This document shows positions 1 through 47,635 of a stretch of DNA of 47,635 bases, piece after piece. Source of the stretch: Rhodohalobacter halophilus (GTDB lineage Bacteria > Bacteroidota > Rhodothermia > Balneolales > Balneolaceae); NCBI RefSeq assembly GCF_001715195.1, contig NZ_MDWE01000004.1, forward strand, positions 1 through 47,635. Reading direction: 5' to 3'. A program made the position numbers and the translations under genes. The first letter of the stretch is position 1. Every line of letters starts with the position of its first letter. The notes beneath the pieces are model-generated. The model was not told the origin of the DNA and did not search any database. It saw nothing but the letters and a program-made list of their open reading frames with translations.

Positions 1-2
1 TT

Positions 3-197
3 TTAATTGTAAAGTCTCTTAATATTTATAGATTTTTTGAACTTAAGATTCTTTACTTTAAAGTCAACAATAAAATTGTTTTGTAAGTAATGAAAATATT
101 TCAATTCAATTTTCTTAGATAACTTTGTATTGGATTTTAAATCACCATTAAGCATCCTCCACCATTTATTACTGATCATTGTTATAATATCACCCAC
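3..197 (-). CDS. small hypothetical protein, AT-rich
   Basis: A complete 64-residue reading frame on the minus strand with an ATG start and TAA stop. The product is lysine- and asparagine-rich, with hydrophobic and aromatic residues scattered and no signal peptide or membrane segment. I recognise no family. The stretch is visibly richer in A and T than the rest of the window, so it could be a remnant of a horizontally acquired gene or a chance frame in AT-rich DNA. No convincing ribosome binding site was seen. Confidence is low. Confidence 0.25.
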   Translation of the reverse strand: MGDIITMISNKWWRMLNGDLKSNTKLSKKIELKYFHYLQNNFIVDFKVKNLKFKKSINIKRLYN

Positions 198-737
198 CCA
201 TCATAAATCAGATTTGATGCGGATAGGGGTTTCCTCGTATATTGAAAGTGTTATTCAAAAATCAAAGCCCACCTGACGAATAACACTCCAAAAAAAAACT
301 GATTCCGGGTATTGCTGTGTCTGGATGACATTGGTAGATGGCTATCAAATTGCCTGAAGCATGAACAGTTCGCCTCTTGTCTCTGGCATCTGGCCAACAA
401 AAAGAGACTCGTCGGTCGAACCGCCGCAAAAACACGCCGGAATTCGACAGACGAGGAGGGGTTGAATGTCGAATATCGAATGATGAATGTCGAACGCCGA
501 ATTTCGAATTGTTGCCTGAAGTTTGCCGCTTGATAACGGAATAGGCAGCTCTTATCTTTAACTCAGCATCAAGAAATCCGCCCACCGGCGGATTGCCAAC
601 CGGCCTGCTCGGGCACGGTGGCTCAAACGATGTGGGATCACGGATCCAAAACAGCGAGTCCCGTCTTTTCCCCATCTGATCTTGATGTACGCATCACAAT
701 ACCAAACCGAAACCGTACATCAAACGATACAGATCCT
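198..737. other. intergenic stretch with repeat copy 1
   Basis: This stretch carries no gene I can support. The frames in it read repeat DNA: they give arginine/serine strings such as FDIRHS, typical of translated GAATnTCGAAT-type repeats. It contains repeat copy 1 (408-532) and degraded flanking sequence. Confidence 0.5.
408..532 (+). repeat. dispersed hairpin-plus-GAAT repeat, copy 1
   Basis: The head is an imperfect inverted repeat: CTCGTCGGTCGAA at 408-420 pairs with TTCGACAGACGAG at 443-455, with one mismatch in 13. The loop is rich in CCGCCGC and ACGCCGG. A tail follows, built of short GAATGTCGAAT-like units and ending near a TTGCC...GCTTGA motif. It is almost identical to the copy at 1339-1467. 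Confidence 0.8.
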
Positions 738-1217
738 ATGAAAAAGTCAATGAACAGCAATCAATGCGAACCGTCCAACGGCCAGAACGAAGAACCCCTG
801 AGTCCCACGCTTTCATCAGAAGAGCGCAAAACCCTCCACAGCTCCTATGTTCAGGCGGGCATCAAATGGATAGGGATGTTGCACGGAATTTCATCAGACG
901 TGGTGGAGATGAAGAACGGCCTGCTGGTGGTTACCGTCACCCTGCCGGAGAGCTATTCGCAGCCGGTGGAGGATGGGGTGTTCATCCGTATTCTGAAGCA
1001 TTGCCGGGCGTGGCACCGCCTGCAGATGGAACACCGCCTGCGCCGCCTCTACCTGATCGTCTATACCGACAAAGGCCGCGCGGGGTTTATGGTCAGGGCC
1101 GATGATATGGATAACGAAGAGTTCGTACAGCGTGCCCGCGAAACCCGCGAGTTTGGCAAAACCAGAAAACTGCTCTTCGACCGTATTTATGAGTGGGAGG
1201 AGGTGATGGGGATGTGA
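738..1217 (+). CDS. hypothetical protein, 159 residues
   Basis: I do not recognise this protein. The frame is open from 618, but the first 40 codons read through repeat-flank sequence, so the ATG at 738 is the more likely start; an ATG at 750 is also possible. The N-terminal 35 residues are polar and look disordered. The rest is a compact domain of mixed strands and helices, with a stretch of valines and leucines (LLVVTVTLP) followed by an arginine-rich helical part (RAWHRLQMEHRLRRLYLIVY) and an acidic C-terminus ending EWEEVMGM. There is no signal peptide or membrane segment, so it is probably cytoplasmic. It lies alone between two near-identical repeat copies, which suggests a mobile or recombining cassette. 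Codon use is GC-rich compared with the AT-rich left edge. Confidence 0.55.
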   Translation: MKKSMNSNQCEPSNGQNEEPLSPTLSSEERKTLHSSYVQAGIKWIGMLHGISSDVVEMKNGLLVVTVTLPESYSQPVEDGVFIRILKHCRAWHRLQMEHRLRRLYLIVYTDKGRAGFMVRADDMDNEEFVQRARETREFGKTRKLLFDRIYEWEEVMGM

Positions 1218-1257
1218 TGGGATTAGCCCTGAAGAATTGGGGAAACGGGAGGTATTG

Positions 1258-1335
1258 GTGTTTGAATGACGAATGTTGAATATTGAATGTTGAATTGCGA
1301 TTTGTTGCCTGCGGCCTGCCGCTTGAGGCTTGAGA
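1258..1335 (+). repeat. dispersed repeat, tail-only copy
   Basis: A tail unit without its hairpin head: GAATGACGAATGTTGAAT-like short units, ending in a TTGCCTGCGGCCTGCCGCTT stretch. It lies directly before the full copy at 1339, so the two form a tandem pair. Confidence 0.7.
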
Positions 1336-1338
1336 AAA

Positions 1339-1467
1339 CTCGTCGGTCGAACCACCGCAAAAACACGCCGGAATTCGACAGACGAGGAGGGGTTGAATGT
1401 CGAATATCGAATGATGAATGTCGAACGCCGAATTTCGAATTGTTGCCTGCGGCTTGCCGCTTGAGGC
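1339..1467 (+). repeat. dispersed hairpin-plus-GAAT repeat, copy 2
   Basis: The head hairpin arms are at 1339-1351 and 1374-1386, and the tail is at about 1393-1467. By eye it differs from copy 1 by one base in the loop (ACCACCGC against ACCGCCGC) over the first ~110 bases, so the two copies are recent duplicates or under gene conversion. Confidence 0.8.
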
Positions 1468-1480
1468 CGTTTTAACGAGT

Positions 1481-1561
1481 ATACATTAAAAGTCACAATA
1501 ATTAATGTATGTTTGGTTTTGTTACCCTATTTTAAGGTCGGATTCGCCACCATACATTAAA
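1481..1561 (+). promoter_or_regulatory. three operator-like ATACATTAA sites before the Fic gene
   Basis: ATACATTAA occurs at 1481-1489, its exact inverse TTAATGTAT at 1502-1510, and ATACATTAA again at 1552-1560, ending 15 bases before the Fic start. The first two form a perfect 9-base inverted repeat around a 12-base spacer. Such an arrangement fits binding by a dimeric regulator. The Fic protein's own C-terminal winged-helix-like region is a natural candidate, but that is inference. Confidence 0.5.
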
Positions 1562-1575
1562 AAGCAAAGAATTTA

Positions 1576-2713
1576 ATGCCAAAAGAGCAGCTCTACCCGG
1601 TTAACCCCGATCGTACAAAACCCTGGAATGATCTCCCGGAACTTCCCATTTCCCCGGCGCTCTACAGGGATGTGGATATTTATGAGCAGCTGGGCCGGGC
1701 AAAGGAGGCACTGGCGCTGCTGGCGGGACGAAGTATTGCAATTCCCAATCCCGGAATGCTCATCAACTCCATCACCCTGCAGGAGGCGAAGGTGTCGAGT
1801 GCGATCGAGAATGTGTTTACGACCGATGATGATCTCTACAGGGCGGTCAGTGATTCCAAAAAGGATGGTGAAGCACCGGGCCCGGCGAAGGAGGTGCTGC
1901 GCTATCAAGAGGCTCTGTGGGAGGGATATCACTATTTGGAGGAGACCGGTGCGTTTGACCGGGACTATTTTATCCGGCTCTATCAGATTATCCAGGAGAG
2001 CGGCGATGGAATCCGGCCGCCGTTTGCCAGAACCTTTATCCGGATGGGAGGGACCGGTCCGAATGCGGGGAAACCCGCCTATACGCCGCCAAGGGGGGGA
2101 TGAGGTGGTGGAGGCGAGGCTCGACAACCTGATCGATTTTCTGAATGATGAGCAGTCACAGCCCGACGATGTTCTTCTGAAAATGTGCATTGCCCACTAC
2201 CAGTTTGAGGTGATTCACCCGTTCCGGGACGGCAACGGTCGTGTCGGCCGGATCATGAATCTGCATATTATTACGCGGAACCATCAGCTGGATCTGCCCA
2301 TTCTCTATCTGAGCCGTTATATCCTGGAGCACAAACAGGATTACTATGAATACCTGGCGGGGGTATCTCAGCGGGGCGACTGGAAAAGCTGGTTTCTCTA
2401 TCTGCTGAAAGCAGTGGAATGGACCTCACGTCTTACCCTGCGCAAGGTGAATGATATCATCGAAAGTAAGGAGGAGATACTTGACGTGCTGCGCAGTCAG
2501 ACGGATGTCCGCCGGCCGGAGGATCTCGCCGAAGCGATCTTTACCCAACCTTATATTAAGGTTAATCACCTGACCGAGCGCGGTGTTTATGCTGAAAACA
2601 CAGCCCGTAATTACCTGAATGAACTGGCAGAGTTGCAGATTCTGGAGAAGAAAGAGATCAAGGGGAAGCACTACTACATCAACCCGGCTCTGGTGGAAAT
2701 TCTGTCGTATTGA
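1576..2713 (+). pseudogene. Fic family protein, frameshifted at a G7 tract
   Basis: Fic proteins transfer AMP (or another phosphate-containing group) from a nucleotide to hydroxyls of target proteins. The reading frame breaks at seven Gs (2093-2099). Dropping one G joins 1576-2103 to the frame ending at 2713 and gives a 378-residue protein, a normal length. In the restored protein a Fic_N-type region carries the inhibitory helix motif SSAIEN (residues 74-79, form SxxxEN). The flap segment precedes the break. The active-site motif HPFRDGNGRVGR (residues 214-225) keeps the catalytic His and the GNGR phosphate loop. The last ~100 residues look like a winged-helix domain. All key residues are intact on both sides of the break, so this is either a very recent mutation, a sequencing error or a switchable tract. 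ATG at 1576 has no strong ribosome binding site. Three operator-like sites lie just upstream. Confidence 0.85.
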
Positions 2714-3125
2714 GCAATAATGCTTCTGAGAATAATTCCTGTAAAATAGTATACAAGCAAGATACACGAAAAGCAGTAAAGCCTAGCCTTGTGAAATTGA
2801 CAGAGTAGCAGGTGAATGTGAGAATGAGGAGATCACAAATTCACCGGCCTCCGCCTTCATACTGACATTACCGGTCATTCTGATCCCGAAAGCATTCAGG
2901 AGAAGAATCTCCCTATGTTAACTTTATGGAATGATAAAAGTACGCATTGGCGCGTGGGGCTGCCATCAGGCTGTCACGCTGAGACAGGGGGTTTGAATGT
3001 CGAATTACGAATTACGAAAACCGAACTTCGATTTGTTACCTGCAACCTGCGGCTTGGGAAAACTCGTCAGGCGAACCGCCGCAAAAACACGCCGGAAATC
3101 GACAGACGAGGGTGATTCCGTTTGC
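2714..3125. other. intergenic stretch with a diverged repeat copy
   Basis: Between the Fic gene and the DUF4153 gene I see no coding region. The right part holds repeat copy 3 (2991-3112). The left part has no clear structure apart from a few purine-rich runs. The small frame at 2915-3115 only reads the repeat. Confidence 0.5.
2991..3112 (+). repeat. dispersed repeat, copy 3 (tail then head)
   Basis: Here a diverged GAATGTCGAATTACGAAT tail comes first and the hairpin head last: CTCGTCAGGCGAA at 3063-3075 and ATCGACAGACGAG at 3098-3110. Three positions of the stem are unpaired or wobble, so it is older than copies 1 and 2. Confidence 0.65.
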
Positions 3126-4967
3126 TTACTCTTTAAATGAGAAATAGAGCCCGAAATTCGCATTCAGGCTTGTAACTTCACCGTTTTGCCGTTGGCCTAC
3201 TACCGAATTGAAGACTAATTTTACCTTCAGGGATTCATTCTGCTGTTCGAGCGTCATTCTATCAACGGATAAAGATTCAAATCTGCCGCCACCGGTTTCA
3301 GGCAGTTCATCGATGAATGGTAAGAGATTAAATACCAGCGAACGCTCGGTCGCTTTCTCTGTGATATGGATTTCAAGATTTTCGTCTTCCAGTGAAATCG
3401 TGTAAACCCGTTCTGCAATGGTTGTTTCAAACTCTTGTGGAGTCAGCCACATCTCAATTTCACCGACGTAGTGGTCATATCCCTGCAAGGGGACCGGATC
3501 GGTGCTGCGCTTTTGTACCTGGAACATGGCAAAATCTGAGCCATCTCCCTCTTCCATCTCCCAGTTATTTACATAATCTATACCGATCAGGTCCGTAATG
3601 ACCTGAGCATCTGAAACAACATTCATAGAGTCCTTGTTCTCAATAATCGTTTTCAGGTCTTCCTCAAAAAAGGGCTGAATGGATTGCACACCTTTCAGAT
3701 CGAGCAGGTAGGTAATACCCGAGCTGATCTGTTTTCGATCGTTAAATGGGATCGCATTTTCAGCTCTGACAACGGTGCCGTTTTCCGAGAGCAGGCCGTG
3801 CTTTTCTAAATGATATTCCAGCCTGCTCAATTGACTTCTTTCTGAGACCTCGAATGCACTCAGCGGGCCAAAGGAGATCAGGATCATAATCAGAAAAAGA
3901 GAAACCGGGATCACTCTGATATCTTTCACTCTGCTGATCAGAAAATAGATTACCACTCCGGTCAGCCAAACAGCCAGGGTTGCAACATAATATCGGTTCA
4001 CCGTTACCCCGTATTCGGAAATCCGGACCCAGATCGATAGCATGAGCAGAATGATCAGCGGAATGAGCGCAATGTAATAACCCTTCGAAAACAGGCGCAC
4101 CCATTTGTGACCATTTTCATCCTGAATGGGATAGAGAAGCAAAAGGGCTAATATTCCTGCGATGGAGAAATTGAGCACCAGGTGAGCGACCCACCCGGTC
4201 GGCCACTGCCACTCAATGATGATTTTTCCTGTGTAGAGATACAGTATTAAAATGTATATGACGATCAGTGGGATGAGCACATGCTGAACAAAAATCTTCA
4301 ATCCTTTCGGATAGGCCTTCTCATCGTCCGTTAGTTGATTGGGATGCGGAACTCCTGACAGGAAGAACCAGGTGCCAAAAATTCCGATTAAAAATATGGC
4401 CAGCTGCCCATATCGCTTCCCCTCGATGTCGAACTCGAGAAGGACTTCCAGCGAATACATGGCAATAGCCAATCCAATGTATAATACACTCACATACAAA
4501 GCCGAAAGCAGTATTCTGAGGAACAGGGTTTTATTGTAGGCCCAGAAGTCTTGTACACTCTTTTCACCCAGATAGGGTGCAAACGAAACCAAAAGATGAG
4601 ACGACAGAAACAGCAAGGAGTATCGGTAAAACGCTTCAGAATTTGAGGGCTCAAAATCTTCGGGCAGAAACAGGTAATAAACACCAAGCAGCAGAACGCC
4701 CGCACCGCTGGCAAGGTATTGTTTGACAGAGTTCCAGTTTCTGCTTTCGCTGGTTATGTTGATGGCGAGTAAAAAGGATATGGATAAGGCTGAAACCCAG
4801 GTGAAATTTCTGAGCCAATCATATCCATCCCGCTGATCCCACGGTAAATCCACCAGCCAGATAACAGCCATTGTGCCCAGGATGGCAAAGATTAAAACAA
4901 AAGGGAATCTGCGGATTGTAGCTGAGGCATTTGAGGTAATTTGCTGTATAGACGGCAGCCGTATCAT
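3126..4967 (-). CDS. DUF4153 domain-containing membrane protein
   Basis: A 613-residue integral membrane protein of the DUF4153 family, common in Bacteroidota and of unknown function. The N-terminal part has about eleven strongly hydrophobic segments, the first at residues ~21-40 (FVLIFAILGTMAVIWLV). After the last segment (~residue 360) comes a soluble C-terminal domain of about 250 residues rich in charged residues and beta-strand patterns, likely facing the periplasm or cytoplasm. The start ATG at 4967 fits the family, whose members open with a short amphipathic stretch (TIRRFPF) before the first helix. The gene stands alone, flanked on both sides by repeat DNA. I see no regulator binding site. 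The family call is fairly safe, the function is not known. Confidence 0.8.
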   Translation of the reverse strand: MIRLPSIQQITSNASATIRRFPFVLIFAILGTMAVIWLVDLPWDQRDGYDWLRNFTWVSALSISFLLAINITSESRNWNSVKQYLASGAGVLLLGVYYLFLPEDFEPSNSEAFYRYSLLFLSSHLLVSFAPYLGEKSVQDFWAYNKTLFLRILLSALYVSVLYIGLAIAMYSLEVLLEFDIEGKRYGQLAIFLIGIFGTWFFLSGVPHPNQLTDDEKAYPKGLKIFVQHVLIPLIVIYILILYLYTGKIIIEWQWPTGWVAHLVLNFSIAGILALLLLYPIQDENGHKWVRLFSKGYYIALIPLIILLMLSIWVRISEYGVTVNRYYVATLAVWLTGVVIYFLISRVKDIRVIPVSLFLIMILISFGPLSAFEVSERSQLSRLEYHLEKHGLLSENGTVVRAENAIPFNDRKQISSGITYLLDLKGVQSIQPFFEEDLKTIIENKDSMNVVSDAQVITDLIGIDYVNNWEMEEGDGSDFAMFQVQKRSTDPVPLQGYDHYVGEIEMWLTPQEFETTIAERVYTISLEDENLEIHITEKATERSLVFNLLPFIDELPETGGGRFESLSVDRMTLEQQNESLKVKLVFNSVVGQRQNGEVTSLNANFGLYFSFKE

Positions 4968-5031
4968 ACTCTATCCTATAAATTTATGCTTAGTTGAATG
5001 TAGCACAATTTGGGATGATAAAAAGAAAAAA

Positions 5032-5066
5032 GCTCCTCTCCATGTCACGTACATTTGCGTGAGAGG
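5032..5066 (+). repeat. small hairpin repeat
   Basis: TCCTCTC and GAGAGGA arms enclose an inner CACG/CGTG pair, with the loop centred on TACATTTG. The core CTCCATGTCAC..CATTTGCGTGA recurs near 5475-5505 with changes that break the stem, so the two are members of one small family. Confidence 0.5.
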
Positions 5067-5071
5067 AAGGA

Positions 5072-5098
5072 TTACGGTATACGGCTTACGATATACGA
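5072..5098 (+). repeat. short TACGnTATACG direct repeat
   Basis: TACGGTATACG is followed after three bases by TACGATATACG. This resembles a widespread intergenic low-complexity type that yields spurious YRYTVYG-like translations. Confidence 0.45.
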
Positions 5099-5185
5099 TT
5101 TAAGATCATCTGGAATTCTGTACTCTGAAAAAATGGCCTTAAGCTTTCAGCGGAAAAAGTGAGCAGCTGGGAGATGAGATTGAGG

Positions 5186-5226
5186 ATTTGAATGACGAAT
5201 TTCGAATGCTGAACACCGATTTGTGA
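5186..5226 (+). repeat. degenerate tail copy of the dispersed repeat
   Basis: GAATGACGAATTTCGAATGCTGAA followed by CCGATTTGT: the same unit pattern as the tails of the other copies, without a hairpin head. Confidence 0.5.
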
Positions 5227-5287
5227 AGTGGTTCTCTGCTTTTTGTTCCGAATAAGAGTCGAGATACTGCAGGATAACATTCAGATC

Positions 5288-5343
5288 TGCCCCGGCGGGG
5301 CAAAATATTTTTAGCCCCGGGTTGAATGAAGTGAAACCCGGGG
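5288..5343. repeat. pair of GC-rich hairpins
   Basis: TGCCCC-GGC-GGGGCA at 5288-5302 is a perfect 6-base stem. CCCCGGGTT at 5315-5323 pairs perfectly with AACCCGGGG at 5335-5343 around an 11-base loop. They are separated by an AT-rich linker. They could terminate transcription or be a palindromic intergenic repeat. No T-run follows the second stem, so the repeat reading is favoured. Confidence 0.6.
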
Positions 5344-5545
5344 TATAGATGAGTCCATTAAAAAGTCGCCGAATAGAGGGAATGGTTCGAAGTGTAAAAC
5401 AAATTAGAGGCGATTATTTTACGATTTTGTTTTTGGGAAAGACAATTCAAGGTTCGTGAAATGTGCAGGAAATAGCTCCCCTCCATGTCACATGCATTTG
5501 CGTGAAAGCGTGGGTTGTCATGCAGCGGAGCTCCGGGACGAGGAG

Positions 5546-5756
5546 GGGAATTTGAATATCGAATATCGAATGACGAACGCCGAATTTTGATTTGTTGCAT
5601 GCGGCTTGAGGCTTGAAAAGATCTCGTCGGGCGAACCGCCGCAAAAGCACGCCGGAATTCGTCAGACGAGGAGGGATTTGAATGTCGAATGTCGAATGAT
5701 GAACGCCGAATTTTGATTTGTTGCATGCGGCTTGAGGCTTGAGGCTTGGAATAAAC
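5546..5756 (+). repeat. composite dispersed repeat, tail-head-tail
   Basis: Tail at 5549-5620, hairpin head with arms CTCGTCGGGCGAA (5623-5635) and TTCGTCAGACGAG (5658-5670), then a second tail at 5675-5748. The two tails share the CGAACGCCGAATTTTGATTTG stretch and a GCATGCGGCTTGAGGCTTGA end. Compared with copies 1 and 2, a T-A pair in the stem has become a G-T wobble, so pairing is largely kept. Confidence 0.75.
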
Positions 5757-6844
5757 CCGTCAGCCTGCACCGGACACCCTATACAATCAACCTTTTCTCC
5801 GGTTAATCTTAGCTAATTCTAACAATCACTACTTATCACGCATAAAAATAGCTTCACCATAGTAAAATGGATGATTTTCATCTGTTGACAACGGATTGTT
5901 TTATGTTAGATCAGTCGTAAGAGATTGTAATTCAGCTCTTTATATACTTACTTCTTCAACATTATCTCGTGCTGTACATTATTGGTTTAATTGTCATGTA
6001 ATCTATCTCTATATGGAAAAATGCTACAAATGTCTCTTTCAAAAATTTCTGATAACCATTTTTCTGATCATATTTTCCGGGTTATTCACCCAGCAGGCAT
6101 TTGCCCGGCAAGCGGATCGTCCCTTTTCGGTTGATCTGAATGCGGGCGGCGGCCTGATTGGAAATTCAACGACCCACACCGCATTTCAGCCGGAGCTGGG
6201 CCTCAGTTACATGCCGGGACGGTGGGGGGGCAGGTCTTACTGCCGGCCTCTACTCGTTTGATTCCGGATTCAGTGCTGATCAGTATCGAACGGGATATGA
6301 GCAGTTTACGGTAACCGAAGCAAGTGAAAACCAGTGGGAGGCGTTTTATCTCAATGCAGGTCCCCGGTTTGAACAGAGCCTGAGCCGGTTTGTTAGCATG
6401 AACCTGGGGCTCGACCTGGCTATGAACTATCAGGAGGCACCGTCTCAAACTGTCCGGTTTTATGACTCCACCGGTGAAATGGAAAGTTCAGGTGTTGACT
6501 CTGATCTTGTACTTGCCGAAATGGATGCGGGAGACAACGCAGGGGGATGGAGTGCTGCAATTCGCCCTCAGATGCAGTTTGATTTTAAACCCGGATTTAG
6601 TGACCGGTTCAGTTTTAATATTAAAACGGGAATTCAGCATCATCTGTCTGATCGTGAAATCACCTATTCAGAACGGGATCTTTCCCGGGTGATGCAGGTG
6701 GATAACGCTTTTGAGATGTACTCACAGTTTGAGAACGCTCCTGTTGTACAGCACACCGAATCGGCACCCAAAACCAACTTTTTTGCCAATGCCGGAATTA
6801 AGATCAGCTTTGGAGGATCCAGGGCACCGGCTGCACCCGGCCAG

Positions 6845-8020
6845 GATTATAACTCGAGCCGATCCAATAAACCCGGCGGAAGTATTGCCAATGATGGTAT
6901 AGGAGATGGTGATCCGGACAGTGATGATGACGGGATCGATGATGCTGTGGAAACCGCGCAGGACTATAACTCTAGCCGTTCCAATAAACCGACATCGGAA
7001 GCTGCTCCGGATGATGTCATAGAGATAAAACGGGACGGATTGGCTGTTGCAGAAAATTATATTGATGATATCATTGATGTTCTGGATCGTTGTGAGGAAG
7101 AAGTTTGCACACAAGTTCGCTTGAATGCGGATGGGAGAAAGGATAAGTCCCATCAAGTGAAACAGAGTCAAATTTCACAAGATCAGGGAATAGAAGATAT
7201 CCACAGCATTGTGATGGAGGATGTGGTTTCACTGAGTAAATGTGAATCAGCCGTTTGCGGTGAAGTATTAGCCATGGAGCAGGCACTGCTCGGCCACATG
7301 AATGCTCTTATGGGAGTGGTTCAGGCCACGAGGGCACAGGATTACAATGCAGCCCGGTCGAACAAACCGACCTCCCGCGCAGCGGATATTGGTGACGGTG
7401 ACGCGGATAGCGATAATGACGGGATCGATGATGCAATTGAAACGGCCAAGGATTACAACTCAAGCCGTTCGAACAAACCCAGATCAGAAGCCCGGGATGA
7501 CCTCAATGATGACGATTGTGATGACGAAGGCCCCTGTCCGCGGCCGGATGATGTACTGGCTAATGCCAAAGAGCTGGGGTTAGCTTCAGCCGGGAATGAT
7601 ATCAGCAGCATCATGCAGGTTCTGGACAGATGTGAGGAGGGAGTGTGCGGGCAGGTGAGGCAACATGCGGATGAACGCCATCATGGAGTTGTCCAGGCCC
7701 GGGAAAATCCCTCTGATATCGACATGCATATTGAAGAGATTTTGAACATTGTGAAGGAGGATGTTGAATCGCTGGGAAGCTGTGAAACCGATGTGTGCCG
7801 GGAAGTGCTGGCAATGGAAGAGAGTCTGCTGGTAAAAATGAATCGGCTGAGCGAATTGGCACAGATCGCTCCGGCCCGGGATTACAACTCAAGCCGCTCC
7901 AATAAACCGTCTACACGCGCTGCGGATATCGGTGACGGTGACATGGACAGTGATGATGACGGCATTGACGATGGATTGGAAACTGCTCAGGATTACAATT
8001 CCAGTCGATCGAATAAACCG
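6845..8020 (+). repeat. six DYNSSRSNKP-coding units
   Basis: Ten-codon units at 6845-6874, 6962-6991, 7340-7369, 7451-7480, 7880-7909 and 7991-8020. Five read DYNSSRSNKP and the third reads DYNAARSNKP. The codons differ between copies at many silent positions (for example the Arg codon is CGA, CGT, CGG or CGC) while the peptide stays the same. The peptide is therefore kept by selection and not simply a fresh DNA duplication. Confidence 0.85.
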
Positions 8021-8422
8021 TCCACACGTGCTGCGGATATTGGTGATGGTGACATGGACAGTGATGATGACGGCATTGACGATGGATTGGACTTCACAAT
8101 GGCCCGATTGGCAAACCCCTCAGGGTTGATTGTTAAGACGGGCATGGTGGCAGCGGGTGGTAATCCGTTATATAGCGGTAACACAAATTCCGGTGAAAAT
8201 CCGCTGAATGAAGGTCAGGCAAACGATGGAGACAGTGATGGTCCTGGATCGTCAAATGTTCAGCAGTATACCATACAACCGGGTTCATACTGCATGGAAA
8301 TAGGTACCAACTCCCAACCGGAAATGAACTCGAGTGCGCAAGCAGATCGAGGAATTGATAAAAAAGATATTCGTAGAGGAAAAGTTGATTCTGACGGATT
8401 CCCCGATTTCATGAAAACGGCA

Positions 8423-9043
8423 TCATTTAGCATCAGCAAGCGAAGTGCACGAACCGGCCGTAATCCATCCGGTGACGAAGATATGGATAGTGATGGAGAC
8501 GGAATCCAATTTAATCTGGAGATCGATCCAATCGATGAGGATTCAGATGATGATGGAGTGCTGGACGCTATTGAAACAGCATCCTACAGCATCAGCAAGC
8601 GAAGCGCGAGAACCGGTCGCAGTGCAGCTGCAGGAGGCAAAGAGATCGAGACGATGGAGTGGAATGAGGGAACTGCCAGGCAAATGGCGAGTGATGATGA
8701 CCCGTGTGGGCCGGGTGTGTGGGCCCGAACTACAGGGGGCAGTGAGAATTGCATTCCGGAAAACTCAGAACAGGAAAACCCGCTTGCGCAGGAATCGGGG
8801 CGGCAGGAAACTCCGGTCCTCGAAAATATACCTCCAGGTAATGTATACCGATGGACTTATAATTTGACTTCACTGACTGATGCTCAGGAAATTCCGGGAA
8901 GGACATTAACCGTCTTGTTCACCGGAGGCACATGGCACTTTAATGTGCATATCGATCCGGATGATGACGGGGACGGGTATGGTGATCTGCTTCAGAACAG
9001 TTCATTCAGCATCAGTAAGCGGTCTGCGAGAACGGGACGCAAT
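8423..9043 (+). repeat. three SISKRSARTGR-coding units (HU-arm-like)
   Basis: Units at 8423-8464, 8582-8623 and 9002-9043 read S[FY]SISKRSARTGR[NS]. Silent differences are frequent: the serine after KR is AGT, AGC or TCT, and the glycine is GGC, GGT or GGA. The first copy continues NPSG, as in the RxARTGRNPxTG arm signature of HU/IHF DNA-binding proteins. Confidence 0.85.
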
Positions 9044-9054
9044 TGAGTTGAGAC

Positions 9055-9089
9055 CTGACAGGGTTTCGATGGAAGGAGAATCCTGTCAG
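9055..9089 (+). terminator. possible stem-loop after the large envelope gene
   Basis: CTGACAGG (9055-9062) and CCTGTCAG (9082-9089) form a perfect 8-base stem with a 19-base loop, starting 9 bases after the stop codon. No T-run follows, so it may stabilise the transcript end and not act as an intrinsic terminator. Confidence 0.35.
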
Positions 9090-9235
9090 TGCCGGTATGT
9101 GGAATTGGGTTTCAGAATTTTTGATTAATGGATAAGCGACTGAATCCGTATTAGAGCCTGCAACTTGTTTGCTGAAATCTATATATAGCGGAGCTGCGGG
9201 TTGTCGTCTCGGAGCGAAGCTCTCCGAACGAGTTG

Positions 9236-9285
9236 GGAATGATGAAGGATGAATTTCGAATGTTAGCCTGAATCCTGAATCCTGA
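9236..9285 (+). repeat. degenerate tail copy of the dispersed repeat
   Basis: GGAATGATGAAGGATGAATTTCGAATG followed by TTAGCCTGAATCCTGAATCCTG in broken form; same unit pattern as the other tails. It is the last copy seen in the window. Confidence 0.45.
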
Positions 9286-9306
9286 AAAATTGGTAATTAA
9301 AACCGG

Positions 9307-9810
9307 TTACTCCTCAACCTTCAAACTCTTCAGCCTCTCACCATAATCTACCAGAAATCGGTCATACTCTTTATTCATCAGATCAGATGTAATGAGAAAA
9401 TCAGCCGAAGTACGATCGCAGGCCAGGGCGATATTGTACACGATCGATATTCGAAGCAGCGCCTTCACATCCACATCGTGCGGCTGAGCCTGGAGGGGAT
9501 CCCAGAAGAAGATCAGGATATCGAGTTTGCTCTCGGCGATGGCCGCCCCAATCTGAAGATCACCGCCAAGCGGCCCGCTCATAAACCGGTGTACGGGCAG
9601 ATCCAGTTTATCCGCAAGCAGGCCGCCGGTGGTTCCGGTGCCGTAGAGGTCGTGCTTCATAAGGATTTCGCGGTTGTAATCGGCCCAGTCAATCAGGTCG
9701 CGCTTACGGAAGTCGTGGGCAACAAGCCCGATTCGTTTCTTTTCACCCATCGGGGCGGTGTGGGATGCAATGCTGGGATGCGGAGCTTTAGATTTAGGGT
9801 CTTTAACCAT
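9307..9810 (-). CDS. mgsA: methylglyoxal synthase
   Basis: Converts dihydroxyacetone phosphate to methylglyoxal and phosphate, a bypass of lower glycolysis used when phosphate is short or sugar phosphates build up; cytoplasmic. The 167-residue product carries the family landmarks: LVAHD (His32), the GTGTTG phosphate loop (57-62), SGPLGGD (78-84, with Asp84 equivalent to the catalytic Asp71 of the E. coli enzyme), FFWDPL and PHDVDVKALLR (His111, Asp114). E. coli MgsA has about 150 residues. The first 20 residues here are polar and not conserved, so the ATG at residue 21 (codon 9748-9750) is a possible alternative start. A perfect palindrome lies 39 bases upstream of the annotated start. The adenylate cyclase gene on the same strand lies upstream with a 164-base gap, so they may not be cotranscribed. 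Confidence 0.93.
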   Translation of the reverse strand: MVKDPKSKAPHPSIASHTAPMGEKKRIGLVAHDFRKRDLIDWADYNREILMKHDLYGTGTTGGLLADKLDLPVHRFMSGPLGGDLQIGAAIAESKLDILIFFWDPLQAQPHDVDVKALLRISIVYNIALACDRTSADFLITSDLMNKEYDRFLVDYGERLKSLKVEE

Positions 9811-9848
9811 ACTGATTCACAGTTTGTATTGTTGATATATTTACGAGC

Positions 9849-9861
9849 TGTATCAGATACA
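9849..9861 (-). promoter_or_regulatory. palindrome TGTATC-A-GATACA upstream of mgsA
   Basis: A perfect 6-base inverted repeat with a one-base centre, located 39 bases before the mgsA start in an AT-rich stretch. It fits a dimeric regulator's operator. No matching site elsewhere in the window was noticed. Confidence 0.35.
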
Positions 9862-9974
9862 AGCCCTATCATTAATATATCATTTGTAAGGCAAGTGTGA
9901 AGAGCGAATTTTTTCAGGTCTTAAGGAAATAATGAGGGGTAATAGCGGCTGTAAATTGTATACGACAAGCGGTT

Positions 9975-11816
9975 TTATACGACCAGGCGTAACGGACTAT
10001 CGTTTCGAGACATCTGCAAAATCTCGAACGGTTCGTCATCAAATCCTTTCAGTGTTACTTCGCGTGAGTGAACACGAAGAATGTTGTGTTTTCCTCTCAG
10101 GTACTCCTTCAGTTCGGGGCACTCATAAGCATCGGATGAAATGACCACTTCCGAGCTGTTGGCAAAACTGACCAGCCTGGATGCAATATTTACGTGATTA
10201 CCGAAATAGTCGATACGATTATTCAGAGAGACGGCCATGCAATCGCCCACGTGAATGCCACCTTTTAGTTTGATGGGAGACTCTTCACCGGCCTGCTGCT
10301 GTTTGAATAGTTTTTCTGCCTTGTAGAAGGCTTTCAAGGCATGGGCCGGAGTTGGGAAAATGGCCATTACGGAGTCCCCCAGGGTTTTTACTACCGCTCC
10401 GCGCTCCTCAATTACGGCTTGTTCAAGAGTATTAAAATGGCCCATCACCACTCCGAGTGCAGTTTCATCTCCATCTTTCCGGTATAGGTTGGAAGAGTTG
10501 AAGAGGTCGGTAAACAGGATGGTCAGATTTTTGGCATTCAGTTTCTTCTCATCACGGATCAGTTCTTCAGGAAACAGATTTCTGAAAAGCTGCCAGGAGG
10601 TAACTTCCGCCGCTGAAACGGCAAACGTCTCGCGGCTGAGGTTTTCACACTTCACAATCATTTTTTCTTCGGTCTGATTGTGAAGGATCAGATTGGGTGT
10701 TGTGGAGAGGTAGATATCTTCCCGGTCATCCCGCTTATCACTGAAATGAATAGTGGCATTTGTCAGGCCATGGTGATCGATCTGAGCGTAGATCACTTCA
10801 CAGCTTTGGTTGGAGTAGATTTTATAGTACCCCTCCCGCAAATTCATTTTTACAAACCGCTTCTGGCCGGGATTGAGTGTGAGCTGTAGATCTACATGCG
10901 GTTGAGTGGCCGGGTTTCCATAACAGTAGGTTTTTCTGGAGACTTTTCGGGCCAGTGGATGAGGCTCGAACATCAGCTCCAGGGCTTGGTGGAAATCGAC
11001 ATTGAAATCTTTTTCACAGGTTGGACAAAAAACAGGATCTGTAATTTCACCAAGCTTCTGAATACTTTTAACCCGGTTTCTGCACTCCGGGCAGTGAACA
11101 TTCCATCTAAAGTTGAGAAGATCCAGTTTTGTAGCGAACAGCATCACCCTTAGGACGCTGTTCAGCGGTTTTTCCCAGATTTCGGAAAGTTTAGCCGGAT
11201 TGAGCTGTTTAATTTCAGCATCGTTACCATGCTGAATGGCATGTATCAGCAGTTCGGAAATTTCCTCGTCTCCGCTTAGCTCGGCCAGTTTTTCTCTGTG
11301 CAGGTCCCAGCGACGGGGAGCAGAAAGTTTGAATTTGGTTGAATAATTTTCCGGAAGCGTGTGTTCAACAATGGATTGATCATACTGCTGGATCAGTTTT
11401 TTTAGGTGGTAGCGGAATCTTCTGCTAAATCTCCGTTTGCTGAAAATATAACCCGGAAGTCGGTTGGCTTCGCCCCGGAAACGGAATGTGACCATACTGC
11501 CAAATTGATTATCACTGATATCAATAGAGATGAGCAGCTCTTTAAAATAACCTGACTTGTAATTTCTTTTTACGCTCAAATGGTAAGGGGCCTCCCACTG
11601 ATAGGGTTCCTCTTCCCACATATCGGTGCGGTGAAGGGGTTCGTATGTTAGCTCGATGTGCCCCTTCAGGTTCATGCGTGAGAGATTAGCACGTTCTACA
11701 GGCAGCTCACCCAAATCCCTGAACAGCCGATTGGTATCAGACAGTAAAGTCCATAGCTGCTCAGGAGATGAACTGCTTTGAATTTGCCAACTGTATGAAA
11801 ACGTGTAATCGAGCAT
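9975..11816 (-). CDS. class III adenylate cyclase with SRPBCC-like and zinc-ribbon regions
   Basis: Predicted to make cAMP from ATP. Of 613 residues, the first ~150 resemble an SRPBCC/START-type ligand-binding fold (SSPEQLWTLLSDTNRL). The middle has a zinc ribbon with Cys242, Cys245, Cys264 and Cys267 and a further ~130-residue beta-rich part, as in proteins carrying DUF5939. The catalytic domain spans ~428-605. Both metal-binding aspartates are present (Asp437 in FTDLF, Asp481 in LGDSV). So are the adenine-selecting Lys477 and Asp536 (IDYFGN) and the transition-state Asn543 and Arg547, so it should be active and specific for ATP over GTP. No membrane segment or signal peptide: cytoplasmic. 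What the N-terminal part senses (a lipid, a hydrophobic ligand or a protein) is not visible. It sits upstream of mgsA on the same strand; ndk runs divergently. Confidence 0.88.
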   Translation of the reverse strand: MLDYTFSYSWQIQSSSSPEQLWTLLSDTNRLFRDLGELPVERANLSRMNLKGHIELTYEPLHRTDMWEEEPYQWEAPYHLSVKRNYKSGYFKELLISIDISDNQFGSMVTFRFRGEANRLPGYIFSKRRFSRRFRYHLKKLIQQYDQSIVEHTLPENYSTKFKLSAPRRWDLHREKLAELSGDEEISELLIHAIQHGNDAEIKQLNPAKLSEIWEKPLNSVLRVMLFATKLDLLNFRWNVHCPECRNRVKSIQKLGEITDPVFCPTCEKDFNVDFHQALELMFEPHPLARKVSRKTYCYGNPATQPHVDLQLTLNPGQKRFVKMNLREGYYKIYSNQSCEVIYAQIDHHGLTNATIHFSDKRDDREDIYLSTTPNLILHNQTEEKMIVKCENLSRETFAVSAAEVTSWQLFRNLFPEELIRDEKKLNAKNLTILFTDLFNSSNLYRKDGDETALGVVMGHFNTLEQAVIEERGAVVKTLGDSVMAIFPTPAHALKAFYKAEKLFKQQQAGEESPIKLKGGIHVGDCMAVSLNNRIDYFGNHVNIASRLVSFANSSEVVISSDAYECPELKEYLRGKHNILRVHSREVTLKGFDDEPFEILQMSRNDSPLRLVV

Positions 11817-11933
11817 TCGTTAGTTCGTAATGATTATCAATAGTTTCACTCGTGATTTTTCCGAGTATCCCGTATCTTTGTGGCTGTTAAAAAGAGAACT
11901 GAAACCGACAATTGTTACAAAAGAATTAAAATA

Positions 11934-12365
11934 ATGGCAGTAGAAAGAACTTTGACAATCCTGAAACCTGACTGTGTACGCAAGAATTTGATAGGCGAAG
12001 TTACTCGTCGTATTCAGGAGGCCGGATTCAAAATTGTTGCGATGAAAATGACCCGCCTTACCCAAGATACCGCAGGCGGATTTTACGCGGTGCATAAAGA
12101 GCGTCCGTTTTTTGGGGAACTGGTTGAGTTTATGAGCAGTGGAGCCTGTGTTCCGATGATCCTGGAAAAAGAGAACGCGATTGCGGATTTCAGAAAGCTG
12201 ATTGGAGCTACAAATCCCGATGAAGCCGATGAAGGAACCATCCGCGCAGATTTTGCAGACAGTGTTGGAGAGAACATTGTTCACGGCTCAGATTCCGTAG
12301 AAAACGGAAAAATTGAAGCGGCCTATTTCTTTGCTGAATCAGAAGTTGTGGCAAACAAAGCGTAA
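11934..12365 (+). CDS. ndk: nucleoside diphosphate kinase
   Basis: Transfers the gamma phosphate of ATP to other nucleoside diphosphates through a phosphohistidine; cytoplasmic housekeeping enzyme. The 143-residue length is standard. The frame is open from 11880, but ATG 11934 gives the conserved beginning [13 protein letters not shown]. Lys11, the NIVHGSDS active-site segment with His117 and the ERPFF segment are all present. The upstream 18 codons do not fit the family. A clear terminator follows 30 bases after the stop, so the gene is probably monocistronic. It runs divergently from the adenylate cyclase gene. Confidence 0.96.
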
Positions 12366-12394
12366 ACTGCTTTTCTGAAAAATTTCAAAAGGGT

Positions 12395-12418
12395 GGGGCG
12401 AAAACTTCGCCCTTTTTT
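12395..12418 (+). terminator. intrinsic terminator of ndk
   Basis: GGGCGAA (12396-12402) and TTCGCCC (12406-12412) form a 7-base stem with a 3-base loop, followed by a run of six Ts. An extra G precedes the stem. Confidence 0.85.
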
Positions 12419-12692
12419 GTTTCGGAAAATAACTGGATATAGTGAAATCCCCTCCTTATGAAATGTTTTGAAGGGGTGGTTGGATCGGCACTTTATTTCT
12501 CATCAAATAAAATGAGAAAAGAATCCTGAATGATTGAAACCACTCTAAAAATCCCGTGATTCCAAATTGGGGATCATTCAATATTTGTCACAATACTTCG
12601 AAGTCCAAAGGACACTCGTTTGATTATCCCCTTGTTAGGGAAGATTTTTTGTAAATTGAACTCAGCCGAAGATCGAATTCTAAATATATCTC
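12419..12692. other. intergenic region before the NamZ-like gene
   Basis: No gene seen between the ndk terminator and the next start. It contains imperfect CCCCTCCTT/GAAGGGG and GGGGATCA/TGATTATCCCC inverted pieces and a CTTCGAAG palindrome. The last 50 bases are AT-rich and probably hold the promoter. Confidence 0.4.
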
Positions 12693-13940
12693 ATGGTAAA
12701 GAGCAGACTAATTTATATACTATTAACCCTATCTCTTTCATCAACTCTGATTTCTTTCACTTCATGTGTAAATGAAGAATCAATTGAGCAGGACACCGTT
12801 CAAACAGGGGCGGAGATGCTGATTGAGAATCATCTGGATGAACTGGATGGGAAACGGGTTGGCCTGGTCATGAACCCAACGGCACGGATTGGAGAGACTC
12901 ACATGCTCGACACACTGATGACCTTGGGTGTGAATGTGGAAGCGCTCTACGCACCTGAACACGGATTCAGAGGTGAGGCCGGTGCCGGGGAGATCATTGA
13001 AGACGGAGTGGATCAGCAGACAGGGCTTCCGGTCTATTCACTCTACGGGGCCAGTCGAAAACCGACCGCCGAGATGCTTGAGGCCGTGGATCTATTACTA
13101 TTTGATATGCAGGACGTGGGAGCCCGATTTTACACTTACATCGCAACACTGGGTTTGGTCATGGAAGCAGCGAGTGAGTCTGGTATCCCGGTATGGGTGC
13201 TGGACCGGCCCAATCCCCTGGGAGGAAATTATGTAAGCGGATGGATGCTGGATGAGGAGTTCGAGTCGTTTGTCGGCCCATACCCGATTCCCGCCATTCA
13301 TGGTCTGACGATGGGGGAGATGGCACGGATGATTGCCGGCGAGCAGTGGATGAATTTTGATTCTGACCCGGAGTTGAGAGTCATTCAGATGAAAGGATGG
13401 ACGCGCGATATGATCTGGCCGGATACCGGGCTCGAATGGGTTGCTCCGTCACCGAATCTGGCCACTTTTGAACAAGCTTTTCTTTATCCCGGAACCGTCT
13501 ATTTTGAAGGTACGACCCTTAGTGAAGGGCGGGGAACAGATCAGCCTTTTTTAGTACTGGGCGGACCCGAAACAAGCCTGAGTGAAGAGAAGATTCATGA
13601 ATTGAATCAACTAACGGACCAGCTTGAGGTTCGGCCGCTCTCATTTACGCCAAGATCCATTCCGGGTGTGGCTCCGACCCCAAAACACCTCGATACAGAG
13701 AGCTACGGTGTACAAATCACCTTGCATGGTTATGAGTTTGATCCTGTACGGGTGGGGCTGAAACTGTTTCAGGAGATTCTGAATGCATCACCCGGCGCTG
13801 AGACAAATGACTTTCTATATAATCTTGCAGGCAGCAGGGAGATCGATCGGATCATTTCGGGAGAAGTAAACCCTTTGGAAGTCAATTTTGGTCTTGAGTC
13901 ATTTTTAGAAGAAAGAAGGGAGTATCTAATTTATGAATAG
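12693..13940 (+). CDS. namZ: NamZ/DUF1343 family exo-beta-N-acetylmuramidase, lipoprotein
   Basis: Family members (YbbC/NamZ of Bacillus) cleave N-acetylmuramic acid from the non-reducing end of peptidoglycan fragments. The 415-residue product starts with a hydrophobic segment ending FTSC at ~residue 25, a plausible lipobox, so the protein is likely a lipid-anchored periplasmic enzyme. DUF1343 runs over the whole mature part: RVGLVMNPTARIG, LYAPEHGFRG with its EHGFRG core, the LFDMQDVGARFYTY segment and a WVLDRPNPLGG stretch, all typical. The specific activity is inferred from family membership. ATG 12693 is the only start that keeps the signal. The neighbours are a PH-like membrane protein and a SPOR-domain outer membrane protein, which fits an envelope context. 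A muropeptide recycling role is likely. Confidence 0.88.
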   Translation: MVKSRLIYILLTLSLSSTLISFTSCVNEESIEQDTVQTGAEMLIENHLDELDGKRVGLVMNPTARIGETHMLDTLMTLGVNVEALYAPEHGFRGEAGAGEIIEDGVDQQTGLPVYSLYGASRKPTAEMLEAVDLLLFDMQDVGARFYTYIATLGLVMEAASESGIPVWVLDRPNPLGGNYVSGWMLDEEFESFVGPYPIPAIHGLTMGEMARMIAGEQWMNFDSDPELRVIQMKGWTRDMIWPDTGLEWVAPSPNLATFEQAFLYPGTVYFEGTTLSEGRGTDQPFLVLGGPETSLSEEKIHELNQLTDQLEVRPLSFTPRSIPGVAPTPKHLDTESYGVQITLHGYEFDPVRVGLKLFQEILNASPGAETNDFLYNLAGSREIDRIISGEVNPLEVNFGLESFLEERREYLIYE

Positions 13941-13951
13941 CAGAGACTGAA

Positions 13952-14401
13952 ATGGCCTATAGAAACACTCAGATCGGGTATTTTACAATTATTGTTATGG
14001 GAGGTGTTTCGATGTTTTTAATATTCATGATTCAATCATCGAAAGTTCTCCCCTCAGAACGCCCAATTTTATACGTCTCTCTACTGCTCATCCTGTTTCT
14101 ATTCATCATTTTTTCCACGCTGACAGTTGAAGTGAACAGAAATGAACTCATCTGGTACTTTGGGCCCGGCATCTGGAAATACCGAATACCGATTGATCAA
14201 ATCAAAGATGTGTCAAAGGTTAAAACTCACCCGCTTGAGGGAATTGGCATACGATGGACGCCGGGCAAAGGATGGCTGTACAATGTATCCGGATTAAAGG
14301 CTGTGAATATTTTACTTAAAAATGGGAAAAGTACGCGGATTGGAACAGACGAACCGGAAGTGCTTATTTCTGCAATTCTTGAAGAGCAGAAATATCTCTG
14401 A
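13952..14401 (+). CDS. membrane protein with bacterial PH-like domain
   Basis: A 149-residue protein with two transmembrane segments (residues ~9-28 and 39-60), followed by a soluble domain of ~85 residues with the beta-strand pattern of bacterial PH-like domains: ELIWYFGPGIWKYRIPIDQI and a WLYNVSGLKAVNILLKNGK stretch. Such domains often sit in proteins that respond to stress at the membrane, but no specific function can be given. It begins 11 bases after the NamZ-like gene stops, so the two are probably cotranscribed. Confidence 0.6.
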   Translation: MAYRNTQIGYFTIIVMGGVSMFLIFMIQSSKVLPSERPILYVSLLLILFLFIIFSTLTVEVNRNELIWYFGPGIWKYRIPIDQIKDVSKVKTHPLEGIGIRWTPGKGWLYNVSGLKAVNILLKNGKSTRIGTDEPEVLISAILEEQKYL

Positions 14402-14510
14402 TAACACCGGGATTAATCACAAAAGATCTTCTTAAAAATTTTGTATTATCTCTGAATGTTGCAAGGAGTTATGCAGTTGACATTTTTATACATCATAATC
14501 AGAACGAATG

Positions 14511-14516
14511 AAGGAG
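14511..14516 (+). promoter_or_regulatory. strong Shine-Dalgarno AAGGAG before the SPOR gene
   Basis: AAGGAG sits four bases before ATG 14521. Most other genes in this window lack so clear a site, so this decides the start. Confidence 0.6.
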
Positions 14517-14520
14517 ATAT

Positions 14521-15741
14521 ATGGAGAGAAAATCAATCAGCATACAGAAGTGGTTAGCAATTTTTGCAGCCCTTTGTTTGAGCTTTCCCGTTCAATCTTT
14601 ATCACAATCCGGCGAGGGGAAAAGAGTCAGTTTTACACTCGGTTCAGGTCTTACCTACGGTTCCGCAGGTGATGGAGTTGTGGGGCGGCTTGCGGGTAAT
14701 TTCAACGTCCCATCTTTTCGCCAACAGATTTATGGAGGGAGTTTTCAGTATGCTGCAAGCCCTGCTTTTTCAATCGATACAGGCGTTCAGGTTGGGAGTT
14801 TTACTAATCAGTATGATTTTGACCCCGCTTTTGAGAATGATTTTTTCTATGCAACCATAAAAGGTGTGACCAACCTAAATGGTCTCCTGGGGCTCAATTC
14901 CCGGTTCATGAATCCATATTTTTCTGTTGGCCTTGGAATGATTCGGAGCCAGATTGTTACCGACGATCTGGATTCAGAAGACCTGTCTTTGCTGGGCACT
15001 GCAGGTGCAGGAGTGAACTTCTATCTTTTCCGGGGGGCTGATCTATTTGTTCAGTATGACTATATTGCAGCGGGAAGTGATTTACTGGACGGACTCTCCG
15101 GATCAGGCAGCTCAGATCAATTTGCGGCTGTAAGTGCAGGCCTTCGCATTAATTTCGGCTCATCAGGTTCTAAACTCATTTCATGGCCTCCGGCACGAGA
15201 TTCCCGGATTGAAATTTCAACCGGTGCTGATTTGAACAGAGCAGAAGAACATGAAGTGGAAGTAACTGTTGAACGACAAGTGGCCCCGGACCCTCAGAAC
15301 CTGCAGGAGAAAGAGGAGAGAGAACAGAGACTTCAACAAATGGTGAATGAAGCAAATCGGGAGATGATGCGACAACAGGAACAAAACCGGGTGTTTGCTG
15401 AGCAGTGGAGAGCCGAACAGCGACAAAAACAACTGGAAGCTGAGGCTGAAGCCCGGAGGCAACAAATATTCACTAACAGGCCTGATCCGGGGCATTATAT
15501 TCAGGTTTATTCATTTTCAAATCGTGCAGCTGCCGAAGAGATGCGAGCGAAGCTGGCTGAAGATCTTGGGTCTCAACTTGATCAGGCCGGACAACGAGTT
15601 ATTATTCATCAATTTGATGGGCTAAATCGTGTACTGATAGGTTCGTTTCAGCGATATCGTAATGCAAACAGTATCCTGCAGCAACTCGACTCCGGATATG
15701 GAGCTTTCATTATCACCTACCCGCGTCCGGACGATATGTAA
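14521..15741 (+). CDS. outer membrane protein with SPOR domain
   Basis: A 406-residue exported protein. Signal peptide at residues 1-29 (WLAIFAALCLSFPVQSLSQ). Residues ~32-222 have the glycine/aromatic strand pattern of an outer-membrane beta-barrel, closing with AGLRINFG. A charged, glutamine-rich coiled-coil linker follows (~235-310), then a C-terminal SPOR domain (~325-402, HYIQVYSFSNRAAAEEMRAKL). SPOR domains bind peptidoglycan strands stripped of stem peptides, found at division and remodelling sites. The protein therefore probably tethers the outer membrane to the wall. The strong ribosome binding site fixes the start. It converges with rlmB, with 23 bases between the stops. Confidence 0.82.
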   Translation: MERKSISIQKWLAIFAALCLSFPVQSLSQSGEGKRVSFTLGSGLTYGSAGDGVVGRLAGNFNVPSFRQQIYGGSFQYAASPAFSIDTGVQVGSFTNQYDFDPAFENDFFYATIKGVTNLNGLLGLNSRFMNPYFSVGLGMIRSQIVTDDLDSEDLSLLGTAGAGVNFYLFRGADLFVQYDYIAAGSDLLDGLSGSGSSDQFAAVSAGLRINFGSSGSKLISWPPARDSRIEISTGADLNRAEEHEVEVTVERQVAPDPQNLQEKEEREQRLQQMVNEANREMMRQQEQNRVFAEQWRAEQRQKQLEAEAEARRQQIFTNRPDPGHYIQVYSFSNRAAAEEMRAKLAEDLGSQLDQAGQRVIIHQFDGLNRVLIGSFQRYRNANSILQQLDSGYGAFIITYPRPDDM

Positions 15742-15764
15742 GGATTTCGATAAGTGCCAGAGAG

Positions 15765-16517
15765 TCACTTTTTAGACTGAACTTTCTGGCGCTTCCATTC
15801 GTAGCAAACCAACGCGGCACTCACCGATGCATTCAGCGATTCTACACGATTTTCCATTGGAAGTGAAAGGAGAAAGTCACAATGCTCCCCCGTCTTTTTG
15901 CGCATGCCCCGGCCTTCATTACCGATTACAAACGCCATGGGAACATCATAGGTCTGATCCCAAATCATCGAATCACTGTTTTGATCGAGCCCGGCAATCC
16001 AGAATTTATGATCCTTTAGTGCAAGAATTGCCTGGTTTAAATTTACTGCTCTTACAATTGGAATTCGTCCGGCTGTTCCTGCACTTGTTTTGAAGACGGC
16101 CGCGTTAACCGGCGCCTGGCGATGCTTGGGCACAATGACTGCAGAAATTCCGGCGCCGGCTGCAGTTCTTAGAATGGCACCAAAATTGTGCGGATCTTCA
16201 ATTTCATCCAAAAGAAGTACCGCGGTTTGAGCATCAGGCTCTACCTTTTCAAGCCACTCTTCAAACTCCTTGTATTCTGCCTGTGCAATTGAAGCAACCA
16301 CTCCCTGGTCGTTTACTCCACCCACAAGATCATAAAGTTTCTTGCCGGGAACTTCGGTGTAGGGAATCCGGTTTTTGGAAGCAAGAGATAAGATGTTAGC
16401 GATCTGAGAGTGTTGAATTCCTTTTCTTATGTAGATTTTATCAACACTTTCTGCACCTTGTTGAAGTTGTTCTTCAACGGGATTCCTGCCATAGATGTAA
16501 TGATTAGAATTTTCCAC
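15765..16517 (-). CDS. rlmB: 23S rRNA 2'-O-methyltransferase, TrmH family
   Basis: Predicted to methylate the 2'-O of G2251 (E. coli numbering) in the 23S rRNA peptidyl-transferase loop, using S-adenosylmethionine. A SpoU-type substrate-binding N-terminal domain begins with HYIYGRNPVEEQL. The SPOUT catalytic domain has motif 1 (DPHNFGAILRTA), motif 2 (IGNEGRGM) and motif 3 (SLPMENRVESLNASVSAAL), all intact. The frame is open to ATG 16577, but those 20 residues are not family-like. GTG at 16517 gives about 250 residues, the usual length, so I chose it. Closest alternative: another TrmH-family enzyme acting on tRNA. Confidence 0.88.
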   Translation of the reverse strand: MENSNHYIYGRNPVEEQLQQGAESVDKIYIRKGIQHSQIANILSLASKNRIPYTEVPGKKLYDLVGGVNDQGVVASIAQAEYKEFEEWLEKVEPDAQTAVLLLDEIEDPHNFGAILRTAAGAGISAVIVPKHRQAPVNAAVFKTSAGTAGRIPIVRAVNLNQAILALKDHKFWIAGLDQNSDSMIWDQTYDVPMAFVIGNEGRGMRKKTGEHCDFLLSLPMENRVESLNASVSAALVCYEWKRQKVQSKK

Positions 16518-16593
16518 GTATAGGGCGAAATATTTTGTTAATCGGTTACAGTTTGTATAATGGTAATGTGTTCTCAATTAAATAGACAGTCAA

Positions 16594-16890
16594 ATGATCG
16601 ACAATTCAAATAAATCAAAAGATGTCGAGGGTTCTCAACTCATTTCCGGTGCGTCCAATAGGGTAAAAACAAACCCTGTTCAGTTTATTTTCAGCAATAC
16701 CGAAGCGATTATACCAAACGTGGCGGCCATGCTTCAAATATTTACCGGAATTGCACTGATATCCCTCTCTGTACTTGGCCAGATTACACCCTACTGGTTT
16801 TCTGCTATTATTAGCATTATTGGAAGCGTTTCCTGTATGATGGGAGTTTTGCTTGTTTATCACACATCAGCAAAAAAAAGGCTCTTTTGA
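16594..16890 (+). CDS. small membrane protein, unknown
   Basis: A 98-residue product with a polar N-terminus of ~40 residues and two hydrophobic segments (about residues 43-61 and 66-88), ending in a lysine/arginine-rich tail (AKKRLF). This is a two-helix membrane hairpin with cytoplasmic positive end. I recognise no family. It stands between divergent rlmB and pyrG. No clear ribosome binding site. Confidence 0.5.
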   Translation: MIDNSNKSKDVEGSQLISGASNRVKTNPVQFIFSNTEAIIPNVAAMLQIFTGIALISLSVLGQITPYWFSAIISIIGSVSCMMGVLLVYHTSAKKRLF

Positions 16891-17013
16891 GACCTTAATC
16901 AATCAGGCGATTAAACGAGTTATCGACTTCCAGAATTAAGAGTGATTACTTTCGTGTAATGTCAGTGCAGGGATGATGTTTTTTGAAAAAAAATTCATCT
17001 TTTCCCCTTTTAA

Positions 17014-19175
<2,162 letters not shown>

Positions 19176-19211
19176 TACCCGACAGATATCCATAAACTTT
19201 AATTCATACCT

Positions 19212-20876
19212 ATGATAAACCGAATCGTTACTCTGATCCTTTTTGCTCTGTTTCTTTTAACCGGCTGTTCCACTGAGCCTGAGGGGTTTATTCTTCATAA
19301 TGTAAAAGGCTACACGATTGCCGGCGATGATCTGGAACTGATCAATTTTGACGCAATTGCCGTTCAGAATGGAAAAGTTGCCGCAACTGGAACTGCAGAT
19401 GATCTGCGTGCCGAATATTCAGGTTTTGATGAAATTGATGGAGAGGGAAGGACGCTGATACCCGGTTTGATCGACGCCCATGTTCATGTGATGGGATTAG
19501 GATATCAGCAGCTGGATGTGGATGTCCAGGGGATCGATTCTCTCGAGGAGACCCTTGAGGTCATCAAGAAGTATGCAGAAGATAACCCGGACTTGAAATG
19601 GATTCGCGGAAGAGGCTGGAATCAGGTGCTTTGGGAAGAGAATGAATTTCCGACTGCCGAAGATCTGGACAGTGTGGTACCTGACCGGCCGGTATATTTG
19701 ACTCGGGTCGATGGTCATGCAGCGTGGGCGAACAGCCGTGCGATGGAGATTGCCGGGATCAGCCGCGATACACCGGATGTACAGGGAGGGGTGGTGCGCC
19801 GAGATGAGTTTGGAGATGCTACCGGAATCTTTATTGATGCAACGATGTCGTACATCACGCAGCACATTCCCTCAAGAACGGAAGAGGAGAATGAACAAGC
19901 TTTAGAGTTGGCTCTTCAGGTAATGGCCGAGCATGGATTGACTTCGGTTCATGATGCCCGAATTGATGTGGCCACGTGGGACCGTTACAAGAAATTTGCC
20001 GATAACAGCGACATGATAACCCGAATTTATGCGATGATTGGCGGTACAGGCGAAACGTTTGATGAACTTGCAGAGAATGGTCCAATCAATAGTTATGCGA
20101 ACGACCTGCTTGCTCTGCGAAGTGTGAAGATTTCTGCAGACGGCGCGCTGGGAAGCCGTGGTGCAGCCATGATAGAACATTACCACGATGATCCCGGAAA
20201 CAGCGGACTGCTCTTTTATGATCAGGATGAGTTGAATCAGATGGTAATTAAAGGAGCATCCAATGGATTTCAGATGAATATTCATGCAATTGGGGATGCC
20301 GCAAACCGGCAGGTTTTGAACTCTTTCGAGCATGCATGGTATGAACTGGGCAACCAATCAGATTTGCGCCACCGCGTTGAACATGCACAGATCGTTCACC
20401 CGGATGACATTCCCCGTTTTGAGGAATTGGATGTAATCGCTTCAATGCAGCCTACCCATGCAACAAGTGATATGAATATGGCAGAAGATCGTGTTGGTTC
20501 AGAGCGAATTCAGGGAGCTTACGCCTGGCAGACCTTTCTGGATCAGGGAACGATGATTGCCGGTGGGTCCGATTTTCCTGTTGAAAACGTCAATCCTTTT
20601 TATGGTCTCTATTCTGCAATAACGCGTCAGGATCACGGGGGGATGCCTCCCGGTGGCTGGTACAGCGAACAGAAACTGAGCCGGGTTGAAGCACTTCGAA
20701 TTTTTACCCGCGATGCAGCATATGCCGCACACCAGGAGAATGTTCTTGGAACCTTGGAACCGGGCAAATGGGCCGATTTTATTTTGATAGACCGGAATAT
20801 ATTTGAAGTGGATGCTTCGGAAATCTGGCAGACGGAAGTGCTGCAAACATGGCTGGCCGGCGAACGAGTGTACTAA
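19212..20876 (+). CDS. amidohydrolase family lipoprotein (YtcJ-like)
   Basis: A 554-residue metal-dependent hydrolase. Signal peptide with lipobox LLTGC at residues ~15-19, so it should be a lipid-anchored periplasmic protein. The metal ligands of amidohydrolase_3-type enzymes are present: the DAHVHV histidine pair (~residues 91-96), a histidine after the HRVEHAQIVHP motif and the GGSDFPVENVNP aspartate near the C-terminus. The closing EPGKWADFILID is typical. Substrate is unknown. Homologues annotated as N-substituted formamide deformylases are cytoplasmic, so an exported member could act on peptides or other amides. Next to nadE with a 9-base gap. Confidence 0.8.
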   Translation: MINRIVTLILFALFLLTGCSTEPEGFILHNVKGYTIAGDDLELINFDAIAVQNGKVAATGTADDLRAEYSGFDEIDGEGRTLIPGLIDAHVHVMGLGYQQLDVDVQGIDSLEETLEVIKKYAEDNPDLKWIRGRGWNQVLWEENEFPTAEDLDSVVPDRPVYLTRVDGHAAWANSRAMEIAGISRDTPDVQGGVVRRDEFGDATGIFIDATMSYITQHIPSRTEEENEQALELALQVMAEHGLTSVHDARIDVATWDRYKKFADNSDMITRIYAMIGGTGETFDELAENGPINSYANDLLALRSVKISADGALGSRGAAMIEHYHDDPGNSGLLFYDQDELNQMVIKGASNGFQMNIHAIGDAANRQVLNSFEHAWYELGNQSDLRHRVEHAQIVHPDDIPRFEELDVIASMQPTHATSDMNMAEDRVGSERIQGAYAWQTFLDQGTMIAGGSDFPVENVNPFYGLYSAITRQDHGGMPPGGWYSEQKLSRVEALRIFTRDAAYAAHQENVLGTLEPGKWADFILIDRNIFEVDASEIWQTEVLQTWLAGERVY

Positions 20877-20885
20877 ATTGATTGT

Positions 20886-22577
20886 ATGAAGATTCGAATT
20901 GAACAACTGAACCCCATTATCGGGGATCTCAAAGGGAATAAATCACTTATAGTCGAAGCACTTTCCAGCGCAGAAAAGTCCGGTATGGATCTACTGATTC
21001 TTCCGGAAATGTCACTGACCGGTTATCCGACTCAAGATCTATTGGAGGTGCAGGCTTTTCGGGATGAGTGCTATAAAATCAATGATGAGATTATTATGTT
21101 AACCGGAAGTACCGCCCTGCTTTTTGGTTCAATTACACCGAATAAAAAGCAGTTTGGGCGCAAAGTGTTCAATTCTGCACTTTTGGCAAAAGATGGGGTT
21201 CTCCTGGGTACGGTTCATAAAACACTTTTACCCACCTATGATATTTTTGATGATCTGCGATATTTTGAACCCAATGATGAGTTCAACTGCATCGACCTGG
21301 ATGGGATAAAGCTTGGCGTAACGATTTGTGAAGACATCTGGTACAATGAAAACGAAGTTCAGTATCACACCTATCCCATAAATCCGGCCGAAGAATTAAA
21401 AAAGTTGGGTGCAGATATAATTATTAACATCTCAGCATCTCCTTATACAAATACCAAGCATCAAAACCGCGAAAAAATGCTTCAAAATCATACCCGGAGG
21501 CTGGAGTTGCCACTTCTGTACAGCAACCAGGTTGGAGCACATACCGATGTGATTTTCGACGGGGATTCAATGGCAATAGATGCGAAAGGCAATGTGATAG
21601 CCCGAACCAAAGCGTTTGAACCATCCTTTGCTGATGTAGAACTTGATAACAAGTCAGGAAATGTTGAGCCTTTGGGCGATCGTGATCAGAACGTAATTTA
21701 TCCGGCACTGAAAGCAGAGCGACAGTTTTCTGCAATCCGACTTGGGTTGAGAGATTACATTGAAAAAACGGGTGTTGCGGACAGCGTGGTATTTGGTTTA
21801 AGTGGTGGCATTGATTCTGCAGTTGGGTGTGCACTTGCGGTTGAAGCCCTTTCCCCGGGGCAGGTAAAGGCAATCACACTGCCGGCTGAATTTTCAAGTG
21901 AGGGGAGTGTGACAGACTCCAGGGAGCTTGCGAAAAATCTCGGGATTGATCTTTTTGAAATTCCGATTCAGAAAATTTTTGAAACATTCAGATCAACTTT
22001 GGCACCTGTTTTTAAAGATGAACCGTTCGGAGTCGCTGAAGAAAACCTTCAGAGCAGAATTCGTGGTACAATCTTGATGGCCTATGCCAATAAGTTTGGT
22101 AGTTTATTGATGGCAACGGGAAATAAATCTGAGTATGCCGTCGGTTACGCAACTCTCTACGGAGATATGAATGGAGCTTTGAGTTTAATCGGAGACCTTT
22201 ACAAAACGGAGGTGTATGAGATGGCAAAATGGCTCAACAGCTCCTATTATCGGAAGGAAGTTATTCCGGAAGCGATCATTAACAAAGCACCGAGTGCGGA
22301 ACTGAGGCCGGACCAGAAAGACAGCGACAGTTTACCTGAATATGAAATACTCGACAAGCTGCTTTTCAACTACATTGAACTTCAGAAAAGCCGCTCACAA
22401 ATAATTCACGAAGGATTTGAAGTCGCTACAGTAGATCGGATTCTTAAACTGGTTGATTACAATGAATTTAAGAGAAATCAGGCAGTGCCTATACTTAAAG
22501 TGAGTTCCAAATCGTTTGGAAGCGGGAGGCGATGGCCAATAGTACAAAAATGGACGGCAAACCGGACATCGTTTTAA
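20886..22577 (+). CDS. nadE: glutamine-dependent NAD+ synthetase
   Basis: Last step of NAD+ synthesis: amidates nicotinic acid adenine dinucleotide using ammonia from glutamine. 563 residues. The N-terminal glutaminase (nitrilase-fold) domain has Glu41 (ILPEMSLTG), Lys112 (TVHKTLLPTYD) and Cys148 (TICEDIW). The C-terminal synthetase domain has the ATP pyrophosphatase loop SGGIDS (306-311), then ATGNKSEYAVGYATLYGDM. Everything expected is present. The start ATG lies 9 bases after the amidohydrolase stop, so the genes are likely cotranscribed. Confidence 0.95.
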   Translation: MKIRIEQLNPIIGDLKGNKSLIVEALSSAEKSGMDLLILPEMSLTGYPTQDLLEVQAFRDECYKINDEIIMLTGSTALLFGSITPNKKQFGRKVFNSALLAKDGVLLGTVHKTLLPTYDIFDDLRYFEPNDEFNCIDLDGIKLGVTICEDIWYNENEVQYHTYPINPAEELKKLGADIIINISASPYTNTKHQNREKMLQNHTRRLELPLLYSNQVGAHTDVIFDGDSMAIDAKGNVIARTKAFEPSFADVELDNKSGNVEPLGDRDQNVIYPALKAERQFSAIRLGLRDYIEKTGVADSVVFGLSGGIDSAVGCALAVEALSPGQVKAITLPAEFSSEGSVTDSRELAKNLGIDLFEIPIQKIFETFRSTLAPVFKDEPFGVAEENLQSRIRGTILMAYANKFGSLLMATGNKSEYAVGYATLYGDMNGALSLIGDLYKTEVYEMAKWLNSSYYRKEVIPEAIINKAPSAELRPDQKDSDSLPEYEILDKLLFNYIELQKSRSQIIHEGFEVATVDRILKLVDYNEFKRNQAVPILKVSSKSFGSGRRWPIVQKWTANRTSF

Positions 22578-22673
22578 AAACCAGATCGAAGCTCTTATTT
22601 TGATTCTCAAATTCCGAAACTCTGGTGAAATTGTTACTTTAGAAAAGACTTTAAAAACTCTAACCACTACTCC

Positions 22674-24650
22674 ATGAAGCAAACGGTACTTCTGCTAATA
22701 ACTTTTTTCGCACTTCATTCACTGCATGCTCAGGCACAGACATCCGGTGAGATAGAAATCCCATCTAAATTGCTTCCTTACTCTAACCCATTGACGGATA
22801 CAAACCGGGATAAACCGGTAATGGAAATTTCTGCCGAAAGGAGTGAGCTGGATAAAGAAGTTTTAAGACGGATATCAGATATATACCGTATTCAAGTACT
22901 TGCAATTGATGCCCAGGTTCAGGGTGATCTTGTACAGGCCGAAACCTACATTAACCGTGCTTTTGAGGGGATTCAAACTCTTATGACAGACTACCCTGAA
23001 GTGCAGAATAACCGCCGTTTTGCGGAACTCTACCGAACCGTGATGGCTGAGCACAGCGAGTTTTATGGTATTACGGAAGCTCGGAGAGAGACCGAAGGAG
23101 ATATTTTTGAAGTACAGGAGGAACTGTTTTCTGAACAGGATGACTGGATTGCTGAAGGGTATGCACTGCCCGACAATTTGACCATCAACCAAACGGATGT
23201 TCCGCTGGTTCAAAATCAGCATGTCAACAGACATTTGATGTACTACACCTTGCGTCGACCGGATGTAATGGAGCGTTGGCTGGAGCGGTCAGAGTACTAC
23301 TTTCCAATGATGAAAGAAATTTTTGCTGAGGAGGGAGTTCCTCAGGAGTTGATCCATCTTTCTATGATTGAGAGTGGATTGGTGCCCACAGCACGCAGCT
23401 GGGCCAGTGCTGTTGGATTGTGGCAATTTATCCGAGCAACCGGCGCTGTTTACGGCCTTGAAGTTAATTGGTGGGTTGATGAGCGAAGAGACCCTGTAAA
23501 ATCCACAAGAGCTGCTGCTCAGCACTTACGGGATCTGTATGATATTTGGGGCGACTGGCATCTATCGCTGGCCAACTACAATCTGAGTCCGCGAGGCCTT
23601 CGGCGAGCGATCCGGGCTGCCGGCGGAGTAGAGGATTACTGGACAGCTTACCCCTATTTACCGCGAGAGACCAGGGGGTACGTTCCCGGTTATATTGCAG
23701 CAACCATGATCGCCATGAATCCCGGTGAATTTGGTTTTGAAGTGGAACCAACCGGCAGAACCTATCAGTATGATATAGTGGAAGTGGATGGTTTGATGCC
23801 GCTTGAGGATTTGGCAAAAGCCGCAGGAATTTCACTTCAGGAAATCAAAGATTACAACCCTGAACTGTTACGCTGGGCTACTCCTCCCGGAGATAAATAT
23901 CCGCTGAAGCTCCCGGTGGGAATCCAAGATGAATTTATTGCTGCATATCAGGAGATCCCGAAAGATTCTCGTGCATCCGAAGTAGCTATGCACACCGTAA
24001 GCAGCGGCGAAACACTGGGCTATATCGCTCGCCGCTACGGTACTTCTGTGAGAGCACTTTATGAGACAAATGAAGGCTTGAACAGTATGATTCATCCCGG
24101 ACAGAGAATCGTGGTGCCTGTTGCACCGGGTTCGCAAGAACAAATTGCCACTAACCGACCTACAAACAGCTCCGGTTCATCATCAGGTCAATCACAAAGA
24201 CAGCAGGTACAGGCTCCGGCCAATACCACTCCGGTAACTTATACGGTAAAAAGCGGTGATACGGTTGGCCATGTAGCTGAGTGGTTTGATGTGAGGGCTT
24301 GGCAGGTTCGCTCTTGGAATGGAATCAGTAACACGATTAGGGTTGGGCAACGGTTAACAGTTCACGTACCGAGTCAGCATGCAGACTATTTTAAACAGAT
24401 TGACGGATTGACCTACGCACAAAAGCAGGAGGTAGAACGGCGTCAGCGCAGTGGAGAAAATATCTATGCCCTACGCTTTGAGGGAGACACCACCACACCT
24501 TCTGACGAAATTCGGTACACCGTTCGACGGAACGATACACTCGGTAGCATTGCCCGACGGCATGGGGTATCAGTTTCAGCAATTCAGCGGGCAAACAACA
24601 TCAACGGAACAACGATTTACCCCGGTCAGTCACTGATTATTCGCCGTTAA
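22674..24650 (+). CDS. mltD: MltD-like membrane-bound lytic transglycosylase with three LysM domains
   Basis: Cleaves the glycan strands of peptidoglycan to leave 1,6-anhydro ends, for wall growth and remodelling. 658 residues with a signal peptide (1-21). The lytic transglycosylase domain carries the catalytic Glu233 in the SMIESGL motif, followed by ASAVGLWQF and the NYNLSPRGLRRAI segment. Three LysM domains lie at about 440-483, 522-566 and 613-657, giving peptidoglycan grip; most family members have two to four. There is no lipobox, so the protein is probably secreted to the periplasm. It begins 97 bases after nadE, and ATG 24670 of the S41 protease follows 20 bases later. Confidence 0.92.
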   Translation: MKQTVLLLITFFALHSLHAQAQTSGEIEIPSKLLPYSNPLTDTNRDKPVMEISAERSELDKEVLRRISDIYRIQVLAIDAQVQGDLVQAETYINRAFEGIQTLMTDYPEVQNNRRFAELYRTVMAEHSEFYGITEARRETEGDIFEVQEELFSEQDDWIAEGYALPDNLTINQTDVPLVQNQHVNRHLMYYTLRRPDVMERWLERSEYYFPMMKEIFAEEGVPQELIHLSMIESGLVPTARSWASAVGLWQFIRATGAVYGLEVNWWVDERRDPVKSTRAAAQHLRDLYDIWGDWHLSLANYNLSPRGLRRAIRAAGGVEDYWTAYPYLPRETRGYVPGYIAATMIAMNPGEFGFEVEPTGRTYQYDIVEVDGLMPLEDLAKAAGISLQEIKDYNPELLRWATPPGDKYPLKLPVGIQDEFIAAYQEIPKDSRASEVAMHTVSSGETLGYIARRYGTSVRALYETNEGLNSMIHPGQRIVVPVAPGSQEQIATNRPTNSSGSSSGQSQRQQVQAPANTTPVTYTVKSGDTVGHVAEWFDVRAWQVRSWNGISNTIRVGQRLTVHVPSQHADYFKQIDGLTYAQKQEVERRQRSGENIYALRFEGDTTTPSDEIRYTVRRNDTLGSIARRHGVSVSAIQRANNINGTTIYPGQSLIIRR

Positions 24651-24669
24651 GCAGAAAATATAGACATTG

Positions 24670-26286
24670 ATGAAAGCTGTATCCAAAAAACGAATTTTAC
24701 TGTCGCTGGCAGCTTTCATCATTTTTGCGGGAGCTTTTGCTCAATCGAACGATCTCTTCTTTCAGATCAAAAAGCAGCTTACCATTTTTAGCGATGTCTA
24801 TAAAGAGGTTGCCGTTCGCTATGTAGATGAGGTAAGCCCCGAAAGGCTGATGAAGAGTGCAATTGATGGTATGCTTTCCGGCTTGGATCCTTACACATCG
24901 TTTGTGGATGAGGGAGAGCAGCAGCAACTCGAAATTTTGTCATCCGGTTCTTATGGCGGAATCGGTATTGAAGCCGGTTTTAGAGGAGACAGAATTGTTG
25001 TCGTTGCCCCCATAGACGGATATCCTGCACAGCGAGCCGGTATTCGCCCGGGAGATATAATAGAAGAGATAAATGGGGTGAGTGTTGAGAACAGCACACC
25101 TGATGAAGTTCAGCGTCTGACTATAGGAGATGTGGGAACCAGAATTGAGATAGTCATTTCCAGGAGCGGAGTCGATCGACCGATTTCATTTGAGCTGGAG
25201 CGTGAAAGAATTGAAGTTAGAAATATCAGCTATTACGGTTTTGCAGATGGCAACCAATCGATTGGATATGTGCAGATTAACAGATTCGGTAACAGAACGG
25301 GCGAGGAGCTGCGAGAAGTTCTTACAAAACTGAAAGAACAGGAAGGTCTGTCGGGGATCGTTCTGGATTTACGAAATAATCCGGGTGGACTTTTAAATGA
25401 AGCTGTTGAAGTTGTTGATAAATTTCTGGAACCCGGTGTAACGGTTGCAGAGACCCGAACGCGATATGAAAGTCAAAATGAGACGTATGCAACAGAGGAG
25501 CCCGCTCTGTTTGATGATCTGCCGGTTGTTGTACTCATAAACAGTGGAAGTGCAAGTGCATCTGAGATTGTTGCCGGTGCTCTGCAAGATTTAGACAGGG
25601 CGGTTATTTATGGGGAGAAGAGTTTTGGAAAAGGATTGGTTCAAACGATTCGTCCGCTCTCGTATAATACGTCAATGAAAATGACCATTTCGAAATACCT
25701 TATTCCGAGCGGTCGCAGTATACAGTCTATAGATTATCGAAAAGATACCCTTGAGGAGGTTCGGACTTTTAGAACCCGAAATGGCCGGCCTGTGCGAGAC
25801 GGAAACGGAATAGAACCCGATGTTCATTTAGAATCAGACATACATTCTGAACTGGATATTGCATTGAAAAGGGATAATCACTACTTCTTTTATGTAAACG
25901 ACAAAATTGCGGAAACTGAAAACAACGAGATTCCTGATAACCTGTATCGTACATTTGTACAGCATCTAATTGAGAGTGGTTTCTCATTTGAAACCTCAGC
26001 AGATGAACATTTGGATGCTCTTTCGGAACATTTTAAGAGCAGTGAAGAACAAGGTAATTCACAACGTCATCTCACAGAGTTGAAGGCACTTCAGCGGGAT
26101 CTGAAAGTTGCCCAGCTGTATGATAGCAGACCATTTATTGAAAATGAACTGCAACGAGAATGGATTTCTCAAACGTTAACCGGTGATGAGCGACAGCAAG
26201 CGTTACTTCGGTTAGATATAGCACTGCAGGAATCGATAGAAATTTTACGAGACTCGGTAAGATACGAGTCCATTTTAAGACCATAA
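24670..26286 (+). CDS. ctpA: S41 family C-terminal processing peptidase
   Basis: A periplasmic protease that trims proteins from their C-terminal ends. About 538 residues with a signal peptide (LSLAAFIIFAGAFAQ). The PDZ domain (~85-160) includes GGIGIEAGFRGDRIVV and PAQRAGIRPGDIIEEING. The protease core has the Ser-Lys dyad, Ser in NSGSASASEIVAGAL and Lys in GEKSFGKGLVQT. A ~150-residue helical extension follows. A TTG at 24667 would add one residue; ATG 24670 is preferred. It sits after the transglycosylase and before the PHP gene with only a 2-base gap, a tight operon. CtpA-type proteases in other species control wall hydrolases, so the neighbouring transglycosylase is a natural, unproven target. 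Confidence 0.9.
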   Translation: MKAVSKKRILLSLAAFIIFAGAFAQSNDLFFQIKKQLTIFSDVYKEVAVRYVDEVSPERLMKSAIDGMLSGLDPYTSFVDEGEQQQLEILSSGSYGGIGIEAGFRGDRIVVVAPIDGYPAQRAGIRPGDIIEEINGVSVENSTPDEVQRLTIGDVGTRIEIVISRSGVDRPISFELERERIEVRNISYYGFADGNQSIGYVQINRFGNRTGEELREVLTKLKEQEGLSGIVLDLRNNPGGLLNEAVEVVDKFLEPGVTVAETRTRYESQNETYATEEPALFDDLPVVVLINSGSASASEIVAGALQDLDRAVIYGEKSFGKGLVQTIRPLSYNTSMKMTISKYLIPSGRSIQSIDYRKDTLEEVRTFRTRNGRPVRDGNGIEPDVHLESDIHSELDIALKRDNHYFFYVNDKIAETENNEIPDNLYRTFVQHLIESGFSFETSADEHLDALSEHFKSSEEQGNSQRHLTELKALQRDLKVAQLYDSRPFIENELQREWISQTLTGDERQQALLRLDIALQESIEILRDSVRYESILRP

Positions 26287-26288
26287 CT

Positions 26289-27131
26289 TTGGGTAAAGCA
26301 GATCTACATACGCATACGACCGCCTCAGACGGGGCTTACAATCCGGATGAACTTTTAAGAAGAGCCAGGGAGAAAAAACTAAAAACTCTCTCCATTACAG
26401 ACCACGATACAATTAAGGGGTATTTGAAAGCAAAAGATTCAGCCCGGGAGATGGGAATTGAGCTGCTCCCCGGTGTTGAAGTGAGTGCTGTATGGGGTGA
26501 ACGAGAAGTTCATATTCTGGTCTACTGTTTTGATGAAGAAAATGCAGAATTTGTACAGATGCTTCGAAATCAAAAACATGCCAGGGTAAAACGTATGCAA
26601 AAAATTGTGGAAAAACTTCAATCTCAGGGATTGGATATTTCCATGGATGAAGTAAGAGCCGAGGCCGGAGTTGGAAATATTGGCCGGCCACATGCAGCAT
26701 CTGTACTGATTGACAAAGGCTATGTTGCATCCATAGCAGAAGCATTTATCCGATACCTCTCCTCAGAAAAACTGGAACAGATTCAAACTGAGTATATTAC
26801 TGTGGAAGAGTTAATCCGTATTTCCAAGCATGCAGGGGGCGTTTTGTCACTTGCACATCCCGGACCTCTTTACACACAGGACGAAATTCAACAACTGATT
26901 TCCCTTGGAATTGACGGATTGGAGTGTATACATCCAAGTCATAATTTTAACCTTCAGCGTACGTTTACAAAACTTGCTTCTGAAGAGAAACTGCTGGTTA
27001 CCGGCGGCAGTGATTTTCATGGAAAAGGGAAAAAAGATTACGATCCTTACTTTGGAATTGTAACTCTGGGTGAACAGCATGTATTTTCACTGAAACGGAT
27101 GGCGCGCAGAAGACGCGAATTGATAAATTAG
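26289..27131 (+). CDS. PHP-domain phosphoesterase (TrpH/YciV-like)
   Basis: A 280-residue metal-dependent phosphoesterase of the PHP family. The metal-binding DLHTHTTASDG motif is at the N-terminus, followed by LSITDHDTIKGY and later ligands in LSLAHPGPLY and TGGSDFHGKG. E. coli relatives remove the 3' phosphate from 3',5'-nucleoside bisphosphates (pAp) or trim short RNA. The start is TTG 26289, two bases after the protease stop; there is no ATG before residue 56, and the motif begins at residue 4, so the TTG is needed. The next gene, ribH, begins 11 bases after the stop. Substrate is inferred from the family only. Confidence 0.85.
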   Translation: MGKADLHTHTTASDGAYNPDELLRRAREKKLKTLSITDHDTIKGYLKAKDSAREMGIELLPGVEVSAVWGEREVHILVYCFDEENAEFVQMLRNQKHARVKRMQKIVEKLQSQGLDISMDEVRAEAGVGNIGRPHAASVLIDKGYVASIAEAFIRYLSSEKLEQIQTEYITVEELIRISKHAGGVLSLAHPGPLYTQDEIQQLISLGIDGLECIHPSHNFNLQRTFTKLASEEKLLVTGGSDFHGKGKKDYDPYFGIVTLGEQHVFSLKRMARRRRELIN

Positions 27132-27142
27132 AAAATGGACTT

Positions 27143-27613
27143 ATGCCTGAGATAGAACTTGAATCAGATGAGTTGTTTAATAGCAAAAAGGTTGCCGTTG
27201 TAGCAGCGAAATGGAACTCATTTGTTACCGATGAGATGCTCGAAGGGGCTGTGGCTGCGTTGAAAGCCAAAGGGGTTAAGACAGAGAATTTGTATATCAT
27301 GCGATGTCCGGGTTCTTTTGAGCTACCGCTTTCATGCAAGTACTGCATCGATAATCTTCAAGTGGATGCAGTGGTGGCAATTGGGGCGGTCATTCGCGGA
27401 GGAACACCTCACTTTGATTTTGTTTGTGATGCGGTTACCCGTGGGATAACAGACCTGAATATGGAGACCGGAATTCCGGTTGCTTTTGGTGTGCTTACAA
27501 CCGATACTGTGGAGCAGGCAACAGAACGGGCCGGCATGGATAAAGGAAATAAAGGTGCGGAAGCGGCTCTGTCGGCGTTGGAAATGATTCGTTTGAAGGA
27601 TTCCATTAAATAA
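27143..27613 (+). CDS. ribH: 6,7-dimethyl-8-ribityllumazine synthase
   Basis: The penultimate step of riboflavin synthesis: joins 5-amino-6-ribitylamino-uracil with dihydroxybutanone phosphate. 156 residues, the usual size. The substrate-binding AKWNSFVTDEMLEGA, PGSFELPLSCK and AIGAVIRGGTPHFDFVCD segments (with its catalytic histidine) and GVLTTDTVEQATERAG are present. The family assembles into 60-subunit capsids or pentamers. No FMN riboswitch was recognised upstream, and the rest of the riboflavin pathway is not in the window, so it is probably read from the upstream genes. Confidence 0.95.
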   Translation: MPEIELESDELFNSKKVAVVAAKWNSFVTDEMLEGAVAALKAKGVKTENLYIMRCPGSFELPLSCKYCIDNLQVDAVVAIGAVIRGGTPHFDFVCDAVTRGITDLNMETGIPVAFGVLTTDTVEQATERAGMDKGNKGAEAALSALEMIRLKDSIK

Positions 27614-27682
27614 TTAAACCTTGAATATCGCAACTATTCGCGCTATTTTTTAAAGCTTCAAACACCTCATCAAATTATTGCA

Positions 27683-28510
27683 TTGGAACCACTAACACTG
27701 ACAGATCAAACTCAGAGCGAAGAGGATAAAAAACTCCAGTCGGAGGTTATATCTTCCGGTTCCATTCCCAAACATATAGCTATTATAATGGATGGGAACG
27801 GACGATGGGCCAAGGATAAAGGTAATATTCGCCTTTTTGGACATAAAGAAGGAGTAGAGTCCGTTCGTGATATCACAGAAAGTTGTGCCCAGCTTGGGGT
27901 AAAACATTTGACTCTCTATGCATTTTCAACCGAGAATTGGAATCGGCCTGAAGATGAGATTAACGGTTTGATGAAATTGTTGGTTAACTCTCTGAAGAAG
28001 GAGGCTGACCGTCTGAACAAAAATAATATCAAACTCTCGTCCATCGGTCAGATCAACCGTTTGCCCGCGTCTTGTCAGCGTCAATTGGAAGAGGTGAAAG
28101 AACTGACAAAGGATAACGACCGGCTGGAACTATGCCTGGCGCTCAGTTATTCGGGAAGATGGGACATTACAGAAGCGGTAAAAAAAATTGCCCTGGATGT
28201 TGCAGAGGGGAAAATTTCACCGGATGAGGTAACCGATGACAAAATCGGTTCTTACCTTTCAACGGCAAATGTTCCGGACCCTGATTTGATAATCAGAACC
28301 AGTGGAGAGTACCGCATCAGCAACTTTCTGCTCTGGCAGCTGGCCTACTCAGAGCTCTATATTACAAAAACGTACTGGCCTGATTTTCGAAGAAATGAGC
28401 TCTATCAGGCAATATTTTCCTACCAAAAGCGTGATCGTAGATACGGGAACGTGAAAAACGGATATACCAAAAAGATATCCGCAGCAGTTATAAATAAAAT
28501 TATCTCTTAA
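27683..28510 (+). CDS. uppS: isoprenyl transferase (undecaprenyl diphosphate synthase)
   Basis: Builds the C55 isoprenoid carrier lipid for peptidoglycan and surface polysaccharides by cis-addition of isopentenyl units. 275 residues. The catalytic aspartate is in IIMDGNGRWA (~residue 37), and FSTENWNRP and RTSGEYRISNFLLWQLAYSELY are intact; the family's acidic and arginine ligands all lie in those stretches. The start is taken as TTG 27683; the first 30 residues are acidic and variable, so the true start may be later. It comes before bamA, a gene order common in Bacteroidota and relatives. Confidence 0.93.
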   Translation: MEPLTLTDQTQSEEDKKLQSEVISSGSIPKHIAIIMDGNGRWAKDKGNIRLFGHKEGVESVRDITESCAQLGVKHLTLYAFSTENWNRPEDEINGLMKLLVNSLKKEADRLNKNNIKLSSIGQINRLPASCQRQLEEVKELTKDNDRLELCLALSYSGRWDITEAVKKIALDVAEGKISPDEVTDDKIGSYLSTANVPDPDLIIRTSGEYRISNFLLWQLAYSELYITKTYWPDFRRNELYQAIFSYQKRDRRYGNVKNGYTKKISAAVINKIIS

Positions 28511-28529
28511 AGAAGTAATTATCTATCAC

Positions 28530-31031
28530 GTGGTCAATTTCAATCGACTCTTCATTTGCGCAATCTTATTTTTTATCGGATTGGTATCACTTCAGCAAGC
28601 AGTTGCTCAGGATACAAATTTCAGAATACAGGACCCGACCTCAATCTCACAACTTGAATATGAAATTCGGGAAATAACCGTATCCGGACTGGTGACAGCA
28701 CGTGAAAGCTATCTGATTAGCAGCAGTGGGCTTCGTGTAGGTGACCGGATTTCAATTCCCGGAGAGGAGATCTCCGAAGCGATTCGACGTCTGCATAGAA
28801 CCGGGCTATTCTCAGATGTAGAAATTGAATATGAACGTGTTTCCGGTGGTGTCAGAATTCATATAAAAGTTCAGGAACAGCCTCGTCTGCAGCGTTATGA
28901 GCTCGTTGGCGGTAAGCGGTCGCACCGCAGGGATCTTCGTGAACGACTTAACCTTATTTCCGGATTTGCCGTGACTAACTCAGTACGGAATCAGGCGCTG
29001 AATACGATCTATCGTTACTACCGGGAAGAGGGCTATTGGAATACGGATGTAAATGTTGTTGAAGAAGTAAGTGATGATGAGAGAAACCGCATCTCCCTAA
29101 GGTTTGAAATTGATCCGGGTGAGCGAATTAAGGTGCGTGAAATCAACTTTTCCGGAAATGAGGAGTTCAGCAATCGAAAGCTGAGAAAAGAGTTTAGCAC
29201 AATTAAGCAGGATCGCTGGTGGAGGATTTTTAAACGCCATGTCTATACTCAGGACGAATATGAAGAAGGGATTCAAAACGTACTACAATTCTATCGAAAT
29301 AACGGTTATCGCGACGTTCGAGTACTTGAAGATTCCGTATATGTAGATAACTGGAGAAGAAGTAAAGACGGTGTGATCTTTGACATCGAAATTGAAGAGG
29401 GGCCGCAGTATAGAGTCCGAAACATCAATTGGGAAGGAAATACGGTTTATACAGATGAGGAACTAACTCAAGCTTTCGGTTTCCAGAAAGGAGATGTGTT
29501 CAATGAATCAAAATTTCAGGAAAACCTGGAGTTCAGACGCGATGACGGTGATATTTCAAGTCTTTATCAAAATATCGGTTATCTCTTTTTCGATGTATAT
29601 CCAAATATTGAAATTGTACAGGGCGATTCTCTCGATTTGAATTTTGAGATTGTCGAAGGGGAGATTGCAACGATTCGAGAAGTTGAATTTGCCGGCAATA
29701 CGAAGACTCACGATGATGTGGTTCGTAGAACGCTTCGAACCGTACCGGGTGCTACTTATAGCAGATCGGCGATTGTGCGGTCCATTCGTGAACTGGGGCA
29801 GCTCGGTTATTTCAATCCTGAAGGTATTCAGCCCGATCTCCAGCCTGATCCGGAAAACAATACGGTAGATATTCTCTACAACCTGGATGAAACACAGGGA
29901 ACCGATAATTTTGAGTTCTCCGGTGGTTTTGGTGGGCGACAAATTGGTATAATTCTGGCCGCTCGAGTTAATTTCAACAACTTCTCAGTTCAGAGAATGT
30001 TTGAGCCAGGAGGTTGGAATCCAATTCCCTCTGGTGATGGACAGAGATTATCGCTCGGTGTACAGGTTACAGGTCGCGGCTATCAGAGTTACAACTTCAG
30101 TTTTACGGAGCCGTGGCTGCGAGGACGCCCTACATCGTTGGGAGTGAGCCTATCGTATGACTTCCTGAACTACAATAATCGATCGATTGGCGGTATTGCT
30201 CAGCCAGACAGGAGAAATGAGCTTTTTTCTGCGAGCGTGAGTTTGGGAAGACGTCTGCAGTGGCCGGATGACTATTTCCAGCACAGAACCATTTTGACCT
30301 ACAATCACTTTAATGTTGCCGGTTTCAGTGGGATCTTTGAAGACGGCAGGGCCGACCTGTTGACGCTTCGTCACGTAATTGAGAGAAACTCGACAGATAA
30401 CCCAATCTCACCGAGATTTGGATCCAAGTTCAGTATTTCCGGCGAGGTTGCCATTCCACTGCCCAATTTCCAACAGTTTTACAAAATCAAATCATCCTAC
30501 ATGCACCATCAGACCTTGGTTGGCAAGCTGGTATTTAGTGCCGGTGCAGAGTATGGGTATATGGGATACCTGAGTGACAGCGGGCGAAGTAACTTCCAAC
30601 GTTTCTTCCTTGGTGGTACACAGATACAGCAGCGTCAAAACTTCCTGAACGACAATATTGACTTACGCGGTTTTCCGGGTGGTTTTAACGGGGTAATATC
30701 GCCGCTTGATCCAAATCAAAATCTGGTAGGCGGGCGTGTATACAATAAATACACACTCGAGCTGCGTTACCCTGCGGTGTCATCCGAACAGATTCAGCTA
30801 ATTCCCTATGCATTTGTTGATGCAGGAAATACATTTAATGATTTGAATCGGTTTGATCCGTTTGAAGTGAAGCGGGCCGCAGGGTTTGGTGCACGTATCT
30901 TCCTCCCGATTTTGGGACTGGTTGATCTGAGTTACGGTTATCGACTGGATGGTACTCCTGCATCAAACGAAGGACAGGGATTGCGAGCGGGTGAATGGGA
31001 GTTCTTGTTTAATATTGGAGCTCCATTTTAA
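28530..31031 (+). CDS. bamA: outer membrane protein assembly factor BamA
   Basis: The core of the BAM machine that folds and inserts outer-membrane beta-barrels. 833 residues, starting at GTG 28530 with signal peptide (FICAILFFIGLVSLQQAVAQ). Five POTRA domains cover roughly residues 45-450, each with the strand-helix pattern (for example VRDITESCAQ-like helical parts and VREINFSGNEEF). The Omp85 barrel follows and ends with the aromatic-rich strand ending in FNIGAPF, the usual C-terminal phenylalanine signal. The barrel has the conserved RGFPGG loop. uppS is 19 bases upstream and three Skp-like chaperones follow, which fits a common envelope operon. Confidence 0.95.
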   Translation: MVNFNRLFICAILFFIGLVSLQQAVAQDTNFRIQDPTSISQLEYEIREITVSGLVTARESYLISSSGLRVGDRISIPGEEISEAIRRLHRTGLFSDVEIEYERVSGGVRIHIKVQEQPRLQRYELVGGKRSHRRDLRERLNLISGFAVTNSVRNQALNTIYRYYREEGYWNTDVNVVEEVSDDERNRISLRFEIDPGERIKVREINFSGNEEFSNRKLRKEFSTIKQDRWWRIFKRHVYTQDEYEEGIQNVLQFYRNNGYRDVRVLEDSVYVDNWRRSKDGVIFDIEIEEGPQYRVRNINWEGNTVYTDEELTQAFGFQKGDVFNESKFQENLEFRRDDGDISSLYQNIGYLFFDVYPNIEIVQGDSLDLNFEIVEGEIATIREVEFAGNTKTHDDVVRRTLRTVPGATYSRSAIVRSIRELGQLGYFNPEGIQPDLQPDPENNTVDILYNLDETQGTDNFEFSGGFGGRQIGIILAARVNFNNFSVQRMFEPGGWNPIPSGDGQRLSLGVQVTGRGYQSYNFSFTEPWLRGRPTSLGVSLSYDFLNYNNRSIGGIAQPDRRNELFSASVSLGRRLQWPDDYFQHRTILTYNHFNVAGFSGIFEDGRADLLTLRHVIERNSTDNPISPRFGSKFSISGEVAIPLPNFQQFYKIKSSYMHHQTLVGKLVFSAGAEYGYMGYLSDSGRSNFQRFFLGGTQIQQRQNFLNDNIDLRGFPGGFNGVISPLDPNQNLVGGRVYNKYTLELRYPAVSSEQIQLIPYAFVDAGNTFNDLNRFDPFEVKRAAGFGARIFLPILGLVDLSYGYRLDGTPASNEGQGLRAGEWEFLFNIGAPF

Positions 31032-31043
31032 ATAGGTGACGAG

Positions 31044-31577
31044 ATGAAAAAACTTCTCTGTTCCACAATAATTTTGCTTTGGGTTGGTTTTGAAGTGTCG
31101 AATGCTCAAAACCAGAAAATCGGGTTTATCGATACGGATGTGATTATGCAAAATATGCCCGAATATAGCGGAGTGGAGCAGAGACTCAATTTATTGAGCG
31201 AAAACTGGCGGCAGGAGATCCGAGAGCTTGAACAGGAGCTGCAGGAACTCCGGGAAGATTTTGAAGCCCGTGAAATCCTTTTTACCGATGAAATCCGGGA
31301 GGAGCGTCTGCAGCAAATTGAAGCTAAAACACGGGAGCTTGATCAAATGATCGAAAATCGTTTTGGTCCCGAGGGCGAATATTTTACTCGTCAACAGGAA
31401 CTGCTCGAACCGATTCAACGTCAGATTTTCGAAGCCTTGAATCGTGTTGCTGAGCGTGATAATTTTGACTTTGTTTTTGACCGGGCACAAGATACACAAA
31501 TGCTGTTTGCCCGGCAGCAGTGGAACCTAACCGAAGAAGTGATGTTAGAATTAGGGTTAGATTCATCAAGAAATTAA
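31044..31577 (+). CDS. Skp/OmpH family periplasmic chaperone, paralogue 1
   Basis: A 177-residue protein with signal peptide (LCSTIILLWVGFEVSNAQ), then the Skp opening QKIGFIDTDVIMQNMPEY. A long glutamate/glutamine/arginine-rich coiled coil covers ~45-115, and a short C-terminal fold returns to the body domain (FDFVFDRAQDTQ). Skp trimers hold unfolded outer-membrane proteins on the way to BamA, whose gene ends 12 bases upstream. It is the first of three tandem paralogues; all keep the signal and the coiled coil, but sequences differ clearly, so the duplication is old. Confidence 0.88.
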   Translation: MKKLLCSTIILLWVGFEVSNAQNQKIGFIDTDVIMQNMPEYSGVEQRLNLLSENWRQEIRELEQELQELREDFEAREILFTDEIREERLQQIEAKTRELDQMIENRFGPEGEYFTRQQELLEPIQRQIFEALNRVAERDNFDFVFDRAQDTQMLFARQQWNLTEEVMLELGLDSSRN

Positions 31578-31622
31578 AGATTATAAATTTTAACTTAGGG
31601 CGCTTAAATCAAAAGACAATTT

Positions 31623-32144
31623 ATGAAACAGACAATTCTGACAGCACTATTCATACTCATGCCACTTACTGTGTTTGGGCAGTTAAAGGTTGGCATTATG
31701 AATCCGGACGATGTACTTGACGCACTGCCGGAAACCGAACAGGTACAAAACGAAATTCAACAATTTATTGAACAGCGACAAGCTGATTTTCAGAATCGCT
31801 ATCAGAGCTGGATCGAAGATCTGACTGAATTTTCTGAGCTGGTTGAAGCCGGTGAACTTTCTGAAGCAGAACAGGCGCGCAGGGAAGAGCAGCTTCAAGA
31901 GCGGCAAGAAGAACTTGCCAACCTTGAAAACCGCATTCAGCGGCAGATTCAACAGCGACAAAATGAACTTTTTAATCCGCTTTTAAACCGTGTAGATCAG
32001 GCTATGAGTGATGTAGCCGAAGAGTTGGGATTGGAATTTGTGATCAATAAAACGGCCAGTACGGGCGATCCGATTGTCTATTATGCCTCAGATCGCGGTG
32101 TTGATATTACAGAAAGAGTTATTCAAAAACTTACACAGAACTAA
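31623..32144 (+). CDS. Skp/OmpH family periplasmic chaperone, paralogue 2
   Basis: A 173-residue member of the same tandem set. Signal peptide (TALFILMPLTVFGQ), the opening LKVGIMNPDDVLDALPE, a glutamine- and glutamate-rich coiled coil at ~45-115 and a C-terminal LEFVINKTASTGDPIVYYA segment shared with paralogue 3. Likely a chaperone for outer-membrane proteins feeding BamA. The 45-base gap to paralogue 1 and 18-base gap to paralogue 3 suggest one transcript. Confidence 0.88.
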   Translation: MKQTILTALFILMPLTVFGQLKVGIMNPDDVLDALPETEQVQNEIQQFIEQRQADFQNRYQSWIEDLTEFSELVEAGELSEAEQARREEQLQERQEELANLENRIQRQIQQRQNELFNPLLNRVDQAMSDVAEELGLEFVINKTASTGDPIVYYASDRGVDITERVIQKLTQN

Positions 32145-32162
32145 TACGAACCCTCTATTATC

Positions 32163-32708
32163 ATGAAAAAAGTATACACATTAGGATTTATTTTTCTCGT
32201 AGCAATCTCAACAGTTATGGCAACTCCTGCGGTGCAAGCTCAGGATATGAAAATTGGCTTTGTTGAGCCGAGAGCTGTATTGGAAAGAATGCCGGAGATG
32301 AGAGCGGTTCAACAGAGACTGCAAAATTTTGCTGAAAGAAAACAGAATGAGCTCATGGAGAAGGAGCGCGAACTTCAAACTGAAATTGAACTCTATCAGC
32401 AAAAAGCGGGTGTAATTTCTGAAAATGCACGTCAGCAAGAGGAAGAGCGCCTGACAGCTATGGATACAGAATTCCGTCAAATGCAGCAGCAAGCTCAGCA
32501 GGAGATGGCACAGCAGCGAGCTCAATTAATGCAGCCGTTACTTGAGCAGATTCAGCAGGCAATTGATGCTGTGGCAGCTCGTAAAGGCTTGGATTACGTA
32601 TTGAATACAACAACTTCAGGCGGAGATGTGATCATTCTTTACGTATCACCAAACATCCGGGATGAGTATGATATTACCGATGAAGTGATGGACGAGCTGG
32701 ACATATAA
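32163..32708 (+). CDS. Skp/OmpH family periplasmic chaperone, paralogue 3
   Basis: A 181-residue member with signal peptide (LGFIFLVAISTVMATPAVQAQ), the opening MKIGFVEPRAVLERMPE, a strongly glutamine-rich coiled coil (~50-120) and the end LDYVLNTTTSGGDVIILY, close to paralogue 2. It closes the operon: a strong stem-loop terminator follows 22 bases after the stop. Confidence 0.88.
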   Translation: MKKVYTLGFIFLVAISTVMATPAVQAQDMKIGFVEPRAVLERMPEMRAVQQRLQNFAERKQNELMEKERELQTEIELYQQKAGVISENARQQEEERLTAMDTEFRQMQQQAQQEMAQQRAQLMQPLLEQIQQAIDAVAARKGLDYVLNTTTSGGDVIILYVSPNIRDEYDITDEVMDELDI

Positions 32709-32729
32709 GCATTCGCCATCAAATTTTTT

Positions 32730-32763
32730 AAAAGGCAGGATCATTCAGTTGGTTCTGCCTTTT
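32730..32763. terminator. bidirectional terminator between the skp set and the VWA gene
   Basis: AAAAGGCAG (32730-32738) and CTGCCTTTT (32755-32763) form a perfect 9-base stem with a 16-base loop, ending in Ts on both strands. It can serve the skp genes on the plus strand and the convergent VWA gene on the minus strand. Confidence 0.85.
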
Positions 32764-32847
32764 CTATTATCCGGTATTATGACGTAATATGAGTTGATCG
32801 CATAATTTGGCATAGATTACGGCATAAACTCTTGGATGTGAACCGGA

Positions 32848-34020
32848 CTATCTCACATTTTTTCTTCTGTTGCGGATGTAATCTTCAAAAATGTATCCCC
32901 CCAGTTCATCCAATGAAGAGTAATAGGCTCGCCCCTTATTTGCTTTCGTAAGTTCCCTTACAAAGTTTTGCAGATACGGATCCCGTGCAATCATAAATGT
33001 AGTAATATTGATCTGATCACGCTTACATTTTACAGCCTCATCCAGAACTTTATTGACGATTTTACGATCCAGACCGAAACTGTTTTTATAGAATTTTCCA
33101 TTCTCGATCATACAGGAAGGTTTCCCATCTGTAATCATGAATATCTGTTTATTGGCAAACTTCTTTCTCTGTAAGATATGGCGTGCCATCTCAAGAGCTT
33201 GAAGGGTGTTGGTATGGTAAGGACCGACTTTTAGATAGGGAAGCTCTTTCATCTCAATTTTCCAGGCGCGGTTTCCGAATGCTACAATATCGAGCGAATC
33301 CTTCTCATAACTTCCTGAGATCATTTCAGAAAGTGCCATTGCCACTTTTTTGGCCGGTGTGATCCTATCCTCACCATAAAGGATCATGGAGTGGCTCAAG
33401 TCGATCAGGAGTACCGTAGCAGTGGATGTGTGGTGATCGGTGTTGTAAACCTCAATGTCGTCCTCTCTGAGATTGAATTGATCCAGTGAGGTGTGCTTCA
33501 AAGCATTCATCAGCGTTCCGGTACTGTCGATGTGTGCAGTATCGTCGCCATGTTTCCATGAACGAGTTTCCGGTTGGCGCTCAAGTCCCTTACCCGTATG
33601 TACAGTTTTATGTCCCCCAACACTCCCCTTCTTTAATTGGGAAAAGATCTCTTCCAACGCTTTTCTCCGAATGCTTTTTCCTGTTTTAGAGGTAGGAACC
33701 ATTCTCTGTTGATCCTGATCGTGTTTGATATATCCTCGTTCCTGCAGTTCCTGTATGAAGTCTCCGAGACCGTAATTTTCATCGAACTGGTCGGTAACTT
33801 TATACTCTTCATCAATTTGGTTCATCCATCGAAGAGCCTGAGATACATCTCCTCCGGAAATGGAGAGGAGCTCCTGGAAAAGATTAAAAAGAGTATCAAA
33901 AGGAGATTGTTGACCTCTGTTGAAACGGTCTGACCATTGAGTATATCTAAAATGCATAAAGGAATATTTCGGTTTCTCTTCTGCCGTCAATTTAATAAAC
34001 TCACTCTGATTTAAAATCAT
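32848..34020 (-). CDS. VWA domain-containing protein
   Basis: A 390-residue protein with no signal peptide. An N-terminal helical part of ~190 residues is followed by a von Willebrand A domain (~200-370). The metal-ion site DLSHSM (DxSxS form) is intact, with IVAFGNRA and ITDGKPSCM as the other expected segments. Such proteins often act with MoxR-type AAA ATPases in metal insertion or assembly; no MoxR gene is in the window. It faces rnhB with only 26 bases between the start codons, so one of the promoters must lie inside the neighbouring gene. Confidence 0.78.
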   Translation of the reverse strand: MILNQSEFIKLTAEEKPKYSFMHFRYTQWSDRFNRGQQSPFDTLFNLFQELLSISGGDVSQALRWMNQIDEEYKVTDQFDENYGLGDFIQELQERGYIKHDQDQQRMVPTSKTGKSIRRKALEEIFSQLKKGSVGGHKTVHTGKGLERQPETRSWKHGDDTAHIDSTGTLMNALKHTSLDQFNLREDDIEVYNTDHHTSTATVLLIDLSHSMILYGEDRITPAKKVAMALSEMISGSYEKDSLDIVAFGNRAWKIEMKELPYLKVGPYHTNTLQALEMARHILQRKKFANKQIFMITDGKPSCMIENGKFYKNSFGLDRKIVNKVLDEAVKCKRDQINITTFMIARDPYLQNFVRELTKANKGRAYYSSLDELGGYIFEDYIRNRRKNVR

Positions 34021-34046
34021 TGCAATAAAGCCGGAAAAATTTATAA

Positions 34047-34661
34047 ATGTACACTTACGAAGAGAAGCTCTGGAGTGAAGGCTACAGACGTATAATGGGT
34101 TTGGATGAGGTTGGCAGAGGGTGCCTGAGTGGTCCCGTTGTGGCAGCAGGAGTAATTATCAAGCCGGGAGTGAAATTGAACGACACGGTTACTGACAGCA
34201 AGAAACTCTCAGATACAAAACGAAGGTCACTTGCAGAGGAGATTAAACAAAAATCAGAGTTTTGGACGATTCAATACTGCACTCCCCGGGAGATTGATAA
34301 GTTCAATATTTTAAAAGCGTCCATCCGAGCAATGGTTAAATGTTCGGAGCAGAACAGTGCTCAGCCCGACTATCTGCTTGTGGATGGAAATCGATTTACA
34401 GACTCACTCATTCCCTATGAATGTGTGATTAAAGGGGATGATAAATCGGCATCAATCGCCGCGGCTTCAATTCTGGCTAAAGTTTACAGGGATGATTGGA
34501 TGGTGAGATTACATGAAGAATTTCCTCACTATGGATGGGATTCCAATGTCGGTTATCCCACAAAAGTACACTATGAAGGTTTGTCGGAATTTGGGTTTAC
34601 GGAGCATCACCGAAGGAGTTTTAAACTGAGAACGAATAAACCTTATGATGCCCGCAATTAA
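34047..34661 (+). CDS. rnhB: ribonuclease HII
   Basis: Removes ribonucleotides from DNA and RNA primers from hybrids. 204 residues. The catalytic Asp20 and Glu21 lie in GLDEVGRGCLSGP, followed by YLLVDGNRF (third aspartate) and a conserved GDDKSASIAAASILAKVYRD segment with the fourth. Start ATG 34047 leaves the normal ~19 residues before the motif. The stop overlaps the rodA stop on the other strand by four bases (TTAA), a tail-to-tail overlap with no room for a terminator. Confidence 0.95.
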   Translation: MYTYEEKLWSEGYRRIMGLDEVGRGCLSGPVVAAGVIIKPGVKLNDTVTDSKKLSDTKRRSLAEEIKQKSEFWTIQYCTPREIDKFNILKASIRAMVKCSEQNSAQPDYLLVDGNRFTDSLIPYECVIKGDDKSASIAAASILAKVYRDDWMVRLHEEFPHYGWDSNVGYPTKVHYEGLSEFGFTEHHRRSFKLRTNKPYDARN

Positions 34662-35908
34662 CTATAGATGCTGAAGGAGCGTTTGTTGAGATCAAGATTC
34701 AGACAAACTGCAAGCATAATGGTATTTGCCAAAAACGCCGATCCGCCATAGCTCACAAAAGGAAGCGGCACTCCCATGATTGGGAGCATAGCTGTGGCAC
34801 TTCCAATATTTATTATAAAGTGGGTAAAGTAGAGGAACGTAACTGAAATTATGACCAACTGGGCAAATGGATGCTTGTGTGAACTGGCCATGCTCATAAG
34901 CCTTAGAAAAAGAAACAGATAGAGAATAACCAGAATGGATGAACCGATAAAACCGAACTCTTCACCAATCACACAGTAAATGAAATCTGTCCACTGTTCA
35001 GGCAGGAATCGGAGTTGTGTTTGGGTACCCTCGGTAAATCCTTTTCCGGTAAGACCTCCCGAACCGATGGCAGTTGTTGCCTGTAGTACATTCCAACCCG
35101 CTCCCTGCGGATCTAACGATGGATTTACAAACGCCTCAACTCTGGCTTTTTGATGTGGCTTTAAAATGTGCTGCAGACCTACTTCTGTGCCAACTATGAC
35201 AACCAGGCCGAGGATTAGGGCAGATACAGAAAACCAGCGACTCTTCTGTAGAAAGAGGACCGTTACAGCAATGATCAATGCAGAAATTACTCCGTAGATC
35301 AAGCCGATAACAGAAAAATATCCGATTATTGCCGGTGAAATCATGATGAGTGAGACGCCATAGGGCAGTCCTGACCAAAAAAGAACGACCGGTATGAGGG
35401 CGATCATAACTAGAGCGGTACCGGTGTCATTTTGCAAGATTACAATTATGGCCGGGATCAAAATTAAAAGAATGGTTATCAGTGCCGTCCGGATGTTATT
35501 AGCAGACATATCCCGTTTATGAGTCAGGTAGTTAGCAACGGCTAGCACGGTTGCAAACTTAAGAAACTCACTTACCTGTAACCGCATACCAAAAATGGAG
35601 AGCCATCTGCGACCACCCCCTACTTCAATTCCTACAAAAATGGTGATGATTGCCAGGATAATTGTAACTCCATAAAACAGGTAGGCAACTCCCTGGAATG
35701 TTCGTGGAGATGTAAACTGAATGGCAATCAGGGTGACCAAAGAGAGACCAATCCAAACACTCTGTCTCATGAAATTATTCTGAATATACTCCGGCAGGAA
35801 TCGTGCTACTGGACCCTGCGTGGCACTGTAAATGGCTGTCAGCCCAAAAACAGCAAGAGCAGCCCAGGCAAAAAGTACCGGCCAGTTAAAGTCATTCGAG
35901 CTGCGCAT
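34658..35908 (-). CDS. rodA: SEDS peptidoglycan glycosyltransferase RodA
   Basis: The polymerase of the elongasome that extends glycan strands from lipid II, together with the class B PBP next to it. A 416-residue polytopic protein with about ten membrane segments and the SEDS landmarks: the loop with the QWTDFIYCVIGEEFGF stretch, an FVSYGGSAFL segment (FVSYGGS) near the C-terminus and a GxGGLTGKGF region. It overlaps the end of the mrdA gene by 17 bases, so the two are translationally coupled. The protein is short at its cytoplasmic tails compared with E. coli RodA only by a few residues, so it looks complete. Confidence 0.94.
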   Translation of the reverse strand: MRSSNDFNWPVLFAWAALAVFGLTAIYSATQGPVARFLPEYIQNNFMRQSVWIGLSLVTLIAIQFTSPRTFQGVAYLFYGVTIILAIITIFVGIEVGGGRRWLSIFGMRLQVSEFLKFATVLAVANYLTHKRDMSANNIRTALITILLILIPAIIVILQNDTGTALVMIALIPVVLFWSGLPYGVSLIMISPAIIGYFSVIGLIYGVISALIIAVTVLFLQKSRWFSVSALILGLVVIVGTEVGLQHILKPHQKARVEAFVNPSLDPQGAGWNVLQATTAIGSGGLTGKGFTEGTQTQLRFLPEQWTDFIYCVIGEEFGFIGSSILVILYLFLFLRLMSMASSHKHPFAQLVIISVTFLYFTHFIINIGSATAMLPIMGVPLPFVSYGGSAFLANTIMLAVCLNLDLNKRSFSIYS

Positions 35909-37754
35909 CTACTTCCTCCTCTGCCGGGTTTTCAGTTCTTGGTTTGAAATTCAGTACATACTCATAGATCCAGTTTCTGGTTGGGCTGATTTCACCATTG
36001 AAATATTTCTCAATGAGCAGTCCTGCAATGGGGGCCGCGGAGATCGATCCGTACCCGGAGTTCTCTGTAAGTACTGCAATAGCAATCTGAGGGTCATCCA
36101 TCGGGGCAAAAGCAATGAACCAACCATGGTTTAACCCATGGGGATTTTGTGCAGTTCCGGTTTTTCCGGCTACCTCAATGTCCGGTAAATTGGCATAAAA
36201 TCTTCCGCTTCCTTCTGTTACAACCTGTCTCATACCACTTTTAACAACTGAAAGCTGATGCTCTTTAATCCACTCAATTTTTGTTTTTTCAGGATTGGTA
36301 TAGCGAATGTCATTTGAACTGTACCGAATCTGATTGACCAGATGGGGCTGAACTCTGTATCCGCCATTTGCAATCGAGGATACCGCTACGGCCATTTGTA
36401 ATGGAGATGCGGAGACCAATCCCTGACCGATACCGAGGTTTATAATATCACCGATACTCCATCGGCGTACGCCAAACGTTTGGTCAAGGTAGGTGCTGTC
36501 CGGAATGATGCCTGTCCGTTCTGAAGGGAGGTCAATTCCATTCAATGGACCCATTCCAAAATCCGTCATTAGATTAGCCCAAGTATTAAGCCGACCGCTT
36601 GTTGCAATCTGGTCCATCATCCAGTAGAAAAAATAGTTACTCGACTCAGCAATCGACTTCTCAATGTCATATCTGCCCGGATCGGCAAGGTCTCCATATC
36701 TTCGTCCCCGCTGATAATAACCGGGGTTATTCAAAACTGTATTCTCTGTAAAAAGTCCCATCTCAAGCCCGGCAAGTGCCATGAAGGGCTTGAATGTGGA
36801 GCCGGGAGGCTGCCTGCTTGAGATTGCACGGTTGAAGAGCGGGGTCTTGGGATCTGTATTGATCTGTGCCCAATATTCGAGATCCATCCGTCCGGCCAGT
36901 CGTGTAATATCATATTGAGGGGCACTCACCATGCTTAAAATAGCTCCGGTATTGGGATCCATAGCCACCAATGCACCGCTTTTATTCTCCATGAGCTGCT
37001 CGGCCATTATCTGAAGCTCGGTATCAATAGTGGTAATCAAATCTCCTCCTTTTTGAGGGGCTGTATCTAATTCACCATTATTAAACGGACCGAGAGCCTG
37101 GCCGTAGGCATTAACCTGAACATATTCACTGCCAAGTTTGCCACGGAGGTGTTCTTCGTAAACCAATTCAAGGCCGCTTTTCCCGATTTTATCACCTAAT
37201 CGAATTCGGTCGGATCGCTGATACTCCTCCCGGGAGGCTTCCCGAAGGTATCCGAAAATGTGCGAAGCCTTCATTTCTGGGTGGTAATTTCGTTTACTGT
37301 CAACCTGGTGCCCAATACCGGGAAGTTGCCACAAATTTTCCTGGATAATCGAAAACACCTCGAAAGGTACTTCGGTAAACAGCCTTGAGGTTCTCTGCCA
37401 CGAATATTCCTGTGCCGTCTGAATTCTGGCCAATACAAATTCCTGATCCAATCCCAGTAGATCCGATAGGAGAGGCAGTTTAGCCATATCAAAATTGGCG
37501 GGGGTGATGGTTATGGAGTAGATGGGTTGATTGTCAACCAGTATTGTACCATTCCGGTCGAGGATTAAACCGCGGGCGGGGTTTACCATTTCCATCCGTA
37601 ATGAGTTTTGCATACTCATCGGTGAATACTTCTCGTAGTCAACGATTTGAAGCTGAAAAATCCGAGCAAAAAGAATCGTAATGCCTAATATGATCACACC
37701 CTGCAGAATGCGGATCGACATTTTTGTCTGTTCCGGATTTCTTCTTCTCGCCAT
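35892..37754 (-). CDS. mrdA: penicillin-binding protein 2
   Basis: The elongation transpeptidase that crosslinks new peptidoglycan, partner of RodA. 620 residues. A short N-terminal membrane segment (ILQGVIILGITILFARIF), the pedestal domain, then the transpeptidase domain with the active-site Ser319 in the STFK tetrad (QPPGSTFKPF), SSN in AESSNYFF and the KTG triad in VAGKTGTAQ (near residue 530). The ATG at 37754 lies two bases before the mreD stop, so mreC-mreD-mrdA-rodA are almost certainly one operon. Confidence 0.95.
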   Translation of the reverse strand: MARRRNPEQTKMSIRILQGVIILGITILFARIFQLQIVDYEKYSPMSMQNSLRMEMVNPARGLILDRNGTILVDNQPIYSITITPANFDMAKLPLLSDLLGLDQEFVLARIQTAQEYSWQRTSRLFTEVPFEVFSIIQENLWQLPGIGHQVDSKRNYHPEMKASHIFGYLREASREEYQRSDRIRLGDKIGKSGLELVYEEHLRGKLGSEYVQVNAYGQALGPFNNGELDTAPQKGGDLITTIDTELQIMAEQLMENKSGALVAMDPNTGAILSMVSAPQYDITRLAGRMDLEYWAQINTDPKTPLFNRAISSRQPPGSTFKPFMALAGLEMGLFTENTVLNNPGYYQRGRRYGDLADPGRYDIEKSIAESSNYFFYWMMDQIATSGRLNTWANLMTDFGMGPLNGIDLPSERTGIIPDSTYLDQTFGVRRWSIGDIINLGIGQGLVSASPLQMAVAVSSIANGGYRVQPHLVNQIRYSSNDIRYTNPEKTKIEWIKEHQLSVVKSGMRQVVTEGSGRFYANLPDIEVAGKTGTAQNPHGLNHGWFIAFAPMDDPQIAIAVLTENSGYGSISAAPIAGLLIEKYFNGEISPTRNWIYEYVLNFKPRTENPAEEEVDAQLE

Positions 37755-37756
37755 AA

Positions 37757-38233
37757 TTACCTGTCAGTTCGAACCAAGTGCAGAAAACTTCCAACAATCG
37801 CCGTCATTAGTGGACTTACAACCGTGAGGCTTATAAAAACATAACCGGACGAATAGGTTTCAGAGAAAAGCGTGAGCCCAAAGAAAACCAAGTTATGCAG
37901 ATAAGCGACACCCAAAATAATCAGAAAAACTTGCCAGAAGATAAACCTGTTTTCTGATATACGATTGAGATAGCTATGTAGTATAAATATAGTGAGTGTT
38001 TTTGAAAACATATGCAGCCCCCACAAATCAGTGAACGCATCCTGGAATAGTGCCAATAGTGCTACCAATATCAGGCTCTCGCTTTTGTTATGTTTTGTGC
38101 AGAGCCAAATTGCATAGATCAGGATCAGGTCTACCTCTCCATCAAACACCCGAAGGTTTTTGAAAAGTAAAACCTGGATAAAAACCATCCCGGTTCCAAT
38201 CAGAAACTTTTTAAGAAGGTCGGATTTAATCAA
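37757..38233 (-). CDS. mreD: rod shape-determining protein MreD
   Basis: A 158-residue membrane protein of about five hydrophobic segments, charge-poor in between, matching MreD, which bridges the MreB filament to the wall-building enzymes. The family diverges in sequence, so the call rests on size, topology and position between mreC and mrdA. It overlaps mreC by four bases. Confidence 0.85.
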   Translation of the reverse strand: MIKSDLLKKFLIGTGMVFIQVLLFKNLRVFDGEVDLILIYAIWLCTKHNKSESLILVALLALFQDAFTDLWGLHMFSKTLTIFILHSYLNRISENRFIFWQVFLIILGVAYLHNLVFFGLTLFSETYSSGYVFISLTVVSPLMTAIVGSFLHLVRTDR

Positions 38234-39054
38234 AACAGCTCCTCCTGTTGTTCCATCAGATTATTTATGACCGTATCCGGTTCAAATGCAACCACAAAAG
38301 CTTCAGATAGTGTAAACAGATCTGCATATGCACGCACAAAAATAGTTTGGGTTTCAACTCCCCGGCCGGGCTGAATATCGGTAATTTCACCGATAGGAAT
38401 TCCTTCGGGAAATCGATTGCTGGCTCCGGATGTTTCAACAATTTGGCCCACATCTACCGGAATGGTTTGAGGCACGTATTGAAGAATCAACTCATTGTTT
38501 TGGCCGGTCCAGGAGACAATTCCATAAGCCCTGGAGTTTTGAATACGGGCACTTACCCTGAAAAGAGAGTTGGAGTAGGGGAGAACCTGTGCATAGTGAT
38601 TGGCGGTGAATGTGACCTGACCTACGAGTCCGTCAGAATTAACCAGAGGCATTCCGGATTTTACACCATCCAGGCTGCCTGCATTAACAGTCATAGAGTT
38701 ATTTATTCCCCTAAGTTCCTTTGCAACAATCTTAACAGGAATCATTGGGTGCTCACTCTCCTCGCGCAGGTCCAGAAGTTCACGAAGGATACGGTTCTGC
38801 TGTTCAACAGACCTGAGCCGGCTCAGTTCATCCTGCATTTGAATATTTTGACGCTGGAGATAGGTATTTGATGTGAGCGCCTGTCTGTATATCCGGATAT
38901 TCGAAAGTGGCTGCTCCAGATAACTGAGTACAGTGATAGAAACTTTACGAGCGTTTTGCAAACCGCCTTCATGCCTGCTAACCATCAAGCCTGTGGCAAA
39001 AAGCAGAATGAAAGCAGCTATGATGTAATCTTTGGCATCAGCTAAACGTCGCAT
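38230..39054 (-). CDS. mreC: rod shape-determining protein MreC
   Basis: A 274-residue protein with one N-terminal membrane helix (DYIIAAFILLFATGLMVS), a coiled coil (~residues 60-100, IRIYRQALTSNTYLQRQN followed by charged heptads) and a periplasmic two-barrel domain (NNSMTVNAGSLDGVKSGM, then VVGQVTF and the later SGASNRFPEGIPIGEI segment). MreC dimerises and joins MreB to PBP2 and RodA. The start is ATG 39054, 15 bases after mreB. Confidence 0.92.
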   Translation of the reverse strand: MRRLADAKDYIIAAFILLFATGLMVSRHEGGLQNARKVSITVLSYLEQPLSNIRIYRQALTSNTYLQRQNIQMQDELSRLRSVEQQNRILRELLDLREESEHPMIPVKIVAKELRGINNSMTVNAGSLDGVKSGMPLVNSDGLVGQVTFTANHYAQVLPYSNSLFRVSARIQNSRAYGIVSWTGQNNELILQYVPQTIPVDVGQIVETSGASNRFPEGIPIGEITDIQPGRGVETQTIFVRAYADLFTLSEAFVVAFEPDTVINNLMEQQEELF

Positions 39055-39069
39055 TCAGGTTTTTGACGG

Positions 39070-40140
39070 TTAAGAAATTACACTTCTGTAGTAGTCAATA
39101 TCTTCCAGAATGGCTCCGGTTCCCCGCACTACGGCAGTCAGCGGATCTTCGGCAATATGCACCGGCAGATCCGTAGTTTCCATGATGAGCTTATCGAGAT
39201 TCTTGAGGTTTGCTCCACCGCCGGTAAGCATAATACCGCGATCCAGAATATCGGCAGAAAGCTCAGGAGGAGTTTGCTCAAGAGATTTTGTAATCGCTTC
39301 AACAATCGTATTTACTGATTCGGAAATGGCTTCTCTAACATCCTTAGAAGTAACCTGTCGTGTTCTTGGTACTCCATTTACCAGGTCACGACCTTTTGTA
39401 ATCATTTCAAGCTCTTCATCAAGTGGTGCGGCTGAACCAATTTCACATTTAATTTTTTCAGCGGTTCGTTCACCAATCAGGAGGTTATGATTTCTTCTGA
39501 AATAGCTGATGATGTCGTCATTCAGCTCATCACCGCCTAACCGAACAGACTGTGCATAAACAATTCCGGATAGTGCTATAACAGCAATTTCTGTTGTTCC
39601 GCCACCAATATCTACAATCATATTTCCAACCGGTTCGTGAACATCAAGTCCGATCCCGATTGCAGCAGCCATCGGTTCATCCACCAGGTACACTTCCCGT
39701 GCTCCGGCATGTTCGGCGCTGTCGCGAACGGCTCTGCGCTCTACCTCGGTAATACCACTCGGTACGCAAACCACCATTTGACGAGTGGTTGAGTACCATT
39801 TCATCTTCACCTTTTTGATCATCCCCTTGATCATCTGCTCAGCCACTTCAAAATCTGCGATTACACCATCACGCAGCGGACGTACAGTACGAATATTCCG
39901 GTGTGTTTTTTCGTGCATCAGGCGTGCTTCGTGCCCTGTTGCTACCGGTTCGTTCTGGTTGTTGAGAGCAACAATGGAGGGTTCGTTCAGAACAATTCCC
40001 TGCTCCCGGGCATAGATCAGTGTGTTTGCGGTGCCAAGGTCGATGGCAATATCTGTATAAAGAAAGTCGAAAAGGCCTTTCTTGGTTTGATTTTTTCCAT
40101 CCTTAGGTTTTGTCTTCGTAGGGGTATAGGTATCCGACAT
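39070..40140 (-). CDS. mreB: rod shape-determining protein MreB
   Basis: Actin-like filament protein that positions elongation. 356 residues: phosphate loops AIDLGTANTLIY and VDIGGGTTEIAVI, the adenosine-binding GIMLTGGGANLKNLDKLI and an EPSIVALN segment are all present. The N-terminal ~25 residues are lysine-rich, matching the membrane-binding tails of some MreBs. The gene leads the operon; its 105-base upstream gap to purH holds an AT-rich stretch that is likely its promoter. Confidence 0.96.
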   Translation of the reverse strand: MSDTYTPTKTKPKDGKNQTKKGLFDFLYTDIAIDLGTANTLIYAREQGIVLNEPSIVALNNQNEPVATGHEARLMHEKTHRNIRTVRPLRDGVIADFEVAEQMIKGMIKKVKMKWYSTTRQMVVCVPSGITEVERRAVRDSAEHAGAREVYLVDEPMAAAIGIGLDVHEPVGNMIVDIGGGTTEIAVIALSGIVYAQSVRLGGDELNDDIISYFRRNHNLLIGERTAEKIKCEIGSAAPLDEELEMITKGRDLVNGVPRTRQVTSKDVREAISESVNTIVEAITKSLEQTPPELSADILDRGIMLTGGGANLKNLDKLIMETTDLPVHIAEDPLTAVVRGTGAILEDIDYYRSVIS

Positions 40141-40245
40141 CGAAATGCGTGGCTTTTTCGGTTAATTTTAAAGAGCAACAAATGAAAATACGATTTTGAC
40201 GCTCTATTTGCGAATTCAACTTTTCGCGAATATATAGATTTACAT

Positions 40246-41820
40246 TCAGTGTTTGAAGTGCCGTTTTCCGGTAAAAATCATAGCCAGATTGTGCCTATTT
40301 GCAGCTTCTATCACTTCCTCGTCGCGAATACTTCCTCCGGGTTGTATGACAGACGTTGCTCCGGCTTCTGCGGCCGCTTCCACACCATCGGCAAATGGGA
40401 AAAATGCGTCCGAAGCAATGGCGCATTCGTCCAGATCCAATCCTTCCTTGCGTGCTTTTTCAATAGCAATTTCTGAACTGTCAACCCGGCTGGTCTGGCC
40501 GGTTCCAATTCCGAGTGTCTGACGGTTTTTAGCGTAGACGATTGCATTGGATTTTACATGCTTCACTACTTTCCAGGCAAACAGCATATCGGCCAGCTGT
40601 TCGTCTGATGGGGTTCGTTTAGTTACATTTTGCAATTCATTACTGCTTAATGAGCCAGAATCCGCTTGCTGTACAAGTGCACCGCCAAATACGGAGCGAA
40701 CGTTCAAAGTCCGGTCTGCATCAGGAAACTTCAGCACCTTGATCAATCTTCTGTTTTTCTTTTGGGTCAACAGTTCGGTGGCTTCGGCACTGAAGGATGG
40801 GGCAAGAATAATTTCAGTAAAAATTTCATCAATTGACTGAGCCGTCTCAATATCAAGGGTTTGGTTCACTATCACGATTCCACCAAACGGAGATACTTTA
40901 TCTGTGGCAAACGCTTTCTTGTACGCCTCATTCAGCGTGCTATCGGATGCAACACCACAGGGCACAGTGTGTTTGAAAATGGCAACGGTTGGATCGTCCT
41001 TCTGAAAATCTGCCATCAGATTCAGGGCGCTGTCTATATCAAGATAATTGTTGTAACTAAGTGCTTTTCCGTGAAAACAATCGATAAAATCTGCCTGGTT
41101 TCCATAAATTCCGGCTTTTTGATGCGGATTCTCACCATAGCGGAGATCGTTGGATTTTGGCAAACTCACAGTGAGCTGATCGGGCAGATCAAGCTCATCA
41201 ATTCTGGTGAAATAATCAGAAATGGCTGAGTCGTAGTCAGCAGTGTGTTCAAAAGCTTTTCGTGCTAAAAACCTTCTGGTTTTGAATGAAATACCCTCTT
41301 TGGAATTAAGTTCATGAATGAAACTCTTATACTGATCAGGGTTGGTTAAAATACAAACGTGTGCAAAATTTTTGGCAGAAGCGCGAACCATAGTCGGTCC
41401 ACCAATGTCAATGTTTTCAGTGGCAATAGCCGGAGTTACACTCTCATCACTCACCGTTTTTTTGAAAGGGTAGAGATTGACGACAACCAAATCAATTGGC
41501 TTAATCCCAAGCTTTTCAATCTCCTGATTATCCGGTTTATGACTTGTTCGAGCTAAAATCCCTCCATGAATATGCGGATGGAGAGTTTTCACTCTGCCAT
41601 CGAGGCACTCAGGGAATCCGGTGATCTCGCTCACATCTTTTACAGGGATCCCCTCATCGCGTATGACTTTGGCAGTCCCTCCGGTACTGATAATTTCAAC
41701 GCCATTTTTATGCAGTTCATCTGCAAGTTTAGTGATTCCTGTTTTGTCAGAAACGGAGAGAAGTGCACGTTTGATTTGAAGAGATTGCTGAGGGAGTTCA
41801 GAAAGAGGTTTTAATGCCAC
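40246..41820 (-). CDS. purH: bifunctional AICAR transformylase/IMP cyclohydrolase
   Basis: The last two steps of purine synthesis: formylates AICAR and closes the ring to IMP. 524 residues. The N-terminal MGS-like cyclohydrolase domain includes LLSVSDKTGI, STGGTAKV and the DGRVKTLHPHIHGGIL motif. The C-terminal transformylase domain has FKHTVPCGVA, the KSNAIVYAK lysine and FFPFADGVEAAAEAGATSVIQPGGSIRD. No missing region. purN follows downstream on the same strand? No: purN starts upstream at 42403 and its stop is 13 bases before purH begins, so purN is read first and purH second. Confidence 0.96.
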   Translation of the reverse strand: MALKPLSELPQQSLQIKRALLSVSDKTGITKLADELHKNGVEIISTGGTAKVIRDEGIPVKDVSEITGFPECLDGRVKTLHPHIHGGILARTSHKPDNQEIEKLGIKPIDLVVVNLYPFKKTVSDESVTPAIATENIDIGGPTMVRASAKNFAHVCILTNPDQYKSFIHELNSKEGISFKTRRFLARKAFEHTADYDSAISDYFTRIDELDLPDQLTVSLPKSNDLRYGENPHQKAGIYGNQADFIDCFHGKALSYNNYLDIDSALNLMADFQKDDPTVAIFKHTVPCGVASDSTLNEAYKKAFATDKVSPFGGIVIVNQTLDIETAQSIDEIFTEIILAPSFSAEATELLTQKKNRRLIKVLKFPDADRTLNVRSVFGGALVQQADSGSLSSNELQNVTKRTPSDEQLADMLFAWKVVKHVKSNAIVYAKNRQTLGIGTGQTSRVDSSEIAIEKARKEGLDLDECAIASDAFFPFADGVEAAAEAGATSVIQPGGSIRDEEVIEAANRHNLAMIFTGKRHFKH

Positions 41821-41833
41821 GGAGTAGATAATT

Positions 41834-42403
41834 TTAGTTTAGTAGTTCTGCGATTACTTCTGGTAGGAGTTTGTGTTCTTCTTTTAAAACATTCTTTGCC
41901 AGCGATTCCGGAGTGTCATCTTTTGATATAGGAACCGATGTTTGCCGGATGATGTCACCCTGATCGTAAAACTCATTTACGTAGTGGACTGTACATCCTG
42001 AGACTTGTTCACCGGATTCAATAACAGCACGATGAACATTCATTCCATAAAATCCTTTCCCACCAAACTTTGGGAGCAGGGAGGGATGGATGTTAATGAT
42101 CCGGTTTCTGTATTGATCGATCACAGCCCCGGGGATTTTTTTAAGAAAGCCTGCAAGAACAATTAAGTCCGGATCCCATTCATTGAGCTTTTCTAAGAGC
42201 TGTTGTTCCAGTTCAGCCGAGGTAGTGGCAGTAAGAATGTAATATGGGATTTCAGCTTTTACCGCTCGATCAATTGCGCCAATTCCTGCTTTTCCGGCAA
42301 TTAGTCCGGAAATAGTGGCGTTGATGGTGCCGTCTTGAACAGAGTCAATTACTGCCTGAAAGTTGGTGCCGGAACCGGATGCGAGAACGACGATTTTTTT
42401 CAA
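41834..42403 (-). CDS. purN: phosphoribosylglycinamide formyltransferase
   Basis: Third step of purine synthesis: formylates glycinamide ribonucleotide using 10-formyl-tetrahydrofolate. 189 residues, the usual size. VLASGSGTNFQAVID (phosphate-binding), LIVLAGFLKKIPG, the NIHPSLLPKFGGKG catalytic segment with Asn, His and Pro, and SGCTVHYVNEFYDQGDII (active-site Asp in the last part) are present. Upstream of purH with a 13-base gap: a purN-purH operon. The AI-2E permease gene lies 72 bases before it. Confidence 0.96.
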   Translation of the reverse strand: MKKIVVLASGSGTNFQAVIDSVQDGTINATISGLIAGKAGIGAIDRAVKAEIPYYILTATTSAELEQQLLEKLNEWDPDLIVLAGFLKKIPGAVIDQYRNRIINIHPSLLPKFGGKGFYGMNVHRAVIESGEQVSGCTVHYVNEFYDQGDIIRQTSVPISKDDTPESLAKNVLKEEHKLLPEVIAELLN

Positions 42404-42475
42404 CGCTGTTATTTTTGCTATGAACTGTTCGGCAGGAAGATAGGTAAAGATGACAGATTTGTCACCCGGAATATA

Positions 42476-43594
42476 TTATAAAGGTTCAGTGGATCTGTCC
42501 TGAACCTTTGGAGTTTCACCACCCTGCCGATTGATTCGAAAAATGTGATAGTTGTTGAAACTCCATACAACCTGATTTATTGTGATCTTGATGACGGTAG
42601 CAATGGGAATAGCCACAAGCATACCCAAAATTCCTGCGGTTTGGGCACCAATCATAATTATGAAAAGAATAGCTACGGGATGAATATCTGCAGATTTAGA
42701 AAAGATGAGGGGCTGTAATACCACATTGTCCAATATCTGTGCAAACAGAACCGCCATTATACTCGGTAAAACCAGTGAGAAATCACCGGTTTCAATAATT
42801 GAGATAATAATTGAAAGGATGTATCCAATTAGCGGACCGAAATAGGGGATGGAATTGGCAATACCGATTGCAATCCCGACCGAAGCTGCGTTATTGAGTC
42901 CGGCAAATGACAGGGCCAGCCATGCCGCAATACCGACAAGTGTACACTGCAAAGCGACACTTCGGAAATAGTAACCTAAGCGTGTTTCAATTTTATCAAT
43001 CAGTGTAAGAGTAGATTCAAAATATTTGTTTGGTACCAGTTCAAGAAGGTCTCGCCGAATTTTAAAACCATCTTTGAGAAAGAAAAATGTGGCAAATGGG
43101 ATAATCAAAAATGCAGCGAACAGATTTGTGAAAATTCCGATCAGATCACTCAAAATGTCTGAAAACCGACCAATATTGAAAAAATCTCCTGCCAGTACTT
43201 CAATATTTTCTCTTAGGTAGCCCGGAGGGATAAAATCGAGATACTCCCGTAATTGAAGCTCTACCTGGTTGGCGATAAAAATCATGTTGTCGATTGTAAG
43301 CTGGCGCGTTAAACCGGCCATTTGGTTTGCCACAATCGGAATTACACTTGTCGATATCCATGCAATTAATAGAATAACGGAAGAGAGGGTGACCGTAATG
43401 GCCAATGTTCGGTTCATGCCGGAAGACTGCATGCGGTTAACAATTGGATCAAGCAGATAGCTAAGCAGCATAGCGATCAATGCATAGGCCACAAGGTTGA
43501 TATAGTTGAATACAATCAACCCAACAATTGTGAGGGCGGCAATTCCAACCACCGTCTTGAATATATTTTCTGGTGTAAGGTTTCTAAACATCAA
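42476..43594 (-). CDS. AI-2E family transporter
   Basis: A 372-residue membrane protein of the PerM/AI-2E exporter family, with about eight transmembrane segments in the arrangement typical for it: two near the N-terminus, a long soluble stretch (~85-150, REYLDFIPPGYLRENIEVL) and a cluster at the C-terminus with the GIAIGIANSIPYFGPLIGYI signature. Family members export or import varied small molecules, including AI-2 in E. coli; the substrate here is unknown. The start overlaps the end of recX by 11 bases, so it is probably cotranscribed with recA-recX. Confidence 0.85.
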   Translation of the reverse strand: MMFRNLTPENIFKTVVGIAALTIVGLIVFNYINLVAYALIAMLLSYLLDPIVNRMQSSGMNRTLAITVTLSSVILLIAWISTSVIPIVANQMAGLTRQLTIDNMIFIANQVELQLREYLDFIPPGYLRENIEVLAGDFFNIGRFSDILSDLIGIFTNLFAAFLIIPFATFFFLKDGFKIRRDLLELVPNKYFESTLTLIDKIETRLGYYFRSVALQCTLVGIAAWLALSFAGLNNAASVGIAIGIANSIPYFGPLIGYILSIIISIIETGDFSLVLPSIMAVLFAQILDNVVLQPLIFSKSADIHPVAILFIIMIGAQTAGILGMLVAIPIATVIKITINQVVWSFNNYHIFRINRQGGETPKVQDRSTEPL

Positions 43595-44282
43595 AGCTGT
43601 CTTTAACCAAGCTAATCGCCTTTTTGATTACTTCGCCGGAGAATCCCTTCCCGGCCAGATACCGGTACATTTTCTGTTTGCGTTTAAATGGGTCAGTCTC
43701 CCGCATGTAGCGACGTTTCTTTTTGTGTAGTAAATCTACACAAATCTGATGTTGGTCCAAATTGTTGGTTAGATCTTTTACTGCTTTATCTGCGTGATCT
43801 TTGCCAATTCCTTTTTTTAGTAGCTCACTTTTGATTTTTTTCGGACCCCACTGTTTGAATTCTGCCTTATCAGCAGCAAATTTCCGGGCAAAATCGAGAT
43901 CGTTTAACAACCCTTTTTGGTCAAACTCATTCAGGATTTCATTCATCATTTCTGTGGAAAATCCCTTCCGATATCCTTTTTGCCGCAGTTCGTGTGAGCC
44001 GTGATCCCTGCGGCTGAGGTAGTCATAAAACGTATCCTTAATTTTTTGATACTCCTCAGCCTGCTGAAGCTGTTCAAATAAAAAGGGCGTTAATTCAACG
44101 CCCTTTTTAAGTTTGTAATCAATAAGTGTTTGTGCTGAAATCCCAATCAGAAATGTTTTTTCATTGAAAAGAGAGAATCGATCAGCACGCTTTTTCTGTG
44201 GTGATATCGATGTAACCTTCAGAGGTAACTTATCTGAAATGTCTCTTTTTTCATTCGTCTCTTTTTTCCAATTGGGTTTCAT
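43584..44282 (-). CDS. recX: regulatory protein RecX
   Basis: Binds RecA filaments and limits or tunes recombination. 232 residues with three-helix repeats: YLSRRDHGSHELRQKGY, LNDLDFARKFAADKAEFKQWGPKKIKSELLKKGI and YLAGKGFSGEVIKKAI. The ~75-residue N-terminal part (SLFNEKTFLIGISAQTLIDYKLKKG) is the beta-rich lead seen in long RecX proteins such as that of Bacillus. The start is two bases after the recA stop, the classic recA-recX order. Confidence 0.9.
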   Translation of the reverse strand: MKPNWKKETNEKRDISDKLPLKVTSISPQKKRADRFSLFNEKTFLIGISAQTLIDYKLKKGVELTPFLFEQLQQAEEYQKIKDTFYDYLSRRDHGSHELRQKGYRKGFSTEMMNEILNEFDQKGLLNDLDFARKFAADKAEFKQWGPKKIKSELLKKGIGKDHADKAVKDLTNNLDQHQICVDLLHKKKRRYMRETDPFKRKQKMYRYLAGKGFSGEVIKKAISLVKDSFDV

Positions 44283-44284
44283 GG

Positions 44285-45334
44285 TTACTCTTCAGCAGCT
44301 TCTGCTTTTTCTGCCTCTTGCTCTTCCGGTTCAAAGTTATCCGGCATTAACTTCTTACGTACGGTTAGCTCAATCCGGTTTGCCAGCTCTTCATCCTCTT
44401 CCAGGAACTGTATTGCCGCATCGGTACCCTGCCCGATCGGTTCTCCATCATAACGATACCAGCTTCCCCGTTTTTCAATAATGTCGTACTCAACGGCAAG
44501 GTCTAACACTTCATTGATTCTGGAAATGCCCTGACCGTACAGAATATTAAACTCCACAACTTTAAAAGGCGGTGCTACCTTGTTTTTTACAATTTTGGCT
44601 TTGGTTCGGTTACCCAATACGTCGTCACCTTTTTTGATGGAGCCAATTCGGCGAATATCAATCCTTACAGAAGAGTAGAATTTAAGCGCTCGCCCACCGG
44701 TTGTGGTTTCAGGATTACCAAACATCACACCAATTTTTTCACGAACCTGATTGATAAATACGCAGGCAGTTCTCGTTTTGCTGACAACACCCGTGATTTT
44801 TCGAAGTGCCTGAGACATCAATCTTGCCTGAAGTCCCATGTGAGAATCTCCCATTTCCCCTTCAAGTTCAGCGCGCGGTACAAGTGCGGCCACAGAATCC
44901 ACGACAATTACATCCAGTGCGCCTGAACGGATCAGTGTTTCGGTAATTTCAAGCGCCTGCTCACCGCTGTCAGGCTGCGATACCAGAAGCTCATCGGTAT
45001 TGATTCCCAGGTTACGGGCATACTTGGGATCGAATGCGTGTTCAGCATCAATAAACGCTGCGTAACCGCCCTTTTTCTGTGCCTGTGCAATTATTTGCAG
45101 GGCAAGTGTCGTTTTACCACTGGCCTCAGGCCCATAAATTTCTGTGATCCTCCCTCGTGGAATACCGCTCACTCCCAGTGCATAATCGACCATGATGGAG
45201 CCGGTAGAAATGGCGTCTACCTCGTTATAGGGATTGTCACCCAAGCGCATCACAGTTCCTTTACCATGCTGCTTTTCTATCTGCCCGATTGCTATATCAA
45301 TTGCTTTTGCTCTGTCGTTGTTGTTCTTTGCCAT
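44285..45334 (-). CDS. recA: recombinase RecA
   Basis: DNA strand-exchange ATPase for homologous recombination and SOS induction. 349 residues. Walker A is GPEASGKT (68-75; Ala where GPESSGKT is most common), Walker B region [22 protein letters not shown], and the [32 protein letters not shown]2-to-core segment is intact. The C-terminal tail is acidic, as usual ([13 protein letters not shown]). The upstream 173 bases up to 45507 are AT-rich, and I could not point to a LexA box. The recX gene follows directly. Confidence 0.97.
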
Positions 45335-45507
45335 GGTAATGAAATTAGAGGTTGTAGAATTATTTCTGTTGCAAGCTAATCAATTTCAGTGTCAACATAG
45401 TGTCATGCATCACAAAAATAATATATGTTCAATGTATATGTATGATACAAATTCGGCGACTTCCTTACAGAATTATTTTGTAATTTTTTTAGAACGTTAC
45501 GTTTTGC

Positions 45508-46347
45508 TCAAACTTTGTTTAGAATAAACTTTTTGGGAAGGTTATAATCGAGAGCACCAATTCCAAAAAGTGCGTAGTCATAACGTGCCGGATCATCCGG
45601 GTTCATAATTTTGAGAGATTCTGTAAGTTCGTTTACAGTTTTCCAGTCATCGGATCGCCGTGTTATCAAGCCGTATCGTCGGGCCTGCCGAGCAACGTGA
45701 ACATCAAATGGAACCAGCAGTTCTGACGGTTCAATAAAATTCCAGATGCCCGGATCCACCGGACTATCTTTACGTATGGTCCAACGTAAATACATATAAA
45801 GCCGTTTACAGGTACTTCCTTTTTCGGGATTAGAGATATGTTTTCGGGTTCGTTCGGCCAGATCGCTGCTTTTTTCGAAAAAACGTTCGTGAAAAAGTGC
45901 CAAAAAAGGGCGGTCTTGTTGAAGTCCGGCCCGGTGGCACTCAGCCCAGAACTCTTCAAAGTCTTCATATTCAAGATAAATCTGCTGCAAAGCCAGCACC
46001 ATTCCGTGGATGTCGATCGGCTTAAACGTTCTGTGCTTGAAGCCGGTCAACCGATCAAACTGTTTCTGGGAGTAGCCCATTACAAACTCAAACGGCTGAT
46101 AGTGCATCCGTTTCAGCAGATCGTGCACTTTGGAAATAACAATATCTCGTCGGCCCCATGCCATCGTTGCAGCCAGAAAACCTGCAATTTCCATATCCCG
46201 TTTATCTGTAAAAAGATGCATGAACTGTACCGGGTCGTGGGGGATATATCCCGGTTCTTCCACTTCGTCATTCATCCGGTCGAGCAGGGGTTTGAGTTCC
46301 ATCAGAGATTTGATCGATCTGCCGCGAAGTTTTGGCTTGTCGTTCAT
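45508..46347 (-). CDS. TIGR02757 family protein
   Basis: A 279-residue protein of a family (TIGR02757/DUF2400) restricted mainly to Bacteroidota and relatives, of unknown function. Landmarks: FLAATMAWGRRDIVISKVHDLLKRM, LTGFKHRTF, KRLYMYLRWTIRKDSPVD (RWM-like motif) and VPFDVHVARQARRYGLI. The last looks like the end of a helix-hairpin-helix-type DNA glycosylase fold, so a DNA-repair role is a reasonable inference. Its start overlaps the mutY stop by four bases (ATGA), which ties it to base-excision repair. Confidence 0.85.
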   Translation of the reverse strand: MNDKPKLRGRSIKSLMELKPLLDRMNDEVEEPGYIPHDPVQFMHLFTDKRDMEIAGFLAATMAWGRRDIVISKVHDLLKRMHYQPFEFVMGYSQKQFDRLTGFKHRTFKPIDIHGMVLALQQIYLEYEDFEEFWAECHRAGLQQDRPFLALFHERFFEKSSDLAERTRKHISNPEKGSTCKRLYMYLRWTIRKDSPVDPGIWNFIEPSELLVPFDVHVARQARRYGLITRRSDDWKTVNELTESLKIMNPDDPARYDYALFGIGALDYNLPKKFILNKV

Positions 46348-47447
46348 GAACGTGTAAAAGTTGTCAGGTCAGATTGCTCGAGCTCGTGCAATTTTTCGAT
46401 CAGCGTTTTATTGGCTTTCGGAAATGGGTAACGGTCGATCTGATTGAGTGTAACCCACTGGATTTCTTTGCCCGAAATGGGTTTGGGTGAACCATCAACA
46501 ATTGAGCACCAAAAGGCGTGCATCGTAATTTTGAAGTGTGAATAGGCGTGTTTGAGCTGCATGAACTTGTCAAATACCTGAACGGAAACACCCAGCTCTT
46601 CACTCAGTTCGCGGCTGACGGTCTCTTCAATTTTTTCACCTTTCTCCTGTTTGCCGCCGGGGAACTCCCAAAGTCCGCCCAGCATTGCGTCATTCGGGCG
46701 CAGGGCTATGAGCAGTTCATTCTTCTGATTGACAATCAACCCAACACCAATATGGTGATGAGGGACCTTTTTTGCCGGAGATTTGTAGGGAATTGTGTCA
46801 GTTTGAACTGTTTGATACGCCACACAGTCTACAGATAGGGGGCAATCTTCGCATTTGGGGTTGGTGGGAGTACATACCGTTGCGCCCAGCTCCATCACAG
46901 CCTGATTGAAATCACCCGGACTATTTTCGGAAATCATCTCATCGGCCAGCCTCTGAATTTGCCGTTTGGTTTTTCCGGAGCGGATATCATTTTGAATACC
47001 GAAATATCGGGCCATTACCCGAAGTACATTCCCATCAACTACGGCATGTTTCTTTTCAAATGCGATACTCAATACTGCGGCAGCTGTGTAGGGTCCAATT
47101 CCTTTCAGCTTTGTGATGGTTTTGTAATCATCCGGAATTTTGCCGTCAAATTCATCAACCACCATTTTTGCCGCCTGATACAGATTGCGTCCTCGGCTGT
47201 AGTAACCCAGCCCTTCCCAAAGTTTTAAAACTTGTTGTTGATTCGCTTCCGCCAAGGCGTGAACGGTAGGAAAAGCTTCCAGAAAACGGTGATAGTAGGG
47301 AATAACGGTATCGACCCGGGTTTGCTGAAGCATGATTTCAGAAACCCATATTTTGTAGGGCGAGTCGGTATTTCGCCAGGGCAGGTCCCGTTTATTTTTC
47401 TGGTACCAGTCGAGTAAATCTTGAGCTGCTTTTCCGGATCCCTGCAC
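46344..47447 (-). CDS. mutY: A/G-specific adenine glycosylase
   Basis: Removes adenine mispaired with 8-oxoguanine. 367 residues, starting at GTG 47447. The catalytic Glu37 (EIMLQQT) and Asp138 (VDGNVLR), the helix-hairpin-helix LKGIGPYTAAAV (~114-125) and the iron-sulfur cysteines 192, 199, 202 and 208 (C-x6-C-x2-C-x5-C) are present. The C-terminal part is a Nudix-like domain (GLWEFPGGKQEKGEKIEETVSRELSEELG) that recognises 8-oxoG. GTG overlaps the preceding gene's stop (TAGTG) by one base, so translation is probably coupled. Confidence 0.96.
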   Translation of the reverse strand: MQGSGKAAQDLLDWYQKNKRDLPWRNTDSPYKIWVSEIMLQQTRVDTVIPYYHRFLEAFPTVHALAEANQQQVLKLWEGLGYYSRGRNLYQAAKMVVDEFDGKIPDDYKTITKLKGIGPYTAAAVLSIAFEKKHAVVDGNVLRVMARYFGIQNDIRSGKTKRQIQRLADEMISENSPGDFNQAVMELGATVCTPTNPKCEDCPLSVDCVAYQTVQTDTIPYKSPAKKVPHHHIGVGLIVNQKNELLIALRPNDAMLGGLWEFPGGKQEKGEKIEETVSRELSEELGVSVQVFDKFMQLKHAYSHFKITMHAFWCSIVDGSPKPISGKEIQWVTLNQIDRYPFPKANKTLIEKLHELEQSDLTTFTRS

Positions 47448-47635
47448 TACTGATTATTTTCGGTCTCAGATTCATTGATTTCTACGACCCGAATTTCAAA
47501 ATCCTGAGATGCTGCAGCACCATACTGATCAGTGGCAATGACCTGAAATCGGTGAGATCCGACTTGACGAACATTCGGGGTCCAGGTAAAACGACCAGTT
47601 TTTTCATCAATTCTGGCTCCATCCGGGAGATCTAC
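47447..47635 (-). CDS. C-terminal end of a protein with a putative Ig-like (He_PIG) domain, cut by the window edge
   Basis: The last 62 residues of a gene that continues past the right edge. They fit an Ig-like domain of the He_PIG/cadherin-like type (IDEKTGRFTWTPNVRQVGSH then FQVIATDQYGAAASQDFEIRV), followed by a short acidic tail and a TAG stop. Such domains occur in surface or secreted proteins. Its stop shares a base with the mutY start (TAGTG), so the two may be coupled. The rest of the protein is outside the window. Confidence 0.75.
   Translation of the reverse strand, partial: VDLPDGARIDEKTGRFTWTPNVRQVGSHRFQVIATDQYGAAASQDFEIRVVEINESETENNQ

Follow-up and report, generated by a model that had tools for sequence, protein, structure and literature searches.

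The arms of HU proteins carry the signature R-x-ARTGRNP, including the proline. Among outer-membrane proteins, OprF has TSP3-like loops behind its barrel, and an even number of barrel strands places the tail in the periplasm, a rule known for OmpA. We know of no KRSARTGR tip in the TSP3, FG-GAP or PF03495 families. Here we describe a gene from Rhodohalobacter halophilus whose product appears to combine a barrel of this kind, acidic loops, and a repeated peptide that resembles the HU arm. We refer to the whole stretch of DNA that we analyzed (47,635 nucleotides) as the window, and all coordinates are window coordinates. A preliminary description, made from the sequence, had reported the HU-arm-like peptide but overlooked a second repeated peptide (present six times), the barrel, the helical modules, and a frameshift.

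A barrel gene with a frame break and an acidic tail

The source genome is 3.1 Mb. The tail of the protein is encoded by an open reading frame of 962 amino acids (6158-9046, + strand). The start of the protein, with a signal peptide that we identified by eye, is read in another frame (ORF 5896-6261, with an ATG at 6013), and tblastn stretches of the relatives' N-termini fall within 5989-6228. As assembled, the gene has its signal peptide and initial barrel strands out of frame with the remainder (Table 1). So the exported protein of the preliminary description does have a signal peptide, by eye, but not in the frame of the tail: a run of seven G's at 6224 interrupts the frame. This site is uninterrupted in all six of the relatives that have it. 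The window contains only two runs of at least seven G or C (2093-2099 and 6224-6230), and both lie at breaks of long frames. (The gene that is broken at 2093 looks, by eye, like Fic.) Either the assembly has homopolymer errors at the two breaks, or these are switches prone to slippage. For the barrel gene, an assembly error is the simplest reading; a real break or a tract that is switchable by slippage are possible alternatives.

Table 1. Features of the barrel gene and its repeated peptides
Feature	Position	Strand	Basis
Signal peptide (by eye) and first part of barrel	6013..6223	+	Frame of ORF 5896-6261; homologous to relatives' N-termini
Run of seven G's, where the reading frame breaks	6224..6230	+	Six of six relatives unbroken
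Remainder of eight-stranded OmpA/OmpW-type barrel (predicted)	6231..6826	+	Alignments; G031 model; fold searches
DYNSSRSNKP copy 1, just past the barrel	6845..6874	+	Sequence
DYNSSRSNKP copy 2, DxDxDG loop ahead	6962..6991	+	Sequence, pattern
Helical module 1	7013..7339	+	Four helices in G031 model
DYNAARSNKP copy 3	7340..7369	+	Sequence
DYNSSRSNKP copy 4, DxDxDG loop ahead	7451..7480	+	Sequence, pattern
Helical module 2	7550..7879	+	Sequence comparison
DYNSSRSNKP copy 5	7880..7909	+	Sequence
DYNSSRSNKP copy 6, DxDxDG loop ahead	7991..8020	+	Sequence, pattern
Acidic loop and short helix 5' of HU-arm-like copy 1, DSDGFPDFMKTA	8387..8422	+	Sequence; low-confidence model
HU-arm-like copy 1, SFSISKRSARTGRN, then PSG	8423..8464	+	Sequence, profile searches
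Calcium-loop-like stretch ahead of copy 2, DSDDDGVLDAIETA	8540..8581	+	Pattern, profile searches
HU-arm-like copy 2, SYSISKRSARTGRS	8582..8623	+	Sequence, profile search
Conserved C-terminal module: strands, acidic loop, copy 3	8843..9043	+	Alignment; NSSFSISK invariant in 6/6
HU-arm-like copy 3, SFSISKRSARTGRN, stop codon (9044-9046) immediately after	9002..9043	+	Sequence

In the DNA around the gene, an intergenic repeat of the source contig occurs at 400-533, 1261-1467, 2992-3111, 5184-5226, and 5520-5760. Comparing 5520-5760 to the source genome identified seven places (including itself), five of which are on the source contig. Also, a 42-base direct repeat lies 5' of the gene (5024-5065 and 5467-5508, 86% identical). 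A scan for promoters and terminators found nothing useful.

To describe the barrel we relied on an unbroken relative, G031, whose barrel is 86% identical to the window's barrel piece in the alignment. We modeled 430 residues of G031, starting from residue 60, with 9 sequences. By our own count of the listed strands, the model has eight strands, joined by short turns on one side and by long loops on the opposite side. For residues 1-231 the pLDDT is mostly 74-90, apart from one block at 51. The best fold match is a Legionella porin (Z = 17.6); other matches are NspA (Z = 17.3), the crystal chain of E. coli OmpA (Z = 16.9 over 156 residues, rmsd 2.7), the barrel of OprF (Z = 16.5 over 129), and OmpW (Z = 16.2 over 170), which is also the top match from Foldseek. 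As modeled in G031, then, the N-terminal domain is an eight-stranded barrel, as in OmpA. By sequence, the barrel is thinly supported: the window's barrel piece has no family in Pfam, and OMP_b-brl scored only 10.3 bits in another relative (G038). OmpA's peptidoglycan-binding domain is absent from the Pfam matches, up to E = 1, of the window protein and of five relatives with the HU-arm-like peptide. By the usual topology of eight-stranded barrels, the model suggests that the tail is on the periplasmic side, which weakens the preliminary description's idea that the protein binds extracellular DNA.

The same barrel occurs with other tails. In G029, in G009, and in one protein of G032, the barrel is the only part in common, and the tail behind it is a different one (about 1,350 residues), where we saw neither peptide. 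Loci L064, L065, and L066 have this arrangement, and the next gene in L065 and L066 has an RLANP[SG]GL stretch (compare to RLANPSGL in the window protein). The barrel would seem to serve different tails as a common anchor.

The tail of the window protein has about 740 residues, a net charge of -84, and a pI of 4.2, while each 14-residue HU-arm-like peptide has a charge of +4. In the G031 model, the region beyond the barrel contains four helices, along with low-confidence linkers (block pLDDT of 24-40) that hold the copies of DYNSSRSNKP. The helical part has fold matches with Z up to 13.6, which might just reflect a common arrangement of helices. A model of the C-terminal 231 residues of the window protein has low confidence (mean pLDDT of 43); its strands at 25-31, 78-83, and 218-223 lie on the three S[FY]SISK stretches.

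The preliminary description had placed calcium-loop sequence beside the HU-arm-like peptide. By a simple pattern, an acidic loop does precede all three copies in the window protein (and the pattern D.[DN].[DN]G has 10 matches in the protein, counting overlaps), but the profile scores are below the cutoffs. TSP3_bac reached 14.6 bits in one relative (cutoff 25), matches to FG-GAP were below Pfam's cutoffs, and PF03495 reached 21.9 bits on one fragment (cutoff 25), 14.6 bits on a shorter fragment, and 17.5 bits in G077. PF03495 is the calcium-loop domain of a toxin family; we read this match as a likeness of loops only, with no bearing on toxicity. In G095 and G032, the loop pattern was not found ahead of the peptides.

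Some relatives have repeats of other kinds. Between the peptides of the G031 protein (locus L060, around residues 490-590) are short repeats that resemble the core of RCC1; RCC1_2 from Pfam matches above its cutoff in G031 (E = 2.9e-7) and does not match the window protein. The G003 protein (locus L061) has four near-identical repeats at residues 477-600, with 38-residue spacing, around NHNSSRSNRTSAIANPD. These suggest that the tail has grown by tandem duplication.

Two repeated peptides, and selection on one of them

As the preliminary description stated, the window protein contains three copies of S[FY]SISKRSARTGR[NS], the last of which ends at the stop codon. It had also noticed that the first copy continues as NPSG and that silent differences separate the copies, including AGT, AGC, and TCT for one serine; we found both. 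For the three pairs of copies, 7, 9, and 7 of the 13 codons differ (8, 10, and 9 bases), with just 1, 0, and 1 residue changes. Equal numbers of random base changes would alter 5.2, 6.3, and 5.8 residues on average, and the proportions of 20,000 random trials that did as well as the real copies were 0.0002, 0, and 0.00015. Across the family, the 66 pairs of 12 full copies (which are not independent) have 443 synonymous and 73 nonsynonymous codon differences, and the nonsynonymous ones are confined to positions with S/T, F/Y, or R/K. Because the codons have diverged while the residues were kept, the peptide is under selection as protein.

We found the gene family in seven genomes (G000, G031, G003, G032, G038, G077, and G095), and the relatives that could be named belong to the Balneolaceae, including Gracilimonas amylolytica. 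Whole-protein searches had matches in 8 of 58 nearby genomes (counting the source genome), and a search with the peptide (E ≤ 0.01) had matches in 7 of 244 genomes of the class, all to the gene family. In the source organism's own genome (the preliminary description had proposed to search the proteome), the only three matches at E ≤ 10 are inside ORF 6158-9046. We also scanned for the family with an alignment of its C-termini. Among genome contigs, 87 stretches fit the pattern and 3 were confirmed (G095, G032, and G077); among viral contigs, none of 169 stretches was confirmed; and plasmids and phages had no match. Across these genome contigs, viral contigs, plasmids, and phages, we found no spread beyond the Balneolaceae. 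ARTGRNP, SRSNKP, and "GRNP motif" were not found in the open-access PMC literature, and RTGRNP appears, in the excerpts available from it, only in work on other subjects.

The two halves of the peptide are not equally conserved. Among 17 homologous [ST][FY]S[IM]S[KD] sites, 12 run on to ARTGR (with K[RK]SARTGR at 12/17) and five do not (the last site of G031, the middle site of G003, the first of G032, and both sites of G095), so conservation in homologues, which the preliminary description had made a test of its claim, stands for most sites but not for all. These counts use only the last piece of G077, which is interrupted by runs of N, and the sequence of G032 stops at the end of its contig; rows for G057 and G032:C18, which have internal stops and no readable peptide by a crude pattern, were left out. 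In all six complete C-termini, NSSFSISK and the serine two places on are invariant and the protein ends 3 to 6 residues past SISK[RK]S, while only four of the six have ARTGR. (G031 and G095 end without TGR.) By this measure, the strand is fixed, whereas the tip is softer.

The second peptide, DYN[SA][SA]RSNKP, occurs six times in the same tail. Three of the copies come directly after an acidic DxDxDG loop and ETA[QK], and the other three come after the barrel or after a helical module. In G032, DYNSSRSNKP and the HU-arm-like peptide are fused head to tail. DYNSSRSNKP has no match elsewhere in its own genome (E ≤ 10). It was found in 4 of 92 genomes from the taxonomic family, and in 4 of 394 genomes from the phylum (E ≤ 0.05), with no match outside of the gene family. 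Two fragments with DYNSSRSNKP had no match in Pfam or NCBIfam.

Likeness to the HU/IHF arm

The best NCBIfam match for the whole window protein is IHF-beta (E = 1.2e-6, summed over the three copies), followed by HU-beta and a second IHF-beta model (both 1.6e-5) and HU-alpha (0.11). HU/IHF models are the only matches up to E = 1, and all of them are below the curated cutoffs. Taken singly, copy 1 matches at 7.8e-4 and copy 2 at 0.053, while copy 3 has no HU match in either NCBIfam or Pfam. We scanned five relatives with the peptide: G031 (1.2e-4), G077 (1.1e-4), and G038 (0.037) match NCBIfam's HU/IHF models, and the whole proteins of G003 and G095 do not, nor do fragments of G003 and G038 alone. 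PF00216, the profile that the preliminary description named as a check, matches the window protein in the arm region (E = 0.013, positions 49-69 of 90), but with 16.1 bits against a cutoff of 22.4. Two fragments with copy 1 gave E = 0.002 and 0.01 (the better one has 18.8 bits, still under the cutoff), fragments with copy 2 or copy 3 did not match, and of the five relatives only G031 did. Among solved structures, the 10 matches to the region of copy 1 are all IHF, HU, or named DNA-binding or histone-family proteins (best E = 0.0038); copy 2 matched two HU-type chains (0.21 and 0.58) and an unrelated coat protein (2.7).

Searching the 394 genomes of the phylum with a 33-residue query (E ≤ 0.01) gave matches in 19, of which 5 are the gene family. 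The other 14 are all HU proteins, with arms such as SFTVSKRSARTGRNP and GFGSFTVSKRSARTGRNPFTG, and 12 of the 14 contain ARTG[RK]NP. The same query matched no HU across the class, because the HU arms in the source order differ: in all 21 genomes of the order, the best HU has an arm of the form FKVVKRAxR[VI]ARNPKTN. The source organism's own best HU arm is GFGSFKVVKRAQRVARNPKTN, so descent from its own HU is unsupported. An alignment of the peptide sites matches the HU proteins of the order with E = 0.0085, and it matches other HU proteins with 2.4e-8, or both sets together with 2.2e-7, although the latter two values are biased because the other HU proteins were found using the peptide. The copies of G000, G031, G077, G038, G003, and G032 align from position 45-49 of the HU profile, and copy 2 continues with GKEI after the turn, as in HU-beta.

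The order of the residues matters. With a profile of 34 HU proteins (which is biased, as 13 of them were found by means of the peptide), the segment of copy 1 scored 21.6 bits, compared to at most 8.1 bits for permutations in place (4,997 scored). With the same profile, the three copies scored 15.9, 6.8, and 9.3 bits; the best of 5,000 shuffles of the tail scored 3.8 bits, and a second set of 5,000 reached 7.1 bits, which exceeds copy 2. A stricter profile of 21 HU proteins from the order, chosen by Pfam, gave the segment of copy 1 9.0 bits against a maximum of 6.2 bits for permutations. Within the whole protein, however, copy 1 scored 3.1 bits with this profile, or less than the best shuffle of the whole tail (3.9 bits), so this stricter control failed, and similarity to HU above that of random peptides holds for copy 1 against its permutations but not in every control. 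Of 598 frames of at least 100 codons (many of them overlapping) in the loci that we compared, none outside of the HU relatives and the gene family exceeded 4.9 bits, and the frame with this score (in HU locus L024) bore the crude mark of the family by chance.

Overall, the sequence comparisons indicate that the likeness to the HU/IHF arm is real and specific, with limits. Despite this likeness, they place the window protein outside of the HU family. Just 2 of the 12 full copies keep the proline after RTGRN. The preliminary description saw no HU body around the arm, and we ruled one out within the helical modules as well (hhalign E of 0.15-0.43 against HU alignments). phrog_379 scored 17.3 bits in G031 (E = 0.0053) and 12.8 bits in the window protein (0.13), with no single stretch being significant. 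Of the preliminary reading as a whole, a conserved peptide with an arm-like sequence survives, but the proline, the HU matches, and ARTGR are all patchy.

Possible roles of the peptide

We propose, with a probability of roughly 0.5, that the peptides are the basic tips of loop/strand modules and dock the tail on an acidic partner. The signal peptide would export the gene product, the eight-stranded OmpA/OmpW-type barrel would anchor it in the outer membrane, and the long acidic tail would lie in the periplasm as a chain of modules, each with an acidic DxDxDG calcium-type loop, a short helix, and a beta strand, along with helical bundles, and the two lineage-specific peptides would join or cap these modules. 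S[FY]SIS would form the strand after the acidic loop, with KRSARTGR[NS] as the basic tip upon it. Calcium might order the loop and the strand and so present the tip, which could then dock on a polyanion or an acidic partner (neighboring acidic modules, a polymer of the cell wall or envelope, or another periplasmic protein) and hold the tail in place. The likeness to HU would then mean that both use a strand with an Arg/Gly-rich tip at its end to grip a polyanion, rather than that the protein belongs to the HU family.

Docking alone leaves the specific resemblance to HU unexplained, given that all 14 outside matches are HU proteins. A possible but doubtful alternative is that the tips hold DNA by its minor groove, in the manner of HU's arms, and tether it to the outer membrane; the DNA could be incoming DNA that has reached the periplasm or, were the tail on the outside, that of a biofilm. 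The 14 HU matches, the IHF-beta matches of the whole protein and of copy 1 alone, and the dependence of copy 1's score on residue order, argue for this, and having several copies per chain would give avidity. But the HU body is absent, the proline is usually missing, ARTGR is missing from 5 of 17 sites, copy 3 alone lacks an HU match, two of the relatives lack one in NCBIfam, the tail is strongly acidic, and the eight-stranded barrel points to the periplasm. We consider it rather unlikely that an envelope protein with several HU-arm-like grips on a calcium-stiffened tail holds DNA at the outer membrane. DNABII proteins stabilize biofilm matrices, and antibodies have been directed at their DNA-binding tips, according to one report (PMC12982335). 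The probable periplasmic side and the acidic tail speak against carrying this picture over to the window protein. The likeness could also have come from capture, which is a claim about origin and is neutral as to function: part of an HU gene, encoding the arm that is common in bacteria, would have recombined into the tail and then been duplicated. The shared alignment start in the HU profile and the GKEI of copy 2 are consistent with capture, but the match spans only about 15 residues, the HU proteins of the order have a different arm, and G095 keeps GKEIETME without KRSARTGR, so those residues are seemingly native to the host protein. On balance, capture is unlikely.

Other explanations leave HU aside. 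The peptide might be a C-terminal tag or sorting signal that export or anchoring machinery recognizes, with the internal copies as relics of tandem growth. The uniform ends of the six complete C-termini, with their invariant NSSFSISK, fit a tag. However, the internal copies are also conserved and have further modules after them, G031 and G095 end without TGR, and the peptide was matched nowhere else in its own genome, whereas sorting signals are normally common to several cargos; we think that a tag is quite unlikely. It is also improbable that the gene is broken in the source genome, with the frameshift separating the signal peptide from the tail. A broken gene would be compatible with any function in the relatives, and the frame break is there, but constraint is still strong in the downstream sequence and four stretches are 65-87% identical to G031. 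Also, the second run of seven G's, in the Fic-like frame, lies at a frame break too, which suggests homopolymer errors in the assembly. Finally, we would be surprised if proteases cut at the basic residues to release a short functional peptide. There are several Arg or Lys sites and copy 3 is C-terminal, but long acidic pieces would come off if the internal copies were cut.

Should the tips prove to bind DNA, an envelope protein would be using the arm of DNABII proteins without their body, and the peptide would be a simple one to test for DNA uptake or for matrix anchoring. Otherwise, the protein is a clean case in which likeness to a famous motif, specific over 15 residues, arose elsewhere, in an unrelated, acidic, and probably periplasmic tail.

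How does the protein compare to known systems? It shares about 15 residues with the arm of HU/IHF (DNABII; PF00216, TIGR00988), namely SFS(I/V)xKR(S/A)ARTGRN, in identical order, but it is acidic, it has a barrel and no HU body, it mostly lacks the proline, and its scores are below the curated cutoffs. With TSP3, FG-GAP, and bacterial calcium-loop repeats (PF18884, PF01839, and PF03495), it shares, by pattern, the acidic DxDxDGxxD loop; here the loop precedes a predicted strand, and all of the scores are again under the cutoffs. With proteins of the OmpA/OprF type, it appears to share the eight-stranded N-terminal barrel, with acidic DxDxDG loops behind it. The peptidoglycan-binding domain of OmpA is absent from its Pfam matches, and the window protein has repeats of basic peptides and helical modules instead.
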